Shown here: in pieces, positions 1 to 51,901 of the stretch
Numbering within the stretch: position 1 is the stretch's first letter
How the letters are laid out: each line of letters starts with the position of its first letter
IMG/VR virus record: IMGVR_UViG_3300046467_000510
Coordinates: 1-51,901 of that record
Source of the DNA: a virus
Reading direction: 5' to 3' (one strand)
Length of the DNA stretch: 51,901 nucleotides
Translations under genes and position numbers: made by a program
The notes under the pieces: generated by a model
Told to the model about the DNA's origin: nothing
Seen by the model: only the letters and a program-made list of their open reading frames with translations
Databases searched by the model: none

Positions 1-80
1 AGAAGGCGCTAAAGCGTTTGCAAGAGCGCTTTATTGAACACCTTATGGAGCGTCAACTTCATCTAAGGGGAGACTTGTGA
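1..80 (+). CDS. C-terminal fragment of an upstream gene
   Basis: An open frame enters from the left edge (first full codon at position 3) and stops at 78-80. It encodes about 25 charged, helical-looking residues ending in HLRGDL. Its TGA overlaps the GTG start of the next gene (GTGA), the same coupling seen through the rest of this operon, so it is probably a real gene end. The fragment is too short to assign. If the sugar pathway is complete, the missing 4-keto-sugar aminotransferase (PseC/DegT type) could lie in this direction, but nothing visible proves it. Confidence 0.55.
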   Translation, partial: KALKRLQERFIEHLMERQLHLRGDL

Positions 81-1078
81 ATATCCTTTTGACTGGTGCG
101 ACCGGAACGTTCGGTAAAGCGTTCCTCCGATATGTTTTAGCGGATAGACGTGTCGACGTAAATAGACTCGCCGCCTTCGCTCGTTCTGAGTCGCGGCTTG
201 CGTTGCTGAACGAACAGTATGGAGCGCATGAAGCGTTCAGACCGTTTCTTGGCGACGTGCGAGATGAACGCCGCCTTCGTGATGCGTGTGCCGGTGTCGA
301 TGTAGTCATCCACGCTGCAGCGCTGAAGCGGGTTGATGATGGCGCGTACAACCCGTTAGAGATGCACAAGACCAACGTGCAGGGCAGTATTAACGTGGCT
401 AATGCTGCAAGAGAGGTTGGCGTAAAGAAGGTCATTTTAATTTCGTCAGACAAAGCGGTCGCGCCAATTAATACGTATGGCGCGAGCAAGTACCAAGCGG
501 AAAACTGTTTACGAGAATTGAACAGCCATGCCGCACCTGTCGGCACGTCCATCTCTTGTGTGAGGTATGGGAACGTCTTAGCGAGTACCGGAAGTGTCTT
601 AACAGTATGGCGTCGACAGATAAAAGCTGGTCGCCCGTTAACCGTGACCGACAAGACGATGACTCGGTTTTGGTTGACAGCAAACGAAGCGGTCGAGCAT
701 GTCTTTCGGTCGCTAGAGTTAATGCACGGTGGAGAAATCTTTATTCCGAAGATTAGAAGTTCAAGTATCAAAACGTTGGCAGAGGCGTTCCATCCTCAAG
801 GGAAGGTGTCGATTGTTGGTAAGCGTGTCGGCGGAGAGAAGCTACACGAGGCGCTCATCAATACTGACGAACACGAGCGTGCCATCGCTCAAAAAGGAGT
901 CATCGTTATCCCGCCAGCCGTTCAGGGGACGCGACTGAGTTGGACGAGGCATGAATGGGTTAGCGACAACTCGACAAGTGTGCCGAACCCTTATGCTAGT
1001 TCTAATCCAAGCTTGTGCGATATGACAACGGTGGACCTTCATGCGTTGTTGGTTAGCGCAACAGGAGAAGCAATATGA
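77..1078 (+). CDS. UDP-GlcNAc 4,6-dehydratase-like SDR (PseB/FlaA1 family)
   Basis: A short-chain dehydrogenase of 333 aa. It opens with the nucleotide-binding motif GATGTFG (residues 7-13). It also has the 'HAAALKRVD' segment, an SSDKA motif and a YGASK motif with the catalytic Tyr and Lys, as in PseB and FlaA1 inverting dehydratases. That family removes water from UDP-GlcNAc to give a 4-keto-6-deoxy sugar, the first step to pseudaminic acid. The GTG start at 77 has an AAGGGGAG Shine-Dalgarno in front and overlaps the previous stop. The next gene starts inside its stop codon (ATGA). Family assignment is strong; the exact substrate is inferred. Confidence 0.88.
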   Translation: MNILLTGATGTFGKAFLRYVLADRRVDVNRLAAFARSESRLALLNEQYGAHEAFRPFLGDVRDERRLRDACAGVDVVIHAAALKRVDDGAYNPLEMHKTNVQGSINVANAAREVGVKKVILISSDKAVAPINTYGASKYQAENCLRELNSHAAPVGTSISCVRYGNVLASTGSVLTVWRRQIKAGRPLTVTDKTMTRFWLTANEAVEHVFRSLELMHGGEIFIPKIRSSSIKTLAEAFHPQGKVSIVGKRVGGEKLHEALINTDEHERAIAQKGVIVIPPAVQGTRLSWTRHEWVSDNSTSVPNPYASSNPSLCDMTTVDLHALLVSATGEAI

Positions 1079-1977
1079 AGGCGGCTGTTGTCGGGTTAGG
1101 ATCGATGGGCCGTCGCTATGCCGACATCCTTCTTGAGCATCCAGATGAGCCTGACATCGCGCTATGCGACTCGCTTGTCGAGCCGGATATAAAACAACCA
1201 AAAGATTTTCCTCATCGTGAGGTTTCGTTTTTTCAAGAGTACGACCGCCTCCTAAAGAACTTTGTACCCGACGTTATATTTATTGCAACGCCAGCGCGTT
1301 CTCATCTTGGGATGGCTATGCAAGCTCGGGCGAGAGATAAGAGGTGCGCCATCTTGATACAGAAGCCGTTAAGCGATACCGACCTAACAGACGAACAGGT
1401 TAGATGGTGCGTGGAAGAATCGGGGTTAATTTCCGTCGGCTATAACTGGCGCTTCCATACGTTAGTTCAGCACCTACATGGCATCAAAAATAATATTGAA
1501 GACATTACCTTTTTCGTCGCGTCCGATATGAGGAACTGGCCCGGAAAAGACTACGCCGATCCACTACGGGAGTTCTCGCACGACATCGACCTCGTGAGCC
1601 ACCTCACCACTAACGCGCATGTCACACAAGTTACTGAACGCAAGGCGTGGCACGGGAACGAACGCATCCACATACGAGGCGAACACGACCACGGGACATG
1701 GCGTGTCATTGTGTCTCCGTTTGAAAAACCGACAAGATGGTGTCGCGTTAAATTAAACGACGGGCTACGTTTAAATAAGCGCATGGCGTTAACACACGAC
1801 GACCTCATGTCGCTCTACTTACAAGAGGCGCACGAGCTTATTGTGGCGTGGACAGACGGACGCGGTCCGGAAGACTTGACCTGTCCGTTAACTGACGCAC
1901 TCCGTACCACGTTACTTGTCGACCGGATAGGAACGATGGTGATAAAGAACACAAGCTTTGATGGAGTTGTGATGTGA
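1075..1977 (+). CDS. Gfo/Idh/MocA-family sugar oxidoreductase
   Basis: A 300 aa protein with an N-terminal NAD(P)-binding motif GLGSMGRRY. The order then follows the Gfo/Idh/MocA family: an 'IATPARSH' strand-turn, a QKPLSD segment equivalent to the conserved EKP motif, and 'GYNWRFH'. Such enzymes oxidise or reduce sugar hydroxyls and often sit in NeuB/SpsF sugar clusters. It overlaps the dehydratase by four bases and the NeuB-like gene by one, so translation is probably coupled. The replacement of Glu by Gln in the EKP motif is worth noting, though the Lys thought to act in catalysis is kept. Confidence 0.85.
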   Translation: MKAAVVGLGSMGRRYADILLEHPDEPDIALCDSLVEPDIKQPKDFPHREVSFFQEYDRLLKNFVPDVIFIATPARSHLGMAMQARARDKRCAILIQKPLSDTDLTDEQVRWCVEESGLISVGYNWRFHTLVQHLHGIKNNIEDITFFVASDMRNWPGKDYADPLREFSHDIDLVSHLTTNAHVTQVTERKAWHGNERIHIRGEHDHGTWRVIVSPFEKPTRWCRVKLNDGLRLNKRMALTHDDLMSLYLQEAHELIVAWTDGRGPEDLTCPLTDALRTTLLVDRIGTMVIKNTSFDGVVM

Positions 1978-2789
1978 TGGTTTATGTGATTGCCGAAGCT
2001 GGCGCCTGTGGCGACGGGGACCTCGCGAAGATGATTCGACAAGTTAACGAGGCCGCGTCGAGTGGGGCGAACGCTGTTAAGTTTCAATACATGAGCAACG
2101 CGTTAAAGGTAGCGGAACGCCGACACGCAACTGAAGACGGGTACCAAGAACTGTATCGAAAGTATTGCGAATGGCCTCGTGAGTGGCACGGCGACTTGCA
2201 GAGCGCGTGTGTGTCTGCCGGCGTCGACTATATGTGTTCTGTATATCTAAAAGAGGACGTCTTAACTGTCTCGCCATACGTGTCGAACTTTAAGGTGTCG
2301 AGCTTCGAAGCTGACGACTACGACCTTCTCAACGCGACAGCAAGAACCATGAGACCTCCACAAAGAATGTTTGTATCGACTGGTATGTGCGGCGATACGG
2401 AATACAGAATTCTTGTCGACCGATTCAGGATTGCTATTAACGCTCAAGAGATCGTGTTGATGCATTGTGTTAGTTCGTATCCGACTCCGCTTAGTCAATT
2501 AAATCTCAGCGTGCTGTCTAAGTACAAACAGATCACCGGGTTTTCAGATCATTCAGATCCATCCTTTACGTTTACAGGAGCGCTCGCGGTGTCATGTGGC
2601 GCAAAGTTTATCGAGGCGCACATGCGACTAGATGACACTGATGTTAGTAATCCAGACGCGCCTCACGCGATGACACCGACACAGTTTGATGAGTACGTTG
2701 AACTAATACGGAACGCGGAGTTCGCTATTGGTAGCGGCCGGAAAGGAGAGATGCCATGCGAGAAGTTAATGAAGAGGTACCGAGTGTGA
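1977..2789 (+). CDS. NeuB/SpsE-like nonulosonic acid synthase, short form
   Basis: The protein resembles sialic, legionaminic and pseudaminic acid synthases, which condense a 6-carbon sugar with phosphoenolpyruvate. Visible marks are 'AEAGACGDGDLAK' and 'ANAVKFQ' at the N-terminus, 'KVSSFEADDYDLL', 'VSTGMCGD', 'LMHCVSSYP', 'ITGFSDHS' and 'GAKFIEAHMRLDD'. At about 270 aa it ends after the TIM-barrel and has no room for the C-terminal antifreeze-like (SAF) domain usual in 340-350 aa NeuB proteins. ATG 1977 overlaps the previous TGA by one base; a GTG at 1974 is an alternative. Loss of SAF may change oligomer or active-site closure. Confidence 0.82.
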   Translation: MVYVIAEAGACGDGDLAKMIRQVNEAASSGANAVKFQYMSNALKVAERRHATEDGYQELYRKYCEWPREWHGDLQSACVSAGVDYMCSVYLKEDVLTVSPYVSNFKVSSFEADDYDLLNATARTMRPPQRMFVSTGMCGDTEYRILVDRFRIAINAQEIVLMHCVSSYPTPLSQLNLSVLSKYKQITGFSDHSDPSFTFTGALAVSCGAKFIEAHMRLDDTDVSNPDAPHAMTPTQFDEYVELIRNAEFAIGSGRKGEMPCEKLMKRYRV

Positions 2790-3235
2790 CACTTCGCCGC
2801 GCAGCAATTGAAGACGTTCGACTCCTGTACGACTGGAGGAACGATACAGGAGTTCGCCTTAAGTCTTTAAACACGGAACCTCTTGACTGGGACGAACATG
2901 TCGACTGGTTCACACAGCGATTAGTGCTAACGCACAACGAGACCATCTGGATAGTTGAAGACAGCGATGCCGACCCGTACGGGAGTGGTCGCATCTTACT
3001 AACGGACGACGGCTTGGGAATGATTAGCGTTGTGATTGCGCCGGACAAGCGCGGTCAAGGTCTTGGTCGACAGCTTATTGTTCTACTGGCTGACAAGATT
3101 CGACAGATGAAGATGGTGCCTGTCGCACGTATCGTTAGAGGAAACGTGGCTTCGTTTAAGGCGTTCACATCGTCCGGCTTTCGCGTTTACGAAGACGACC
3201 CTGAGCGAGACTACGTGGAGATGCGGTGGCTTTAG
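2756..3235 (+). CDS. GNAT-family acetyltransferase
   Basis: A 159 aa single-domain GNAT. The acetyl-CoA pyrophosphate loop is RGQGLGRQ, after the β4 strand 'MISVVIAPDK'. The tail 'NVASFKAFTSSGFRVYEDD' matches the usual N-x-x-S/A-x-x-x-F-x-x-x-G-F ending. Its place between a NeuB-like synthase and a cytidylyltransferase suggests a PseH-like role, adding an acetyl group to an amino-sugar intermediate. It overlaps the NeuB-like gene by 34 bases and the next by 10. The acyl acceptor cannot be read from sequence. Confidence 0.8.
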   Translation: MREVNEEVPSVTLRRAAIEDVRLLYDWRNDTGVRLKSLNTEPLDWDEHVDWFTQRLVLTHNETIWIVEDSDADPYGSGRILLTDDGLGMISVVIAPDKRGQGLGRQLIVLLADKIRQMKMVPVARIVRGNVASFKAFTSSGFRVYEDDPERDYVEMRWL

Positions 3236-4203
3236 GTTACGAAGTTATTGAGCGCCGCAAACTTCCATCCACAGCGTGGAACGATTACGTCGACGCGCAT
3301 CCACAAGCGTGGTTCTGGCATCGGGAAGAATGGTTGAACTATTCGCTCGACTATACGAAACACTCAATCGATAAGTCGTTTGCTGTACTTAGGAACGGCG
3401 ACGTTGTCGGCATCTGTCCAGCCATCACGTGCGGTGTTGAAATTCGTATGGGCGACGATGCGTGTATTGGCCCGTTAGCGTCTTCTCCTGAAGCTACGTG
3501 TGAGGTTATAGACGCCATCCGTTCCCGCTTAACGAACTACATTGCGAACTGGAGATGGAATAGGGGTAGAGGAGAGGTTATTACTGGTCCACTCCTTAGC
3601 TTGTCGACAGAGCGGTGGGTGTATTTATCGCGATGGCTGACGTCTGTCGTACCGTTAAACGTTGGCGAGAAAGAACGATGGAGAGGCGTGCGAAAGAGTT
3701 ATCGGTCGTTAATTAACCAATCGAAAGTTCGACACCAGATTGTTCGTAAGGATATGTGGGACGACTACAAGACGTGCCATCAACAATGCGCGACTCGTCC
3801 TCGCTCCAATAACACTTACGACCATCAACACGATTGGTTCCGACGTAAGCTTGCACACGTCTATTGTGTTTATGGGGAGCACGATAAGAGTCACCCCGCG
3901 TCGGTTATGGTGACCTCAGCGCGAGGCGGCTCTGGTTCGTCGGACTGTTCAAGTCAGTCGCTCTCCACCCTGTCGGCCGCATATGTCATCACCTATAAGA
4001 ACAGAGCCTACTATGCGAGCGGTCCGTCGCTCGTTAAGAACACGCAACACCGTTTACAGTGGGAGGTCATACAAGACCTGTCCTCGTTAAACGTTCACGA
4101 CTACGAGCTTGGATGGATTAGCGACGACGGTGTCGGCTTTTTTAAAAGCGGATGGGGACACGAGACTGAAGTAATCGAGAACGTATCTGGTCAGGTTAAT
4201 TAG
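3226..4203 (+). CDS. FemAB-like / GNAT-fold acyltransferase
   Basis: A 325 aa protein whose layout recalls FemAB/BioF2-type transferases. It has an N-terminal 'HPQAWFWHREEWL' segment of the kind that starts the first GNAT-like half, and a C-terminal half with 'YYASGPSLVK', 'LQWEVIQDL' and 'YELGWI...GVGFFKSGWG'. The last stretch matches the G-x-x-x-F-K-x-x-G/F-G ending of FemAB-like proteins. In cell-envelope clusters these move amino-acyl or acyl groups onto sugars or peptides. The GTG start at 3226 lies inside the end of the GNAT gene. The fold call is moderate; the substrate is unknown. Confidence 0.6.
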   Translation: MALGYEVIERRKLPSTAWNDYVDAHPQAWFWHREEWLNYSLDYTKHSIDKSFAVLRNGDVVGICPAITCGVEIRMGDDACIGPLASSPEATCEVIDAIRSRLTNYIANWRWNRGRGEVITGPLLSLSTERWVYLSRWLTSVVPLNVGEKERWRGVRKSYRSLINQSKVRHQIVRKDMWDDYKTCHQQCATRPRSNNTYDHQHDWFRRKLAHVYCVYGEHDKSHPASVMVTSARGGSGSSDCSSQSLSTLSAAYVITYKNRAYYASGPSLVKNTQHRLQWEVIQDLSSLNVHDYELGWISDDGVGFFKSGWGHETEVIENVSGQVN

Positions 4204-4205
4204 TT

Positions 4206-4856
4206 GTGTCTAGAAAGAATGTAGTCGCTGTCATTCAGGCTCGTCTTGGGAGTAAACGCTTTCCCGGGAAGGCGTTGGAGAAGCTTAGAGGCAAGCCGTT
4301 AGTGTTGCATGTATGTGACCGCGTTAAGCGTGTCGAGCGCGTCGACCGAGTGGTCGCGGCTGTTCCATACGGCGACCACGAACTGATTGACGTCTTACGT
4401 AAAGGCGGGATGGAGCATATCGTTCTTGGGCCGGAGAACGACGTATTGATACGGATGTGGATGGCGGCCGCAGTTAACCGAGCCGACGTTGTTATGCGTG
4501 TTACTGGCGACTGTCCGTTATGGTCGCCTGTTGCTGGCGCGTTAGTTCTTAAGTCGTTTCTGTACGACAAACAACGACGACAGTACTGGTCAAACGATAC
4601 GCGGATATCTGGTTGGCCCGATGGGACTGACACGGAGGTATTCAGTTTCAATTTACTAAAACAAACTCGGTATGCCAGATCGACTCAACAATCCGACGAC
4701 CACGAACACGTAACGACGTGGATGCAACGCTTGGAACACGGACGCTGTGGCGTTGTGACTCGCCCGTGGGATGAGGTAAGTAAAATGAAACTCTCTGTTG
4801 ACGAACCTCAAGACCTAACGCGTGTTATTGAATTTGGAGACGAGGTGATCGAGTAA
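4206..4856 (+). CDS. SpsF/NeuA-like cytidylyltransferase
   Basis: A nucleotidyltransferase of 216 aa. The N-terminal 'VAVIQARLGSKRFPGKAL' is the nucleotide-binding signature of CMP-sugar synthetases (A-R-x-G-S-K-R-x-P-G-K). Later come 'VVMRVTGDCPLW', with the metal-binding Asp, and 'KLSVDEPQDL', a standard SpsF/NeuA ending. The expected reaction joins CMP to the NeuB product, activating it for transfer. It starts with GTG two bases after the FemAB-like stop, and its TAA overlaps the next ATG. No glycosyltransferase is visible in the window, so transfer may depend on the host or on genes outside. Confidence 0.85.
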   Translation: MSRKNVVAVIQARLGSKRFPGKALEKLRGKPLVLHVCDRVKRVERVDRVVAAVPYGDHELIDVLRKGGMEHIVLGPENDVLIRMWMAAAVNRADVVMRVTGDCPLWSPVAGALVLKSFLYDKQRRQYWSNDTRISGWPDGTDTEVFSFNLLKQTRYARSTQQSDDHEHVTTWMQRLEHGRCGVVTRPWDEVSKMKLSVDEPQDLTRVIEFGDEVIE

Positions 4857-6103
4857 TGCCGTGGGAAGACCATTTTACTAAACACCTGATCGCCGAAAGC
4901 CATAACGTGCCAACGTTTTTAGATAAAGCGAAAGCATTAACACCCGGAGGGTCTCAAACAAGTAGTCGACGCCACGGGAAGGTTGGCACTATTGACTATC
5001 CGGCCTTCGCAGTCGAAGCCGCAGGCGCGTATATTTACTTCTCAAAAACAGATCGAGCTATCGACCTTGCTGGAGCTAACGCGACATGTCCGTTAGGCGC
5101 AAACCATCCTCGCGTTCTTGAGGCTGTCCTTAGTCAACTCGGTAAAGGCGGGACGATGAGTTTGCCGGCCGAGCTTGAGGTTTCTGTATCGGAGCAAATG
5201 CTTAACGTTGTTCCGTTTAACGACAGAATGGTCAGGTGGGTGCGTACTGGAAGCGAAGGGATGAGCGCGGCGGTCGCGATTGCGTTACAAGCGACAGGTC
5301 GGGCGCGTGTTGGTGTTCGTGTTGGTAGTTATCACGGTTGGCATACGTGGACGCGTGACATCTGCACGCCTATGTCAGAGTCGGCATTACCAGAAAGACG
5401 TTTATTAGAAACCTTGGCGGCCTACTGTATCGAGTCGCCGCGATGGACCGAAGTTGATGCCAAGTACAAACGATGGGTGGCATCAATTAGAAAGTTATGC
5501 GACGAGACAGGCACGTTGTTAATTTTTGACGACGTTGTTCACGCGTTCCGTTTTGAGTCGGGAGGACTCCAGCAAAGCTCGGGCGTTCCTGCGGACCTCG
5601 CGGTCTTTTCTAAGGCGTTAGGAAATGGGATTCCGGTGGCGTGTGTGGTGGGTAAGAAAGACCTCATGCAACAAACCGAATACCGAGTCAGTAGTACGTT
5701 TGGTGGAGAGACACTTGGCCTCGCAGCGGCGGGTGCTGTCTTACAACTACACCAGACGCAAGATGTGTGTGGTCAATTGCGACAGGTCGGCGTCGACTTA
5801 CGAGAACGCCTTCTCGACGCTATCGACGGAACGGGTATTAGACTTGTCGGCTGTCCTCAGCACTTCCGTTTCGAAGCCGACACCGATACACCAGACACGC
5901 CTCTTGACGATAGATTTTTAACGGCTTGTATTTACGATAGCCAGCACCCTGTCTTAGTTCACCGTGATGCCAATAACGTAAACCTTGCGATGGACGAATA
6001 CGTTAGAGAGAACATCGCCGCCACTATTAAACGTGCTGCACATAACTTAGAGAGCGAAGTGTTTCGCTCTCACGAGAGAGGTTCAGATTATGAAGGTGGT
6101 TAG
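4856..6103 (+). CDS. Class III (glutamate-1-semialdehyde aminomutase-like) aminotransferase
   Basis: A full-length 415 aa PLP enzyme. 'TPGGSQTSSRR' at the N-terminus, 'RTGSEGMSAAVAIALQATGR', 'SYHGWHTW', 'LLIFDDVVHAFR' with the PLP-contacting Asp, and 'FSKALGNGIP' with the Schiff-base Lys are all in family order. The final 'NVNLAMDEYVRENI' fits too. GSA-like aminotransferases recur in NeuB/SpsF surface-sugar clusters, so it more likely aminates a sugar or sugar acid than makes tetrapyrroles. ATG overlaps the preceding stop by one base, and the nitrilase gene starts within its last 14 bases. Confidence 0.85.
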   Translation: MPWEDHFTKHLIAESHNVPTFLDKAKALTPGGSQTSSRRHGKVGTIDYPAFAVEAAGAYIYFSKTDRAIDLAGANATCPLGANHPRVLEAVLSQLGKGGTMSLPAELEVSVSEQMLNVVPFNDRMVRWVRTGSEGMSAAVAIALQATGRARVGVRVGSYHGWHTWTRDICTPMSESALPERRLLETLAAYCIESPRWTEVDAKYKRWVASIRKLCDETGTLLIFDDVVHAFRFESGGLQQSSGVPADLAVFSKALGNGIPVACVVGKKDLMQQTEYRVSSTFGGETLGLAAAGAVLQLHQTQDVCGQLRQVGVDLRERLLDAIDGTGIRLVGCPQHFRFEADTDTPDTPLDDRFLTACIYDSQHPVLVHRDANNVNLAMDEYVRENIAATIKRAAHNLESEVFRSHERGSDYEGG

Positions 6104-7106
6104 TTGCGTTCCCCGTCAGTCGTATTCGTTTGCTGACAAACTTGATTGGCTTGACGCGGCTCTTAAAACTCACAAGCCAGATTTATTTGTAACGCCGCAA
6201 GAATACTTCGGCGGAGTCCAACAGATGTTTTTCAAAACTGGCGAACCTCTTAGTTATAAAGCGGAAGACGTTGTTAATCCGATCCACGAACTGGCGAAGA
6301 GTTATGACTGCGGTATTGCGTTTGGCGCGGTTATTGATGATCCGTTATTACGGGAACGACGTGAACGTATCTTTGTGGTCGACCCTGCGCGAGGTGTTAC
6401 AGGAACGTTCGATAAGATGATGCTTCCCGCTTACGACCACATCGACGCCAAAAGCGAAATCGCTATCTCTCCTGAAACGATTTTTAAGAAACGAGCGAGG
6501 TCGGCCTACGTGAAAGGTGCGGAGGTGACGATTCTGTTCTGTTGGGAAGTGTGGAGTAATTTTATTTGGCATGCGTTAGCGAAAGCCGATGCTGACTTCG
6601 TGTTGAGCATGATTAAGTTTGGTATCGCAGGGTATCCGACGAAAGGAAAAGACGACCAAGGCCGAGCGTGTGTGACCGGTTTTGGTTACGGCGACGACGG
6701 TGGATGGCTCAGACGGTTACAGAGTGCGGCTGAGTTCGACGTTGCGGCTCCTATTGTGTGCGCCACGAATAGTTGGGACCAACCAAAGCGCTCTCGACCG
6801 CTATGCGGAACAATTTTTCCGTATGACGACGATACGTTGGCCTACCCGCCGAAGGGGAGTCGAGGCACGATTGAAGAGTTGTTTGTTGTTGATGAGATAG
6901 ATCCGAAGAAGTGTCGGTACAGTCGAGAGAATAAATTTAAGCTGCACGAGGAGACGGGTGAGTGGCCAAGTACTACGGTTCGCGCCAAGACCATGATGTG
7001 GAAAGTTAGACGAATGGAACGTAAGTTTGAAGCGTTAGCGACTAACGCGCCAACCGGACCCGTTCTTTCTCGCCGCTCTCGGTCATCACAATTAAAGGGT
7101 CGATAG
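6090..7106 (+). CDS. Nitrilase-superfamily C-N hydrolase
   Basis: A 338 aa enzyme carrying the nitrilase triad: Glu38 in 'TPQEYFGG', Lys109 in 'DKMMLPAYDH' and Cys151 in 'LFCWEVW'. The superfamily splits nitriles, amides or carbamoyl groups, or uses them as ammonia donors. It overlaps the aminotransferase gene and ends one base before the first DpdA-like gene, so it could serve either pathway. It might work on an amide-bearing sugar or on the nitrile or amide at C7 of a deazaguanine. The second idea is speculative, because no QueC is seen to make the nitrile here. The C-terminal 40 residues are basic. Confidence 0.8.
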   Translation: MKVVSCVPRQSYSFADKLDWLDAALKTHKPDLFVTPQEYFGGVQQMFFKTGEPLSYKAEDVVNPIHELAKSYDCGIAFGAVIDDPLLRERRERIFVVDPARGVTGTFDKMMLPAYDHIDAKSEIAISPETIFKKRARSAYVKGAEVTILFCWEVWSNFIWHALAKADADFVLSMIKFGIAGYPTKGKDDQGRACVTGFGYGDDGGWLRRLQSAAEFDVAAPIVCATNSWDQPKRSRPLCGTIFPYDDDTLAYPPKGSRGTIEELFVVDEIDPKKCRYSRENKFKLHEETGEWPSTTVRAKTMMWKVRRMERKFEALATNAPTGPVLSRRSRSSQLKGR

Positions 7107-7107
7107 C

Positions 7108-7932
7108 TTGAGGCTGTATACGGCTGGCGAAAGTGCCACGCACCTTGAACCTCTCATGGTAGGGGTGGGTCTTCGTAATCGACTAGTCAGCTTTGCGTTT
7201 AAGCGAGGCAGTCCGTTCCGGTGGTGGGTTAGCGAACGACCAGAAACAGGTGGGCCGCCAGACGGCTCCTCTGTTTTTTTAGATAGCGGAGCGTTCTCCG
7301 CGTTAACGCAAAACATAACTATCGATCTCGACACTTACATTAAATGTATTCACACGTATAAAAAGCATCTCGATGTTTATGCGTCCCTCGACGTTATTGG
7401 AGACGCGAAAGCGTCGCAGGCGAATACCGATTACATGGAGTCTTGTGGCCTCTGGCCGCTCCCAACGTTCCATCGTGGATCCAAATGGACTGACCTGCAC
7501 TATATGTGCGAGCGGTATGACCACTTCGCTCTTGGTGGCGTGGCAAGCGAGACAACCAGACGTGAATCGATACAGCCGTGGCTAGACGGCTGTCTATCAA
7601 TCATTAAAGGGTATTGGCCTCGCCGTATTCACGGCTTCGGCATACAGGCACAGTGGGCGTTAGAGCGCTATCCGTTTTACAGTTCTGACTCGTCATCTGT
7701 TGTGATGGCCGCGTCCTTTGGAGGCGTTAATCGATTTCAGAACGGTAAATACTTTTGCACACACTGGAAAGAATACGCTGCCGAAAAAGTTACCTCGTCC
7801 ATTGTTGATACGGTCGAACAGTCAGCCTATATAGAACGAGAACGCTTAAACGCTATCGCGTTGGTGGCGTTTGAGAAACACCTTACTGAGTTATGGCGCG
7901 TTAGGGGTGTCGACTGGGACACGTTAAGTTGA
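7108..7932 (+). CDS. dpdA: DpdA-like DNA guanine transglycosylase, copy 1
   Basis: A 274 aa relative of tRNA-guanine transglycosylase. Asp59 in 'FLDSGAFSA' matches the base-binding DSGGF motif. 'FALGGVAS' and 'HGFGIQAQW' match the substrate-binding loops, and Asp194 in 'YPFYSSDSSS' is where the nucleophilic Asp should be. The Cys-x-Cys-x2-Cys zinc site of tRNA enzymes is absent. Phage DpdA proteins swap guanine in DNA for a 7-deazaguanine base. The flanking queD-queE-folE genes, which make that base, support DNA modification over tRNA work. Start is TTG at 7108, one base after the previous stop, with an AAAGGG Shine-Dalgarno. Confidence 0.82.
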   Translation: MRLYTAGESATHLEPLMVGVGLRNRLVSFAFKRGSPFRWWVSERPETGGPPDGSSVFLDSGAFSALTQNITIDLDTYIKCIHTYKKHLDVYASLDVIGDAKASQANTDYMESCGLWPLPTFHRGSKWTDLHYMCERYDHFALGGVASETTRRESIQPWLDGCLSIIKGYWPRRIHGFGIQAQWALERYPFYSSDSSSVVMAASFGGVNRFQNGKYFCTHWKEYAAEKVTSSIVDTVEQSAYIERERLNAIALVAFEKHLTELWRVRGVDWDTLS

Positions 7933-8741
7933 TGTTGTTTTATCACGCTGGCACACACGGATTAGATGATGGGTCGAACGAGGTCCTGTTTAAACACGGA
8001 CTCCGTTCTCGGCTGTTAGCCTATGGAGCTATTCCGGACCAGCACCAACAGTTCTGGTTAGACGACGCGCCCGATAACGCGCAGGTCTTTATCGATAGCG
8101 GAGCGTTTAGCGCCCATACACAAGGCAAGCCAGTTTCGTTAACTAAGTATTGTGAGTTCTTAACGAAGTATCCCAACGTGTCTGAATACGCGGCTCTCGA
8201 CGTTATTGGTGACCCCATGTTGAGTCGTTGTAATACGGAGGAGATGGAAGTGCGCGGCCTTAAACCAATCCCGACGTTTCATAGGGGGTCATCATGGCAA
8301 GAGTTACAACGTATTGCGGAACGTTACGAGAGGTTCGCGCTTGGAGGTGTTGCAAGCGAGGGGACAACGCGAGGCGTGTTACAGCCGTGGCTTGATGGGT
8401 GCTTTTATTGGATCAAGAAACACTGGCCGCGACGGGTTCATGGTTTTGGAATTCAAGCACAATGGGCGATCGAGAGGTATCCGTTTTACAGTTGCGACTC
8501 GACTAACGTTTTAAAGTGCGCGGCCTTTGGAGATATTATTCGGTTTCGTAACGGACGTATCTCTATACGCGACTGGGAGGAAGACGCTAAGAAGACTTTT
8601 GATGGTGGCATTATGGGAGGTCCGAACGGAGAGCGGCCTTACTTAGAACGTCAACTGGCAAACCTCGAAGCACTAAATGGCCTTCGGGTTTATGTAACAG
8701 AGTTATGGACGAAGCGAGGGGTGACATGGCACGACAAGTAG
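7932..8741 (+). CDS. dpdA: DpdA-like DNA guanine transglycosylase, copy 2
   Basis: A paralogue of the gene just before it, sharing long blocks such as 'DSGAFSA', 'LDVIGD', 'PTFHRGS', 'FALGGVASE', 'QPWLDGC' and 'HGFGIQAQWA'. Both catalytic aspartates are kept (Asp55 in IDSGAF, Asp189 in YSCDS), so neither copy looks like a dead subunit. The N-terminal 50 residues and the last 60 differ most, where DNA or partner recognition could diverge. ATG 7932 overlaps the previous TGA; TTG 7929 is an alternative. The pair may be a heteromer, or two enzymes with different sequence targets. Confidence 0.82.
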   Translation: MLFYHAGTHGLDDGSNEVLFKHGLRSRLLAYGAIPDQHQQFWLDDAPDNAQVFIDSGAFSAHTQGKPVSLTKYCEFLTKYPNVSEYAALDVIGDPMLSRCNTEEMEVRGLKPIPTFHRGSSWQELQRIAERYERFALGGVASEGTTRGVLQPWLDGCFYWIKKHWPRRVHGFGIQAQWAIERYPFYSCDSTNVLKCAAFGDIIRFRNGRISIRDWEEDAKKTFDGGIMGGPNGERPYLERQLANLEALNGLRVYVTELWTKRGVTWHDK

Positions 8742-9370
8742 AAACGCCTTGGAAGAACACGGCTGTCGATAAGCTGATACACGCCGACTGGAATTACAAA
8801 GTTGACGATGACGACATGACGACAAAGTTGGTCGCCAATATAAAGCGAAACGGACAAGTCGAAAGTATTTTGGTTCGCAATATGCCTGACGGGGTATTTG
8901 AAGTGGTTAATGGGAATCACCGCCTTGTTGCGTTCCAGCAACTCGGTATTAAGGAGGTTATGTGTTTCCACCTTGGTGACATTGACCTGAAGGCCGCGCA
9001 ACGTTTAGCGATCGAAGTTAACGAAACGGGATTTGATGCAAGTTATCCGGCTCTGGCAAAACTGGTTCGTGATATTGCCGGAGGAGACGATTTTACTGAC
9101 GACTCGTTAGCTGACCTTGCTGAGACCTTACCGTTCCACCATGACCAACTTAATCACTTCGTGAATCTGGCCGATGTGAATTGGGAACAACAGTATGGGG
9201 AACCTGAAGGCGACGGAACGTCCTTACGAAAAGCGCCTCCCGTAAAGCTAACGGAAGAACAGCGTGTTATTTTCAATCGCGCCTGTGCCAAGATTCGCGA
9301 GGACGATCGAGACATTTCAGAAGGTCGTTGTCTTGAATTAATTTGTGCCGACTTTTTAGCGGGGGTGTAA
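8726..9370 (+). CDS. ParB-like domain protein beside dpdA (possible DpdB-like partner)
   Basis: About 214 aa with a ParB/sulfiredoxin-type N-terminal domain. 'ANIKRNGQVESILVR' is followed by 'EVVNGNHRLVAFQQLG', the G-x-H-R nucleotide-binding box of ParB-N folds. The middle is acidic and no ParB helix-turn-helix is obvious. In bacterial dpd clusters DpdA works with the ParB-like protein DpdB, so a similar partner role is a reasonable inference. I prefer ATG 8726 over ATG 8705 because GAGGGGTG lies just upstream and the overlap with dpdA shrinks to 16 bases. Its stop overlaps the queD start (TAATG). Confidence 0.72.
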   Translation: MARQVETPWKNTAVDKLIHADWNYKVDDDDMTTKLVANIKRNGQVESILVRNMPDGVFEVVNGNHRLVAFQQLGIKEVMCFHLGDIDLKAAQRLAIEVNETGFDASYPALAKLVRDIAGGDDFTDDSLADLAETLPFHHDQLNHFVNLADVNWEQQYGEPEGDGTSLRKAPPVKLTEEQRVIFNRACAKIREDDRDISEGRCLELICADFLAGV

Positions 9371-9819
9371 TGAATTCGACTATCGCAAAAACATTTCACT
9401 TTTCAGCAAGCCACATGCTGACAGGATTACGTGGAAGTCATAAGTGTATGAACATGCACGGCCATAACTACGAGGTCGAGGTCGTTATTGAGGGACCGGT
9501 TAATTCAAAAACGGGTTTCGTGTTCGATTACGGAGACATGTCTGAAATTGATGACTGGATCCAAGTAAATTTCGACCATGCCCATATCTGTTTTAACGAA
9601 TCCGAGGCCACGATTGTAAAAGACGCATGTATCGATATTCTAAATTCTCGAAAAGACGATCTGAACGATTACGATGCTCGCGTTTACGTATTGGGACGTT
9701 CAGCGTCGGCTGAAAACATTGCTGATGAAATCTTTCAGGCGGCTCGGGCTGTTACTCCGTTAGTAAAATCTGTTCGGGTACGAGAAACGGAGAATACATG
9801 GGCGAAGAACCGAAATTAG
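9370..9819 (+). CDS. queD: 6-carboxy-tetrahydropterin synthase
   Basis: A QueD of 149 aa. Zinc ligands His15 ('FSASHML') and His30/His32 ('MHGHNYEV') and the catalytic Cys26 are in place. 'FVFDYGDM' and 'VRVRETENTWA', with the substrate-binding Glu, complete the signature. It converts dihydroneopterin triphosphate to 6-carboxy-tetrahydropterin, the second step to 7-deazaguanines. ATG 9370 overlaps the ParB-like stop, and the queE start falls 22 bases inside this gene, as expected for a tightly translated pathway unit. Confidence 0.93.
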   Translation: MNSTIAKTFHFSASHMLTGLRGSHKCMNMHGHNYEVEVVIEGPVNSKTGFVFDYGDMSEIDDWIQVNFDHAHICFNESEATIVKDACIDILNSRKDDLNDYDARVYVLGRSASAENIADEIFQAARAVTPLVKSVRVRETENTWAKNRN

Positions 9820-10508
9820 CCGTTAGTGAAATCTTCGGCCCAACGTTCCAAGGCGAAGGACCGTCTATTGGTCGACCCTGTCTCTTTTTACGTTTGGCGG
9901 GATGCAACTTGGCGTGTTCGTGGTGCGATACGCCTTATACGTGGGACTGGAATCGCTACGACAAGTCTAAAGAGGTCTCTCTACGCACCATGTGGTCTGT
10001 CATGTCCGAATTACGACGGCTCTCCCGAGTACACCGTCAACCAATCAAGCATCTCGTGATTAGCGGTGGCGAGCCGATGCTTCAAGGGAAGGCGTTAAAC
10101 ACGTTATGCGAATGGCTACGACGAGAGCGCTGGACAACGGAAATAGAAACAGCCGGAACGGTGTTACCGCCATCGCTAACGTTTGTGGACCACTACAATG
10201 TGAGTCCCAAGTTATCAAACAGCGATAACCCACTAGAAGCCCGTTATCGACCTGACGTATTAGACCGACTAAACGAAGCGCCATCAAAGGCGTTTAAATT
10301 TGTGGTAGAGCAACCAAAAGATTTTAATGAGATTGATGAATTAGTTAACAAGCATGATTTATTTCCCGTCTATGTAATGCCTGAAGGGATTGAAGCGAAT
10401 CAAATTCACGAACGTCTGGCTGAAATTGCTGACGAGGCTATAAAGCGAAACTATCGAATCACCACGAGGCTACATGTCACGATCTACGGAAACCAGCGCG
10501 GAGTTTAA
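9798..10508 (+). CDS. queE: 7-carboxy-7-deazaguanine synthase (radical SAM)
   Basis: A 236 aa QueE. 'EIFGPTFQGEGP' at the N-terminus, the C-x3-C-x2-C cluster motif in 'GCNLACSWCDT' (Cys36, 40, 43), 'VISGGEPMLQ', 'IETAGT' and the ending 'TIYGNQRGV' are typical. It rearranges 6-carboxy-tetrahydropterin to 7-carboxy-7-deazaguanine (CDG) with SAM and a 4Fe-4S cluster. A long insert around 'RYDKSKEVSLRTMWS' matches the variable region of the family. No QueC (PP-loop SGGxDS motif) is found to carry CDG on to preQ0. It overlaps folE by 35 bases. Confidence 0.93.
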   Translation: MGEEPKLAVSEIFGPTFQGEGPSIGRPCLFLRLAGCNLACSWCDTPYTWDWNRYDKSKEVSLRTMWSVMSELRRLSRVHRQPIKHLVISGGEPMLQGKALNTLCEWLRRERWTTEIETAGTVLPPSLTFVDHYNVSPKLSNSDNPLEARYRPDVLDRLNEAPSKAFKFVVEQPKDFNEIDELVNKHDLFPVYVMPEGIEANQIHERLAEIADEAIKRNYRITTRLHVTIYGNQRGV

Positions 10509-11040
10509 CCGGTTAAGGGAACTCGGCCGACAACTGCTAGTCGAGATTGGGGAAGACCCGACGAGAGAGGGGTTACGAGAAACACCTGATCGATTTGCTC
10601 GCTATTGGCAGGAGTTTGTAAATTACAACGCCGGTAAACTCGAAACGACGTTCGACAGCGTCAGTATTGACCAAATGGTCATCGTCACAGGAATGCGTGT
10701 CTGGTCGTTGTGCGAACATCACCTTCTTCCGTTCTGGTGCGACGTATCGGTTGGCTATATCGCCCAGAAAGAAGTTATCGGCCTTTCTAAAATCGCTCGC
10801 ATCTGTCATAAGCACGCCCATAAGCTTCAACTTCAGGAGCGCCTCGTTACTGACATTGCAACGGACATTTCCGATATTAGTAAGACGGACAGCGTGGCCG
10901 TTATCGCGAGAGGTGTCCATACGTGTATGGCGATGCGAGGCATCAAGTCGGATGGCATAATGGTGTCCTCAGTTATGCGTGGACGCTTTAAAGAGAGCCA
11001 CGAAACGCGTATGGAGTTCCTCCAACTCTCAAGCACCTAA
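10474..11040 (+). CDS. folE: GTP cyclohydrolase I
   Basis: A standard GCYH-IA of 188 aa. 'GEDPTREGLRETPDRFARYW', zinc ligands Cys80 and His83 in 'LCEHHLLPF', 'GLSKIARI' and the third ligand Cys151 in 'GVHTCMAMRG' are all present. It makes dihydroneopterin triphosphate from GTP, feeding QueD. The first ten residues are encoded inside the queE end. GAGG about seven bases before the ATG supports this start. Carrying its own FolE lets the phage raise precursor flux above the host level. Confidence 0.95.
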   Translation: MSRSTETSAEFNRLRELGRQLLVEIGEDPTREGLRETPDRFARYWQEFVNYNAGKLETTFDSVSIDQMVIVTGMRVWSLCEHHLLPFWCDVSVGYIAQKEVIGLSKIARICHKHAHKLQLQERLVTDIATDISDISKTDSVAVIARGVHTCMAMRGIKSDGIMVSSVMRGRFKESHETRMEFLQLSST

Positions 11041-11555
11041 TGCAACACTTCGTTAGCGCCCGATTACTCAAAAAGCGTATTGCCGAACTCGCCTTCGAAC
11101 TCTCTCAAGACTACGAAGGACAGAACCTCGTTGTTGTTGGTGTCCTGAACGGGAGTTTTATCCTTATGGCCGACCTGATACGAGCGCTCTATACACATCA
11201 CATCGACCCCGTTGTCGACTTCATTCAAGCGCGAAGCTATACAGGCACACAGCCACGAGACACTCTTACGACCTACGTCGACCTTAGTGTCTCTATTACC
11301 AACCAGCACGTGCTCTTGGTAGACGACATTGTGGACACCGGACGAACCATTACACACGTAAAGGAACGGCTTCAACAACACGACCCATCGTCATTAAAAG
11401 TATTAAGTTTGATTTATAGAGACACTCGTGGCAGTTTATTCACAGCACCTGAATACTTTGGCTATTTACTACGCGATGGATTCGTCGTGGGGTACGGGAT
11501 GGACTTGGACGATAAGATGCGTGGTGCTAACGAGTTACGGACAACCGAGAGGTGA
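11040..11555 (+). CDS. Hypoxanthine/guanine phosphoribosyltransferase-like enzyme
   Basis: A type I phosphoribosyltransferase of 171 aa. 'VVGVLNGSFILMADLIR' is the first loop of HPRTs and 'VLLVDDIVDTGRT' is the PRPP-binding loop. 'DFIQARSYTGT' resembles the flexible catalytic loop, and 'GYGMDLDDKMR' resembles the HPRT C-terminal 'GYGLDYDxxxR'. The reaction turns hypoxanthine or guanine plus PRPP into IMP or GMP. Its ATG overlaps the folE stop, making it the last gene of the modification operon. The likely benefit is to reuse guanine released by DpdA base exchange; that link is inferred. Confidence 0.87.
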   Translation: MQHFVSARLLKKRIAELAFELSQDYEGQNLVVVGVLNGSFILMADLIRALYTHHIDPVVDFIQARSYTGTQPRDTLTTYVDLSVSITNQHVLLVDDIVDTGRTITHVKERLQQHDPSSLKVLSLIYRDTRGSLFTAPEYFGYLLRDGFVVGYGMDLDDKMRGANELRTTER

Positions 11556-11558
11556 GAA

Positions 11559-11798
11559 ATGAAACGCAGGTCTTTAAATGGTGACAGCAAAAAAAGAGAC
11601 GCTTTAAATTTAACATCCAGAGCAGTACGACCAGAAACACATTTAACATCCAGAGCAGTTGGTCGTTTTAACTATTTAACGATCAGAGCAGACAGCCTTC
11701 AACGCCTTATTGGTGAGACGGTTGCGACACGCCTTACATCTTTACGAGGCGAACCCGTTCACTACAGAGCACCGTACGGAGGAGCGACAAGTTCTTAG
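11559..11798 (+). CDS. Possible small basic protein overlapping a 33-bp repeat array
   Basis: An open frame of 79 codons starts three bases after the phosphoribosyltransferase stop, with GAGGTGAG just ahead of the ATG. Its middle contains LTSRAV, LTSRAV and LTIRAD at an exact spacing of 11 residues, because the DNA has three near-identical 18-mers every 33 bases. The same 18-mer occurs outside any ORF at 50947-51036, so the DNA motif may be the selected element and the peptide a by-product. No known domain is seen. Coding status is uncertain. Confidence 0.35.
   Translation: MKRRSLNGDSKKRDALNLTSRAVRPETHLTSRAVGRFNYLTIRADSLQRLIGETVATRLTSLRGEPVHYRAPYGGATSS
11609..11692 (+). repeat. Three 18-mer direct repeats, 33-bp period
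   Basis: TTTAACATCCAGAGCAGT lies at 11609-11626 and again at 11642-11659. TTTAACGATCAGAGCAGA lies at 11675-11692. The third differs by G-A for A-T-C positions and the last base. The family recurs at 11880-11913 and, in four perfect copies, at 50947-51036. Confidence 0.85.
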
Positions 11799-11847
11799 TG
11801 CGGGAGTTATATGAAATAAGTGAACCGCTCACTCGTTACTGTGTAAC

Positions 11848-11970
11848 AAGGCACAACAGGAGTCTTGGCTTGAGATTAATTTAACGTTGAGAGCAGTTAA
11901 CGTTCAGAGCAGTACCTGTTCACTACCTGTTCACTTCCAAGGCGCGACAGGAGTCTCGGCTTGCGATTAA
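11848..11970 (+). repeat. Pair of 32-bp direct repeats with two further 18-mer motif copies between
   Basis: A 32-bp segment containing CAGGAGTCT and GGCTTG and ending GATTAA occurs at 11848-11879 and 11939-11970, with a few mismatches. Between them TTTAACGTTGAGAGCAGT (11880-11897) and GTTAACGTTCAGAGCAGT (11896-11913) overlap by two bases, followed by two copies of CTGTTCACT-like sequence. No coding signal is seen. Confidence 0.75.
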
Positions 11971-12020
11971 AAAGAGTGAAGGAAAGAGGTCTCTGTAACG
12001 AAGGCGTCCGCTGTCACCCG

Positions 12021-12154
12021 CGCTCACTCGATGTAAGCCGAGGCCGAGCACTCCTACGTCGAGCCAGAGTGACAACAGGAGTGAAGGTATCGCTCACTCG
12101 ATATAAGCCCAGCCAAGCACTCCTGCGTCGAGTCAGGAATGAGTCAGGAGTGAG
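12021..12154 (+). repeat. Two 70-bp direct repeats with internal inverted arms
   Basis: Units start with CGCTCACTCG at 12021 and 12091; the same 10-mer also occurs at 11826. Each unit holds CACTCCT and, about 20 bases later, AGGAGTG, so each can fold into a hairpin. The second unit ends GTGAGCG, pairing with its own CGCTCAC. The 70-bp period is not a multiple of three, so the open frame across it is probably not a gene. Lying before the terminase genes, it could be part of a packaging or replication site. Confidence 0.75.
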
Positions 12155-12450
12155 CGTCTAATTTAGCGACCCATTCAATTAAAAGGTCAAGGTCGAACAT
12201 GAGTTAACAACGGGCTATGTTTGCAAGAGTGAGTAAAGTGAGAGGCTGGACGCTCTATAGGAGGCGCTGGCAACCCTTTAAAAACGACGAGCGTGGCCGA
12301 GGTAATGCAAATGGTCGTGAGGGTTTTGCACAGCCTTAAAACGGCGCATATAGCGTTTGTGCGTTTTTGCAGGACTTTTTAGGTAGGGAAGTTGCAGTCG
12401 AATGACTGGAGGTTAGCCCGACTCTGGATCGCCAGAAACAAAGGACTTTT
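12155..12450. other. Intergenic stretch before the terminase genes, no clear gene
   Basis: I see no convincing ORF here. The segment GACTTTTTAGGTAG at 12373-12386 recurs at 12484-12497, each preceded by TGCAG or TGCAGG. This position, directly upstream of a small terminase, is where cos or pac sites often lie, but no end or cleavage site can be recognised from sequence alone. Confidence 0.5.
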
Positions 12451-12561
12451 ATGCGTGGACTCTCGAAACAGTTAAAAACTGCAGACTTTTTAGGTAGCAA
12501 TCTATTTGCTGTAGTTGCGCTTCTTGCTCACTTTAAGGCCACGACACAGACTGGAGCTTAG
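12451..12561 (+). CDS. Possible 36-aa peptide
   Basis: ATG 12451 follows AAAGGA with a good spacing and opens a 36-codon frame. Its centre 'SNLFAVVALLAHF' is hydrophobic, so a small membrane peptide is possible. Part of it is encoded by the repeated GACTTTTTAGGTAG motif. It stops three bases before the next small ORF. No family is recognised, and a chance ORF cannot be excluded. Confidence 0.35.
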   Translation: MRGLSKQLKTADFLGSNLFAVVALLAHFKATTQTGA

Positions 12562-12563
12562 GA

Positions 12564-12665
12564 ATGAGCGGATCAAGTGAAGGCGCGACTAAACGAAAGC
12601 GCGGTCGCTCACTCTTAAATAATTACGTGACCACAACAGATGTTCGACTCGTGTTAGGAGTTTAA
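12564..12665 (+). CDS. Truncated duplicate of the small terminase N-terminus (33 aa)
   Basis: The first 15 codons, MSGSSEGATKRKRGR, copy the start of the downstream terminase gene (MNESSEGTTKRKRGR) at both DNA and protein level. After this the frame diverges and stops at 12665, two bases before the next GTG. It looks like a partial tandem duplication of about 45 bp, now either a short basic peptide or a remnant. The copy breaks just before the PKGSK that completes the AT-hook in the full gene. Confidence 0.5.
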   Translation: MSGSSEGATKRKRGRSLLNNYVTTTDVRLVLGV

Positions 12666-12667
12666 GA

Positions 12668-13126
12668 GTGAACGAATCAAGCGAAGGCACAACCAAACGA
12701 AAGCGCGGTCGTCCGAAGGGAAGTAAGGCACAAGGGAGTGGGGAGTGGAAGCCTATTTTTTTAGCCGCGATGAAGAACCTGCCCGTCGTGAGGGTTGCGT
12801 GTGACAAGGCTGGCATCAGTCGAGCCGAGGCATACCGAACACGAACGCGAGACCCGAAGTTTGCGACAGCGTGGGAAGAAGCGAAGGAAGACGGTATCGA
12901 TGTTCTCGAAGCGTCGTTACATATACGAGCGAGGGAGAAGGATACGATTGCGTCAATCTTTCTTCTGAAGAACCTCCGGCCGAATGTGTTTGGGGAGAAC
13001 GTCAACGTTAACGTCCAAGGCTCGCTATCGATTGAAGAGGTAGCGAATGCGAGGAAGACACTTAATGCCAAGCTCAAACAAATCTCAAACGTCGTCGCAC
13101 CCGGAGAGAGACTTATTACTGACTGA
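12668..13126 (+). CDS. Terminase small subunit-like DNA-binding protein
   Basis: A 152 aa protein just upstream of the large terminase. The N-terminus holds 'KRKRGRPKGSK', a good AT-hook (GRP core), before a helix-turn-helix-like segment 'VACDKAGISRAEAYRTRTRD'. 'AREKDTIASIFLLKNLRPNVFGE' is typical of phage terminase small subunits and related HTH proteins. It should recognise phage DNA and load the packaging motor. Start is GTG 12668, directly after the duplicate ORF. It overlaps the large subunit gene by 60-80 bases. Confidence 0.75.
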   Translation: MNESSEGTTKRKRGRPKGSKAQGSGEWKPIFLAAMKNLPVVRVACDKAGISRAEAYRTRTRDPKFATAWEEAKEDGIDVLEASLHIRAREKDTIASIFLLKNLRPNVFGENVNVNVQGSLSIEEVANARKTLNAKLKQISNVVAPGERLITD

Positions 13127-14531
13127 GTCCCTTGCGGTTCGCGCTGCGGCCCATACGTATGGTACACAGCGACTGCAAAAATTGAGTTCTGCTGAGGCCG
13201 CGCTTTTAAAATACGAATGGGATTTTTGGGCGCGACCGAACCAAAAAGCGCCGGAGGGTGATTGGGGAGTTTGGTTATTAATGACCGGACGTGGCTTTGG
13301 AAAGACTCGCGCAGGCGCACAGTGGGCAATCGAACAAGCGAAACGACCGGACACGCATATTGCGATGGTCGGAAGAATTCCGGCTGACGCGAGGGACGTG
13401 ATGGTCAACGGCGAGAGCGGAATACTCGCAAGCAGTCCACCCGACTTCTTACCGTCTTATACGCCAAGCCAACGTCTACTGAAATGGCCGAACGGGTCAG
13501 AGGCGCATTTATACTCGTCAGAAAAACCCGCCGACCTTCGTGGTCCGAACTTTCATTGTGCGTGGATAGATGAGTTGGCGAAATATGATCAAGCGCAAGA
13601 GGTATGGGATACGTTGGCGATGGCCGTTCGACTTCCACCCGAACCACGAATAGTCGTAACAACAACGCCTCGTCCAACACCACTTATTAAATCGCTTGTT
13701 GAAGACCGCGCGACCCACGTAACACAGGGCAGCATTTACGATAACCGATCAAACTTGAGTGAAAAGTTTTTTGAACGCCTCATCAGAAGATACGAAGGAA
13801 CGTATCTTGGGCAGCAAGAGCTTGAGGGATTACTAATTAGCGACAGGCCGGGTAGTTTATGGACGCGAGAGGTAATAGAAAAAAATCGCGTTCGAACGCT
13901 CCCCTCGGCTCTCTCTCGCGTTGTGGTCGCTATCGACCCTCCCGCGACAGCGTCCGTCGAAACAGCCGAAGCCGGAATCGTCGCTGTCGGTCGCGCTGCC
14001 GACGGAATGGCGTACGTCTTAGCGGACGCGAGTATTCACGGGACACCGGACGATTGGGGTCGAGCGGCGATTCGGTTATACGACGAGTTCAAAGCTGACC
14101 AAATAGTTGGCGAGGTTAACAATGGCGGAGACATGGTGGGCTTTACCGTTCGCGAGTGCGCCAAAGCGCTCTGTCGCGAAGGCGAACGAAAAAGTTCTGT
14201 CGCACCGTACGTGCCAGTCAGAGCGAGTCGCGGGAAGTTAACGCGAGCAGAACCTATCGCCGCACTCTACAGCCAAGGTCGCGTCCGACACTGCGGAATG
14301 CTTACTGACCTTGAAGACCAAATGACTAGTTGGGTTCCGGGTGAGAAGTCTCCCGATAGACTTGATGCGTTAGTTTGGGCGATGACCTCGCTCGTTATTT
14401 ACGGCTCAGACGATATCGAGGTATGGGGTGGCGACAGTAACGACCGGCCGTCTTCCCGTTACGTCGAACGGGTCGCCACAAACCAAGGCACGTGGTTCCC
14501 GCCATCCGGAGGGACTCGACTGTGGGGATAA
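13047..14531 (+). CDS. terL: Terminase large subunit
   Basis: The packaging ATPase-nuclease, about 490 aa. The Walker A motif is 'TGRGFGKTRAG' (near residue 80), preceded by 'VWLLM'. 'HCAWIDELAKY' is Walker B, and 'VVTTTPRPTP' is the coupling motif. The nuclease half begins with 'VVVAIDPPAT' and ends near 'RLDALVWAMTSL'. The Arg-rich Walker A and short length resemble gene-transfer-agent and Terminase_6-type enzymes. Two starts fit: ATG 13047, or ATG 13065, which has GAGGA at a better distance. Both overlap the small subunit gene. Confidence 0.92.
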   Translation: MRGRHLMPSSNKSQTSSHPERDLLLTESLAVRAAAHTYGTQRLQKLSSAEAALLKYEWDFWARPNQKAPEGDWGVWLLMTGRGFGKTRAGAQWAIEQAKRPDTHIAMVGRIPADARDVMVNGESGILASSPPDFLPSYTPSQRLLKWPNGSEAHLYSSEKPADLRGPNFHCAWIDELAKYDQAQEVWDTLAMAVRLPPEPRIVVTTTPRPTPLIKSLVEDRATHVTQGSIYDNRSNLSEKFFERLIRRYEGTYLGQQELEGLLISDRPGSLWTREVIEKNRVRTLPSALSRVVVAIDPPATASVETAEAGIVAVGRAADGMAYVLADASIHGTPDDWGRAAIRLYDEFKADQIVGEVNNGGDMVGFTVRECAKALCREGERKSSVAPYVPVRASRGKLTRAEPIAALYSQGRVRHCGMLTDLEDQMTSWVPGEKSPDRLDALVWAMTSLVIYGSDDIEVWGGDSNDRPSSRYVERVATNQGTWFPPSGGTRLWG

Positions 14532-14743
14532 ATGTTTCTCTTATTTTAAATGTGTGTTCAGTTTTAATGGCTGGCGCGTCAACTTATCTTGTCTCGCGAT
14601 TTCAAATGGAAGCGCTCGCGTTGGCGTTCTTGAGCGGAGTTGTCATAACGCTATCGAGTAATTACTCCATCAAGATAAAACCTTTACCGCCTAACAGCGA
14701 GGACGAACATGAAGATCGGCCAAGCGTGGAAGTTTCCCGTTAA
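14522..14743 (+). CDS. Small two-helix membrane protein
   Basis: A 73 aa protein with two hydrophobic segments, 'LILNVCSVLMAGASTYLV' and 'ALALAFLSGVVITLSS', and a short acidic tail. This is the shape of class II holins and of small phage membrane proteins. Start GTG 14522 follows GGAGGG and overlaps the terminase stop. Sitting between terminase and portal, far from the endolysin, it may not be the lysis holin. No family is recognised. Confidence 0.55.
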   Translation: MGINVSLILNVCSVLMAGASTYLVSRFQMEALALAFLSGVVITLSSNYSIKIKPLPPNSEDEHEDRPSVEVSR

Positions 14744-15065
14744 GTCCTGTCGCGTGTACGACGCCGACACGTTGATGGACCTCGTTGTGGATTTAGGTTT
14801 CGGACTGACCATAACTATTACTGGCCGCCTTTACGGAATAAACGCGCCAGAGCTTCGCGGCCCAGAACGCCCAGACGGAATTAAATCGAGAGACTGGATA
14901 CAGGAACAAATTATCGACGCCGAACAAGTTTTTATCGAGACGCGGCCGTCGCACGAAAAGGCGACAGGGAAGTATGGACGTTGGCTTATTACTGTCTGGG
15001 CGGATGGTTGTAATTTAAACGACCGACTCGTCCAACTTGGCTTAGCAAAACGAGCAACGTATTGA
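14709..15065 (+). CDS. Staphylococcal-nuclease-like (TNase) protein
   Basis: A 118 aa thermonuclease-fold protein. 'RVYDADTLMDLVVDLGF' gives the metal-binding Asp region, 'LYGINAPELRG' matches the 'GIDAPE' motif with the catalytic Arg/Glu area, and 'EKATGKYGRWLITVW' matches the K-x-x-K-Y-G-R motif. There is no signal peptide, so it probably acts in the cytoplasm. Its position between packaging genes hints at DNA end or branch processing during packaging, though host DNA breakdown is also possible. The 35-base overlap with the gene before suggests coupling. Confidence 0.8.
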   Translation: MKIGQAWKFPVKSCRVYDADTLMDLVVDLGFGLTITITGRLYGINAPELRGPERPDGIKSRDWIQEQIIDAEQVFIETRPSHEKATGKYGRWLITVWADGCNLNDRLVQLGLAKRATY

Positions 15066-15370
15066 CCGGACGTGTCATGCGCGGCCTACCGGCTGGCGAA
15101 TGGAACGAAGCGGATATTCGACACGCTTGCCGGTGCGCTTTCCGTCAAACGGTTAACGTTAACGCCGAAGCATTATTTCTTATTGCGCTCGCACAGTTAA
15201 CCAAACAGCCTTACGACGTAATCGCTAAAGACACGTTAATGAAACCAAGTAGCGCGAAATGGTTACTCATACAATGTGGCGACGACAGTATTGCGCGCCA
15301 AGGCGTTATCCGTATGCAACGCCTTCGACAACGCATCGCACATCGCGTTCTTAGTTTGACGAAACGATAG
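15062..15370 (+). CDS. Small basic protein of unknown function
   Basis: A 102 aa frame that starts with TTG inside the nuclease stop, or with ATG 15077. It is rich in Arg and Cys near the start ('ADIRHACRCAFRQT') and looks all-helical. 'MRGLPAGEWNEADIRHACR' could be an N-terminal helical domain. No family is recognised. Its place between nuclease and portal suggests a packaging accessory. Confidence 0.6.
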   Translation: MTGRVMRGLPAGEWNEADIRHACRCAFRQTVNVNAEALFLIALAQLTKQPYDVIAKDTLMKPSSAKWLLIQCGDDSIARQGVIRMQRLRQRIAHRVLSLTKR

Positions 15371-15393
15371 ACAGCGACCATAGTTATAACGAC

Positions 15394-17748
15394 ATGCAAA
15401 CTCCACTTAGCGCACGGTTTAACGCAGCAGCCAAAGCGTTTGTCGGTATCTTTAGCGACAACGCTGCCAGACAGGCGCACGGTCTACTAAGCGGTGTCCT
15501 GTCGGGCCAAGGCGACCCTCCGTATCGAGGCGCAACAAACATTCTCGACGCCTATAGCACGATGCCGTGGCTTCGTTCGGTTAGCCAACGCATCGCAACG
15601 TCAGTCGCAACATCCGCAACACAATGGAAACTCTACGCGCCGAAGTCAAAAAGAAAACGCGATGCCAGAGTTATTCAACGGACAGCCGGAACGGTTGAAC
15701 GACAAGCGTTAATTACTAAGGCGGCCGACGACGTTGTTGAAATCGAAAGCCATATCTTGCTCGACGCGTTAAACCAAGCGAACTCATACATGGTGGGGCA
15801 GAGCTTATTTAAGGTTACGCAAATCCATCTCGACCTTCTTGGCGAGGCGTTTTGGATTAAGGAACGAAACAGTTTTGGTGCGCCGGTTGAGTTTTGGCCT
15901 GTACCGCCTGATTGGGTTCAAGAAACCCCAACACCTGACAACCGAAACTTCCGCGTGAGCTTTAAAGGATGGCAGGGTGAGATTCCGGATACCGAAGTGT
16001 TATGGATGGCTGACCTCAATCCTGCGAATCCGTACGGACGAGGAACGGGTCTTGCACGGTCGCTATCTGACGAACTTGAGACGGATGAGTACGCGGCGAA
16101 GCATACGCGTCAACTCTTTTTTAATCGGGCGCGACCCGACATGATTATTTGGCCCAAGCAACAAGGCGCACACGATATCGGTCTTCAGCAAGACCAAGTA
16201 CGACGCTTAGAAGAACGATGGCTTGATGGACACCAAGGTTTCTGGCGAGCGTTCAAACCGTTCTTTGTCGGTCGAGAAATTGAAGTTCACGAAGTCAATC
16301 AGTCTCTTCGCGACCTCCAACTTGTTGAACTAAGACAGTTCGAGCGAGACATGATCGTGCAGGTCTTCGGCATTCCTCCTGAACTCCTCGGGATTCTTTC
16401 AAATAGTAATCGCGCCACGATCGATAGCGCTGACTATTTATTTTCTAGATGGGCAATCTTACCGCGCTTGGAATTCTTACGATCGCAGTTACAAGAACGG
16501 CTCGTTCCCGAATACGACGACCGACTGATTTTAGATTACGTTTCGCCCGTTCAAGAGGACCGCGCTTATATGCTCGACGCTGCAAAAGCAGCACCGTGGG
16601 CGATGAAGGTTGATGAATGGCGCGTGTTGCAAGGTCAGGAACCTCTTGGCGACAACCACGGCCAAGTTCATTTAGTTCCAACAACCCTCGTTCCGGTCGA
16701 GTCGCCGCGAACGCCTCCCGCACCTGTTCCAGCAACGGGTGGCGATGTTATTCCGGCCAACGTTGAGGAGTTAAGTCTTCAAGACCACCTTCAAGTTTTT
16801 AAAGACGCATGCGACACCGAAGCCGTAGATATCGTTCTTCGTGAACTCGCAACCAACCGAAGCGAGTTGATCGACATCTGGAAGCGCCTTGACGAAGAAG
16901 AACCTGTTGTGATGAAGCGTGTTCGTAAACACATTAACGAATTAAGTAATCGCGTAACACTAGAAGACCTGAATGGACTCACGAACGGCCCAGACCTTGA
17001 GCGCCTAATCCGGTTAGATGAATGGCTGAACGAATTTAATGACCTTATGTTTGAGACATGGCGATCAAGCTGGATGCTCGGCGCTCGTTACGGAGCCGAA
17101 GATATTGATATTGAATTAGTTCGCTCTGCAGCCAATTTAATTAAAGAAGACGGTCAGTCGTATGAGTTCAACGTTGTGAACCCTATTGCTGTGAACTGGG
17201 CCAAAATTCACGGCGCTGAGTTTGTTCAAGAGATTGGACTTGCGACGAAGCAAGCGATTCGAAATTCTGTCTCGGTAGCGATGGTCGAAGGACTCGCGTC
17301 CGAAGTTGAGGCCGCTGAACTATTGAAAATCAAAATCGGCTTAACAGATAAGCAGCAGCAAGCCGTCCACAATTACAACGTGCGACTTAAAAGCTCTCGA
17401 CCGGATTTGAATTACGCGGAACGAATGAAGCGTGTTAAGCGATACCAAAAATCTAAAGTGGCGCTCCGAGCGATGACGATTGCACGAACAGAACTTGCGT
17501 TTGCGAGCGCGGCAGGACAACGTGGCTTATGGGAGAAGGCGGCTAAGGACGGACTCATCAAATTAAATATGATGAAAAAGAAATGGATTGGAACGTTCGA
17601 TAAGCGCCAATGTGCTATCTGTAAAACGCTTAGCAAGTCTCCCCCGATAGCGTATGAGAAAACGTGGCCGGTCGGGATTAATACGTACGCGGATGCTCCA
17701 GCGCATCCCAACTGTCGATGTCGAACGTCCCTAGTTCGCGCAAAGTAA
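15394..17748 (+). CDS. Portal protein fused to a MuF-like head morphogenesis domain
   Basis: At 784 aa this is far longer than a usual portal (about 400-500 aa). The first part is portal-like: 'YRGATNILDAYSTMPWLRSV', 'LPRLEFLRSQLQERLVPEYD' and 'FGIPPELLGILSNSNRATI', ending in a proline-rich linker near residue 445. The last part has the Mu gpF/SPP1 gp7 signature: 'RTELAFASAAGQRGLWEKA', 'WIGTFDKRQCAICKTLS' and 'HPNCRCR', a likely Zn site. The fusion would place one MuF-like domain on each portal subunit. No frameshift or stop interrupts it. Confidence 0.87.
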   Translation: MQTPLSARFNAAAKAFVGIFSDNAARQAHGLLSGVLSGQGDPPYRGATNILDAYSTMPWLRSVSQRIATSVATSATQWKLYAPKSKRKRDARVIQRTAGTVERQALITKAADDVVEIESHILLDALNQANSYMVGQSLFKVTQIHLDLLGEAFWIKERNSFGAPVEFWPVPPDWVQETPTPDNRNFRVSFKGWQGEIPDTEVLWMADLNPANPYGRGTGLARSLSDELETDEYAAKHTRQLFFNRARPDMIIWPKQQGAHDIGLQQDQVRRLEERWLDGHQGFWRAFKPFFVGREIEVHEVNQSLRDLQLVELRQFERDMIVQVFGIPPELLGILSNSNRATIDSADYLFSRWAILPRLEFLRSQLQERLVPEYDDRLILDYVSPVQEDRAYMLDAAKAAPWAMKVDEWRVLQGQEPLGDNHGQVHLVPTTLVPVESPRTPPAPVPATGGDVIPANVEELSLQDHLQVFKDACDTEAVDIVLRELATNRSELIDIWKRLDEEEPVVMKRVRKHINELSNRVTLEDLNGLTNGPDLERLIRLDEWLNEFNDLMFETWRSSWMLGARYGAEDIDIELVRSAANLIKEDGQSYEFNVVNPIAVNWAKIHGAEFVQEIGLATKQAIRNSVSVAMVEGLASEVEAAELLKIKIGLTDKQQQAVHNYNVRLKSSRPDLNYAERMKRVKRYQKSKVALRAMTIARTELAFASAAGQRGLWEKAAKDGLIKLNMMKKKWIGTFDKRQCAICKTLSKSPPIAYEKTWPVGINTYADAPAHPNCRCRTSLVRAK

Positions 17749-17912
17749 AGTTCAGGCAGATCAACGTCGAGGTCGACACAATGGAAGACCTCATTCAGTA
17801 CTTGGAGAAGTACAAACTGTTTAAACCCAGAAGTGATACGCTAAGTTCACATCGACAACCGGAACAGAAAGCCGAACCCGTTAAGAGAGAACAGGGTGGC
17901 TTGTTTGATTAA
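17718..17912 (+). CDS. Small acidic-basic protein, unknown
   Basis: A 64 aa frame overlapping the portal end by 31 bases and filling the space to the next gene. 'VDTMEDLIQYLEKYKLF' is a likely amphipathic helix; the tail is charged and ends in GGLFD. No family is recognised. The short upstream region has no strong Shine-Dalgarno, so expression may rely on coupling to the portal gene. Confidence 0.45.
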   Translation: MSNVPSSRKVKFRQINVEVDTMEDLIQYLEKYKLFKPRSDTLSSHRQPEQKAEPVKREQGGLFD

Positions 17913-17929
17913 CCGGTTAAGGAGGGGTC

Positions 17930-18187
17930 ATGGGGTGGCTAACACTTGGCATGAAGCTTCTGCCTTACATAGTTGAGGCTGTTAGCTGGGTTGAAAAGTT
18001 CGTTACTGAAAAAGGCCAGCGCAAGCAGGACGCCGCTGTCTATATGGTCAAGTCAACGCTCAACCTTGTAGAGGCTGGAGCTAATAGAAACCTTTTAGAT
18101 GACGACGACGTTGAGGCGGCGACGAGATCCGTAATTGACTCCGTCGTTCATCTCCAGAATCTCATCGCCAAAAAACGTAGTGAGTAA
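17930..18187 (+). CDS. Small protein with a hydrophobic N-terminus
   Basis: An 85 aa protein with an excellent Shine-Dalgarno (AAGGAGGGG) before its ATG. The start 'MGWLTLGMKLLPYIVEAVSW' is a short hydrophobic or amphipathic helix, and the rest is charged and helical. It could be membrane-associated or a minor head protein. No family is recognised. Confidence 0.65.
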   Translation: MGWLTLGMKLLPYIVEAVSWVEKFVTEKGQRKQDAAVYMVKSTLNLVEAGANRNLLDDDDVEAATRSVIDSVVHLQNLIAKKRSE

Positions 18188-18857
18188 ACCAGTTCGGCCT
18201 TACGTTCTGAGTCCCCATAACGTGGACACCAGAATTGTCGACAACGAAGTTATCGCGACCCCTCGTCGGCAGCGCGTGGCGATTACTGGCGCGGGAAGAT
18301 CAATGAAAGACCTCCCGTGGAACGACCCGACGTGGGAGTTGTGGGGTATTAATAATTTCTGGAACGCGATGCGTGACGAAGAAGACCGCCTTCGTGCTGA
18401 CAGGTGGTTTGAATTACATCCTCCGACAACAGACATTCAAGACCCGTTCGATATGATCTGGCTTAGAGACTGCCCAGTACCTATCTATACGACAGAGCCA
18501 TTTCCCGATAACCCGAACGCAGTTGTCTTTCCGGTGGACGAACTCGCCGCCAATTATCGCGACTATTTCGCTTGCACCTTCGCGTATCAAATCGCCTTTG
18601 CGATTGATGAAGGTTTTAAAGAAATCGCTGTACACGGACTAGAGCTTGCGTACGGGACGCAACGCGAAGCGACAGTCGAACGATCTTGTGTCGACTGGTG
18701 GCTCGGTTATGCGGAAGGCCGAGGAATTAAAATAACAATTCCAGAAGGCGACCATGTTGCAACACACTGGCGTCGGTACGGTTTCGACTATTGGCCGGAA
18801 GCGCGTACGGTCGAGCAATACGTAGGTTCGTTAATAGGACGGAAGGTGGCTGAATAA
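18180..18857 (+). CDS. Rossmann-like head-module protein, copy 1
   Basis: About 225 aa. 'RVAITGAGRSMKDLPWNDPTWELWGIN' is broken up in pattern as G-x-x-x-S-x-x-D-L, then W/Y-E-L/I-W-x-x-N. The same arrangement is found in the gene at 22715, which also shares 'WIRDCP'-like and 'EGFKEIAVHGLEL'-like segments. The fold looks Rossmann-like, of the MptE/DUF115 or sugar-nucleotide type, and its role is unknown. The frame is open from 18135, but GTG 18180 overlaps the previous stop by eight bases and fits operon spacing better. Confidence 0.6.
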   Translation: MSKPVRPYVLSPHNVDTRIVDNEVIATPRRQRVAITGAGRSMKDLPWNDPTWELWGINNFWNAMRDEEDRLRADRWFELHPPTTDIQDPFDMIWLRDCPVPIYTTEPFPDNPNAVVFPVDELAANYRDYFACTFAYQIAFAIDEGFKEIAVHGLELAYGTQREATVERSCVDWWLGYAEGRGIKITIPEGDHVATHWRRYGFDYWPEARTVEQYVGSLIGRKVAE

Positions 18858-18864
18858 TTCGGAC

Positions 18865-18893
18865 TTGACACTTTTTACTTTGCTCACCATATT
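18865..18893 (+). promoter_or_regulatory. Candidate sigma-70-type promoter before the capsid genes
   Basis: TTGACA at 18865-18870 and CATATT at 18888-18893 are 17 bases apart, in a 142-base gap in front of the prohead protease gene. The -35 box is perfect and the -10 matches four of six consensus bases. It is the only large gap in the head module, so a boost to capsid expression makes sense. Confidence 0.5.
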
Positions 18894-18999
18894 GGTGGTG
18901 GGTCGATGTGTAGTGGGAAATCGGGACGAGGTCTGACTGACGTGTTGCTCTCCACCACGCCAGTCAGTTCGTCCCGCCTCTCGCAACCAAAGGACCGTT

Positions 19000-20508
19000 A
19001 TGAGTAGACCACAAAACTTAGTCAATCTAAGCGATTGGAAACAGACTGTGCTTCGCGATGCTGATGAAGCCGAGTCGACTGTTTTACTTCGCAAACAATT
19101 CGTAACCGAAGTCGAAGCTCTTGAAGACCGGTCAATTAAATTCATTATTACTACGGGTTCCGCCGACCGAGAGAACGACGTTATCGATCCAAGTGGATGG
19201 GACGTATCGAACTACCTTAAGAATCCGGTCGTGTTGTTCGCTCACGATTATGGTTCGTTACCAGTTGCTAGAACAACAGAGTTGGTACAACACGGCGATA
19301 AGCTTATTGCAATTGCTGAGTTTGCAAGCGCCGAACTCAATCCGATGGCTGAGCAAGTTTTTAATATGCTCAAGCAGGGTTTCTTAAAAGGTGCCAGCGT
19401 TGGCTTTCGACCGACGTCGTTTCAATACAACGACGAGCGCGGTGGCGTAGATTTTACCGGCCAAGAGTTATTAGAATTTTCAGTCGTACCTGTTCCGGCG
19501 AACGCCCAAGCGCTTATGGCTGCTGGACTAGACGACATCGATACTGAGTTACTTCGACAGTGGGCGACAGAAACGCTTGAAGCTATTGGGAAAGGTGTTT
19601 CCCCTAAGAACGTGTCAGAAGAAACAGCGCCTATGGATACGCCTTGGCGTCGACCAACCCTCGGCCAGTTTACAGAGGAGCCGTGGGACGGTTTAACTAA
19701 TAGAAAGAAACGAAACATCTCGGGACATTACGCGTGGGCAACAGCCGCCATTCCTGACACGTTTGGCGATATGAAACTTCCACATCATCGTCCCGACGAC
19801 GGGTTCGTTGTGTGGAGAGGCGTTGTCGCCGCGAGTGCAAGGCTGAACCAAACGAACTTTCCGGACGGAGACCTCAAGAAGGTTCAACGGCACCTTGCGA
19901 AACACTTTGAAGAGTTCGATCGGACAGCGCCTTGGCTTCGCGATGCTGAAGCGTGGCTGAAGTTTACTGAGCGTCGAGATGAGTTTATTAAGACGCGAGG
20001 GAACGAACCTGTTAGCGAGGAGCAGCTTGCTGAGCTATTAGCCGATTCTGGATTTGAAGACGAAGCGATCACGTTAATGACTTCTGACGAACTAACGTCG
20101 GAGTCTGTAGTCGAACTAGTCCAAAAAGAAATTACAGAAGACCACATGGAAGACATGGATGCGTTTGCTGACGGTGTTCGAAAGCAGATGAACGATATCA
20201 AGTTCGCTGTCCGAGCCGCCATCAAACATGTTGACGACTTTCAAAATAGTTATCGAGGTGCCGACGCCAAATACAGCCCAGAAAAAACGGAGGAAGAATC
20301 CGTTGTTGATCGCAATAGCTTGGAAGAGGGCATCGTGCTAGAGTTATTTGAGAGCGATGCTAAAAAAGAACAGAGCGAAGAAGTAATTGCGGTCGACCAA
20401 ACGCTTTTGGCTGATGCCATACGAAGTGGACTTAGTGAAACGGTGATCGAGCTAGTTAATTTAGAAACGAAAAAAGCGGTCAACGCGATGCGCGGTCGAA
20501 TCGATTAG
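19000..20508 (+). CDS. Prohead protease with long scaffold-like C-terminal region
   Basis: A 502 aa protein. The first 170 residues are an HK97/S78-type prohead protease: 'RSIKFIITTGSADRENDVID', 'NPVVLFAHDYG' with the catalytic His, and 'FLKGASVGFRP' with the catalytic Ser. 'LLEFSVVPVPANAQAL' closes the domain. A second segment (about 210-320) with 'KLPHHRPDDGFVVWRGVVAA' and 'VQRHLAKHF' recurs in phage protease fusions. The last 180 residues are acidic and helical, as in scaffolds. It probably acts as protease plus internal scaffold and precedes the capsid gene directly. Confidence 0.9.
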   Translation: MSRPQNLVNLSDWKQTVLRDADEAESTVLLRKQFVTEVEALEDRSIKFIITTGSADRENDVIDPSGWDVSNYLKNPVVLFAHDYGSLPVARTTELVQHGDKLIAIAEFASAELNPMAEQVFNMLKQGFLKGASVGFRPTSFQYNDERGGVDFTGQELLEFSVVPVPANAQALMAAGLDDIDTELLRQWATETLEAIGKGVSPKNVSEETAPMDTPWRRPTLGQFTEEPWDGLTNRKKRNISGHYAWATAAIPDTFGDMKLPHHRPDDGFVVWRGVVAASARLNQTNFPDGDLKKVQRHLAKHFEEFDRTAPWLRDAEAWLKFTERRDEFIKTRGNEPVSEEQLAELLADSGFEDEAITLMTSDELTSESVVELVQKEITEDHMEDMDAFADGVRKQMNDIKFAVRAAIKHVDDFQNSYRGADAKYSPEKTEEESVVDRNSLEEGIVLELFESDAKKEQSEEVIAVDQTLLADAIRSGLSETVIELVNLETKKAVNAMRGRID

Positions 20509-20517
20509 GAGAACGCT

Positions 20518-21804
20518 ATGAGCAAACAGGGAATGACTCGGGAGGAGCTTGGAGATTTCGTTGTCGAAACCTCTATTCCTGCTCTCAAAAATCAACTTGG
20601 CGAAGATGTCGCTAAGTTGGTATCAGACAACATTGAAAAGATGGCCTCCGATCCAAATGGCCCGTGGGCTAAGGCGACCAACACCGCAGGCGGTCTCCTT
20701 AATGGTCGGCAGCAGAGTGCGCCAATAAAACAACGCGAAAAAGGTATGGCCTTCGCAAGAGTCGTTCGCGCGATGGCTGCTGCCCGTATGAACAAGATGG
20801 GCGCTGAAGGTGCCACTAACGTATTGCGTTCATGGGGCGACGACGACATTGCCGACACCATGCAAGCAGCACAAACGAAAGCTCTCGCGGCTGGCGATGC
20901 TACGGCTGGAGGGTTTTTAGTACCGACAGAATTCAGTAACGAGGTTATTGAACTTCTACGGGCGCAGTCGGTTGTTCGAAAGCTTGGCGCACGAACAGTT
21001 CAGATGCCGACCGGGACGTTGAAGTACCCGAAGATTGCAACTGGCGCGAACGCCACCTACATTGGCGAAAACGTCAACGTTGGGAAGAGCGAAGAAACGT
21101 TTGGTCAGTTGACGCTTACGTTTAAAAAGCTCGCCGTGTTAACGCCAATCTCTAACGACCTTCTTCGCTATAGCTCTCCAAGCGCCGACGCGATTGTTCG
21201 CGACGACTTGGTAAGCGCGATGGCGACAAAAGAAGACACGTCGTTCCTGCGAGGCGCTGGAACAGACGCGACCCCGAAGGGTCTGTTGAACTGGTGTTTG
21301 GCTGACCAAAAGATCGCGTCGAACTTAACTGTCAATCTTGCCAACATTACTGACGACCTCGGTCAGTTGGTGGTGAAGTTAAAACAAGCCGACATCCCGA
21401 TGATTTCTCCGGGTTGGGTGATGGCTCCTCGTACCGAACAGAAACTTGCGACCATTCAGAATGCGAATGGTGCGTTTGTATTTCGTGACGAGATTATTCG
21501 TGGCACATTGTGGGGATGGCCGGTTGGTATAACAACCAACGTTCCCATTACGCTCGACACGACAGGCGCTGGGAGCGACAACGAGTCTGAAATTTATCTT
21601 GTCGATTTCGCGCAGGTCATTATTGGCGAGTCGGCTGGTCTCATTGTTGACTCATCACAAGAGGCCGCCTACCACGACGGATCAAACGTCCAAGCCGCCT
21701 TCAGTCTCGACCAGACTGTTGTTCGTGCAATAGCTGAACACGATTTAGGAATGCGCCACGACAAAGCAATTGCGATGTTGACAGGCGTTACGTGGACTCC
21801 ATAG
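20518..21804 (+). CDS. HK97-fold major capsid protein
   Basis: 428 aa with AGGAGA before the ATG. The N-terminal 110 residues are helical and charged, like a delta domain that the upstream protease would cut off. The capsid fold follows: 'GDATAGGFLVPTEFSNEVIE', 'ARTVQMPTGTLKYPKIATGA', 'FGQLTLTFKKLAVLTPIS', 'RGAGTDATPKGLLNW' and 'GWPVGITTNVP'. These strings match the phage_capsid family. A cut near 'AAGDATAGGF' would be expected. Whether HK97-style cross-links form cannot be judged. Confidence 0.95.
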   Translation: MSKQGMTREELGDFVVETSIPALKNQLGEDVAKLVSDNIEKMASDPNGPWAKATNTAGGLLNGRQQSAPIKQREKGMAFARVVRAMAAARMNKMGAEGATNVLRSWGDDDIADTMQAAQTKALAAGDATAGGFLVPTEFSNEVIELLRAQSVVRKLGARTVQMPTGTLKYPKIATGANATYIGENVNVGKSEETFGQLTLTFKKLAVLTPISNDLLRYSSPSADAIVRDDLVSAMATKEDTSFLRGAGTDATPKGLLNWCLADQKIASNLTVNLANITDDLGQLVVKLKQADIPMISPGWVMAPRTEQKLATIQNANGAFVFRDEIIRGTLWGWPVGITTNVPITLDTTGAGSDNESEIYLVDFAQVIIGESAGLIVDSSQEAAYHDGSNVQAAFSLDQTVVRAIAEHDLGMRHDKAIAMLTGVTWTP

Positions 21805-21841
21805 GCCGCTGGCGAACTTAATTGCGGATGAGGTGTAGAAC

Positions 21842-22465
21842 ATGATTACAAGGGACGTTGCTCAAATTAAATCGCTAAGCGCGGTCATCGTAAAGTCTTA
21901 CGACGCAAGTTGCGGCAGTAACGACGGAACGACTAGTAACGAGGTTAAGGGTCGGATCATTGACCGTCTTGGCCTTGGAACTGGTTATACCGCCGCACTC
22001 ATAAGCGCTACAGGCTGGGGTGACATTGGAACAAGTACGGCGTCTGGCACGAAGTTTATGACGGTGGGTGCGCGTTTACTCCATTCGAGTACAACGTGTG
22101 CTGATGACTTTAGTGAACTGTCGACAGCGCATCGTGCTACTAACCAAGCGTTGTTCTTAACAGGCAACACAACCTCCACGCTTGCTAGTGGCTTTATGGC
22201 TACCTCAACAAGCGTTGGAACGTTTGGTGTCTTTACAGCTACGGCCACGGGAAGCGCGGCCGGAGAGTCGAATGCGTTTTTGGATCTGACAGGCGCGCAA
22301 CGTTTCATTCAGGCGGCACTGTTATGGAATGCGAACGCAAGTAGCTCTGGCGGCTCGGCGTTGCATGAGGCCGGTGTAGACATTTCGTTTGGCGCACCCG
22401 ACGTGGTACCGCTAATGACGACGTCGACTGCACCTGTCTATCTGACAACGTGTAACGACGCATAA
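21842..22465 (+). CDS. Putative head decoration or auxiliary protein
   Basis: 207 aa, low in charge and rich in Ala, Ser, Thr and Gly ('TTSTLASGFMATSTSVGTFG'). This composition is common in β-rich structural proteins. It starts 38 bases after the capsid gene with a GAGGTG Shine-Dalgarno. The position right after the capsid gene suits a decoration protein. No family is recognised. Confidence 0.6.
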   Translation: MITRDVAQIKSLSAVIVKSYDASCGSNDGTTSNEVKGRIIDRLGLGTGYTAALISATGWGDIGTSTASGTKFMTVGARLLHSSTTCADDFSELSTAHRATNQALFLTGNTTSTLASGFMATSTSVGTFGVFTATATGSAAGESNAFLDLTGAQRFIQAALLWNANASSSGGSALHEAGVDISFGAPDVVPLMTTSTAPVYLTTCNDA

Positions 22466-22472
22466 AGTCCTC

Positions 22473-22718
22473 ATGGTTAAGGTCGAGGTTGTTGGACGAC
22501 CTTTATCGCTTAGACCAAGAGGTCCGATGTTTCAGGTTGGCGAGAGGTTTTCGTTAGACGACACCAACCCTGAACATGCGAGCTATATTAGGCGTGGCTG
22601 GGTTCGTTTGGTCCCAGTCGCGCCTTTTTTACGTAGTAAGAAAAAGTCGGTTATCGACCCACCCGCCGACAAGATGGTTCGTAGATCCAAAACAAAAAGA
22701 AAAGGACGGAGAGCATGA
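22473..22718 (+). CDS. Small head-module protein, unknown
   Basis: 81 aa. 'RPRGPMFQVGERFSLDD' and 'ASYIRRGWVRLV' resemble short structural proteins of phage head operons; the tail is very basic (KMVRRSKTKRKGRRA). It overlaps the next gene by four bases (ATGA). No family is assigned. Confidence 0.55.
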   Translation: MVKVEVVGRPLSLRPRGPMFQVGERFSLDDTNPEHASYIRRGWVRLVPVAPFLRSKKKSVIDPPADKMVRRSKTKRKGRRA

Positions 22719-23659
22719 GTAGCCACATCGACGCGAAAGAAGCAGAGCCGGGGAGCGGTGTTCGCTTTGATCATAAAGCGGATAACGGGTTCGACTTAAA
22801 GATTATCGATAAAGAGAGAGCCATTGTTGAAGGGACTCCTAAACGTGACAAGGTTGCGATAGTTGGATTCGCCACGTCGAGTAGAGACTTGGCACCGTTT
22901 GATGATCCGTCGTATGAGATTTGGACACTAAACCAAATTTATCGACACGTTCCTCGCTGTAGTAGGCATTTCGATATCCATTCCTATTGGGAAGAGGACA
23001 ACGTTGAAGGTACGGATCATCGTGGTTGGATACGCGACTGTCCGAGGCCCGTCTACATGCACGACACGGAGAAGGACCTCCCAAATAGTGTTCGGTATCC
23101 GATTGAAAAGGTTATCGAGATGGCAGGAATCGACTACTTCACCAGCACGGTCGCGTTCGAAGTTGGTCTGGCAATGTTGGAGGGGTTTAAAACGATAGGA
23201 CTTTACGGAATCGATTTAATTGTTGGGACAGAGTACGCAGAACAGAAAGCGTGTTTAGAATTCTGGCTCGGCTTAGCTCATGGGAAAGGGATTGAAGTTA
23301 TTATTCCGGGTCAGTCGGCGCTCCTAAAACAATCGCATCGTTATGGATACGAACGCGAGCCGGACTTTGGTCCTTTAAAAATTAGCGAAGTGTCGAATCG
23401 AATCGACCATCTATCGACGGAGCGCAATCGAAAGATGGCGCTGATAAACGCCTTAGACGGAGCGTTGGCTGAGAACGAACGCAAGGTAAGACAGATCGAC
23501 GAACTGACTCCGAAGGAACGGATGAACGTGTTACAAGAACAGAGAGGCGAGGCTCTCGCAACAATAGCGACTATCGACGGAGCAGTACAGGAGGCGACAT
23601 ATTGGCGCGACCTGTTTACGCTTCGTGGTCGTGGTGCGGTTGTGAACTCGAATATGTAG
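22715..23659 (+). CDS. Rossmann-like head-module protein, copy 2 with coiled tail
   Basis: 314 aa. Residues about 45-215 repeat the pattern of the 18180 gene: 'KVAIVGFATSSRDLAPFDDP', 'YEIWTLNQIY', 'WIRDCPRPVY', 'EGFKTIGLYGIDLI' and 'FWLGLAHGKGIEV'. The remaining 90 residues form a charged coiled-coil-like helix ('ERMNVLQEQRGEALATIAT'). The two proteins flank the capsid genes, so a head-linked role is possible. A nucleotide or sugar-nucleotide binding role is only suggested by fold. Confidence 0.62.
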   Translation: MSSHIDAKEAEPGSGVRFDHKADNGFDLKIIDKERAIVEGTPKRDKVAIVGFATSSRDLAPFDDPSYEIWTLNQIYRHVPRCSRHFDIHSYWEEDNVEGTDHRGWIRDCPRPVYMHDTEKDLPNSVRYPIEKVIEMAGIDYFTSTVAFEVGLAMLEGFKTIGLYGIDLIVGTEYAEQKACLEFWLGLAHGKGIEVIIPGQSALLKQSHRYGYEREPDFGPLKISEVSNRIDHLSTERNRKMALINALDGALAENERKVRQIDELTPKERMNVLQEQRGEALATIATIDGAVQEATYWRDLFTLRGRGAVVNSNM

Positions 23660-24325
23660 ATGCTGACCGTCTGTACTAGTAGTACTGAATCTCAACTCGC
23701 GTATCTAGGCGACCTAATGACGATGTTAGGCGTGACAGCCTCGTCATCAGGAATGGACCTTGCGCTGACACAGGCGAGCGGATGGGCCGAACGCTACGTC
23801 GGGTTCCCGTTACGTCGACAGGTGTACGAAGAGACGGTGGCTAGTTACGGCTCTCAAAACTTAATGCTCAGCCGCACCCCAATCATAAAGGTGCAGCGTT
23901 TTTTTGATTCGACTAGCACATGCGAAGCGACGGAATTTCAATCGAGCGAATATCGTGTTGCGGACCCCGAGGCTGGATTTATAGGGCGCGATCAAGGTTT
24001 CAGATGGACAGCGCAAGAGCGATACAGTCTTGGGAGTTACGTGGTTCCTCACAGCGAACTGAAGCCTTGGCTCGTGGTGTACGAAGCGGGATTTCAGTTT
24101 CCAGAAACGTCAAGTACCGACAGCAAATGGGCGACGACAACAACAGCCAACACGTTACCGCCAACTATCGAAAGAGCCGTTCTAATTCGCGCAGCAGAAA
24201 TGTATCAAGGCATGTCCAGCGTTAAGAGCATGAAGGTTGGCCCGTTGTCTGTTACGTATTCAAGCGAAGGATATGACACGCCACAAACGTTACTGCGACC
24301 GTTTATGAGGATTGAGACCACCTGA
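23660..24325 (+). CDS. Head-tail connector protein (gp6-like)
   Basis: 221 aa. The N-terminal helical part, 'YLGDLMTMLGVT' to 'GWAERYVGFPLRRQ', and 'LPPTIERAVLIRAAEMYQG' match the α-helical adaptor proteins that bind below the portal. A β-rich insert sits between them. It starts immediately after the previous stop, and its own stop overlaps the next ATG. Synteny (capsid, adaptor, stopper, gp10-like, terminator) supports the call. Confidence 0.72.
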   Translation: MLTVCTSSTESQLAYLGDLMTMLGVTASSSGMDLALTQASGWAERYVGFPLRRQVYEETVASYGSQNLMLSRTPIIKVQRFFDSTSTCEATEFQSSEYRVADPEAGFIGRDQGFRWTAQERYSLGSYVVPHSELKPWLVVYEAGFQFPETSSTDSKWATTTTANTLPPTIERAVLIRAAEMYQGMSSVKSMKVGPLSVTYSSEGYDTPQTLLRPFMRIETT

Positions 24326-24675
24326 TGCCTTTTAACGTCAACGTGTTTTCAAAGTTGATGCAGCAGAACGTAACAGTGGAGCCGTTCGCGTCTTACGACT
24401 CATATGGGAATGCCAGTTACGGATCAGCCGTCGCGTATGAGGCGGCGGTAGTCGGAAAGATTGAGCGAGTGGTAACAGTTGAAGGTCAAGAGGTTCCTAG
24501 CCGCCAAACGGTCTATCTGAAAAGCAACGTAACACTTCGTCCGGAAGATCGCATTACGCTATCGACTGGAGATGTTGGATCGACGGAAGGTTACGCGATT
24601 AATCCGGCCATCGTTTCGATCGGCCATTTCCCGTTCGGAAAGAATGCTGGATGCACGGTGGTTTATTTAAAGTGA
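24325..24675 (+). CDS. Head closure / stopper-like protein
   Basis: 116 aa, mainly β. 'QQNVTVEPFASYDSYGNASYG' and 'YEAAVVGKIERVV' resemble head-closure (Ad-like, SPP1 gp16-type) proteins, which seal the connector after packaging. The assignment rests mostly on position and size. It overlaps the adaptor gene by one base. Confidence 0.6.
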   Translation: MPFNVNVFSKLMQQNVTVEPFASYDSYGNASYGSAVAYEAAVVGKIERVVTVEGQEVPSRQTVYLKSNVTLRPEDRITLSTGDVGSTEGYAINPAIVSIGHFPFGKNAGCTVVYLK

Positions 24676-24682
24676 GAGCAAC

Positions 24683-24955
24683 ATGAATAAGATTAGTGTT
24701 GAGATTTCCGACGCCGCAAAAAAGAACCTGAAGACGTTTTGTCGTGAGTCTGGTTTAAAGACTGACGAGGCTGTGTCGTGGCTTATTTTTGAAACGGCTG
24801 TTCCTTCTATCTCTCGACAATCTAAAACGACACGCAATCAAAAGATGTCTGTCTCGTTAAGCGACAAGGCGTCGAAAGTCTTGTCCGGAGTTTGTAAACG
24901 GACACGGTCGAGCGAAGGCGTTGTTGTTGATACGTATTTATTGAGGCGCTTTTAG
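24683..24955 (+). CDS. Tandem ribbon-helix-helix-like regulator inside the tail module
   Basis: 90 aa made of two similar halves: 'ISVEISDAAKKNLKTFCRES' and 'MSVSLSDKASKVLSGVCKRT'. Each looks like a short β-strand followed by two helices, the ribbon-helix-helix plan of Arc and MetJ. A single chain with two RHH units would act as a built-in dimer. Structural modules rarely carry such genes, so it may be an inserted regulator. The 50 bases after it hold two direct repeats (24958-25003) that are natural operator candidates. Halves are inferred from pattern only. Confidence 0.55.
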   Translation: MNKISVEISDAAKKNLKTFCRESGLKTDEAVSWLIFETAVPSISRQSKTTRNQKMSVSLSDKASKVLSGVCKRTRSSEGVVVDTYLLRRF

Positions 24956-24957
24956 TT

Positions 24958-25003
24958 ATGGAGTTGAACGTTGAATTATTAAACGGAGTTCAACGTTAAA
25001 TTT
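24958..25003 (-). repeat. Two AACGTT-containing repeats between tail genes
   Basis: ATGGAGTTGAACGTTGAA (24958-24975) and GGAGTTCAACGTTAAATTT (24985-25003) sit in the gap before the 25009 gene. Read on the - strand they are TTCAACGTTCAACTCCAT and AAATTTAACGTTGAACTCC. The first matches the + strand element at 37280-37297, and the second resembles TTTAACGTTGCAACTC at 51045-51060. They directly follow the RHH-like gene. Confidence 0.7.
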
Positions 25004-25008
25004 AAAAA

Positions 25009-25473
25009 ATGCGACTACACCTGAAGGGTCACAAACAGGTCGCCGCGAAACTTAAAAGTCTCGCGATTGAGTTTCCAAAGGCCGCTGCGATAGCGTTAAA
25101 CCACGAAGCGCACGACGTGTTAGACCAAGCGCTTGAGTGGACGCCTGTACGAACTGGTCGACTTAGGCGTACTGGGAAGATTCAAAGCTTAGCAAAGCCG
25201 AAGAGTCTCTTCGTGCGAATCACTTACGGTACTAATTACGCTCTATATGTACATGAGATACCTCCGGGTCCGAAGAAGCCACAACAAGCGCTAAGGCCGA
25301 AGAAGAAGAAGAAAAAACCAGCAACAACAAAAGACGCTGGCCCGTCAGCAAAACGTCGTGCGTACCATGCGCCTCCAACGCGATGGAAGTTTTTAGAGGC
25401 CGCTGTTGATATGCACGCTAAGGGATTCGAACAACGAATCGGTAACGAGATGAAAGAGATTATAGGTTTGTAA
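25009..25473 (+). CDS. HK97 gp10-like head-tail protein
   Basis: 154 aa. 'LKGHKQVAAKLKSL', 'EAHDVLDQALEWTPVRTGRLRRT' and 'VRITYGTNYALYVHE' are the classic HK97 gp10 signature. A Lys-rich loop (RPKKKKKKPATTK) is unusually basic. This family sits at the connector-tail joint. Its stop overlaps the next ATG. Confidence 0.85.
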   Translation: MRLHLKGHKQVAAKLKSLAIEFPKAAAIALNHEAHDVLDQALEWTPVRTGRLRRTGKIQSLAKPKSLFVRITYGTNYALYVHEIPPGPKKPQQALRPKKKKKKPATTKDAGPSAKRRAYHAPPTRWKFLEAAVDMHAKGFEQRIGNEMKEIIGL

Positions 25474-25868
25474 TGTTACTTGACGACATTTCTGACCTCT
25501 TAACGACTGGCGGAGTAACGACATCAATCTTCAAGTCGTTTCTTCCGGAGCAACCAGATAACGCTTTAGTGCTAACCGAAACGGCCGGACAAGGACCAAT
25601 CCACGCCATGTCGACCGGACCGGGAAACGCTCAATTGGAGATTGCCGGCCTTCAGGTAATACGTCGCTCTACTAGTTACCAAACGGCTCGTCTTGAAATG
25701 CAGACCGTTATGGACTTGCTAGATGGCTTAACAGAGCGCACCATTAACAGCACGAGATACTCGTACGTGGAAGCGAGACAAGTTCCTTTTAGTATGGGGA
25801 GAGATGAGTCAGAAAGGTCGTTAGTGTCGGTCAACTTTTTAGCCTATAAGACTCGGTCAACGGAGTAA
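25473..25868 (+). CDS. Tail terminator-like protein
   Basis: 131 aa. 'FLPEQPDNALVLTETAGQGP', 'LEIAGLQVIRRSTSYQTARL' and 'YSYVEARQVPFSMGRDESER' match the small tail-terminator/minor capsid proteins that cap the tail tube. It lies directly between the gp10-like gene and the first tail-tube-like gene, as usual. Confidence 0.7.
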   Translation: MLLDDISDLLTTGGVTTSIFKSFLPEQPDNALVLTETAGQGPIHAMSTGPGNAQLEIAGLQVIRRSTSYQTARLEMQTVMDLLDGLTERTINSTRYSYVEARQVPFSMGRDESERSLVSVNFLAYKTRSTE

Positions 25869-25872
25869 GTAA

Positions 25873-26283
25873 ATGGCGACAGTGATTTATACGAACGCGG
25901 AACTTTTTATTGGTGGGTACGACCTAAGCGCTGACCATAACGAGCTTGGACTCGACTACTCGTCTGAAATGCAAGACGTGACAACCTTCGGACAAGACAC
26001 ACGCATTAAAACAGGAGGTCTCGAAACGGCTTCGGTGTCGGGAAACGGGTTTTGGAATGGCGGAACCAATAACGCTGACCAAGCGTTCTTTAATTTCGTC
26101 GCCGCTATCGGAGGCGAGTATTCGAACCCGCCTCTAGTTATATTCGCTAACGGGATTACCGAAGGCGAAGAGCTTAGTGCTGGCTACGCGATGAAAGCGA
26201 CGATAGCGAATTACAATATTGGTAACACGGTTGGCGACATGCTAACGTTTGATATTACGGCTGAAAGCGCCGGAATTAAATAA
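25873..26283 (+). CDS. Tail tube-like protein, copy 1
   Basis: 136 aa. It is similar to the gene at 26682: both begin MAT-x-x-YTNA, then have 'LSADHNELGLDYSSEMQD' or 'LSAHASEVGLNFASEMQD', and 'DTRIKTGGLE' or 'DTRVRKGGLK'. 'DMLTFDITAESAG' is common near the end of major tail proteins. One of the pair is probably the major tail tube subunit. This copy, first in order, is the better candidate. Confidence 0.65.
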   Translation: MATVIYTNAELFIGGYDLSADHNELGLDYSSEMQDVTTFGQDTRIKTGGLETASVSGNGFWNGGTNNADQAFFNFVAAIGGEYSNPPLVIFANGITEGEELSAGYAMKATIANYNIGNTVGDMLTFDITAESAGIK

Positions 26284-26295
26284 AAGGGAGACCTC

Positions 26296-26667
26296 ATGGC
26301 CATTGTTAGAGCCATCCCACTTAAGGATGCGACAGAGACAGCGTTAACGAGTTGTGGGGTTGGAACAGCGTATGACATCGGAGCGGTAGCAGACGGAGAA
26401 AAGCTTTATGCGGGACTTCACGTTCTATCGTCATCAACTGGTGGGTTGACGGTGCGCTTACAAGGGTCCTCGTCAAGTGGGTTTGGTGCTGGGAAGTTTA
26501 CGAGTCATGTCTCGTTTAGCGAGAACAGTTGTCGACACGGACAGTGGGCGACACCGTTAACAACGGGAACAATAACGTCGACGCACCAAAAGTTCTGGCG
26601 CGTTGAATGGGGAATGACAACGTCTGGTGAGTCCTACAAGATACTCCCGTGGATGGGTATTCAGTAA
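26296..26667 (+). CDS. Putative tail-associated protein between the two tube-like genes
   Basis: 123 aa, β-rich by composition, with AAGGGAG before the ATG. 'KLYAGLHVLSSSTGGLTVRL' and 'HQKFWRVEWGMT' suggest a carbohydrate-binding-like or Ig-like β-sandwich, but no family is certain. It lies between the paralogous tube genes. Confidence 0.5.
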   Translation: MAIVRAIPLKDATETALTSCGVGTAYDIGAVADGEKLYAGLHVLSSSTGGLTVRLQGSSSSGFGAGKFTSHVSFSENSCRHGQWATPLTTGTITSTHQKFWRVEWGMTTSGESYKILPWMGIQ

Positions 26668-26681
26668 AGAGGTGACAAGAG

Positions 26682-27092
26682 ATGGCAACACTGGTTTATA
26701 CAAACGCGAAGATCGAAATTAACGGAGTCAACCTTTCGGCTCACGCATCTGAAGTTGGCTTAAATTTTGCGTCCGAAATGCAGGACGAAACGGCGATGGG
26801 CGACGACACAAGAGTTCGCAAAGGCGGGCTAAAGGATTGGTCGATCGATGTCACATGGCATCAGGACTTCGCCGCTGGCGCAGTTGATGCAACGTTGTTC
26901 TCGTTAGTCGGAACGACCGTGTGTGTTGAGCTTCGTCCTCAAAATATTTGTTCGACAGCTATCAATCCAACGTACTCAGGTATCGCTTGTATCGAAAGCT
27001 ATAACCCTGTGGGTGGTGCTGTTGGTGCGTTACTTGATGCGCCGACGACGCTCCAGTCCGCTGGGTCGCTGTCGCGTGCCAGTTCGTCGTAG
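26682..27092 (+). CDS. Tail tube-like protein, copy 2
   Basis: 136 aa, the same length as the gene at 25873 and clearly related to it over the first 55 residues. The second half differs and contains Cys ('VCVELRPQNICSTA'). The pair suggests a tandem duplication with 26296 in between. This copy may be a minor tube or tail-tip variant. Confidence 0.62.
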   Translation: MATLVYTNAKIEINGVNLSAHASEVGLNFASEMQDETAMGDDTRVRKGGLKDWSIDVTWHQDFAAGAVDATLFSLVGTTVCVELRPQNICSTAINPTYSGIACIESYNPVGGAVGALLDAPTTLQSAGSLSRASSS

Positions 27093-27097
27093 GCAGC

Positions 27098-27391
27098 ATG
27101 AAGGTTAACGGTAAGAGCGGTTCGTTGTTCTTTCGTTACCAGAAGGCAGTCAACTTGGGAGTATGGACGATTGAACCTGTTACTAGCACATCCGGTAACA
27201 GGTTTCGTCTTTCTGCTTCTGTCGAATCGCTTGTCGAACCTTGGTGTAACGAGCGGCCGTTGGATGTGAAATTAGATTTCGGTAACGCACAGTGGTTATG
27301 GGAAAACGTCGACCCGAAGACAACAGCGCCCACGATCACGTTGGAACTAGAAAACGCACCCACAATAATTAAGGAGAGAGTTAATGGCTAA
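27098..27391 (+). CDS. Small tail-module protein, unknown
   Basis: 97 aa following the second tube-like gene by five bases. Content such as 'RLSASVESLVEPWCNERPLD' gives no family. It overlaps the tail chaperone gene by eight bases. A structural or assembly role is inferred from place. Confidence 0.55.
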   Translation: MKVNGKSGSLFFRYQKAVNLGVWTIEPVTSTSGNRFRLSASVESLVEPWCNERPLDVKLDFGNAQWLWENVDPKTTAPTITLELENAPTIIKERVNG

Positions 27392-27815
27392 CGTCTGGTC
27401 GGTAACGCCGGAAGAGAAAAAGATTGAACTCGTTTGGGATGACGGAGATACAAAACGAGAATTCTGGATTTCAGTAAAGCAACGTCTGACGGTGGGCGAG
27501 AACAGAAATATGCTGAAGTCGATTAGTAAGGTCTCGACAAAGATAGCCGGACGAGGACAAAAGTCCGAAGGCGGTGCGGAGGCGAACTTTGAATGGACCG
27601 AGTACTCGTTCGCACGATGCTCGGCGTACTTACTTGACTGGTCGTTAACTGACGAGTCGAACAATAAGTTGCCACTCGACCGTCCGACACTAGAAAGCTT
27701 CAACCAAGAGGTCTTCGATCTAATCGACAACGCGATTGATAAACACGAACAGAACGTAAACGAAGCACACGAAAAAAAAACAAAGAGTGGTGGTCGGAAG
27801 CGCAAAGCGACATAG
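27384..27815 (+). CDS. Tail assembly chaperone, short form (G-like)
   Basis: 143 aa, just before the tape measure gene, the standard site for tail chaperones. 'DDGDTKREFWISVKQRLTVGE' and 'RCSAYLLDWSLTDESNNKLP' are family-like. The last codons run through nine A bases (27772-27780), where ribosomes can slip to make the longer form. The 0-frame product ends in a basic tail, GGRKRKAT. Confidence 0.78.
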   Translation: MANVWSVTPEEKKIELVWDDGDTKREFWISVKQRLTVGENRNMLKSISKVSTKIAGRGQKSEGGAEANFEWTEYSFARCSAYLLDWSLTDESNNKLPLDRPTLESFNQEVFDLIDNAIDKHEQNVNEAHEKKTKSGGRKRKAT

Positions 27816-27940
27816 CGATTATGCGTCGTATGGGGTGGTCGTGGCAGGACTACTCCGGACTCCCGGTCGTTTATGTCCCACCGCTTCTTGAGTACTTGCG
27901 AAAGGAAGACACCGATCGACGTCGGCAGTCGAAACGATAA
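27384..27940 (+). CDS. Tail assembly chaperone, -1 frameshift form (GT-like)
   Basis: Reading 0-frame codons to 27779 and then slipping back one base gives a 185 aa product. The -1 frame is open from the slip site to TAA 27938-27940 and encodes 'NKEWWSEAQSDIAIMRRMG', then 'WSWQDYSGLPVVYVPPLLEY'. The tape measure ATG follows with no gap. Tail chaperone pairs made this way are a long-tail phage hallmark. There is no independent start with a good Shine-Dalgarno for the second part, which favours frameshifting over a separate gene. Confidence 0.75.
27773..27779 (+). promoter_or_regulatory. Slippery site A_AAA_AAA for -1 frameshift
   Basis: In the 0 frame, codons at 27774-27776 and 27777-27779 are both AAA and are preceded by another A, so both tRNAs can re-pair after a -1 shift. 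A run of G-rich sequence follows (GAGTGGTGGTCGG), which may pause the ribosome. I did not find one clear pseudoknot by eye. Confidence 0.7.
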
Positions 27941-30900
27941 ATGATATCTGGACGGATCGAGGCGATTCTTGAATTAAAGAATCGCATGAGCGCGAAGTTC
28001 AAAAAGGCCACGCAGGACGCTGAAAAGTTCCAACAGCGTATGGACAAGATTGGTCAGAACGCGACACGTGTTGGTGGCGCGATGACTGCTGGTATCACGC
28101 TACCGCTCACGGCCATCGCCGTCGCCTCAGTAAGCGCCTTCTCGTCGTTTCAAAAAGAGATGAGTGGCGTGCAAGCCGTTACGCAAGCATCAGGAAAAGA
28201 CTTTCAAAAGTTAGAAGGACTCGCGACACGCATGGGCGAGTCAACCGTCTTTACCGCAACGCAATCCGCAGAAGCGATGAAGGCGTTCGGTCTTGCCGGT
28301 TTTGAGACTGACGAGATTATGAGCGCACTAGAGCCAACGCTCAACCTTGCGGCCGCTGGATCGATGGACATGGCGACGGCCGCTGGTATCGCCGCGAAGG
28401 TCACGCGAGGTTACGGAATCGAAGCGTCAGGCACGACACATGCGATGGACGTGTTAACGAAAGCGTTCACGACATCAAATACGAATCTTGAGGAACTCGG
28501 GAACAGTTTCAAGATGGTTGGGCCTGTTGCGAAGACTGCTGGTGTGTCGTTTGAGATGACAACTGCGGCTCTACAGACAATGGCCGACGCTGGTATTACA
28601 GGGAGCGCTTCTGGCCGACAGTTACGTCGAGCGATGCTGCGGTTAGTTGACCCACCCGGAGAGGCTGCTAAGGCGCTTAAGAAGCTCCGCGTCGAAACGA
28701 GCACGGCCGATGGTCGCATGAGACCGTTTGACGAGATTATTCAAGAACTCGAACCACATCTTCAGGACACTGCCGCGATGGCTCAAATCTTCGGAACGGT
28801 CGCGATGCCGGGTATGGTGGCTATTCTCGAAAAGGGTTCTGACGAACTACGCAACATGACCGCCGCGCTAGAGGACTCAGACGGCACGGGAAAACGTATT
28901 GCTGATGTTATGTTGAAGAACCTCAGCGGAGCGTTTACGTTACTGACAAGTGCGATGGAAGGCGTCTGGTTAGCGATTGGTAAACAACTAGAGCCAATCC
29001 TGATGACTTTAATGAAGGTCGGCACAAAACTCGCTCATGTTTTTTCACGAGAAATTATTCCGGCGTTTGCAACAATGGATCCGGGTATTAAGGTTGTTGT
29101 TGTCGCGCTCCTCGCGCTCCTCGCGGCCGCTGGACCCGTCTTAATGATGTTCGGTTTATTAGCGCCAACCATCCCAGCTATCGTCGGAGCGTTAGGAACC
29201 ATCGCCGGAGTCTTAACGGGTCCGGTGTTATTGTTTGGCGCGTTAGCAACAGTGATTGCCGTTTACATCTCGCGAAGTGAAATGGCGCGGAAGTTTGTCG
29301 TGGCGCTTGGTCGCGTTTTATTAAGCCTCGCGAAGGTAGCACTAAAGGGTCTCATTCTTGGTTTCAACTTAGCGCTGGACGCACTCTTCGCGTGGTGGGA
29401 TTTTCTTTTTACTGCGCTCAACTTTCTAACGGGCGGTATTGTTGAGAAAGCGTTCAACGCATTAACGGGTGGACTGACATGGTTAGCTGACGCACTCGGC
29501 GTTGCGGAAGAGGCGACTGAGGACACGTCGCAGGCGCTTGACGATTGCGCTGTCCCTGTCGCGACAGTAACAGACGCACTCGACGGACTCGCCGGAGAAA
29601 TTGATGACGATGTCGTTCCGGCAGTTGAGGACATGACTGAGGCGTGGGAAGAGATTGCGAAAGGGTGGAAGACTGGAGCCATTCCTGAAGCCAAAAACAT
29701 GATGTTGGCGCTTGCTGACGTTGGCGGTATTTCAAGATTGACCGTGGCTGAACAAAAGGCGCTCCATTCAACAATCGATACAGCTATCGCTAAATATAAA
29801 GTGCTCGGACAGACAGCGCCACAAGAGATGGTACGTGTCTGGCAAGCGACTCGACGTGTTGGAGAAGAAACGAAACAGGTTGTTGCAAACATTATTGGCG
29901 CCATTAGCACGCTCCCAACGTTTGCCGAAGCGTTCCCTTGGCTGGCAGAAGAAAACCAAATCAAAGTTACAACCTCATTAGATCCGAATCAGATTGTTGG
30001 TGGTATCGAACCGGAGGGCATGGTGTCGGTCGGCCAAATGATGGGGTCGGGATTAAAGAGAGGATTCGCGGCGATTGTTAGCGGGATTCCAGACACCGTT
30101 ATCGACGCGTTCAAAGGCGGTGGCGGTCTCTTCGGAGCGTTCCAAGCTATTGGAGCGCAAGCTGGCGCAGCGTTCGGAGGCAATACGCTTGGCGCGATTG
30201 GCGCGAAGCTGGCAAGTAAAGAAGGCGCAGGAAAAATGCTGAAGGGATTCGCGTCAATGTTGGGTCCAATCGGCGCGGCGGTCGGCTCGTTAGCTGGACC
30301 TCTTATTGGTGGCCTTAAGAAATTATTCAGCGGACCGACAGTTGCGGAGTCTGTTCGTAAAGCTGGCGGCAAGATGTTTGCGAAAGGTATCTCTCAAGGT
30401 CTATCCGAAGCGATAGAGGCGACACGGGAGTCAACGCAATCAGATTTCGGCGCGATGATGATGCACATGAGTGACATTATTGAAGAACAAGGTGGTGTCA
30501 TCGCGATGGGTATGGAAAAAGCCATCAGCAGTGTGCGTGATATTTTTAGTGCTGTCGAACAAGGTGGCATCACAACCGAACAAGCGGCCCAGACGTTTGG
30601 CGAATCGTTTGGCAAGATTGCAAGCGCGATGGTTGAGTCGGGCGGCATCGCGACCTCTAAATTTACAGAACTCATCACGCTTGCCGAACGTTTCGGTACG
30701 ACAGGCGAAACAATTAAGTTCGTAGGCGAACAAGCGAAACTAGCATCCGTCGGCATCGCGGCCATGTTTGGCCCGACGATTGAAGAGGCGAAGGGATATA
30801 ACGCGGCTATAGCGAAAAACAGGGAAGAGTGGGAGGCGATGCACCCTGCTCTCGACAAAGCTCTTGCTGATTATGAAAAAGTTTTCGAGGCGCACAAGAA

Positions 30901-31897
30901 AGGCAAAGCGTCCCAAGATGACCTTGACGAGGCTGGCGCAAAATATAACCAGACGCTTGAGCGATACGAAGAACTCGCGAGGGAGAAAATAGAACTTGAT
31001 GAAAAGCTGAACAAGCTAGCCTCGCTATCTCAAGAAGAATTGGAAGACCTCGGCACGATAGCCGTTGCGTCGTTTGAATCGGCGTTGGCTGCTGGCATGT
31101 CGTTTACTGAAGCCGTGGAAGCGCACGGTCCAGCGCTCGACGCCATTATCGACGCGCAAAAAGAACTTGGAATCGAATCTGATAACGCTGCGATTAAAGA
31201 GTTGTCGCATTTCCAAGATCGGATTCGAAACAACAAAGGATTAGTCGCGGGAGTAGAAGCGTTAGACGACACCATGTTGGCGTTGTCCCGAACTGGATCG
31301 TTAAACGCTGAAACCCTCGGCGCGATGGAGCGCCAAGGGAGTCGAATGTATGACAAGTTGATCGAAAAAGGATTCACGCAAGAACAAGCCGTTCTAATGA
31401 TGGGTCCTGCGCTGAAAACAATTATGGAGGCGCACGAAAAGCTCGGCATCCCAGTTGATGAAAACACACAACGATTAATCGACCAAGCAAAAGAGGCCGG
31501 TGTTCTAGAGACAGAACAGAAGAGCGGGTGGTCGGCTATTGAAACAGCGGTCGGTAATCTTATTTCTAAAATGGACACGTTGATCGGTAGATTGACAGGC
31601 GTGAAGAACGAAGCCGACAAGATTCCGAAGGAAATAAATATCGCCGCGCATGTAAGTTATACAGACAGCGGAATAGATACGTCAGGACAGCATGGCCTTG
31701 AATTTGCGGCCGCGCACGGTGGCATCGTTACTCGACCATCTATCGGTTTAGTGGGAGAGGCGGGTCCCGAGGCTATTATTCCTTTGAGTAAACTCGACAG
31801 CCGCGACGAGCGATTGTTTCGGGAAATCCGTTCTCTCAAATCAGAACTCCGCAACCTTCCACTCCATTTACGGGACGCGATACTGCTGGCGGGATAA
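27941..31897 (+). CDS. Tail tape measure protein
   Basis: 1318 aa, the longest gene in the window. The N-terminal part is a TP901-type tape measure core ('FQKEMSGVQAVTQAS', 'MGESTVFTATQSAEAMKAFG', 'ASGRQLRRAMLRLVDPPGEA'). Near residues 385-450 is a hydrophobic block ('VVVVALLALLAAAGPVLMMF') that may enter the host membrane. Later parts are Ala/Gly-rich and coiled. The end 'GGIVTRPSIGLVGEAGPEAI' is the usual tape measure tail. At roughly 1.5 Å per residue this would mean a tail near 200 nm, an estimate only. Confidence 0.95.
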   Translation: MISGRIEAILELKNRMSAKFKKATQDAEKFQQRMDKIGQNATRVGGAMTAGITLPLTAIAVASVSAFSSFQKEMSGVQAVTQASGKDFQKLEGLATRMGESTVFTATQSAEAMKAFGLAGFETDEIMSALEPTLNLAAAGSMDMATAAGIAAKVTRGYGIEASGTTHAMDVLTKAFTTSNTNLEELGNSFKMVGPVAKTAGVSFEMTTAALQTMADAGITGSASGRQLRRAMLRLVDPPGEAAKALKKLRVETSTADGRMRPFDEIIQELEPHLQDTAAMAQIFGTVAMPGMVAILEKGSDELRNMTAALEDSDGTGKRIADVMLKNLSGAFTLLTSAMEGVWLAIGKQLEPILMTLMKVGTKLAHVFSREIIPAFATMDPGIKVVVVALLALLAAAGPVLMMFGLLAPTIPAIVGALGTIAGVLTGPVLLFGALATVIAVYISRSEMARKFVVALGRVLLSLAKVALKGLILGFNLALDALFAWWDFLFTALNFLTGGIVEKAFNALTGGLTWLADALGVAEEATEDTSQALDDCAVPVATVTDALDGLAGEIDDDVVPAVEDMTEAWEEIAKGWKTGAIPEAKNMMLALADVGGISRLTVAEQKALHSTIDTAIAKYKVLGQTAPQEMVRVWQATRRVGEETKQVVANIIGAISTLPTFAEAFPWLAEENQIKVTTSLDPNQIVGGIEPEGMVSVGQMMGSGLKRGFAAIVSGIPDTVIDAFKGGGGLFGAFQAIGAQAGAAFGGNTLGAIGAKLASKEGAGKMLKGFASMLGPIGAAVGSLAGPLIGGLKKLFSGPTVAESVRKAGGKMFAKGISQGLSEAIEATRESTQSDFGAMMMHMSDIIEEQGGVIAMGMEKAISSVRDIFSAVEQGGITTEQAAQTFGESFGKIASAMVESGGIATSKFTELITLAERFGTTGETIKFVGEQAKLASVGIAAMFGPTIEEAKGYNAAIAKNREEWEAMHPALDKALADYEKVFEAHKKGKASQDDLDEAGAKYNQTLERYEELAREKIELDEKLNKLASLSQEELEDLGTIAVASFESALAAGMSFTEAVEAHGPALDAIIDAQKELGIESDNAAIKELSHFQDRIRNNKGLVAGVEALDDTMLALSRTGSLNAETLGAMERQGSRMYDKLIEKGFTQEQAVLMMGPALKTIMEAHEKLGIPVDENTQRLIDQAKEAGVLETEQKSGWSAIETAVGNLISKMDTLIGRLTGVKNEADKIPKEINIAAHVSYTDSGIDTSGQHGLEFAAAHGGIVTRPSIGLVGEAGPEAIIPLSKLDSRDERLFREIRSLKSELRNLPLHLRDAILLAG

Positions 31898-31900
31898 GTT

Positions 31901-33532
31901 ATGCCAACAGTTACTGCGACTCCCGAACTTTATACTCGGTACGGTGGATGGCTTCTTGGGGTGGATGGGAGTAGCGAACTCGGAACGTCCACTCGTATCG
32001 GAGGCATCGTGACGAACATCACTTCCGACGTTCGTCTGGGCGAAGCAGATGTTGAATTGAGTTATGGCGTGGGAGCGGCTGGACCGCTCGACCGCGTAGC
32101 GGAAACAGGAACATTGCTATTTAGTTTAGATAACAGCGCCACGAACAGTCACGCAGCACAAGGCGCATATTCACCCGGACATACGAACGCGCTTGCTGGT
32201 TGGGACATAGGAAACCTTATTGAGCTTCGCATTACGTACAGCGGAACAACCTATTACAAGTTCACCGGAACGCTCAGTAAGATTTCTCCGGCTGCTGGTC
32301 AATACCAGAGTCAAGCCGTTGAATGTGTCGCGGTCGATTGGATGGACGAGGCGGCCATTTCTAAAGTTAAAGGCGTAACCGTTCAGTCGAACAAACGGAG
32401 CGACGAGCTTATTAAAGACCTTGTCGACAACGCAGTTACAGTTCCTCCAAAGTCGACCGACTACGCAACTGGGCAAAGCAGTTTCGTAACCGCATTCGAC
32501 AACCTGTTGGACGCTCAGACATCCGTGTTAAGAGCGTTACACGATTGCGTGATTTCAGAACTCGGATACCTTTACATCAAGGGAGATACAACGGGTGGAG
32601 GGGTGCTAACGTTTGAAGACAGACACACAAGGCCCAAGACAGGAGCGGCGGTTGGTTCGTTTAATAACACCATGACCGGTCTTGAAGTCGATCGAGGTCG
32701 CGACGGGATTATTAATACCGCCTATGTTGTTGTGCATCCGCGCACGACTGACGGATCGACGTCCGTGTTGTATGAACTAACGACGACCGGAAGCACACCA
32801 TCTATTCCACCAAGTTCAACCATCACAATAAATTGTCCATATCGAGAGGCGTCTATTAACGCGTATCGCGTTGCGGCCGCGACAATTATTACTCCCGCGA
32901 GTGGGAGCGATTGGATCGCCAATTCCGCATCTGATGGGACTGGAACCACTTTAACTGCCGATGTAGATGTAAGCGTTAAGACGCAGGCTGCCAACGCTGT
33001 CGACTTGGAGATTACAAATAACAACACGACAGCGACCGCCTACTTAACGACGCTCCAAGTTAGAGGAACGGCCATTCGGGATGTTACAGATACCGTGATG
33101 TCGGCAACGGACGACGTTTCAATGAACAAGTATGGAGAGCGGGATGTGCGTATCGATATGAAATACGAATCGAACGCTGGCGAGTACGGTAACGAGATTG
33201 CGAATTGGATTTTGAATATCTATAAGGACCCACGTTATGTCGTTAACGGATTCAGGTTGGCATCAAACATATCCGATACCATGATGACCCAGTCGCTCGC
33301 GAGAGAACCCGGAGATAAAATTACGTTTGCCGAGGCCATGACAGGAATAAGCACAACCGATAGTGGTGTCGAGGTTGGTTATTTTATAAACGGAGTCCGT
33401 ATGAGTATCGGCGCGGGTGACATAATAACGACCGAGTGGGTCTTAGCGCCAGCCACCGCAACACAGGCGTGGGTTCTCGATCAGGTTGGTTCAAGCGAGT
33501 TGGGCTTAACTACGAACTTGGGGTTCGCATGA
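31901..33532 (+). CDS. Minor tail protein (distal tail/hub region)
   Basis: 543 aa following the tape measure by three bases. It is β-rich, with 'RIGGIVTNITSDVRLGEADV', 'GNLIELRITYSGTTYYKFTG' and 'QAVECVAVDWMDEAAISKVK'. These are typical of distal tail and hub proteins that carry a β-sandwich and a tail-knob-like domain. Later repeats of short Ser/Thr-rich strands occur. Its stop overlaps the next ATG. The exact hub role is not clear. Confidence 0.65.
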   Translation: MPTVTATPELYTRYGGWLLGVDGSSELGTSTRIGGIVTNITSDVRLGEADVELSYGVGAAGPLDRVAETGTLLFSLDNSATNSHAAQGAYSPGHTNALAGWDIGNLIELRITYSGTTYYKFTGTLSKISPAAGQYQSQAVECVAVDWMDEAAISKVKGVTVQSNKRSDELIKDLVDNAVTVPPKSTDYATGQSSFVTAFDNLLDAQTSVLRALHDCVISELGYLYIKGDTTGGGVLTFEDRHTRPKTGAAVGSFNNTMTGLEVDRGRDGIINTAYVVVHPRTTDGSTSVLYELTTTGSTPSIPPSSTITINCPYREASINAYRVAAATIITPASGSDWIANSASDGTGTTLTADVDVSVKTQAANAVDLEITNNNTTATAYLTTLQVRGTAIRDVTDTVMSATDDVSMNKYGERDVRIDMKYESNAGEYGNEIANWILNIYKDPRYVVNGFRLASNISDTMMTQSLAREPGDKITFAEAMTGISTTDSGVEVGYFINGVRMSIGAGDIITTEWVLAPATATQAWVLDQVGSSELGLTTNLGFA

Positions 33533-33900
33533 TAGATAACGTTATTCATGGGCCAGCGGAGGGACACCAACATGCAGGCGTGTCCGACGTTACGTCTTAC
33601 TTGGAAGTGCATAGTCGAGCGATGACGAAAGCAGAAAAGAATGTTTTTGAAGTTGCCGACCCGATCGACGCCTATATCAATCACGGGCGTTGGGTTATCA
33701 ACTGCGAGTGTAACGGCGGTGGTTTAACGAGTCCGACGTTCAAGGTGTCGTGTTGTTTCGATTGCGGAAGACGTTACGTGAACGTCGTATTTCCTTCGAA
33801 CGCTAAAAAGATCGAACGCGAACTTCTTAAAAGGCGCGAAGCGCATCATCGGAATTGGAAAGGCGAGTCGTTAAAAGTACTCGCCGCTGAACAGAGGTAG
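33529..33900 (+). CDS. Cys-rich putative metal-binding tail protein
   Basis: 123 aa from ATG 33529, which overlaps the previous stop; the frame is open further back to 33436 but that would overlap coding sequence. 'CECNGGG' and 'CCFDCGRR' form a four-to-five Cys cluster that could bind zinc or iron-sulphur. The start 'HGPAEGHQHAGV' is His-rich. Metal-binding proteins are known at tail tips, but this one is not assigned to a family. Confidence 0.6.
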   Translation: MIDNVIHGPAEGHQHAGVSDVTSYLEVHSRAMTKAEKNVFEVADPIDAYINHGRWVINCECNGGGLTSPTFKVSCCFDCGRRYVNVVFPSNAKKIERELLKRREAHHRNWKGESLKVLAAEQR

Positions 33901-33912
33901 GAGGGTAAAACT

Positions 33913-35193
33913 GTGGGATGGACCTCAGCACGCACTTGGGTTTCTGGAGAATTAATTACTGCCTCAATTATGAACACGTATGTGCGTGACAACCAAAACG
34001 TTCTCAAGACGCCCATAAACGATTCTGGTCAGATTGAATTTACAGATGCAGCGGAATTGACCATAGCGAGCGGTGTTATCACCGTGATTCAAAATTTTCA
34101 TTCTGTCGATTCTGAGGGTGATGCAGCCTCAGACGACCTCGCGACTATCACAGCCGGTGCTGACGTGGCGGCCGGGTTCGTGCTAACGCTTCGCGTGCAG
34201 GACGCAGCCAGAACGATTGTTCTAAAAAACGGTACTGGCGGCGCAGCCAACATCGACATCGGAGCCGACGTAACACTGGATGAAACTTTCAAGACTTTCA
34301 GCCTCGTGTTTGATGGAACAAATTGGAGGCCGTGGTCGTTTGCTGCCGCACCAACGTTCGCCTCGCTCAGTCCACTCACGACTCGTGGCGACCTCCTTTA
34401 CGGATCAAGCGGTACTCCGACTGGCGCACGTTTGGCCGTTGGAGCGGCCAATACTGTGCTGGGGGCAGACGGTACGGATACTGCATGGCAACTGAAACCT
34501 CTAACGACACGTGGAGACCTTTTATATGGATCGTCTGGTGTGCCGACTGGAACGCGATTAGCGGCAGGAGCGGCGAACACGCTGTTGGGGTCTGATGGAA
34601 CTGACGTGGCATGGCAACTCAAACCACTCACGACACGCGGAGATATTTTATATGCGTCTTCGGGTGTTCCGACTGGAACGCGATTGCCTGTTGGAGGGTC
34701 GGCTGAAGTCTTAACATCTGATGGAACCGATGTGGCGTGGGCGGCAGCAGCAGCCGGTGGCAAAGTCGTTCAAGTTCAGAGCTTTTATTACACAGCGCAA
34801 GTCGGATCAACATCCAGCACATTCGCGACGACTAATGTTGTAGACACAATCACGCTTGCTGATTCCGATAACAAATGTTTAGTTATTGCCTCTGTTGGAG
34901 GGATTGCGAAAACAGGAGCCACCAGTGTGCAGCTTCGGATCAGTCGAGCCATTTCTGGTGGAGCAACAACAATCATTCCCGGCACGGGAAACTGGGAAAG
35001 TGCGGCGGCGTGGACGAACACGACTGGAACCAACCAAGTCGGCGGGTCGACCATAACCACTTTAGATAGTCCAGAAACAGCCTCAGAAATTACGTACACG
35101 ATTGAGTTTGCCAACGCTCAAAACGTTTCTAATACATACGTGCAGATTGGTAACGGTCGGTCGAGTATTACCCTGATAGAAATCGAGGTCTGA
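33913..35193 (+). CDS. Tail fibre/adsorption-like protein with three 42-aa repeats
   Basis: 426 aa from GTG 33913 with AGGAGGG ahead. The start 'GWTSARTWVSGELITASIMN' is shared by many phage tail proteins. Residues about 154-279 are three copies of a 42-aa unit (PLTTRGDLLYGSSG, then TPTGARLAVGAANTVLG and so on), common in fibre-like proteins. The C-terminal 140 residues are β-rich ('VQSFYYTAQVGSTSS') and probably form a receptor-binding or trimer domain. Confidence 0.7.
   Translation: MGWTSARTWVSGELITASIMNTYVRDNQNVLKTPINDSGQIEFTDAAELTIASGVITVIQNFHSVDSEGDAASDDLATITAGADVAAGFVLTLRVQDAARTIVLKNGTGGAANIDIGADVTLDETFKTFSLVFDGTNWRPWSFAAAPTFASLSPLTTRGDLLYGSSGTPTGARLAVGAANTVLGADGTDTAWQLKPLTTRGDLLYGSSGVPTGTRLAAGAANTLLGSDGTDVAWQLKPLTTRGDILYASSGVPTGTRLPVGGSAEVLTSDGTDVAWAAAAAGGKVVQVQSFYYTAQVGSTSSTFATTNVVDTITLADSDNKCLVIASVGGIAKTGATSVQLRISRAISGGATTIIPGTGNWESAAAWTNTTGTNQVGGSTITTLDSPETASEITYTIEFANAQNVSNTYVQIGNGRSSITLIEIEV
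34372..34749 (+). repeat. Three 126-bp in-frame tandem repeats
   Basis: Units begin at 34372, 34498 and 34624 with C-C-A/T then CTCACGAC or CTAACGAC. The period of 126 is exactly 42 codons. The copies are close but not identical, and differ mostly at third positions, so the protein repeat is under selection. Confidence 0.85.
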
Positions 35194-35196
35194 TTT

Positions 35197-35532
35197 ATGC
35201 ACAACGAACTATTCCACGGCACGTTAAATGTCATCACTTGGAAAGTGCCGGACGCGAAGTGTGTAGTGGACGGCGTTGGAATGGACGGTGTCTTGCGCGA
35301 AGGGTCTTGGGAAGGTCCGGGTGACCCGCCAACAACCGAAACGATTGAAGGATGGAAACAAGAATTTGTTGACGAGGAAATCAGTATCGACCTTGATGCC
35401 GAGAGTCGCGTAACAGATGAAGCGCTTGCTGCGAGCTACGCTGTGTTTGAAGTCACGACAGGCTCGCCACCAACAGATACCGAGAAGCAAAACATACATA
35501 ATGCGATGGTCGAAAACATGAAACAGATATGA
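35197..35532 (+). CDS. Small tail-module protein, unknown
   Basis: 111 aa, acidic. 'DAKCVVDGVGMDGVLREGSW' and 'EEISIDLDAESRVTDEALAA' give no family. It overlaps the next gene by four bases (ATGA), so the two are probably translated together. Confidence 0.6.
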   Translation: MHNELFHGTLNVITWKVPDAKCVVDGVGMDGVLREGSWEGPGDPPTTETIEGWKQEFVDEEISIDLDAESRVTDEALAASYAVFEVTTGSPPTDTEKQNIHNAMVENMKQI

Positions 35533-37013
35533 ACATTCCCGATTACAACTGGTTCATCAATAACTGGAGAGATAGCGCTTACGTTCAACTTCTAGACGGC
35601 GATAACGTTCTCGCCTTTATTGGTCGCGTTACACAACAAGCTGAGTCAGTTGGACGTAACGATATCGAGTTACTCGTAGGCCACTCTTTATATCGAGCGC
35701 TATACGAACAAGATCGATTCGGTTCTATCGCCAGCATTCTTAACGACATTAAAGCGCCAGCGGAGCCGACTCATGCAGCGCGTATTCTTAACGGACCTCT
35801 CAGCCTTAATGGTCGAGCCGTTAAAGATACGCGCTCGTCTTTTCCTGCTGGTGGGGTGGGATTATTTTGGCTTCCATACTTAATCGATCGAGATGACCTA
35901 CACGAGGTCGACCGCCTAGCGGAATGGTGCCACGCTTCAGGAATTACTTACGTCAGATGGTTTGGCGCGCACGACTGGGCCGGAGGAACGTCGCCAGCCA
36001 TTCCGCACTATTGGGAACTGATGGCGCGAACGCTGCAAGCGCTTCGTCAGCGCAACCTCCGCAGTCACATCACAGCGTTCACACGGCGAGACATGATTAA
36101 CGACCCTATCGGTATGGCGAAAGAGTGGGGTGACATTTGCGGAGGGCATAAGGATGCCGTCGTGTGTTTTGAATGTTGTAACGAATACAACCATCCCGAT
36201 AACGGACCGTGGTCGAATAACGAAGTTCGTGATGTCGGACACGCGTTTCGATCGAGGAATTCTGACACCCCGTTAGCGCTAAGCGCTCCTGCGGCTGAAA
36301 CGTATGACGAGTCTAACGAGCAACTCATTAACCTCCTTAGCGGAAGCGAAGCGAACGCGGTCACGATCCATTTACCTCGCTATGACAAGACACAAGAGGG
36401 ACCGTGGCGATGGGTCCGACAGCCGTGGCATACAAGATTTGGAATCGCTAACCGAAACTTTATTATCGACAACGAACACACGCGATGGGACAAGTCGAAC
36501 GGCGGGAGGAAGGTCGAGGTTGCAGCGGCCTCGCTCTTGACGGCTTTTATTTCCGGCTGTGGCATGTCGACTCATCACGACCTTCAAAGCGTTCATATCA
36601 ATCACGGGATGTTTGGCGATACGCCAGAAGACCAACAACTTTCGAAAGCGTTATCAAAAATCTTTTCGCTCTTACCAAGCGACCTTCCCAACTGGACGCC
36701 GACTCGACTTGGGAACGGAGGCGGCCCACATCCGTTTCCCGACCTAGAGGCGCAACAGTGGACGTTCAATAATATCTCTCATGGTGTGAGTCGTTCGTTC
36801 GCGTCAGTTCGTGGCGAACAATTCGTTATGGTGCTTAATGGCGTTCGCGATTACGTTGACCTCAGTAACGTTCAGACACATCCGTTCTCGGTTGTGTCGT
36901 TAAAAGATGGAGAGACGGTTTACGACAACGGTCGTGGCCCAGTTCATTTATCAGAACAACTCGGAGGCGCGTTTATGGTAATCACGAACGGATTAAGTGA
37001 TGGATATAGTTGA
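35529..37013 (+). CDS. Putative TIM-barrel glycoside hydrolase (clan GH-A-like)
   Basis: 494 aa. The middle looks like a (β/α)8 glycosidase: 'ASGITYVRWFGAHDW' is a β2-type strand, 'CFECCNEYNHPDN' at 214-225 has the Asn-Glu acid/base pair (Asn218-Glu219) of clan GH-A, and 'FIIDNEHTRW' at 311-320 offers Glu316 as nucleophile. The last 90 residues look like a small β domain ('FVMVLNGVRDYVDLS'). Among tail genes such an enzyme would cut surface polysaccharide. The motif spacing of about 97 residues between the glutamates fits GH5-like enzymes. Confidence 0.6.
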   Translation: MNIPDYNWFINNWRDSAYVQLLDGDNVLAFIGRVTQQAESVGRNDIELLVGHSLYRALYEQDRFGSIASILNDIKAPAEPTHAARILNGPLSLNGRAVKDTRSSFPAGGVGLFWLPYLIDRDDLHEVDRLAEWCHASGITYVRWFGAHDWAGGTSPAIPHYWELMARTLQALRQRNLRSHITAFTRRDMINDPIGMAKEWGDICGGHKDAVVCFECCNEYNHPDNGPWSNNEVRDVGHAFRSRNSDTPLALSAPAAETYDESNEQLINLLSGSEANAVTIHLPRYDKTQEGPWRWVRQPWHTRFGIANRNFIIDNEHTRWDKSNGGRKVEVAAASLLTAFISGCGMSTHHDLQSVHINHGMFGDTPEDQQLSKALSKIFSLLPSDLPNWTPTRLGNGGGPHPFPDLEAQQWTFNNISHGVSRSFASVRGEQFVMVLNGVRDYVDLSNVQTHPFSVVSLKDGETVYDNGRGPVHLSEQLGGAFMVITNGLSDGYS

Positions 37014-37284
37014 ACTCATACGTCAGTCGCATCCAACTGACGTTGCTGGTGTCTTGGCGCTAGTCGTTTTATTTTACGCTCGTAAAGATGCCTTGAGCCA
37101 TCGTCGCGAATGGAAAGAAGTTTCGGAGCGATGCGAACGACACGAGGCAACGTTGATCGATTTAGTAAAGGAAAACATAAACGCGCTTTCTGAAAATACC
37201 GCGACCTCTAGAACAGTGTTGGAGTCGACAAGGGAGTTACGAGTAGAGGTTACTGAACTAAGAAAATCAAACAGCCGACATTAA
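37000..37284 (+). CDS. Small membrane protein with coiled tail, holin-like
   Basis: About 94 aa from ATG 37000. One membrane segment, 'VAGVLALVVLFYA', is followed by a basic stop-transfer region and a long charged helix. Adjacent to the endolysin gene, this is the expected place for a holin or an inner-membrane spanin. With only one membrane helix and an N-out topology it resembles class III holins or spanins. It overlaps the glycosidase end by 14 bases. Confidence 0.55.
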   Translation: MDIVELIRQSHPTDVAGVLALVVLFYARKDALSHRREWKEVSERCERHEATLIDLVKENINALSENTATSRTVLESTRELRVEVTELRKSNSRH

Positions 37285-37297
37285 CGTTCAACTCCAT
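37280..37297 (+). repeat. ATTAACGTTCAACTCCAT element between holin-like and endolysin genes
   Basis: The sequence covers the holin-like stop region and the 27-base gap. Its reverse complement core AACGTTCAACTCCAT is found at 24958-24972 on the - strand. The element belongs to the TTTAACGTT-AACTC family described at 50923-51060. Confidence 0.6.
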
Positions 37298-37311
37298 CTT
37301 GAGATTCGACT

Positions 37312-37821
37312 ATGACAATCGACAAAGTATTAAACGATGTTCTCGATAGAGAAGGGTGGCCAAAATATACGGACCATCCGCACGACAGAGGAGGCCCAAC
37401 AAAAGGTGGCATCACAATTAGAACGTTGGACGCGTGGAGACACCGACGTTGCACGCGAAAAGAATTACAACGTCTTCAAAAAAAAGAAGCGTTATCTATT
37501 CTTCGTCGGCGTTACGTTGACGTTCAAGGTATTCAATTACTCGACAACTATTTAATACAACCACAAGTGGTCGACAACGCTGTCTTATCTGGTCCTGTGT
37601 TAGCTGTAAAAGATTTACAACGCGCCATCAACGTATCCGACGACGGAATTATTGGTCCGGTAACAATTAAAAAGATAGATGAGTTCGGACAGGAACGAAC
37701 CAACACGTTGTTAGTTAAAGAGAGAACCATTCGACTGTCTCGTATTGTTGTTAACGATGACACGCAATTAGTTTTCCTTGTCGGTTGGTTGAAACGTTCT
37801 TTGTCTTTCTTAAACGCTTAA
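37312..37821 (+). CDS. Endolysin (GH108-type lysozyme with peptidoglycan-binding tail)
   Basis: 169 aa. 'VLDREGWPKYTDHPHDRGGP' and 'TKGGITIRTLDAW' are the GH108 catalytic signature, with Glu14 as the probable acid. 'DVQGIQLLDNYLIQPQVVDN' and 'LQRAINVSDDGIIGPVTIKK' form the PG_binding_3 part seen in these enzymes. The family cuts the glycan backbone of peptidoglycan. There is no signal peptide, so it needs a holin. It is the last gene before a large non-coding gap. Confidence 0.88.
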   Translation: MTIDKVLNDVLDREGWPKYTDHPHDRGGPTKGGITIRTLDAWRHRRCTRKELQRLQKKEALSILRRRYVDVQGIQLLDNYLIQPQVVDNAVLSGPVLAVKDLQRAINVSDDGIIGPVTIKKIDEFGQERTNTLLVKERTIRLSRIVVNDDTQLVFLVGWLKRSLSFLNA

Positions 37822-37836
37822 CTAAAAAAGAAACGC

Positions 37837-37898
37837 CTCTCTCTCTCTTCGTACATACGTACGTACGTACGTACTTATGTACTTATACGTACGTACGC
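37837..37898. repeat. CT and TACG microsatellite
   Basis: A CT run (37837-37849) passes into tandem TACG/GTAC units up to 37898, with two short interruptions (TTATGTACTTAT). The unit is self-complementary, so the tract can fold on itself in RNA or extrude in DNA. Such simple repeats are unusual in phages and may vary between isolates. Confidence 0.85.
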
Positions 37899-37941
37899 CT
37901 CGCCTTGGTTTCAGTTTTGAAAAACGACAAAACGGACCGAG

Positions 37942-38187
37942 TTGGCGCTTAAAAAACGTCACAGCGCCAAAAAAAAGTTCATATCGAACGGAATGCCTGC
38001 ATATACGTCAAAAATAGTTCGCCAGAATTCTTGGTGGTACTGCCTTTCCTCATACGCTCCATACGATAATTTCCTTGTGATTGACATGGTTGATACGGAG
38101 TCGCTAGTGGCCAAGGCCGCTGCCGAATTTTTGACCGCGTCTTTTTGTCGCTTCGCGTTTGCGACGTGTTCTTTTAAAACCAAATAG
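37942..38187 (+). CDS. Doubtful small ORF between late and early regions
   Basis: An 81-codon + strand frame (TTG start, or ATG 37993) overlaps a - strand frame of similar length (37959-38183). The + product has 'NSWWYCLSSYAPYDNFLVID', which looks protein-like, but no good Shine-Dalgarno is seen for either strand. A hairpin TTGGCGCT/AGCGCCAA lies at its start (37943-37971). I list it as possible only. Confidence 0.25.
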   Translation: MALKKRHSAKKKFISNGMPAYTSKIVRQNSWWYCLSSYAPYDNFLVIDMVDTESLVAKAAAEFLTASFCRFAFATCSFKTK

Positions 38188-38413
38188 CTCGTAACGACAT
38201 AGCCACTTGTATGTGGCCGCGATTGTCGGGTGTCGGCAGACCGAAAGGACGGACACCGAGAGTAAGTAACGAACGGAAGTAGTAAGTGGGGTGACCATGT
38301 CCTGCAAGCCCAAGACGACTACTGGAGAACGTTACAGAGTTCGGGACTCGCACTCAGATAAGTCGAGCGTCCAAACTAGTAACGGAGTCTGACAAACTCC
38401 TAACGGCGAATTG

Positions 38414-38458
38414 CTCGCGACGACATTACGCAACCTGACGAGGGTTGTCGATCGCGAG
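38414..38458 (+). other. Long hairpin of unknown role
   Basis: CTCGCGA (38414-38420) pairs with TCGCGAG (38452-38458), then CGA pairs with TCG, and an inner arm CAACC/GGTTG has a seven-base loop. The whole is over 14 base pairs with small bulges and could be an RNA element or a replication-initiation structure. Confidence 0.6.
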
Positions 38459-38650
38459 AACATAACTGAAACCTCTCACGTTGGTGTTTATTCCTCAGTC
38501 GATAGATTGAACCCGCTGGGTCATACCCTTCGACACGACCGCTTGCTGTAACGCTTAACCTTGAATGGATAGCGCGGCTAGCGACACAGGGGATTAAGGT
38601 AGGCATCGCGTTGAAGTTCACCGTTCTGCTAGTAAGAAGAAGAAGGGAGT

Positions 38651-38707
38651 CGGGCGAGAACTTGTCTCGCCCGTTCCTCTAAACGTTCTTTCGCGAGAGC
38701 GTTTAGA
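38651..38707 (+). terminator. Two adjacent stable hairpins without U-tract
   Basis: CGGGCGAGA/TCTCGCCCG (9 bp, loop ACTTG) at 38651-38673, followed by TCTAAACGTTCT/AGAGCGTTTAGA (12 bp, loop TTCGCG) at 38678-38707. They precede the first hairpin-leader gene. With no T-run they may be processing or stabilising elements, not simple terminators. Confidence 0.45.
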
Positions 38708-38744
38708 AGAACGACGTTACAGATTTATAACTTTGTTAACTACT

Positions 38745-38757
38745 GCGCCAAAGGCGC
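38745..38757 (+). promoter_or_regulatory. Hairpin leader 1, directly before Shine-Dalgarno
   Basis: GCGCC-AAA-GGCGC, then GAGGAG and ATG 38771. First of five similar leaders. Confidence 0.7.
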
Positions 38758-38770
38758 GAGGAGAAACATC

Positions 38771-38974
38771 ATGGCGAAACAAAAAACGGATAACGGGTTC
38801 TCGATTACAGTAACGGCTGACGGTGGCGCGTTTGTTTTTACGAAGAAGGAATTCAACAAGCAGGTCGCGAACGTTAAAAAGGGTATCGACTTTGATTTAA
38901 GTAAGGCGCGAAGCATGTCGTTTGAAGTTCGGCGCTTGGACGACATTAACGACACGTACTGGCCACGAGGCTAA
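38771..38974 (+). CDS. Small early protein, unknown
   Basis: 67 aa with a strong GAGGAG Shine-Dalgarno and the hairpin leader. 'DNGFSITVTADGGAFVFTKK' followed by 'NVKKGIDFDLSKARSMSFEV' suggests a small β-hairpin plus helix. No family is recognised. It is the first of a group of small, separately led early genes, a class that often targets host functions. Confidence 0.7.
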   Translation: MAKQKTDNGFSITVTADGGAFVFTKKEFNKQVANVKKGIDFDLSKARSMSFEVRRLDDINDTYWPRG

Positions 38975-38987
38975 CTGAAGGTTGTTA

Positions 38988-39015
38988 GGGCGGTTGAGTA
39001 AACGCTCGACCGTCC
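38988..39015 (+). terminator. Gene-end hairpin, no U-tract
   Basis: GGGCGGTTGAG pairs with CTCGACCGTCC (11 bp with G-U pairs), loop TAAACG. Confidence 0.5.
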
Positions 39016-39057
39016 AATAGAACTTTCCGTTTCCGTTTTAACTAACCAACAACTACT

Positions 39058-39070
39058 GCGCCAGAGGCGT
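39058..39070 (+). promoter_or_regulatory. Hairpin leader 2
   Basis: GCGCC-AGA-GGCGT, then AAGGAGAAC and ATG 39084. The closing pair is G-U where leader 1 has G-C. Confidence 0.7.
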
Positions 39071-39083
39071 AAGGAGAACAACG

Positions 39084-39359
39084 ATGGCATACAAAAGAAA
39101 AGTCGAAGGACAAGAGGTTAGAAAGATTCAAGATGTTCCAGTTGGCGAGTTCGTTCGGCTTGACACACTGACTAAGAAGGAACGGATGTGGGCGACGACA
39201 GCATCAATTGAACGCGGTTATGGATTCACAAAGAAGACTTACAGGAACGAAGGATGGGACAAAGGCGAACGCGAATACTTCGTGGCCGACATGGACGACA
39301 TCAGCCGTGGCCGTTGGGTTATGAAGAACACAGTGGTCTTGGTTGGCTTTACGTACTAA
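39084..39359 (+). CDS. Small early protein, unknown
   Basis: 91 aa, basic and aromatic. 'VPVGEFVRLDTLTKKERMWA' and 'GYGFTKKTYRNEGWDKGERE' suggest a compact nucleic-acid or protein-binding fold. No family is recognised. It has the leader hairpin, an ideal Shine-Dalgarno and its own gene-end hairpin, so it is probably expressed as a separate unit. Confidence 0.7.
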   Translation: MAYKRKVEGQEVRKIQDVPVGEFVRLDTLTKKERMWATTASIERGYGFTKKTYRNEGWDKGEREYFVADMDDISRGRWVMKNTVVLVGFTY

Positions 39360-39368
39360 GCGTTGCAC

Positions 39369-39397
39369 GGGCGCATGACCACATCGGTCATGCGTCT
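39369..39397 (+). terminator. Gene-end hairpin, no U-tract
   Basis: GGGCGCATGACC pairs with GGTCATGCGTCT (12 bp with G-U pairs), loop ACATC. Confidence 0.5.
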
Positions 39398-39430
39398 AAT
39401 GGAGTGCTTAGCTCTAACTCGTTAACTACT

Positions 39431-39443
39431 ACGCGAGAAGCGT
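39431..39443 (+). promoter_or_regulatory. Hairpin leader 3
   Basis: ACGC-GAGAA-GCGT, then AAGGAGAAG and ATG 39457. The stem is shorter and of different sequence but in the same place. Confidence 0.6.
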
Positions 39444-39456
39444 AAGGAGAAGACAG

Positions 39457-39798
39457 ATGACATACGAAGAATACGAAGACGTACTGACTGCGGAGAAGCT
39501 CGTGGTTGCTAAATGTAAAGATGAACTCTTGAAAGCTGGTTGCCCAATCCTGACAAGGAAACGCGCCGACCGACTCGATACTCGTAAGGCGATCCACGAC
39601 GGCACCTGCTTTTTGATTTCGCTAGAAGGATTGAGCGCCGACGCTGCAAAAAAGATTCCAGCGTATAACGACATGGTGGTGTGGGGTAGTTACTACGACG
39701 ACATGTACATGAGCCAGACGCTTATTCGTATTGCTGAGAAGCATGACTGCTACATCGAATGGATGAACCCCGGTTGCCTGAGCGTATGGGCGCTGTAA
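39457..39798 (+). CDS. Small early protein, unknown
   Basis: 113 aa, acidic N-terminus ('MTYEEYEDVLTAEKLVV') then a mixed α/β body with 'DMVVWGSYYDDMYMSQTLIR'. It is probably globular. No family is recognised. Leader hairpin before and UUCG-capped hairpin after mark it as another self-contained early unit. Confidence 0.7.
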   Translation: MTYEEYEDVLTAEKLVVAKCKDELLKAGCPILTRKRADRLDTRKAIHDGTCFLISLEGLSADAAKKIPAYNDMVVWGSYYDDMYMSQTLIRIAEKHDCYIEWMNPGCLSVWAL

Positions 39799-39814
39799 CC
39801 ACTCGACGTTGTTT

Positions 39815-39840
39815 AGAGGTAGCGCTTCGGCGCTGCCTCT
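39815..39840 (+). terminator. Gene-end hairpin with UUCG tetraloop
   Basis: AGAGGTAGCGC pairs with GCGCTGCCTCT (11 bp) around a C(UUCG)G loop, a very stable RNA cap. No T-run follows. Confidence 0.55.
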
Positions 39841-39878
39841 GCTAGAACGCCGACACCGTTACTCAATCGTTAATCAAC

Positions 39879-39892
39879 TCGCCAGATGGCGA
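39879..39892 (+). promoter_or_regulatory. Hairpin leader 4
   Basis: TCGCC-AGAT-GGCGA, then AGAGGAG and ATG 39907. The closing pair is T-A where leader 1 has G-C, a compensatory change. Confidence 0.7.
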
Positions 39893-39906
39893 AGAGGAGT
39901 AGACAG

Positions 39907-40257
39907 ATGACTGACACAAGAAACAATAAAAGAGAACCCGCAATGTTTGGCTTCCACCTGATTCAATTTGCTAAGGCGTACGCCGGGATGACCGCGACAC
40001 AGCGTGCATCCGTTGAAGTTGCGGTTGAGACAGATGACTACGTTGATGAAGATCAGACTGAGGCGATTTGTTCGCAGATCGCAAAACCACTCGCGATGCT
40101 AATCAACAACATGAGTACTGACGACGACTGCGAAGGGTACGACGAAGATGATCGGTCTGTTGCTGAGCAGTCGCTTATGGAAATGATCGACAGGATTGAT
40201 GGTTGGGCTTACGTGAATAACACTGCCGACCGTACCGTGATCTTGCATTCAAGATAG
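39907..40257 (+). CDS. Small acidic early protein, unknown
   Basis: About 116 aa from ATG 39907, preferred over 39886 because the Shine-Dalgarno and leader hairpin sit just before it. The N-terminus is basic, and the middle is strongly acidic ('DDDCEGYDEDDRSVAEQ'), which may mimic DNA. 'FAKAYAGMTATQRASVEVAV' is helical. DNA-mimic anti-host proteins are often small and acidic, but no family supports that role. Confidence 0.68.
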   Translation: MTDTRNNKREPAMFGFHLIQFAKAYAGMTATQRASVEVAVETDDYVDEDQTEAICSQIAKPLAMLINNMSTDDDCEGYDEDDRSVAEQSLMEMIDRIDGWAYVNNTADRTVILHSR

Positions 40258-40278
40258 ACACGTTGCTTAGTGCTGTTC

Positions 40279-40309
40279 GGGCGGCCAAGGTTATGAGCTT
40301 TGGCCGTCC
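40279..40309 (+). terminator. Gene-end hairpin, no U-tract
   Basis: GGGCGGCCAA pairs with TTGGCCGTCC (10 bp) across a loop of about 11 bases. It starts with GGGCGG like several others in this region. Confidence 0.5.
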
Positions 40310-40331
40310 TATAGAGCATTAATAACTTTGT

Positions 40332-40486
40332 GGCAGAGTAGCTCAGTCGATAGAGCGCTCTAGAAGTGGACGCTTGCGGTATCCGGTTCGCGACCGGCTC
40401 CATCAACGGCCAAGCTTCTAGCACCTATAGCAGTAGGTGGTCCCTTGACGGGGACAGGGGCGAAGGTTTGATTCCTTCCTCTGCCA
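40332..40486 (+). ncRNA. tRNA-like RNA with a non-canonical ~100-nt middle
   Basis: Acceptor GGCAGAG (40332-40338) pairs perfectly with CTCTGCC (40479-40485), followed by A as discriminator. The D-arm GCTC/GAGC and T-arm GAAGG/CCTTC are perfect. The D-loop has GA for the usual G18-G19, and the T-loop has TTT for TTC, so the G19-C56 contact appears replaced by A19-U56. G15 and C48 are kept. In place of a normal anticodon arm there are 104 bases with hairpins CTAGAAG/CTTCTAG, CACCTA/TAGGTG (six-base loop) and GTCCC/GGGAC. CCA is not encoded. No anticodon can be assigned. Confidence 0.6.
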
Positions 40487-40537
40487 GCCTTTACGTCGTT
40501 CGTTCTGAAATGTAGGTAGTCGTTAATCAAAACTAAT

Positions 40538-40551
40538 TCGCCAAATGGCGA
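40538..40551 (+). promoter_or_regulatory. Hairpin leader 5
   Basis: TCGCC-AAAT-GGCGA, then GGGAGAAG and ATG 40564. Confidence 0.7.
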
Positions 40552-40563
40552 GGGAGAAGACAG

Positions 40564-40710
40564 ATGACAAACTTTAAAGAACAACTCAGTAAGATTCGCC
40601 CGTCGGTCGTTAAGAACACGCAGGTCAACCAGTTGTTCAATCGACAGGCTGTTGACGCGAAGTTCATCGTTCGTTACGAAGGTAAAAAGATTGCGGCTGA
40701 TAGGACATAA
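40564..40710 (+). CDS. Small early protein (48 aa), unknown
   Basis: Basic 48-aa protein beginning MTNFKEQLSKIRPSVVKN and ending in AADRT. It has a good Shine-Dalgarno and the fifth hairpin leader, so it is probably real despite its size. It lies between the tRNA-like gene and the AAA+ gene. No family is recognised. Confidence 0.62.
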   Translation: MTNFKEQLSKIRPSVVKNTQVNQLFNRQAVDAKFIVRYEGKKIAADRT

Positions 40711-40775
40711 CTTGCTTGTGTCCAATCGCTAGTTCGTTTCTGTTTCTTTTAATCGTTAACCAGTTAACTTTTTTT

Positions 40776-40787
40776 AGTGAGGTCACC
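40776..40787 (+). promoter_or_regulatory. AGTGAGGTCACC start cassette 1
   Basis: Directly abuts ATG 40788. GTGA and TCAC are inverted arms around GG. Core GAGGTCACC also precedes genes at 44107, 46246, 48246 and 50335. Confidence 0.7.
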
Positions 40788-42374
40788 ATGTTAGAAAAAC
40801 TTATCGACAGCGTGATGAAAGCTCGGATGGTAGGAACGCCTCTTATCGCTATTGAAACTCCTGATCAGGGCGCGACCAGCAAGGCGTTATTCAAAGCCGT
40901 GGCTGACAGAGCCGAGGCGAAAGAAGCACCTGTCCCATTTATGTTTTGTTGGGATTCCGCACAAGGCATTCGTCCGATCAACGAACAGTCAAAGTCGGCG
41001 CTTGCCGAAATGCTTGAACCGGTTGGTGGAGACATCGAGATGACCATCAATCCTGCCCTCGCGATTAACGTCTTACGTACTGCGCCAGCAACTACGTTCG
41101 TTGTCGCCTCAAACCTGAATCGCTTTTGGGAAGACAACCGACTTGACCCACAAGTGGTTCAAGCGATTTGGAATCTTCGTGACCAGTTCAAAACATCCGG
41201 TCGAACGTTTGTGATGACTATGCCGGACTGTTCGCTCCCGTCAGAGCTTCGACACGACGTGGTGGTCTTTACTGAAGACCTTCCGACAGCCGAGGAGATT
41301 GCCCCGGTTGTTCGTAAGCTTCATAAGAGCGCTTCGTTATCCGACCCGTCGGATGAGACTGTTGAGAAGGCGACACACCTCTTGTCTGGCTTGGCGCTTC
41401 AGCAAGCCGAGCAAGCTTGCGCGATGTCCTTAAGTAAGGATGCTGACGGTGGCTTGGACATGGACATGCTTCGTACACAACAGCGGCAGCAAATCGAACA
41501 GACTCCCGGCCTTGAGATTTGGGATGGCGATACAACGTTTGACGACATCAAGGGATTAGATGCGTTAACTGGTTACTTGAGAAAAGTAATTGGCGCGAAA
41601 ACGAAAACGCGAGCGTTCGTCTTTATTGATGAAATCGAAAAGATGATAGCTGGCGCGACTGGTCAAGGCGATTCGTCTGGCACATCGCAGGAACAACTGG
41701 CTTACTTTTTAAACCATATGCAGAAGACGAATGCGAGAGGCATTCTTTTGGTTGGTCCTGCTGGAACTGGTAAGTCTGAAATCGGAAAGGCTGCTGGGAA
41801 CGAAGCTGACTGCTGGACGGTTAGTTGTGATGTTGGCGCGATGAAAGGGTCGTTAGTTGGCGAGACAGGGAACATGACCCGACGAGCGTTGCGTGTTGTT
41901 GAATCTCTCGCGCAGGGTGAAGCGTTTTGGATTGCAACGTGTAACTCGATCGACAGCCTCCCACCTGAACTGCGTCGCCGTTTTTCATACGGAACGTGGT
42001 TTGTTGATCTACCGAGCGACGCAGGTCGTAAGGCTATTTGGAAGCACTACTGCAAGAAGTTCAATTTGAAAGCTTCAGGTGCATCCAAGTTTAATCACGA
42101 AGGTTGGACAGGCGCGGAGATTAAAACATGCGCGAGCATGGCGAACGATATGGACATCGACTTGAAAGAGGCGTCGAAGTTCATCAGTCCTGTCTCACGT
42201 TCCAGCGCGGAAACAATCCGCAGACTTCAGACGCTTGCTACCGGCCGTTTCATGTCGGCTGAAAAAGGTGGCTTCTATAAAGCGCCAGAAGCGAAGTCGA
42301 TTGTTGACGCGTCAGATGTGACTCCTGTCATGTCGCTCAACGCTGAACGCATTATGGAAATGGACGAGTCGTAG
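40788..42374 (+). CDS. Ycf46-like AAA+ ATPase with permuted motif order
   Basis: 528 aa from ATG 40788, set by the AGTGAGGTCACC cassette; the longer frame from 40716 has no such signal. The N-terminal half resembles Ycf46 ('TTFVVASNLNRFWEDNRLD', 'VVVFTEDLPTAEEIAPVV'). In the ATPase half, the Walker B-like 'FVFIDEIEK' (277-285) and its following helix come before the Walker A 'GPAGTGKS' (323-330). Sensor 1 'WIATCNS' (381-387) and arginine finger 'PELRRRF' then follow. Normal Ycf46 has Walker A first. This is either a circular permutation or a segment transposition. It is followed by the Ycf35-like gene. Confidence 0.75.
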   Translation: MLEKLIDSVMKARMVGTPLIAIETPDQGATSKALFKAVADRAEAKEAPVPFMFCWDSAQGIRPINEQSKSALAEMLEPVGGDIEMTINPALAINVLRTAPATTFVVASNLNRFWEDNRLDPQVVQAIWNLRDQFKTSGRTFVMTMPDCSLPSELRHDVVVFTEDLPTAEEIAPVVRKLHKSASLSDPSDETVEKATHLLSGLALQQAEQACAMSLSKDADGGLDMDMLRTQQRQQIEQTPGLEIWDGDTTFDDIKGLDALTGYLRKVIGAKTKTRAFVFIDEIEKMIAGATGQGDSSGTSQEQLAYFLNHMQKTNARGILLVGPAGTGKSEIGKAAGNEADCWTVSCDVGAMKGSLVGETGNMTRRALRVVESLAQGEAFWIATCNSIDSLPPELRRRFSYGTWFVDLPSDAGRKAIWKHYCKKFNLKASGASKFNHEGWTGAEIKTCASMANDMDIDLKEASKFISPVSRSSAETIRRLQTLATGRFMSAEKGGFYKAPEAKSIVDASDVTPVMSLNAERIMEMDES

Positions 42375-42385
42375 GAGCGACTCGT
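42364..42385 (+). terminator. Hairpin over the AAA+ stop codon
   Basis: ACGAGTCG pairs with CGACTCGT (8 bp); the loop TAGGAG contains the UAG stop. Only TTT follows. Confidence 0.45.
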
Positions 42386-42419
42386 TTGGTTGTTCTAATG
42401 GCGGCGGTCGGTTCAAACG

Positions 42420-42627
42420 TAAAGCAGACATCGGTAACGGATCAGAGGCTAGGGCGTTCATTGTGTATCGCGCCGAGGCCAACCAAATATCTGAGGGCCG
42501 ACCTTCTTGTCGCACGACAAATGTTAAGCAGGTATCGGTAACGAATCAGAGGCTAGGGTGTTCATTGTGTATCACGCCGAGGCCGACCAAATATCTGATG
42601 TTCGACCTTCTTATCACACGACATATG
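42420..42627 (+). repeat. 104-bp tandem duplication, non-coding
   Basis: Two copies (42420-42523, 42524-42627) are aligned by AAGCAG, ATCGGTAACG, ATCAGAGGCTAGGG, TTCATTGTGTATC and ACCAAATATCTGA. The period of 104 is not a multiple of three, so the open frame through it is unlikely to be a gene. Copy 1 has a perfect TTGTC/GACAA hairpin lost in copy 2. It fills the 290 bases between the AAA+ and DUF1257 genes and could be tandem RNAs or binding sites. Confidence 0.8.
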
Positions 42628-42664
42628 AACCGGTCGCCGCATTTTTAAGAAAGAGAGAAACGTT

Positions 42665-43114
42665 ATGAGTCATGTTGCTAGTGTTGAGGTCGTTGTTAAT
42701 GACCTCGCGTGTCTGAAGAAGGCGTGTGAGATGTTGGGCGTTACGTTAATCGAAGGACAGAAGACGTTCAAATGGTATGGACAGTTTCTTGCCGACTCAG
42801 ACGTCGGTCGCGCCACAGCGAAAGAGTTTAACGCGAAGGACTTTGGTAAATGCGAACACGCCATCAAGGTCCCCGGATGCAGTTACGAGGTTGGCGTTGT
42901 GAAGAACCCAACTGGTAAAGGGTATCGGTTAATTTACGATCAGTGGGGCGACGGCGGTAAGGGTATCGCCAAAAAACTTGGTGGAGAGAAGTTGACGAAG
43001 CTCACGACCGAGTACGGTGCCGAGGTTGCTACGAAACAGTTACGGCGAAAGGGATACACGATTGGTCGCCGCTACCTTAACAACGGTCAGATTAAATTGA
43101 CCGCCACGAAGTAG
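42665..43114 (+). CDS. DUF1257 (Ycf35-like) protein
   Basis: 149 aa. 'MSHVASVEVVVNDLACLKKA' is the characteristic start of DUF1257/Ycf35 proteins (MSHF-type), followed by a basic second half with 'LTTEYGAEVATKQLRRKGY'. The function is unknown. In cyanobacteria, plastids and phages the gene occurs near the AAA+ Ycf46 and DUF2997, as here, which suggests the three products work together. Confidence 0.8.
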   Translation: MSHVASVEVVVNDLACLKKACEMLGVTLIEGQKTFKWYGQFLADSDVGRATAKEFNAKDFGKCEHAIKVPGCSYEVGVVKNPTGKGYRLIYDQWGDGGKGIAKKLGGEKLTKLTTEYGAEVATKQLRRKGYTIGRRYLNNGQIKLTATK

Positions 43115-43125
43115 GAGATACGAAC

Positions 43126-43305
43126 ATGAAGACGATTGAGGTTGTTATAGATGAAAGCGGTGTAGTCGTTTCCACTTCTGGATTTGCTGGTGGCGAATGT
43201 AAAAAAGAGACAGCGGATTTGGAACGCGCCTTGGGCAAGACCACGAACGATACGAAGACAGCGGAGTTCCACAAGCCAGTTCTCAACAAACTGAAAGCGA
43301 GGTAG
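43126..43305 (+). CDS. DUF2997-like small protein
   Basis: 59 aa. 'KTIEVVIDESGVVVSTSGFA' followed by 'GGECKKETADLERALG' matches DUF2997: two β-strands, a G-F-x-G-x-x-C turn with one conserved Cys, and a helix ending in ALG. AGGAGA precedes the ATG. Third member of the AAA+/DUF1257 cassette. Confidence 0.78.
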   Translation: MKTIEVVIDESGVVVSTSGFAGGECKKETADLERALGKTTNDTKTAEFHKPVLNKLKAR

Positions 43306-43310
43306 TCGAA

Positions 43311-43559
43311 ATGGAAATCACCATACTAGGGAGCCAAATGGCTTTTATCTACACGGATGATTTGGTCGACTTGTTAGATGAAGGCGTTGCAACTATAAAG
43401 CGTGTCAGTCATGTCGAGCCTTCGCCCATTCTGGGCGGCGGTATCGGCTGGACGGCTGATATGTCTCCTGTCGACGGACCAGTACTTGGGCCGTTCGTAA
43501 CTCGACAAGAAGCTTTGGACACCGAGGTTGCGTGGCTGAAGAGAGAGCGAGGTCTTTAA
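43311..43559 (+). CDS. Small conserved-looking phage protein
   Basis: 82 aa. 'GGGIGWTADMSPVDGPVLGP' then 'FVTRQEALDTEVAWLKRERG' matches a common small-protein pattern in which a β-hairpin (W-x-A-D-x-x-P-x-x-G) precedes an 'F-x-T-R-x-E-A-L' helix. The role is unknown. Its stop overlaps the next start (TAATG). Confidence 0.65.
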   Translation: MEITILGSQMAFIYTDDLVDLLDEGVATIKRVSHVEPSPILGGGIGWTADMSPVDGPVLGPFVTRQEALDTEVAWLKRERGL

Positions 43560-44059
43560 TGTCTCCTAAACCTTCAGGCACGGGCGAGGTGGTTGGTCAG
43601 TTTAATAGTTCCAAGTCTCCTGACATTATTTGGACTGTTAAAGAGGACAGGTCGAAGCCAGTAAGCGACAACAAACGCATCTGGTGTAACTGCCCATCGT
43701 GGCGGTTCTCCCATAAACGTTTGGGTCGTTACGAATGCAAACACACAAAGCACATTGTCGAACGTCGACAGGAGCAAGGTGAGACAGTTGCGCTCGCTCA
43801 GGAACGTGTCGAGCGTGAACAATTCCATAACTCTGAACTGGGAAAGTCGTTAGTCGGTAATAAGAAACGACAACTCAATTCAGCAAAACGGAAGTTCGCT
43901 GTCGCGGTTCAACGTTCTGGCGTGAGGTTAACAGACGCAGCTTTCAAGGCGCTGCTGTATGAGCTTCGTCCGTATCTAAAGAACGCTTCTGAGGCGCGAC
44001 TAAGCACCAAAGCACCCGTTATAGACGACGACGTGCTTCGCGTTATTACTTTGGACTAA
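43559..44059 (+). CDS. SWIM-type zinc-finger protein
   Basis: 166 aa from ATG 43559, which overlaps the previous TAA. 'RIWCNCPSWRF', then 'YECKHTKHIV', gives the C-x-C-x(n)-C-x-H layout of SWIM zinc fingers, which bind DNA or protein. The C-terminal half is basic and helical. Found with recombination and replication genes, so DNA binding is likely. The longer frame from 43532 would overlap the gene before. Confidence 0.72.
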   Translation: MSPKPSGTGEVVGQFNSSKSPDIIWTVKEDRSKPVSDNKRIWCNCPSWRFSHKRLGRYECKHTKHIVERRQEQGETVALAQERVEREQFHNSELGKSLVGNKKRQLNSAKRKFAVAVQRSGVRLTDAAFKALLYELRPYLKNASEARLSTKAPVIDDDVLRVITLD

Positions 44060-44069
44060 CCCGTTAACA

Positions 44070-44093
44070 GATGGCCGGAAATGTCCGGCCATC
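44070..44093 (+). terminator. Gene-end hairpin, no U-tract
   Basis: GATGGCCGGA pairs perfectly with TCCGGCCATC (10 bp), loop AATG. Confidence 0.5.
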
Positions 44094-44095
44094 AT

Positions 44096-44106
44096 TTGAG
44101 GTCACC
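44096..44106 (+). promoter_or_regulatory. GAGGTCACC start cassette 2
   Basis: TTGAGGTCACC abuts ATG 44107, so 44107 is the start and not the upstream in-frame codon at 44071. Confidence 0.7.
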
Positions 44107-44991
44107 ATGACAATTGATAAAGGTTCAATCACATCGTTAGCAGATCGAGCAATTTACTTAGTGTTGGACTTCAGCCACCTTGGTGTCTGGAGAGGTGTTG
44201 AGACACAAGACACCAACAACGACGTTCGCGCGTCGAAACGCATCATCAAGTCCAAGGCAGTTGACGACATGCGGAAGTTAAATTACCGCGTTCGCGCCAT
44301 GCTGAATAAGTACTCGCTAAACTCCCTGTTCCGTCCCGGTGTCTATGTCATTCCGATGGATTACGTTGAGGCGGTTGATGTGAATTTACAGAGCGCGTTG
44401 AACGAATTAAAAACCGTTCGCGAGCAGTTGGTAACGGAGTGGTCGGATGTGATTGACGATGCGAAGGAACGCCTTGGCGAAATGTTTAATCCAAACGACT
44501 ACCCCTCTCCTGAGTCGGCAGCGCAGGAGTTCGATATGACTTATCGATACGTGCCAATCGCACAAACCCCGACGGTGTTACAGAACCTTGCGGCTGACAT
44601 TTATAAGGCCGACCTTGAACGGACAAAAGTTGAAACAGAAAAAGAACTTGAGGCGTTTAGGGCGCACCTTCGTGTCACGCTGTTAGAGATTGTCGATAAC
44701 ATGCGGAAGACGTTGACGAAGCCGGACGATTCAAAACGTGTCTTCGGCCAGCGCTTCTTTAAACGGTTGGACGAGTTTCTTGAAACGTTCGACGTTAAAA
44801 ATCTGTCCGACGATAACGACTTAAAAGACATTGTGGACAGTCTTAAGAAGGTTGCGACTGGCGCGGATGTTAAACAGCTAAAAGAGTCGAGCGACGTTCA
44901 AGCCGCACTCGATACTAAGTTGAAAGACATTACCCATTCAATGTGTTCGATGTTGATCGAAGACGACACACGTGTAATAGACCTCGACTAG
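44107..44991 (+). CDS. Helical protein, possibly DUF3150-like
   Basis: 294 aa from the cassette-marked ATG. 'KSKAVDDMRKLNYRVRAMLN' and 'LFRPGVYVIPMDYVE' resemble phage DUF3150 proteins, which often neighbour AAA+ ATPases; this match is from memory and moderate. The rest is long charged helix with coiled-coil character ('KADLERTKVETEKELEAFRA'). It could be a partner of the AAA+ protein. Confidence 0.6.
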   Translation: MTIDKGSITSLADRAIYLVLDFSHLGVWRGVETQDTNNDVRASKRIIKSKAVDDMRKLNYRVRAMLNKYSLNSLFRPGVYVIPMDYVEAVDVNLQSALNELKTVREQLVTEWSDVIDDAKERLGEMFNPNDYPSPESAAQEFDMTYRYVPIAQTPTVLQNLAADIYKADLERTKVETEKELEAFRAHLRVTLLEIVDNMRKTLTKPDDSKRVFGQRFFKRLDEFLETFDVKNLSDDNDLKDIVDSLKKVATGADVKQLKESSDVQAALDTKLKDITHSMCSMLIEDDTRVIDLD

Positions 44992-45005
44992 GAGAGTCGA
45001 TAACT

Positions 45006-45029
45006 GGCGGCTCCTGTAATGGAGTCGCC
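45006..45029 (+). terminator. Gene-end hairpin, no U-tract
   Basis: GGCGGCTCC pairs with GGAGTCGCC (9 bp, one G-U), loop TGTAAT. Confidence 0.5.
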
Positions 45030-45043
45030 GCTAGGAGTACGTA

Positions 45044-45523
45044 ATGGAACATCAAGAAGATGCGAGAAGACGAACCGTGCTTAATGAAGACAGCGTGCTG
45101 GCAGACGCTGACCAAGGGACGTTGCTGAATGCGTTCTGGTTAATTATGGATGTAATGATTGGCTTGGATTACACAAGTAGTTCATGCACCTCGTGTGACA
45201 GAAAATCGTATAACTCGATCGAGCAGTTCAAGGCATACGACTTGCTTAGTGGGTGCGTTAATCGGTTGTCGAAGTTAATTGACGAGGACCGTCGGCCAGC
45301 CGTGCTTGAGGCGCGACAGGACAGAACGAAAGAAGTCTTGATGCAGATGGCCCAACATACGGAACGATCTGGCCTTGTTGCGTATCCTGACAGCCCAAAA
45401 GGTGTTCAGGAATTTGTTAAGACGGGTTCTTTAACGTGTCTCAATTTTCAAGACGTTGAGACGTTGCGGTGGGCGATAAAAGAACTCAGACGAAGCGATA
45501 TAGAGGAGTTCAATAATGTCTAA
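45044..45523 (+). CDS. Helical protein of unknown function
   Basis: 159 aa with a TAGGAG Shine-Dalgarno. 'SSSCTSCDRKSYNS' holds two Cys; the rest is helical and charged. Nothing family-specific is visible. It overlaps the next gene by eight bases. Confidence 0.6.
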   Translation: MEHQEDARRRTVLNEDSVLADADQGTLLNAFWLIMDVMIGLDYTSSSCTSCDRKSYNSIEQFKAYDLLSGCVNRLSKLIDEDRRPAVLEARQDRTKEVLMQMAQHTERSGLVAYPDSPKGVQEFVKTGSLTCLNFQDVETLRWAIKELRRSDIEEFNNV

Positions 45524-46046
45524 TCGAGTGGTGTTCGGCACAGCCGATGAACATTGGGGCGCATGGGAGGTCAACGTATCGCTGTCAGGCATTAACCATC
45601 CCGAGGGGTTCAACAAGGAGGTGGGTTGCCACTACTGTGTCCATAACAAGAAGTACACGGTGTTCATCCGCATCCAGCAAGACGCTAAAGAGGGTGGACT
45701 GGAACATGGCGCTCATCAAATGATCCATCTGTCGATTAAACGTAACGATAAGAAACCGATTAGAGAATGGCGCGACCTTCTTCGTATCAAGAACACGTTG
45801 GTTGGCGAGGAGGTTGAGGCTGTTGAATTGTTTCCTGCGATGTCGCGTTTAATAGACGAGGCTAACCAATATCATTTGTGGTGCATACCAAATTACACGT
45901 TCCCATTCGGCAGCAAGGTGCCGATGGTAACTGACCGAACGGGCTACTCGTTTCCTGACGGTTTAGTTGTTCCAGACTTACCGTTTAAACAAAGATTAAT
46001 TCCTGACTGGATGCGCCAGTCGTTAGATAAGAGAAAAGGAGAGTGA
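45516..46046 (+). CDS. DUF7694-like conserved phage protein
   Basis: 176 aa. 'MIHLSIKRNDKKPIREWRDL', 'RIKNTLVGEEVEAVELFPAM' and 'RLIDEANQYHLWCIP' match a widespread phage and bacterial family of unknown function (I recall it as DUF7694). The fixed R-E-W-R-D and A-N-Q-Y-H-L-W pieces make the match credible. Role unknown. Confidence 0.7.
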   Translation: MSNRVVFGTADEHWGAWEVNVSLSGINHPEGFNKEVGCHYCVHNKKYTVFIRIQQDAKEGGLEHGAHQMIHLSIKRNDKKPIREWRDLLRIKNTLVGEEVEAVELFPAMSRLIDEANQYHLWCIPNYTFPFGSKVPMVTDRTGYSFPDGLVVPDLPFKQRLIPDWMRQSLDKRKGE

Positions 46047-46058
46047 TAAACTATTGAT

Positions 46059-46271
46059 ATGAGAAAAGGTCGACCCACGTTGTATCCCAACAAACCAAAC
46101 AGATGTCATCTAACTGTGTCGCTAACGGAGGAATGTCGACACCGGATAGATAAGCTTGCGAAAACGATGTCCTCTAGCTTGAGCGACGTTGTTGAGTATG
46201 CCGTTTGGCAGGTTAAAAACATTCCTTCTAAAAGTGAGGTCACCAGTGTCAGAAGAACTAACAGTAGTTGA
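46059..46271 (+). CDS. Small ribbon-helix-helix-like DNA-binding protein
   Basis: 70 aa. Basic N-terminus 'MRKGRPTLYPNKPN', then a β-strand 'CHLTVSLTEE' and helices 'CRHRIDKLAKTMSSSLSDVV' and 'EYAVWQV', the plan of an Arc/CopG-like repressor. The Shine-Dalgarno AAAGGAG lies rather far upstream. It overlaps the next gene by 26 bases and could regulate this early block. Confidence 0.6.
   Translation: MRKGRPTLYPNKPNRCHLTVSLTEECRHRIDKLAKTMSSSLSDVVEYAVWQVKNIPSKSEVTSVRRTNSS
46233..46244 (+). promoter_or_regulatory. AGTGAGGTCACC start cassette 3
   Basis: Precedes GTG 46246 by one base. It lies inside the RHH-like ORF, showing that it marks the start of the next gene. Confidence 0.7.
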
Positions 46272-47139
46272 CCAACCCGTCGTTGTGGATTCGTTAGTTC
46301 CGATCCATACAGGCGCGGATATGGTTGAAGCCTACGACGCATATGTCGAGTTACAAAACCAACTCGATAAGCGCATGAGCGATGCGGTCGTAAATATCAA
46401 AGGCAAAACGTTTCGCACGAAACAATACTGGCGAGCCATCGCCCGTGCCTTTGGTCTTAGCGTTGGCGTTGTCGACCAAGAGCGTCTTGTTACTGAAGAT
46501 GGCGATTGGGGATACCTTGTTACATACCGAGCCTCGGCGCAGAACGGGAAGTTTGCTGACGGTGATGGCTCGTGTATGGCGAGCGAAAAGTTTAGTGGAG
46601 GCGACACGATCCACAACGTTCGTTCGCACGCTCATACAAGAGCGTTCAACAGGGCAGTCAGTAATCTTTGTGGCTTTGGAGAGGTAAGCGCTGACGAAGT
46701 TAATTACCAGACTGGCGAGGTAGACACTGCGCCGACAGCGACACCGAAAGCTAAACCGAAAGCCAAGCCGAAGGCTAAGCCAAAGTCGGCTCCGGTTAAG
46801 GCAAAGCCACAACCGACCGCGCCACAAAGCGACGAGCAGGAATGGATACAGAATGTCTCAACCATTCGCACGTTGGCGAGCGGTACGGTGCTGTATCACA
46901 TCGAATCGAACCTTCGGAAGTACACGTGTCTAAACGAGGATGCGCGTATGGCTTGCGAGGAGTCGCAATCGCAAATGTGCTGCGTTGAAATTGGGTGGGA
47001 TGCCGGAACGACTAAAGCTGGCAAATCATTCAACGGGATGAACAATGTCACGTTACTTATCAATCAGTTAACACCGGATGGGCTACGCGATACGGAAGAA
47101 GAGGTTGGAGAAGTTACGGCCGACGACGTTCCGTTTTAA
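46246..47139 (+). CDS. Predicted recombination-associated protein (annealase-like)
   Basis: 297 aa from GTG 46246, set by the cassette. The body 'GKTFRTKQYWRAIARAFGLS', 'WGYLVTYRASAQNGKFADGD' and 'VRSHAHTRAFNRAVSNLCGF' is a pattern of conserved phage proteins placed with recombination genes. A Rad52-like single-strand annealing role is plausible but not proven. After residue 165 there is a KAKPKAKP linker, then a second small β-rich domain, and an acidic end DDVPF like the tail of SSB proteins, which could recruit partners. Confidence 0.55.
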   Translation: MSEELTVVDQPVVVDSLVPIHTGADMVEAYDAYVELQNQLDKRMSDAVVNIKGKTFRTKQYWRAIARAFGLSVGVVDQERLVTEDGDWGYLVTYRASAQNGKFADGDGSCMASEKFSGGDTIHNVRSHAHTRAFNRAVSNLCGFGEVSADEVNYQTGEVDTAPTATPKAKPKAKPKAKPKSAPVKAKPQPTAPQSDEQEWIQNVSTIRTLASGTVLYHIESNLRKYTCLNEDARMACEESQSQMCCVEIGWDAGTTKAGKSFNGMNNVTLLINQLTPDGLRDTEEEVGEVTADDVPF

Positions 47140-47156
47140 GTAACACATCGACCCAC

Positions 47157-47198
47157 AGGCGAGGCGTTGCTATTGGAAGGCAGCGCTTCGCCTTTTTT
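47157..47198 (+). terminator. Rho-independent terminator
   Basis: A 14-bp stem (AGGCGAGGCGTTGC with GCAGCGCTTCGCCT, two G-U pairs), loop TATTGGAAG, then TTTTTT. This is the only gene-end hairpin in the early block with a real U-tract apart from 50871. Confidence 0.82.
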
Positions 47199-47228
47199 AA
47201 TCCACAACCCAAAAGAAAGAAGGACGAG

Positions 47229-47567
47229 ATGGAAGACAAAGAGTTACTCGCGAAGTTGGAAAGCTTTAAGGTTGATCTGTTACGCACCAAAACATTCTTG
47301 CCAGTAACGGAGGCTAAGATGTTTCAGTCCCACATGGACGACCTCGATAAAGAAATTAAGCGCCTACAAGATGGCAGCATTTCCCAAAGCATCAAAGGCG
47401 GATTGGGTCTTTACTTAGAGTTCATGCAGAACGATGTGAAAGATTTAATTCCTCGCATGCGTTCTCCGTACAAAGAAGGCATGCAAGCGCTTGTTAAAAA
47501 CATCGCCGCGACGAGAGCGCTACTTCGACAGTTCTGGCACCGGACAGATGAAGTCGGCCTTCCGTAG
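47229..47567 (+). CDS. Small helical protein, unknown
   Basis: 112 aa. 'LESFKVDLLRTKTFLPVTEA' and 'QSHMDDLDKEIKRLQDGS' form long helices. AGAAGGACG precedes the ATG. No family is recognised. It stands between two hairpins, so it may be its own transcript. Confidence 0.6.
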   Translation: MEDKELLAKLESFKVDLLRTKTFLPVTEAKMFQSHMDDLDKEIKRLQDGSISQSIKGGLGLYLEFMQNDVKDLIPRMRSPYKEGMQALVKNIAATRALLRQFWHRTDEVGLP

Positions 47568-47573
47568 ACTTGA

Positions 47574-47602
47574 ACGGGCGGTCCTGTATATGGACTGCCC
47601 GT
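47574..47602 (+). terminator. Gene-end hairpin, no U-tract
   Basis: ACGGGCGGTCC pairs with GGACTGCCCGT (11 bp, one G-U), loop TGTATAT. Confidence 0.5.
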
Positions 47603-47647
47603 ACTTGTTTCCAACGCCATACTAACAACCAAGAAAGAGAGGGAGAC

Positions 47648-48259
47648 ATGAACAAGGAAAACTTGATTCGTGTGAGCTATCTATTGAAACGTGCGGGACT
47701 AATACAGGAGTTCCCGTTAACGCCTCAAATGCGACACATCCTTATGCGCGGTTCAGCCGTCCATCGTTATTCGATTGGCCTCGACACTGCGTTCGACAAT
47801 GGAGGCGAGTCGGAGGCGAAGAAGTACATCGAAACGTTTCCGCTTAACCTGCAAGTCTACGGACAGTCCATTTTGGACTTCAGGAAGAAGTTCGACGTCA
47901 ATTACGTTCGCGTCGAACAGCGTATAGATGACCCTGCGTTACGTCTTACCGGATGCCCAGATAGAGTCGGGACGTGGCTACATCCATCCGAAGGCGTAGG
48001 TCATAACGCTGTGTTCGATTACAAAACTGGGAACGAATACAACTGGCATCGGCTGCAGTTGGCGCTCTATTCGATTCTGATTGAACGCGACCCCAACTAT
48101 CCGTTCTTCATTACGAAACGCATCAGCGTTTACCTAGGGAAAGACGGAACGAGCCGGACAGTTGTACACGACAACAAAAAGGATATTGCTGAAGCGTGGT
48201 CGTTAATACAGCGCTATCTAATTAATGAAAACGAGGTCACCATAAATGCCAATAAATAA
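47648..48259 (+). CDS. PD-(D/E)XK nuclease (RecB/Cas4-like)
   Basis: 203 aa from ATG 47648 with GAGAGGGAG ahead; the frame from 47570 crosses a hairpin and is less likely. 'LTGCPDRVGTW' (Asp105) and 'AVFDYKTGNEYNWHRLQLAL' (Asp124, Lys126, then Gln137 and Tyr141) form the RecB-family core with its QhxxY motif. Such phage nucleases resect DNA ends for annealing recombination, which fits the annealase-like gene upstream. No Cys cluster for an iron-sulphur centre is seen. Confidence 0.82.
   Translation: MNKENLIRVSYLLKRAGLIQEFPLTPQMRHILMRGSAVHRYSIGLDTAFDNGGESEAKKYIETFPLNLQVYGQSILDFRKKFDVNYVRVEQRIDDPALRLTGCPDRVGTWLHPSEGVGHNAVFDYKTGNEYNWHRLQLALYSILIERDPNYPFFITKRISVYLGKDGTSRTVVHDNKKDIAEAWSLIQRYLINENEVTINANK
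48233..48241 (+). promoter_or_regulatory. GAGGTCACC start cassette 4
   Basis: Four bases before ATG 48246, inside the nuclease gene end; the dyad arm GTGA is not kept here (AACGAGG). Confidence 0.6.
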
Positions 48260-48980
48260 TCTCCACCACGAACACGTGTCAGAATTCACGTCGCAAGGCG
48301 CGTTAATTAAAAGACAACTCGACTTGGGATACAACAACGTCGAACTCGACAAGCCGTTAACAACTGACCAATACAAGTTGGCCGCTGAATTGTTAGCGGG
48401 GTATCGAGCGCTAAAGGCTGAAGCAGTTAAGTTTTACGACGCAATGTTGAAGCCGTTAAACGAAAAGCGGAACACCATCCTCGGATGGAAGCGCGGGGAC
48501 GTGTCGATCATTAATGACACTATTGATGGTCTATCGACAAGTCTGACAAGCTACGAAGCCGAGCAGGAACGTCTTCGCGAGGAACAAGCAGAACAAGCGC
48601 TTAAAGATGCCGAGAAAAAAGCGGCAGCAGAACGCGACGACGTTCTTGATGAACTGGAGGCGTTATGTGGCGACGACACGTCGCTTCAGAAGGACGTAGA
48701 GGCGCTTAAAACGCAGCCTCCAGTGTTGAACATTACGTTTGCAGACGAGCCGGTTAAGAAAGAGGACGTCGCTGTCTCGTCACGCGATACGTATTCAGTC
48801 AACGTTGTCGACATGGTGTTGCTGGCCGAGGCAGTTGGTAATCACCAAGTCCAACACGACGTTCTGAAACCGAACCAAGGCGTTCTAAATAAAATCGCCT
48901 CGCTTCAAAAAAAGAACTTCAATCTTCCCGGTTGCGAAGTTCAGGTGAAGCGTTCATATAGAAGGAAGGGAGGTCGCTAG
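48246..48980 (+). CDS. Coiled-coil recombination-accessory protein
   Basis: 244 aa. The middle is a long coiled coil ('EAEQERLREEQAEQALKDAE'). The C-terminal part 'VVDMVLLAEAVGNHQVQHDV' and 'LKPNQGVLNKIASLQKK' then 'GCEVQVKR' is a pattern shared by many phage proteins next to RecB-like nucleases and annealases. Function is unknown. It overlaps both neighbours, supporting a joint role. Confidence 0.6.
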   Translation: MPINNLHHEHVSEFTSQGALIKRQLDLGYNNVELDKPLTTDQYKLAAELLAGYRALKAEAVKFYDAMLKPLNEKRNTILGWKRGDVSIINDTIDGLSTSLTSYEAEQERLREEQAEQALKDAEKKAAAERDDVLDELEALCGDDTSLQKDVEALKTQPPVLNITFADEPVKKEDVAVSSRDTYSVNVVDMVLLAEAVGNHQVQHDVLKPNQGVLNKIASLQKKNFNLPGCEVQVKRSYRRKGGR

Positions 48981-50317
48981 TGTCCGATGTCGTAGGGTCG
49001 CCGCTGAGTACGTTGACGAACGATGAATTTGAACAATGCGTACTTGGACAAATTATTGTTCACGATGCGTGGCAACTTTACGCTTCGTTCGGAGTCGCGC
49101 CAGAAGACTTCTGGAACGCCGAACACAAAACTATTCTCCGCGCTGCGTCTGACGTTTATGCGTCCGGTGTATCTCCTGACCCCGTGTTAATCCATCAACG
49201 TGGCGGGAACCCGTTCGTTATTAGTAAATGTATGGACGCGTGTGTAAAAGTTCGCGAGGAGAACAGTCGGTATATGTTGTCGCAACTTCGTGAACTGGCG
49301 AGAGCGAGGGCTGTCTATTATGCCAGTCAGGACCTCGATAAGAAGCTTTCGAAAGGGGACGCGACCGCGCACAAGATTGTGACTGAGCATTTATTAGCGA
49401 TCGACCAAATCGTTCGTGACACGTCTGAAGCTGGCGTGGTGATGAATGCTGAAGCTCAGTTTCGTGCGGTGGCTAACCTTGCGAACAATCGAGAGTCCGA
49501 ACGTCGCGTATGGCTCGGCCTACTTCCACTCGACCATGTTATTGACGGCTTGTCACCCGGAGAGATATTGGGCCTCGCAGCCCGACCCGGAATCGGCAAG
49601 ACGTTATGGCTGGGAAGGTATATGGCGTCAGTGTTGGAGTACGAGATTCCAACGCTGATGTTTTCGTTAGAGATGCCGACAGCGCAAATCGTTACACGCC
49701 TCATCCAACCTCAGTTCAGTGTGTCTCGTCAGGATGCATTAACACATATCGCATCTGACAAGATTCAATCCGACGACTACGCAAAACAGTTTTCCAATTT
49801 ATATATTTGTGATAGAGCCGGACTGAGCGTGGCTGAGATGGAAGCGATTACACAGCGACTAAAGAAACAACATGACATCGGCTTAGTTCTTATCGACCAC
49901 CTTGGCCTTATTGGAGGTCATACAAACCTTGGTTCATACGAACGGACGAGTGCGAACTCGCGAGAGATAAAAGACCTCGCGAAACGTTGCGAGGTGTCGG
50001 TTGTGTTAGCCGTTCAGGTGTCACGCGAAGCTGGGGGAGATGGATCGCTCCCGCTAACGTTGTCATCAACACGAGACTCAGGTGTTACGGAGGAGGTTGT
50101 TGACTACTTGGTCGGGCTACATCGTCCAGAGCGTAACCTTTCTCTCGCGCTGGACGAGAAGGAGAAGTATAAGGACGTTGTTATGGCGCGTGTCTTAAAG
50201 AACCGACATGGCAGCGTCGGCGCGGAAGTTGCAGTTCATATTAATCCTGACACGTTGGAATGGACGGAGCGGCCGACGCTTCGCCAGCCAATAAGTTCAT
50301 CATCCAAGCGCTACTAA
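48980..50317 (+). CDS. dnaB: DnaB-like replicative helicase
   Basis: 445 aa. The N-terminal domain has 'FEQCVLGQIIVHDAWQLYAS'. The RecA-like domain has 'LSPGEILGLAARPGIGKTLW' (Walker A near 201-208), 'PTLMFSLEMPTAQIVTRL', 'LVLIDHLGLIGG' (Walker B) and 'SVVLAVQVSRE'. 'TRDSGVTEEVVDYLVGLHR' is the usual R-x-S-G-x-x-E-x-x-A/D-D motif. It unwinds DNA at the phage fork. The GTG start overlaps the previous TAG. No DNA polymerase is seen in the window. Confidence 0.92.
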   Translation: MSDVVGSPLSTLTNDEFEQCVLGQIIVHDAWQLYASFGVAPEDFWNAEHKTILRAASDVYASGVSPDPVLIHQRGGNPFVISKCMDACVKVREENSRYMLSQLRELARARAVYYASQDLDKKLSKGDATAHKIVTEHLLAIDQIVRDTSEAGVVMNAEAQFRAVANLANNRESERRVWLGLLPLDHVIDGLSPGEILGLAARPGIGKTLWLGRYMASVLEYEIPTLMFSLEMPTAQIVTRLIQPQFSVSRQDALTHIASDKIQSDDYAKQFSNLYICDRAGLSVAEMEAITQRLKKQHDIGLVLIDHLGLIGGHTNLGSYERTSANSREIKDLAKRCEVSVVLAVQVSREAGGDGSLPLTLSSTRDSGVTEEVVDYLVGLHRPERNLSLALDEKEKYKDVVMARVLKNRHGSVGAEVAVHINPDTLEWTERPTLRQPISSSSKRY

Positions 50318-50322
50318 TTGAA

Positions 50323-50334
50323 AGTGAGGTCACC
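50323..50334 (+). promoter_or_regulatory. AGTGAGGTCACC start cassette 5
   Basis: Identical to cassettes 1 and 3 and directly abuts ATG 50335. Confidence 0.7.
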
Positions 50335-50550
50335 ATGAAGTGTTGCCTGTGTTACGAAGAGATAGACGTTAACGTATTCGGGTGGACTGAAGGACATAAC
50401 GCGGACCCGTTAAGCGAGGACGGTCGCTGTTGTTCTATTTGTAACGCCACGAAAGTCATCCCGGCTCGACTCAACATAATTGAACCTATTATTAACGCCG
50501 ACCTGAAGGCGGTAGAAGGCGAGAGAGATGTTAAGGAGTCAGTAAGCTGA
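50335..50550 (+). CDS. Small zinc-finger-like protein
   Basis: 71 aa from the cassette-marked ATG (the frame from 50260 overlaps the helicase). 'KCCLCYEEI' and 'RCCSICNATKVI' are two C-x2-C knuckles about 30 residues apart with a His between ('GWTEGHNADPL'), a likely four-Cys zinc site. 'GHNADPLSEDGRCC' is a common phrase in small phage zinc proteins. Role unknown. Confidence 0.7.
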   Translation: MKCCLCYEEIDVNVFGWTEGHNADPLSEDGRCCSICNATKVIPARLNIIEPIINADLKAVEGERDVKESVS

Positions 50551-50792
50551 TGGCTGGCAAGGTGTCGTATACAGAAAAGCTTCGCCAGTTTCTTGAAGCG
50601 CATCCTAACGAATGGATTGATGGACGGAGGCTGTCGGACGTTGCTGGTGTGTATGCTTGGCGCACGCGGGTTAGTGAGGTTCGTAAGCTTGGACTGACGA
50701 TTGAGAATCGACAACGCCGAATGACAAACGGTGTTGTGGTGAGTCAGTATTGTTTTATTCCGTGTGTGGATCCAAATAGGAAACTGTTCTAG
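50550..50792 (+). CDS. Winged-helix DNA-binding protein
   Basis: 80 aa. 'QFLEAHPNEWIDGRRLSDVA', 'GVYAWRTRVSEVRKLGLTIE' and 'NRQRRMTNG' form a typical small winged helix found in phages, in which 'W-R-T-R-x-S-E-x-R' is the recognition helix. It may regulate nearby transcription, for example at the repeat array 130 bases downstream. ATG overlaps the previous stop. Confidence 0.72.
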   Translation: MAGKVSYTEKLRQFLEAHPNEWIDGRRLSDVAGVYAWRTRVSEVRKLGLTIENRQRRMTNGVVVSQYCFIPCVDPNRKLF

Positions 50793-50870
50793 TCCAGCCG
50801 TGTGTGGTTCTTTCTTTCTTCTTACGCACATGGACTCCTAACGCCTGACCGAGCGTCGGACGAATCGGTT

Positions 50871-50907
50871 GACCCCGATGGGCTTGCGCCTGTCGGGGTC
50901 TTTTTTT
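50871..50907 (+). terminator. Rho-independent terminator
   Basis: GACCCCGA pairs with TCGGGGTC, with loop TGGGCTTGCGCCTG (which can add GGGC/GCCT pairs), followed by TTTTTTT. It closes the helicase block and insulates the repeat array. Confidence 0.88.
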
Positions 50908-50922
50908 GTGTACGTTTTAACA

Positions 50923-51060
50923 TTTAATGTTGCAACTCTATTTCGATTTAACGATCAGAGCAGTCGCAAACATTTAACGATCAGAGCAGTACTAATTTAA
51001 CGATCAGAGCAGTACTGATTTAACGATCAGAGCAGTCGTAATAATTTAACGTTGCAACTC
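50923..51060 (+). repeat. Iteron-like array: four perfect 18-mers flanked by two related 16-mers
   Basis: TTTAACGATCAGAGCAGT lies at 50947, 50973, 50996 and 51019. TTTAATGTTGCAACTC (50923-50938) and TTTAACGTTGCAACTC (51045-51060) bracket the set. Start-to-start steps are 24, 26, 23, 23 and 26 bases, about two helical turns. It fills most of the 313-base gap between 50792 and 51106, after a terminator and before the RusA gene. The design fits an iteron origin or a multi-site operator. No ORF covers it. Confidence 0.9.
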
Positions 51061-51105
51061 AGTTTGCGTAGCGTATGAGGAACGTGATAGCGTGTTACTC
51101 ATACG

Positions 51106-51510
51106 ATGGTTCGCTTTACAGTTATTGGAAAGCCAAGGCCGAAGGGTTCAATGAAAGCGTTCGTTCCGAAGGGATGGGATCGAGCGGTCTTAACTTCGTC
51201 TAACCCATCAGTAAAAGAATGGGAGCAGACGATACGACTTGTCGCGCAGGAGTTTTCAGAAGCGTTTACGACTGGACCTGTCCGTGTTGGCCTTCGGTTT
51301 GCGTTACCTCGTCCAAAAAGTTTATCAGTAAAGTCTTCGCGGCTGCATACCAAGCGACCTGACATTGATAAGCTTAGCCGCGCAGTTCTTGATGCGTTAA
51401 CTGACGTGTTGTGGGCTGATGATTCTCAAGTTTTTTCGTTAACTGCTCGCAAGGTTTACGCCTTACCGAGCCAACCACCAAGAGTTGATATAACCATTAC
51501 AAGCCTATGA
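51106..51510 (+). CDS. rusA: RusA-family Holliday junction resolvase
   Basis: 134 aa. 'VIGKPRPKGSMKAFVPKGWD' at the start, 'KRPDIDKLSRAVLDALTDVL' and 'WADDSQVFSLTARKVYA' give the conserved acidic residues of RusA (D-x-D-K-L and the D-D-S pair). It cuts four-way junctions made in recombination or replication. It is the first gene after the repeat array, so it is probably under its control. Its stop overlaps the next start (ATGA). Confidence 0.9.
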   Translation: MVRFTVIGKPRPKGSMKAFVPKGWDRAVLTSSNPSVKEWEQTIRLVAQEFSEAFTTGPVRVGLRFALPRPKSLSVKSSRLHTKRPDIDKLSRAVLDALTDVLWADDSQVFSLTARKVYALPSQPPRVDITITSL

Positions 51511-51901
51511 CAGACATCGTAACGATTAAAAGAAACGGAAACGAAGCAGAACAAGAACGGCAGTCTCGTGAATTCAAGATGAACGATTTCATTTTCTCTC
51601 CCACGGGCATGACTGCCGAGAGCCAGACTTTTGATTCGTTTGATAAGTGGAGTCGCACGGGAGAATTTATTCGACTAACAAATCAAGCGTCGCAGTTCTG
51701 GTGGGGAGACTGGCTAAACATTGGCGAAGACCTTTTCGGGTCCAAGGCATCTCAAGCGTTAGAAGAAACAAGATGGGACGAAGAAACGCTCAGCGTGTAC
51801 GCGTGGGTCTGTAAAAACGTTCCTCCAGTTAACCGGTTAATCGGCGTTCCGTTTTCACACTACTTGCAACTCGCAAAACTACCGCACGACCAACAACGAC
51901 A
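51507..51901 (+). CDS. Partial gene, conserved DNA-associated phage protein (N-terminus)
   Basis: Runs off the right edge; 131 residues are visible. 'FIRLTNQASQFWWGDWLNIG' and 'ALEETRWDEETLSVYAWVCK' followed by 'FSHYLQLAKLP' match a phage and actinobacterial family (LmbU-like or ParB-neighbour type, from memory) with a helical DNA-binding character. Function is not established. It is coupled to rusA by an ATGA overlap. Confidence 0.6.
   Translation, partial: MTDIVTIKRNGNEAEQERQSREFKMNDFIFSPTGMTAESQTFDSFDKWSRTGEFIRLTNQASQFWWGDWLNIGEDLFGSKASQALEETRWDEETLSVYAWVCKNVPPVNRLIGVPFSHYLQLAKLPHDQQR

Follow-up and report, generated by a model that had tools for sequence, protein, structure and literature searches.

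Tandem DpdA paralogues that both look active, and the recurrence of such pairs in phage 7-deazaguanine loci

We describe two adjacent genes of an uncultured virus whose products are, by sequence, short phage DpdA (DpdA1-type) DNA-guanine transglycosylases, and in which both copies (A and B) look active. Two-copy loci of this kind recur in other phages, and we consider it rather probable that A and B form an active pair, which would place one base into different DNA contexts or work as an A:B heterodimer. The window, by which we mean the whole stretch of DNA analyzed, is the 51.9 kb record of this virus, taken whole, and includes terminase, portal and capsid genes.

A and B lie within a nearly gapless run of plus-strand genes from 77 to 11555, followed in order by genes for a ParB_N-domain protein, QueD, QueE, FolE and an HGPRT-like protein, and are thus linked to FolE, QueD and QueE:

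6090-7106, plus strand: nitrilase-superfamily (CN hydrolase-like) protein with a Glu38-Lys109-Cys151 triad, directly 5' of A
7108-7932, plus strand: DpdA copy A, TTG start, 274 aa; catalytic D59, D95, H175 and D194
7929-8741, plus strand: DpdA copy B, of 270 aa if it starts at TTG 7929 and 269 aa if at ATG 7932; catalytic D56, D91, H171 and D190
8705-9370, plus strand: ParB_N-domain protein (Pfam PF02195, at its cut-off), overlapping the 3' end of B
9343-9819, plus strand: QueD-like 6-carboxytetrahydropterin synthase
9798-10508, plus strand: QueE-like radical SAM enzyme, product 7-carboxy-7-deazaguanine (CDG)
10474-11040, plus strand: FolE, GTP cyclohydrolase I
11040-11555, plus strand: hypoxanthine/guanine phosphoribosyltransferase-like (HGPRT-like) protein (TIGR01203, 137.9 bits, slightly below the cut-off of 150)

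The ATG of B overlaps the stop codon of A (TGATG), and the two genes are translationally coupled. Guanine set free by DpdA may be salvaged by the HGPRT-like protein.

Both copies match PHROG 887 ("queuine tRNA-ribosyltransferase"; 2e-41 and 3e-42) and, by tblastn, the DpdA of phages 9g and CAjan, with values against 9g-type DpdA of 9e-18 for A and about 5e-29 for B. Pfam and NCBIfam gave no match for either copy. A family profile aligned with the solved DNA-guanine transglycosylase 7ui4 (E 0.0012), and AlphaFold models (pLDDT 91.5 for A and 88.9 for B) predict a TGT fold with two catalytic aspartates in both copies. Compared with TGT, the predicted folds reached VIA Z scores of 19.6 (A) and 20.1 (B), and their best solved matches were archaeal and bacterial TGT (Z 19-20 over ~250 residues). 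Homology outside TGT/DpdA is ruled out by the PHROG, PDB profile and fold results. The first-pass annotation had described tandem DpdA-like paralogues and had made this assignment depend on their phylogeny; the adjacent frames, family matches and models bear out the description, and both copies fall inside the phage DpdA1-type tree, with relatives of phage 9g. H175 and H171 correspond to H196 of 9g, a histidine conserved in 129/129 alignment rows, and it is the lack of this residue in DpdA2 that separates it from DpdA (PMC6884629). Enterobacteria phage 9g DpdA (DpdA1) resembles A and B in family, catalytic aspartates, the H196 equivalent, the lack of the TGT zinc motif and linkage to FolE, QueD and QueE; it differs in being a single copy with a longer C-terminus, in a locus that has Gat-QueC (dG+) and no ParB neighbor.

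The two copies are 47% identical over 251 aa (BLASTP, E 5e-80). Both retain the aspartate of DSGAF (D59 in A, D56 in B), that of LD (D95, D91), the DpdA1 histidine (H175, H171) and the D of ERYPFYS[SC]DS (D194, D190), so that the two catalytic aspartates noted in the first-pass annotation are indeed present in both, together with an additional aspartate and the histidine. In an hhalign comparison, D56 lay opposite the DSGGF aspartate of E. coli TGT, a local match of 22 columns with low probability. As that annotation had also noted, the central motifs are common and the termini differ. The base pocket motifs FHRGS and LGGVASE are identical in A and B and identity around HGFG..DS is 85%, against 21% at the N-terminus, 20% at residues 71-85 and 35-38% towards the C-terminus; at the N-terminus and residues 71-85 it is as low as between unrelated family members. 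A shared pocket with diverging N-terminal, 71-85 and C-terminal regions fits a single base, placed in two DNA contexts or handled by a complex with two sides, better than it fits two bases. The zinc site of tRNA-guanine transglycosylase (Tgt), CxCxxC...H, is missing from A and B, as had been observed, but it is likewise missing from all 359 DpdA frames examined; its absence therefore says nothing about the pair and had been given too much weight.

Both copies appear to be maintained. A 96-97% identical sister phage (contig L003, about 95% identical over this region) carries both genes, and comparison with it gave dN/dS values of 0.14 (A) and 0.08 (B), indicating purifying selection on each copy. 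Of the 36 most conserved columns of the family, each copy deviates in 3, while single-copy members deviate in 2.6 on average. We reject a decaying copy on the dN/dS values together with the retained residues, and as far as sequence can tell both copies look catalytically competent.

We surveyed IMG/VR, GenBank phages and genome contigs and reduced 323 loci to 217 distinct non-redundant DpdA groups. Two intact copies were present in 20 of the 217, a fraction that overstates their frequency and gives no estimate for nature, since sampling was in part guided by the sequences of pairs; one further group has a partial second copy. A pair unique to this phage is ruled out by these two-copy loci elsewhere, among them those of Megan and Nicole72, two Microbacterium phages in GenBank. 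A and B group together as sisters in the tree (SH-aLRT 98-99), which argues for duplication within the lineage. Further sister or near-sister pairs occupy separate places (L117/L126, L161, L103, L090/L093, L269 and L290), and another cluster of actinophage-like pairs goes back to one or more older duplications. The copies of L131 and those of L214 sit on different branches and are not sisters, with weak branch support. Phylogeny thus indicates that pairs arose by duplication at least seven times, separately, a count from a quick tree search with many weak branches that rests mainly on the starred branches holding each pair (the L269 set at 94). One ancient duplication behind all pairs is ruled out by the trees. 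The independent appearance of twin genes in several phage lineages suggests that two copies are useful. This recurrence had escaped the first-pass annotation, as had the lack of QueC and the nitrilase-like gene next to A.

Catalytic residues are kept throughout these pairs: D, D, H and D occupy the catalytic positions in 38/38 pair members of the final alignment. From a subunit with a purely structural role one would expect some losses among them, so their retention speaks for active copies and argues against a pair of the eukaryotic type with a dead subunit. The eukaryotic TGT heterodimer QTRT1/QTRT2 also consists of two paralogous TGT-fold proteins; it acts on tRNA, and QTRT2 has lost catalysis, whereas A and B both keep the catalytic set, a difference from the eukaryotic pair that the first-pass annotation had rightly drawn. 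In Megan and Nicole72 the adjacent paralogues are ~48% identical, keep the catalytic residues and adjoin a ParB-domain gene, as in the window; unlike A and B, they stem from a separate duplication in the tree and occur with QueC. The Nicole72 announcement does not discuss its DpdA genes as a pair (PMC12352058), and nothing relevant on two-copy DpdA or on DpdL was found in the open literature searched.

A ParB-domain gene lies next to short phage DpdA genes in many related loci. In the loci whose sequence extends 1.5 kb to either side, it was in view for 14/17 pairs and 62/160 singles (Fisher p 7e-4, relatedness ignored). One two-copy locus (L126, 5815-8445) carries a tandem dpdA-parB unit, in the order dpdA, short parB, dpdA, parB, with both ParB domains confirmed by Pfam; this duplication of the whole unit suggests that each DpdA may have its own ParB-domain partner. 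We infer that the ParB-domain protein is the DNA-reading partner of DpdA.

In the mechanism that we propose, A and B would be a lineage-specific duplicated transglycosylase pair expressed from one operon. The nucleophilic aspartate (D194/D190) would displace guanine from deoxyguanosine in phage DNA, while the other (D59/D56) would activate the incoming 7-deazaguanine, supplied by FolE, QueD and QueE. We infer a division of labor: most likely the two copies would insert one and the same base in different sequence contexts, the ParB-domain protein probably serving as the partner that binds DNA, or would form an A:B heterodimer with both sites working. The outcome would be broader protection from host nucleases.

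The stricter possibility of an obligate pseudo-symmetric heterodimer, in which A and B associate like TGT subunits, with one DNA strand or one half-site for each active site, is conceivable but on the unlikely side. The divergence between A and B includes an N-terminal part that, in the models, structurally matches the start of TGT, and in Z. mobilis TGT the start region contributes to the dimer interface. The TGATG overlap couples the two genes, and TGT enzymes work as dimers (PMC6884629). Against this, A and B lack the zinc subdomain that TGT dimers use, most DpdA loci have a single gene, so that homodimers or monomers suffice, and parB stands between the two copies in L109 and L126.

A duplicate kept for dosage or redundancy, giving higher activity with no division of labor, seems improbable to us. 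The retention of all motifs and the purifying selection on both copies would fit it, residue retention being compatible with redundancy, but the copies are strongly diverged (dS near 2 at 47% identity) and their divergence is non-uniform by region. That each copy handles a different 7-deazaguanine derivative is quite improbable: while the unusual pathway, with a nitrilase-like enzyme and no QueC, may hold more than one intermediate, A and B hardly differ in FHRGS, LGGVASE and the catalytic region. Hardly credible is a decaying pseudoenzyme or a regulatory subunit like QTRT2, for which the eukaryotic pair is a precedent, given D, D, H and D in both copies, dN/dS far below 1 and 0/38 pair members without a catalytic residue.

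Our preferred reading of one base shared by both copies leads to the nature of that base. The window and the sister record, both of which may be incomplete, showed neither QueC (PF06508) nor Gat-QueC, the preQ0 pathway feature, and QueC was absent from eight further records checked, representing six lineages; it could lie outside the 51.9 kb fragment or be supplied by the host. Mycobacterium phages Bipper and Cracklewink resemble the window in having a ParB-domain gene, DpdA, QueD, QueE and FolE without QueC, and differ from it in a single DpdA, the pocket loop LGKLL and no nitrilase-like gene found. For Bipper, which lacks queC, CDG was suggested as the intermediate (PMC6884629), and CDG is the intermediate we would expect in pathways without QueC. 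The missing QueC, together with the nitrilase gene directly upstream, makes CDG or a CDG derivative more likely than preQ0, and the inserted base is probably not preQ0.

Nitrilase-superfamily homologues occur in four DpdA lineages besides the sister phage:

L146, 4057-5115: nitrilase-superfamily gene
L204, 4330-5406: nitrilase-superfamily gene
L018, 221-1219: nitrilase-superfamily gene
L055, 4982-6001: nitrilase-superfamily gene

The Glu-Lys-Cys triad is invariant among the homologues, two of which score above the Pfam CN_hydrolase cut-off, and no QueC was found in the nitrilase-bearing DpdA clusters. Of the 157 groups that combine QueD, QueE and FolE, 4/18 without QueC and 0/139 with QueC have a nitrilase-like gene (Fisher 1e-4), the window and the sister phage being two of the four; corrected for relatedness, with very few usable pairs, this exclusion was not significant. 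The nitrilase-superfamily enzyme might catalyze a different last step in making the 7-deazaguanine base.

The loop after LGG (142-148 in A, 138-144 in B, at the position of LAVGE in TGT) is mostly MV or LV where the cluster has QueC; in clusters that lack it, the loop reads VA, KLL or similar. By raw counts, the LGGVA loop is associated with QueC absence (Fisher 3e-5); a related loop definition, corrected for relatedness with 4 usable pairs, was not significant. From these sequences the loop is a candidate base-specificity element. The arginine of FHRGS was rejected as a CDG-specific marker, as FHRG is also present in one QueC-bearing locus, L323, and the arginine is missing from other loci without QueC.

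Taken in its widest form, our proposal would be that phages have repeatedly evolved two-component transglycosylases, made of two active, ParB-guided DpdA paralogues that set one mark in two contexts, and that here a nitrilase replaces QueC and yields a base not yet described; in all these parts together we regard this as unlikely. Target choice by DpdA is poorly understood, and repeated active pairs would offer natural experiments on which part of the protein reads DNA. The replacement of QueC by a nitrilase would point to another way of finishing a 7-deazaguanine base.

Several features of the surrounding DNA may be recorded. Megablast of the first 12 kb of the window against phage records gave no match, and a search of genome contigs found no host for the phage. 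HGPRT-like phosphoribosyltransferases are also present in the 7-deazaguanine clusters of L019, L026 and L030-L038. Upstream, in the same gene run as dpdA, a sugar cluster (77-6103) resembles a nonulosonic-acid route, with a PseB-like dehydratase, Gfo/Idh, a NeuB-like synthase, GNAT, a FemAB-like protein, a CTP transferase and a class III aminotransferase; the sister phage L003 keeps it from NeuB on, and none of the other fetched DpdA loci has it. A stretch at ~11560-12660, which separates the HGPRT-like gene from the terminase genes, looks non-coding and holds repeated AGAGCAG and TTTAACATCCAGAGCAG-like motifs, and its counterpart in the sister phage matches positions 50946-51036 of the window as well.

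What the first reader, a model, noticed from the sequence alone, without database searches (positions are those of the whole stretch)
40332..40486. tRNA-like RNA with altered elbow contact and an expanded middle
Acceptor, D- and T-arms are perfect, and G19-C56 appears swapped to A19-U56, a paired change that argues for a real folded elbow. Yet about 104 bases with three hairpins replace the anticodon and variable arms, and no anticodon or group I intron is seen. It may be a tRNA mimic, decoy or small regulatory RNA using tRNA-processing enzymes.
Basis: partly seen in the sequence, partly recalled or inferred. Interest (0 to 1): 0.8.

Follow-up and report, generated by a model that had tools for sequence, protein, structure and literature searches.

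The report
Phage tRNA with a structured insert
A bacterial virus carries a tRNA-shaped RNA whose anticodon region is interrupted by about 80 bases of extra hairpins; this example is unique, but many other phage tRNA genes are interrupted in the same region by short folded inserts of unknown purpose that gene finders miss or mislabel.

Summary
At 40332-40486 (+), Infernal's tRNA model matches the acceptor, D- and T-arms (41.5 bits, cut-off 29), with a 96-nt local end instead of anticodon and variable arms. ARAGORN and fast Rfam settings miss it. Shuffled windows give none. A19-U56 is real, but most of the few U56 tRNAs in my set of about 1,000 phage tRNAs also have A19.

It is not isolated. Generic D-arm/T-arm scans of viral contigs gave about 100 long tRNA-like elements that ARAGORN misses. 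At least 30 become ordinary tRNAs when one 22-81-nt insert is removed, most often after position 28 or 29 of the anticodon stem. One group shares a covarying hairpin plus ACAGCAA and occurs in cultured phages, annotated as 114-127-nt tRNAs.

The window fits the same position: removing exactly two hairpins (40360-40439) restores a 5-bp anticodon stem (chance about 0.02). But its loop is 10 nt, the insert matches no group, and no homologue was found. Best reading: an interrupted phage tRNA, possibly no longer decoding. Splicing is undetermined; a mimic or decoy role is untested. Nearest report: 'enigmatic introns' in Lak megaphage tRNAs (PMC6784885).

The parts
40332..40338 (+). acceptor stem, 5' strand GGCAGAG
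   Evidence: pairs 7/7 with 40479-40485; cmscan RF00005, scanner
40341..40356 (+). D-arm GCTC-AGTCGATA-GAGC with G18 (40349) and A19 (40350)
40357..40359 (+). G26 and proposed 5' part of the anticodon stem, C27 U28
   Evidence: C27 and U28 aligned to the stem by cmscan; 5-bp stem CUGUC/GACAG when joined to 40440-40442
40360..40421 (+). insert, hairpin A: 7-bp outer helix CTAGAAG/CTTCTAG with an inner CCGG hairpin
   Evidence: fold -22.0 kcal/mol
40422..40439 (+). insert, hairpin B: CACCTAT-AGCA-GTAGGTG
   Evidence: fold -7.3 kcal/mol, z -3.9
40440..40457 (+). hairpin C plus A42 G43: remains of the anticodon arm, GTC-CCTTGACGGG-GAC-AG; loop 10 nt (or 6 nt if GUCCC/GGGAC pairs)
   Evidence: fold -9.5 kcal/mol, z -3.2
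40458..40461 (+). 4-nt variable region GGGC
   Evidence: cmscan alignment
40462..40478 (+). T-arm GAAGG-TTTGATT-CCTTC with U56 at 40469
40479..40486 (+). acceptor stem, 3' strand CTCTGCC and discriminator A73; GCC follows, not CCA
   Evidence: sequence

Best explanation
This is a phage tRNA gene interrupted inside the 5' strand of its anticodon stem, between positions 28 and 29, by an 80-nt insert made of exactly two hairpins (40360-40439). The transcript should fold a normal acceptor, D- and T-arm elbow, so the host's 5' and 3' tRNA-end enzymes could trim it (inferred). The insert is either excised, leaving stem CUGUC/GACAG, or stays as side hairpins on the anticodon stem. Because the restored loop is 10 nt instead of 7, this copy may no longer decode even if spliced. 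Shown: the tRNA body, the hairpins, the restored stem, and the same insertion site in other phage tRNAs. Inferred: transcription, processing, any splicing, any function.
For: tRNA body: RF00005 41.5 bits, none in shuffles. The two insert hairpins fill 40360-40439 with no base left over; removal gives 5 Watson-Crick pairs with a 4-nt variable region, and 2% of shuffled middles do as well at positions 28/29 or 29/30. In other phages, 36 long elements regain a strict anticodon arm when one insert is removed, most often after position 28 or 29, and 34 of these 36 then align across the junction to an intact tRNA over at least 60 nt (the window's joined form also does, E 1e-5). The inserts are structured and conserved: covariation 0.751 against 0.246 shuffled for the ACAGCAA group. 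The same inserts occur in isolates: CBB, GAP32, Kaldavass, FBKp34, KP13-16, BUCT-ZZ01.
Against: The window's insert matches neither recurrent group (model R1: 0.8 bits) and has no homologue in viral contigs. Its loop is 10 nt and no strict anticodon arm is possible. tRNA isotype is unclear: removing 72-82 nt starting near the same place scores as well or better against several different isotypes. The element is alone: no other tRNA in the window. No RtcB, T4 RNA ligase 1 or archaeal-type tRNA endonuclease family in the window.
Confidence: 0.5

Rival explanations
1. A tRNA body used as a scaffold: a stable RNA that never decodes, in which the anticodon arm is replaced by a three-hairpin domain, made by tRNA processing enzymes and acting as mimic, decoy or regulator.
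For: No canonical anticodon arm under any single removal; all helices in the element are intact, which argues against decay. Other elements also lack a restorable anticodon arm: L005:4051-4144 (31.4 bits, above cut-off), L010:13144-13341, and the two-bodied L324:483-620.
Against: No conserved homologue shows selection on the middle. Recurrent examples elsewhere are mostly ordinary tRNAs once an insert is removed. No synteny with the neighbouring AAA+ ATPase gene in about 80 loci.
Confidence: 0.27
2. A decaying or recombined tRNA gene: the remnant of a rearranged tRNA cluster with no function.
For: Tandem and partial duplications inside tRNA-like elements are common in phages (L119, L128:10641, L076, L077). 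The element is a singleton with an off-length loop and no encoded CCA.
Against: Acceptor 7/7, D 4/4, T 5/5, matched A19-U56, hairpins B and C very stable: no sign of random decay. The insert holds no second recognisable D- or T-arm.
Confidence: 0.17
3. A class II tRNA: hairpin B is the anticodon arm (loop AUAGCAGU), hairpin C the long variable arm, and hairpin A an insert between 26 and 27.
For: 5 bp CACCU/AGGUG followed by a 22-nt variable region.
Against: 8-nt loop; 6 unpaired nt after the variable arm; the D-arm and G26 are class I-like.
Confidence: 0.05
4. A known intron type in a tRNA: group I, or archaeal bulge-helix-bulge (BHB).
For: Phage and bacterial group I introns and archaeal tRNA introns exist (PMC3984707, PMC4090602).
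Against: An 80-nt insert is below the group I size quoted in the held literature (250-500 nt, abstract of PMC10964413); no Rfam hit; no strict BHB motif in the window and no excess in the other inserts (the strict test also missed the one presumed archaeal example, so it is weak); no PF01974 endonuclease.
Confidence: 0.01

Closest known systems
tRNAs with 'enigmatic introns' in Lak megaphages (Devoto et al. 2019, PMC6784885)
   Same: phage tRNA genes interrupted by short sequence of unknown type; some inserts may themselves encode a tRNA
   Different: there found in several tRNAs of >540-kb phages with assigned tRNA types; here a lone element in a 52-kb tailed-phage contig, 80-nt two-hairpin insert in the anticodon stem, loop off-length
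Short-insert phage tRNAs found here (hairpin-ACAGCAA group, 'F1'; GUUACUU-ending group, 'F2'), e.g. in phages CBB, GAP32, FBKp34, BUCT-ZZ01
   Same: tRNA body plus structured insert, most often after position 28 or 29
   Different: 39-63 nt, conserved motifs, and many leave a strict 7-nt anticodon loop; the window insert has none of the motifs
Archaeal and eukaryotic tRNA introns at non-canonical positions (BHB; PMC4090602)
   Same: insert in a tRNA arm, including the anticodon stem
   Different: no BHB motif or endonuclease found here; bacterial virus
Group I introns in bacterial tRNA genes (PMC3984707)
   Same: interrupt the anticodon region of tRNAs
   Different: far larger ribozymes; that 2014 review states all phage introns then known lay in protein genes
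tmRNA
   Same: tRNA-like ends around a long middle
   Different: a normal D-arm stem is present here, no tag reading frame, not called by ARAGORN

Membership tests
tRNA (RF00005) | acceptor, D and T arms with elbow contacts | tested here: met
   41.5 bits, cut-off 29; elbow with A19-U56
tRNA (RF00005) | 5-bp anticodon stem with 7-nt loop, U33, R37 | tested here: not met
   none contiguous, none after any single removal; the nearest is a 5-bp stem with a 10-nt loop
phage tRNA with short insert in the anticodon stem (Lak-like and the set found here) | removal of one segment restores an ordinary tRNA that matches intact tRNAs | tested here: inconclusive
   stem restored, p about 0.02; loop off-length; joined form matches tRNAs at E 1e-5 but the isotype is ambiguous
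phage tRNA with short insert in the anticodon stem (Lak-like and the set found here) | uninterrupted allele in a relative, or spliced RNA | not testable with these tools
   no homologue found; no RNA data
hairpin-ACAGCAA insert group (F1) | 5-6-bp hairpin followed by ACAGCAA (model R1) | tested here: not met
   best score near the element 0.8 bits
group I intron | conserved catalytic core, matched by Rfam models | tested here: not met
   no Rfam intron hit at gathering or E<10; insert only 80 nt
archaeal/eukaryotic BHB intron | bulge-helix-bulge at the junctions | tested here: inconclusive
   none found, but the strict test missed the control as well
tmRNA | ARAGORN/Rfam tmRNA model and tag reading frame | tested here: not met

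The most novel reading that the evidence does not exclude
Bacterial viruses carry a widespread class of very short (about 40-80 nt), structured, excisable introns in the anticodon stem of their tRNAs, removed by an undescribed mechanism, and the window element is a divergent member with a larger insert; alternatively the inserts stay in place and make tRNAs with an extra domain.
Probability: 0.3. Interest if true: 0.85.

Novelty: new variant of a known kind. Interest (0 to 1): 0.62.

Why it matters
tRNA gene finders in bacterial mode miss or misname these genes, so their number in phages is underestimated; the same insert in cultured phages is filed as tRNA-Phe, tRNA-Lys, tRNA-Asp or 'OTHER'. 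If the inserts are spliced, bacteria or their viruses have a tRNA splicing route not described in the papers I could search, one that needs neither a group I ribozyme nor the archaeal endonuclease. If they are not spliced, phages make tRNAs with an extra domain on the anticodon stem. Cultured hosts (Klebsiella, Cronobacter, Pectobacterium, Synechococcus) make this directly testable.

Tried and rejected
Strict anticodon arm by any single deletion: none. ARAGORN on all deletions: far too permissive to decide. Isotype by BLAST of all deletions: ambiguous; a tRNA-Val(GAC) reading that looked attractive from L128 is not the best scorer. Homologues by D-arm/insert, hairpin B and A19-U56 patterns and by a valine-anticodon pattern: none; L132 and L134 share A19-U56, but their inserts split the T-stem. 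Genome scan with A19-U56 and a long middle: ordinary tRNAs beside a stray or duplicated T-arm, and one archaeal tRNA with an insert in the anticodon loop. Link to the neighbouring AAA+ gene: not supported over about 80 loci. Phage RNA ligases as splicing partners: looked strong in the first set (9 of 10 insert-bearing phages had RNA ligase 1 or RtcB), but a second set (only 2 of 16 records, many of them long) and a control set (5 of 12) removed it. Nested second tRNA in the window insert: checked by eye, no D- or T-arm there.

Full report
OBSERVATION. The window is the whole held record of a virus contig (G000, 51,901 bases) with tailed-phage head, tail, lysis and replication genes. Rfam's tRNA model, given a short stretch, aligns acceptor, D- and T-arms over 40332-40486 with 41.5 bits (gathering cut-off 29) and treats 96 nt in the middle as a local end. 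ARAGORN finds no tRNA or tmRNA in the window, and cmscan on the whole window with fast filters finds nothing. A descriptor scan (perfect 7-bp acceptor, D-arm, 5-bp T-arm, T-loop consensus) finds only this element in the window and nothing in 40 shuffled windows. So the tRNA body is real and beyond chance.

The swap A19-U56 is present (40350, 40469). It is a minor variant and not a signature: among 1,026 ARAGORN tRNAs in the loci then fetched, 14 were flagged U56, and by eye at least 10 of those have G-A in the D-loop.

THE MIDDLE. Between D- and T-stems are 105 nt with three hairpins: A 40360-40421, B 40422-40439, C 40440-40455. No removal of one segment gives a strict anticodon arm with a 7-nt loop, U33 and R37.

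A WIDER CLASS. In all loci then held, 103 distinct long elements, the window's included, pass the scanner and overlap no ARAGORN tRNA. Thirty-six of them (22-81-nt inserts) regain a strict anticodon arm when one insert is removed. The insertion point is most often after position 28 or 29, and next most often in the anticodon loop. Of 37 joined sequences (these 36 plus the window), 35 align across the junction to an intact tRNA over at least 60 nt.

Two recurrent insert groups were seen. F1 (about 40 elements by motif; a few motif matches, such as L066, are probably chance) has a 5-6-bp hairpin, often with a UGU-starting loop, followed after a few nt by ACAGCAA or ACUGCAA. In 24 inserts the helix covaries strongly: 77.8% of cells paired against 48.2% in shuffles, covariation 0.751 against 0.246, no shuffle of 500 as high, and all slid registers far lower. 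F2 (about 14) ends in GUUACUU or GGUUAUC. A nine-locus Rfam scan containing many of these reports only tRNA hits there, no intron family. Rfam's tRNA model itself stretches over many of the elements, which explains their annotation as long tRNAs. F1 inserts are present in cultured phages: Erwinia phage Kaldavass (tRNA-OTHER), Pectobacterium phage CBB (tRNA-Phe, 122 nt), Cronobacter phage GAP32 (tRNA-Lys, 127 nt), Klebsiella phages FBKp34 (tRNA-Asp, 114 nt) and KP13-16 (unannotated), and twice in Synechococcus phage BUCT-ZZ01 (unannotated). Other architectures also occur: a tRNA nested in another's anticodon loop (L059), inserts that split the T-stem (L132, L134), and a two-bodied element (L324).

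THE WINDOW IN THAT LIGHT. If 40360-40439, exactly hairpins A plus B, is removed, G26 C27 U28 joins G29 U30 C31. The anticodon stem is then CUGUC/GACAG, five Watson-Crick pairs, with a 4-nt variable region. Shuffled middles give such a stem at positions 28/29 or 29/30, with a loop of 6-10 nt, in 2.0% of cases, and in 6.6% under a looser search. This agrees with the insertion site of the other phage tRNAs, and Infernal independently aligned C27 and U28 to the anticodon stem. The remaining loop, CCUUGACGGG, is 10 nt. The joined form's best tRNA matches are weak and of mixed isotype. The insert does not match the F1 model (0.8 bits) and carries no F2 ending. No relative of the element was found in viral contigs by four kinds of pattern, nor beside the closest relatives of the neighbouring AAA+ ATPase gene.

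MECHANISM. Shown: the tRNA body, the hairpins, the restored stem, and the class. Inferred: transcription, end processing and any splicing. There is no evidence for known splicing types: no Rfam intron, no BHB excess (a weak test), no archaeal-type tRNA endonuclease in the window or in ten insert-bearing phages. RNA ligases looked linked to the inserts in a first set but not after a second set and a control. I commit to 'interrupted tRNA' at 0.5; a non-decoding scaffold RNA (0.27) and a rearranged remnant (0.17) remain open.

KNOWN WORK. The nearest report in the held library is Lak megaphages, whose tRNAs hold 'enigmatic introns', one possibly encoding a tRNA (PMC6784885). A 2014 review states that all phage introns then known lay in protein-coding genes despite many phage tRNAs (PMC3984707). 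I found no paper describing the ACAGCAA or GUUACUU inserts, but the library lacks most subscription journals and preprints, so that is not proof of novelty.

VERDICT. Observation confirmed; interpretation partly supported. The single element is a new variant of a sparsely described kind; the recurrent insert class around it is the more interesting lead.

Noticed in passing
L212:4649-4764, L257:474-587, L063:9483-9600, L259:1548-1668, L261:1501-1610, L263:1498-1610 and others: F1: a conserved, covarying 39-54-nt insert (hairpin, then ACAGCAA or ACUGCAA) inside phage tRNAs, usually after position 28 or 29; present in several cultured phages and no match to any non-tRNA Rfam family in the loci scanned.
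   Followed up: partly
L211:3507-3628, L092:148-270, L020:4111-4237, L254:1073-1207, L167:73-197: F2: a second group of 50-63-nt tRNA inserts ending in GUUACUU or GGUUAUC at the same position, with an outer helix and an inner hairpin.
   Followed up: partly
L059:8142-8294 (-): A second, apparently complete tRNA (7-bp acceptor, D- and T-arm) nested in the anticodon loop of another tRNA, like the Lak phage case.
   Followed up: partly
L324:483-620: Two tRNA bodies in one element: the outer acceptor, D- and T-arms enclose an inner body in permuted order (T-arm, acceptor closed by UUCG, D-arm), apparently joined by a shared long anticodon stem.
   Followed up: no
L132:about 3285-3414 (-), L134:1490-1617: tRNAs with A19-U56 whose roughly 65-nt insert splits the 5' strand of the T-stem (between 51 and 52), with an 18-nt anticodon loop.
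   Followed up: partly
L005:4051-4144 and L010:13144-13341: Other anticodon-less tRNA-like elements in phages that share the window's AAA+ ATPase gene; scan of about 80 such loci showed no consistent synteny.
   Followed up: yes
window 7108-11555: Gene run with 6-pyruvoyl-tetrahydropterin synthase (QueD-like), radical SAM (QueE-like), GTP cyclohydrolase I and two paralogous ORFs without Pfam match: looks like 7-deazaguanine (modified DNA base) synthesis, by inference.
   Followed up: partly
window 39873-39910 and 40524-40565: Near-repeated leader before two ORFs flanking the RNA: GTTAATCAA...CGCCARATGGCGA...GAGRAG...ACAGATGAC, a hairpin upstream of the start codon.
   Followed up: no

Follow-up and report, generated by a model that had tools for sequence, protein, structure and literature searches.

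An AAA+ ATPase in which two adjacent blocks of the catalytic domain have traded places is encoded in the viral record IMGVR_UViG_3300046467_000510 (IMG/VR). The window, meaning the whole 51,901-nucleotide stretch that was analysed, contains terminase, portal, capsid, endolysin and DnaB genes, with the ATPase gene located between the last two. The protein is very probably a Ycf46-like AAA+ ATPase whose C-terminal module was rewired once, with both the fold and the catalytic site kept. Its features are as follows.

40788..42374, + strand: open reading frame of the block-swapped AAA+ ATPase, 528 aa
40788..41492, + strand: N-terminal domain, AAA-like and Walker-A-less, aa 1-235 (AlphaFold2 model, superposition, sequence)
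41493..41597, + strand: N-linker and alpha0 of the C-terminal AAA+ module, aa 236-270, FDDIKGL...
41598..41723, + strand: moved block beta3-alpha3, aa 271-312, which carries the Walker B motif FVFIDEIEK (breakpoint scan, element order)
41616..41642, + strand: Walker B, FVFIDEIEK, aa 277-285 (conservation, 133 permuted homologues)
41724..41915, + strand: block beta1-alpha1-beta2-alpha2, aa 313-376, with Walker A and the pore-loop-like KGSLVGET (AlphaFold2 element order, breakpoint scan)
41754..41777, + strand: Walker A, GPAGTGKS, aa 323-330 (conservation, 133 permuted homologues)
41934..41945, + strand: sensor 1, ATCN, aa 383-386 (conservation, 133 permuted homologues)
41976..41981, + strand: candidate arginine finger, R397-R398 (conservation, 133 permuted homologues)

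AAA proteins (Pfam PF00004) have the motif order Walker A, Walker B, sensor 1. The ATPase departs from this order. Walker B comes first (...RAFVFIDEIEKM..., where FVFIDEIEK is 277-285), Walker A lies C-terminal to it (...GILLVGPAGTGKS..., where GPAGTGKS is 323-330), and these are followed by FWIATCN with the sensor 1 residue N386 and by PPELRRRF with R396-398. The 528-aa translation thus confirms the order given in the preliminary description. A second hhhhD[DE] motif C-terminal to Walker A is absent from the ATPase and from 133/133 distinct permuted homologues. The N-terminal domain of the ATPase has no Walker A.

The preliminary description called for homologues with the same order, and 190 permuted loci were recovered. 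Searches of viral contigs, bacterial genomes and phage records gave 291 loci, which were finally classed with profiles of the individual blocks as 190 permuted, 88 canonical and 13 incomplete or unclassed. The permuted loci encode 133 distinct proteins. Apart from one regular-expression misreading, Walker B precedes Walker A by 42-50 residues in permuted proteins, and the motifs are 56-57 residues apart in the reverse order in canonical ones. The permuted order was found in many independent metagenomes, in bacterial genomes and in one isolated phage, Tunturi_3 of Tunturiibacter (PP885686; PMC11924767), whose complete genome encodes the permuted form as gp103 (XOB77284.1). The word ATPase is absent from the main text of the Tunturi_3 paper (PMC11924767). 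The alternative that assembly errors, frameshifts or faulty gene calls produced the order is refuted and has a negligible probability, as the 190 loci from these independent sources agree and the genes are single open frames with conserved motifs. Clearly, the block order is a real, inherited rewiring and not a sequencing or assembly error, because more than 100 related phage and mobile-element proteins share it.

In silico exchange of residues 271-312 with residues 313-376 was used solely to align the out-of-order sequences. The native ATPase matched Pfam AAA with 50.1 bits in three pieces, above the curated cut-off of 21.2, and the de-permuted protein matched it in a single stretch with 65.4 bits over profile positions 1-124 of 131. 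Against PHROG 8638 the native protein scored 127 bits in four pieces, and the de-permuted one scored 154 bits in a single stretch covering positions 21-557 of 568. The best PDB sequence match improved from 5.5e-9 to 1.3e-18. When 15,000 breakpoint triples were scored against a model built from canonical relatives, the optimum was 276/314/376 with 227.6 bits; with the same model the best domain of the native ATPase scored 93.6 bits and random exchanges averaged 76.8. The maximum among random exchanges, 213.0 bits, may reflect near-optimal breakpoints or chance. The canonical order outscored the native one in 133/133 distinct permuted proteins, the median best-domain score rising from 89.2 to 210.7 bits. 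These profile matches, together with the predicted element order, support the earlier proposal that a beta3-alpha3 unit moved ahead of beta1. The same proposal had described the domain as circularly permuted. The shuffled order stands, but because the domain begins and ends where it did before, the rearrangement is strictly an exchange of two adjacent blocks within the domain and not a circular permutation of the whole.

AlphaFold2 was run on the single chain with 97 family sequences and predicted a confident fold (pLDDT 92.9, pTM 0.87), with most of the core above 90. With strand names assigned by homology, the predicted elements run b3-a3-b1-a1-b2-a2-b4-b5: beta3 276-280, alpha3 299-313, beta1 317-322, alpha1 329-340, beta2 343-347, alpha2 357-375, beta4 379-385 and beta5 403-405. 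The canonical relative from Rhodopirellula solitaria (L119; pLDDT 82.2) was predicted as b1-a1-b2-a2-b3-a3-b4-b5. The strands would still build the usual AAA+ sheet, in which the Walker B strand would sit between beta4 and beta2, beside the Walker A lysine.

The best structural neighbours of the model are the classic AAA proteins p97/Cdc48 and Vps4. The ATPase superposed on p97 D2 6g2v over 200 residues at 2.6 A (L119, 234 at 2.2 A), on 6g2w over 197 at 2.4 A (L119, 233 at 2.4 A), on 3cf0_A over 203 at 2.6 A (L119, 249 at 2.8 A) and on Vps4 6bmf_B over 211 at 2.9 A (L119, 257 at 3.1 A). It thus mostly aligned about 35-45 residues fewer than L119 at similar rmsd, roughly one beta-alpha unit, in a comparison between two different proteins of which L119 is the less well modelled. 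A deficit of this size would fit a fold in which an alignment bound to chain order skips the displaced unit and the remainder still superposes. Full-length superposition aligned the N-terminal domain with the first AAA domain of p97/Cdc48, and p97 shares the tandem arrangement of the ATPase. The classic proteins differ in having the canonical block order, and both AAA domains of p97 have Walker A, whereas the N-terminal domain of the ATPase does not.

Very short linkers join the exchanged blocks, in most cases with 1-3 residues from one matched segment to the next. In the permuted alignment the pairs R275-Q376 and A276-A375 ranked 8 and 9 of 32,131 by covariation, and both were among the top eight pairs in a separate run. 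These residues are about 100 positions apart in the permuted chain and flank the joint between alpha2 and beta3, where they are neighbours in the canonical order. Maps of the coupling from block to block were uncorrelated between the permuted and the canonical set (rho 0.02), a comparison without signal because the canonical set is too small and shallow (effective 35 sequences). The moved block directly follows the N-linker and could therefore reach elsewhere, with beta3-alpha3 swapped into a neighbouring subunit or paired with the N-terminal domain instead of occupying its own usual place. Covariation and a single-chain model do not separate cis from trans with certainty. Nevertheless, the high pLDDT of the core in a single chain, the very short linkers and the fit of the covarying pairs to cis geometry make such a placement very unlikely.

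Eight residues, E282, K285, G323, G326, K329, G358, N386 and R398, are invariant in 133/133 permuted proteins, while D281 is kept in 128/133 and R397 in 120/133. The ATPase thus retains the Walker A lysine, the Walker B Asp-Glu and the sensor 1 asparagine conserved in AAA (Pfam PF00004). The second P-loop glycine (328) is alanine in 64/133 and serine in 11/133 permuted proteins but glycine in 76/76 canonical ones. With Ala or Ser at this position, over half of the permuted family could have altered ATP handling. The loss of this glycine is what speaks for a permuted domain that is folded as described but serves as a catalytically weak or dead ATP-binding scaffold. This reading is disfavoured and seems unlikely, because a dead enzyme would not need the Walker A lysine, Walker B glutamate, sensor 1 asparagine and one arginine that are invariant throughout the family. 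From sequence conservation, the protein is predicted to be an active ATPase whose P-loop is somewhat changed.

The closest canonical proteins are Ycf46-like ATPases of planctomycetes and phages (L115-L123, L213-L261; PHROG 8638), both domains of which are homologous to those of the permuted protein after block exchange. The N-terminal Walker-A-less domain can be aligned across the two sets. Catalytic residues and gene cassette are the same in both; the canonical group differs in its Walker A-Walker B-sensor 1 order, in its invariant P-loop glycine and in having R-x-G/E-R where the permuted clade has RRRF. This is the order that the preliminary description ascribed to Ycf46-like proteins; the nearest canonical proteins are this planctomycete and phage group of Ycf46-like ATPases, not necessarily Ycf46 itself. 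In a tree of de-permuted sequences the permuted proteins formed a single long-stemmed clade (SH-aLRT 100), adjoining the canonical planctomycete/phage group with a support of 98 for the joint group. A cyanobacterial relative (L129) fell outside the nearest canonical group. A quick tree of the N-terminal domain, a region untouched by the swap, also grouped the permuted proteins with support of 100. Since both trees give one clade, a single origin of the permuted form is likely.

In a sample of 297 genomes from the phylum to which one acidobacterial host belongs, 3 carried the permuted gene. One acidobacterial genome (G004, contig C67) has two permuted copies about 127 kb apart. Searches for terminase and portal genes placed none on the contig of any bacterial copy. 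Two bacterial copies that were examined (L294 and L295) lie beside genes for type IV secretion coupling proteins. One of them is also accompanied by Rad52, a TOTE-type primase and a Pif1-like helicase, and the other by an integrase next to adenylosuccinate synthetase and by a DNA clamp gene. These neighbours suggest that the two copies reside in integrative conjugative-type elements.

Interrupted frames were seen at some other loci. At the canonical loci L243, L251, L252, L254, L257, L258 and L287, and also L272, the frame ends exactly after the Walker B aspartate (CVLFVD or VVLFID). Because this occurs in two different canonical subfamilies, it suggests that an intron or intein is inserted at the conserved aspartate codon. 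At L280-L283 the ATPase frame is interrupted next to Walker A instead.

Downstream of the ATPase gene is a cassette of recurring partners.

42665..43114, + strand: DUF1257 (Ycf35-like) partner, 149 aa (weak PF06868 match, E=0.002; 93/102 neighbourhoods)
43126..43305, + strand: DUF2997 partner, 59 aa (PF11211, E=1.4e-10; 57/102 neighbourhoods)
43311..43559, + strand: 82-aa partner (39/102 neighbourhoods)
44071..44991, + strand: 306-aa partner, probably helical (94/102 neighbourhoods)

Ycf46 and Ycf35 are plastid and cyanobacterial proteins. A DUF1257 (Ycf35) neighbour, a trait of Ycf46-like ATPases, is common in the family, the window's own Pfam match being the weak one listed. The canonical Rhodopirellula ATPase is flanked by the same DUF1257, DUF2997, 82-aa and 306-aa partners, and the window's 82-aa protein is 46% identical to its counterpart there. 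Because the same partners flank both ATPases, the permuted enzyme most likely shares the function of its canonical counterpart, which judging from these gene neighbourhoods would be that of a substrate-remodelling ring ATPase working with the cassette proteins. NCBIfam names no cassette member apart from generic AAA matches, and the few papers found on DUF1257, Ycf46 and slr0374 did not appear specific to the cassette. A further cassette gene of 175 aa (window 43532-44059) has a SWIM-like CNCPSW...ECKH pattern and no Pfam match, with relatives in 10 neighbourhoods. A radical SAM/Fer4_12 activating-enzyme-like gene adjoins the cassette at about 16 permuted loci (for example L043:4316-4927). Elsewhere in the window, an aminotransferase-like protein (PHROG 2736) is encoded at 4856-6103, upstream of the packaging genes.

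Natural precedents for a permuted P-loop fold are the GTPases YjeQ/YqeH and cpRAS, the latter with the order G3-G4-G5-G1-G2, in which the Walker-B-like G3 also precedes the P-loop (PMC2430557). The permuted GTPases differ in that they are not AAA+ proteins and their rearrangement displaces more of the domain and alters its termini, whereas in the phage ATPase one beta-alpha unit is relocated inside the domain. No GTPase homology was found for the ATPase, whose Pfam, NCBIfam and PDB sequence matches are AAA/AAA+ ATPases. The literature searched contained no earlier description of a natural permuted AAA+ core; coverage was incomplete, and priority is not proven. By the searches made, this is probably the first natural case of a rewired AAA+ topology, one that arose once, retained both the fold and the catalytic site, and came to be distributed among phages and conjugative-type elements.

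The findings are best explained by a Ycf46-like AAA+ ATPase of two domains, of which the catalytic C-terminal module would have been rewired once in an ancestor, when [beta1-alpha1-beta2-alpha2] and [beta3-alpha3] traded places while alpha0, beta4, beta5 and the lid stayed where they were. A likely origin is that the beta1-alpha3 stretch was duplicated in tandem, after which the leading beta1-alpha2 and the trailing beta3-alpha3 were lost. Intermediate forms with a duplicated block were absent among the proteins of the 291 loci. The protein presumably assembles as a ring, in which ATP would be bound and hydrolysed through K329, D281/E282, N386 and an arginine (R397 or R398) of the neighbouring subunit. 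The ring may remodel a protein substrate together with the DUF1257, DUF2997 and 306-aa partners; a role of the cassette in phage infection or mobile-element maintenance is guesswork.

AAA+ proteins are recognised by a fixed order of motifs, and standard profiles score the permuted family only in fragments. Searches that rely on motif order will miss such enzymes. Because the isolated phage Tunturi 3 carries the permuted ATPase, it is directly testable. Permuted and canonical ATPases in the same cassette form a matched pair for testing on which links in the chain ATP-driven motion depends. That the motifs of one of the most common motor folds of biology have been reordered naturally and heritably shows that the fold does not require their order.
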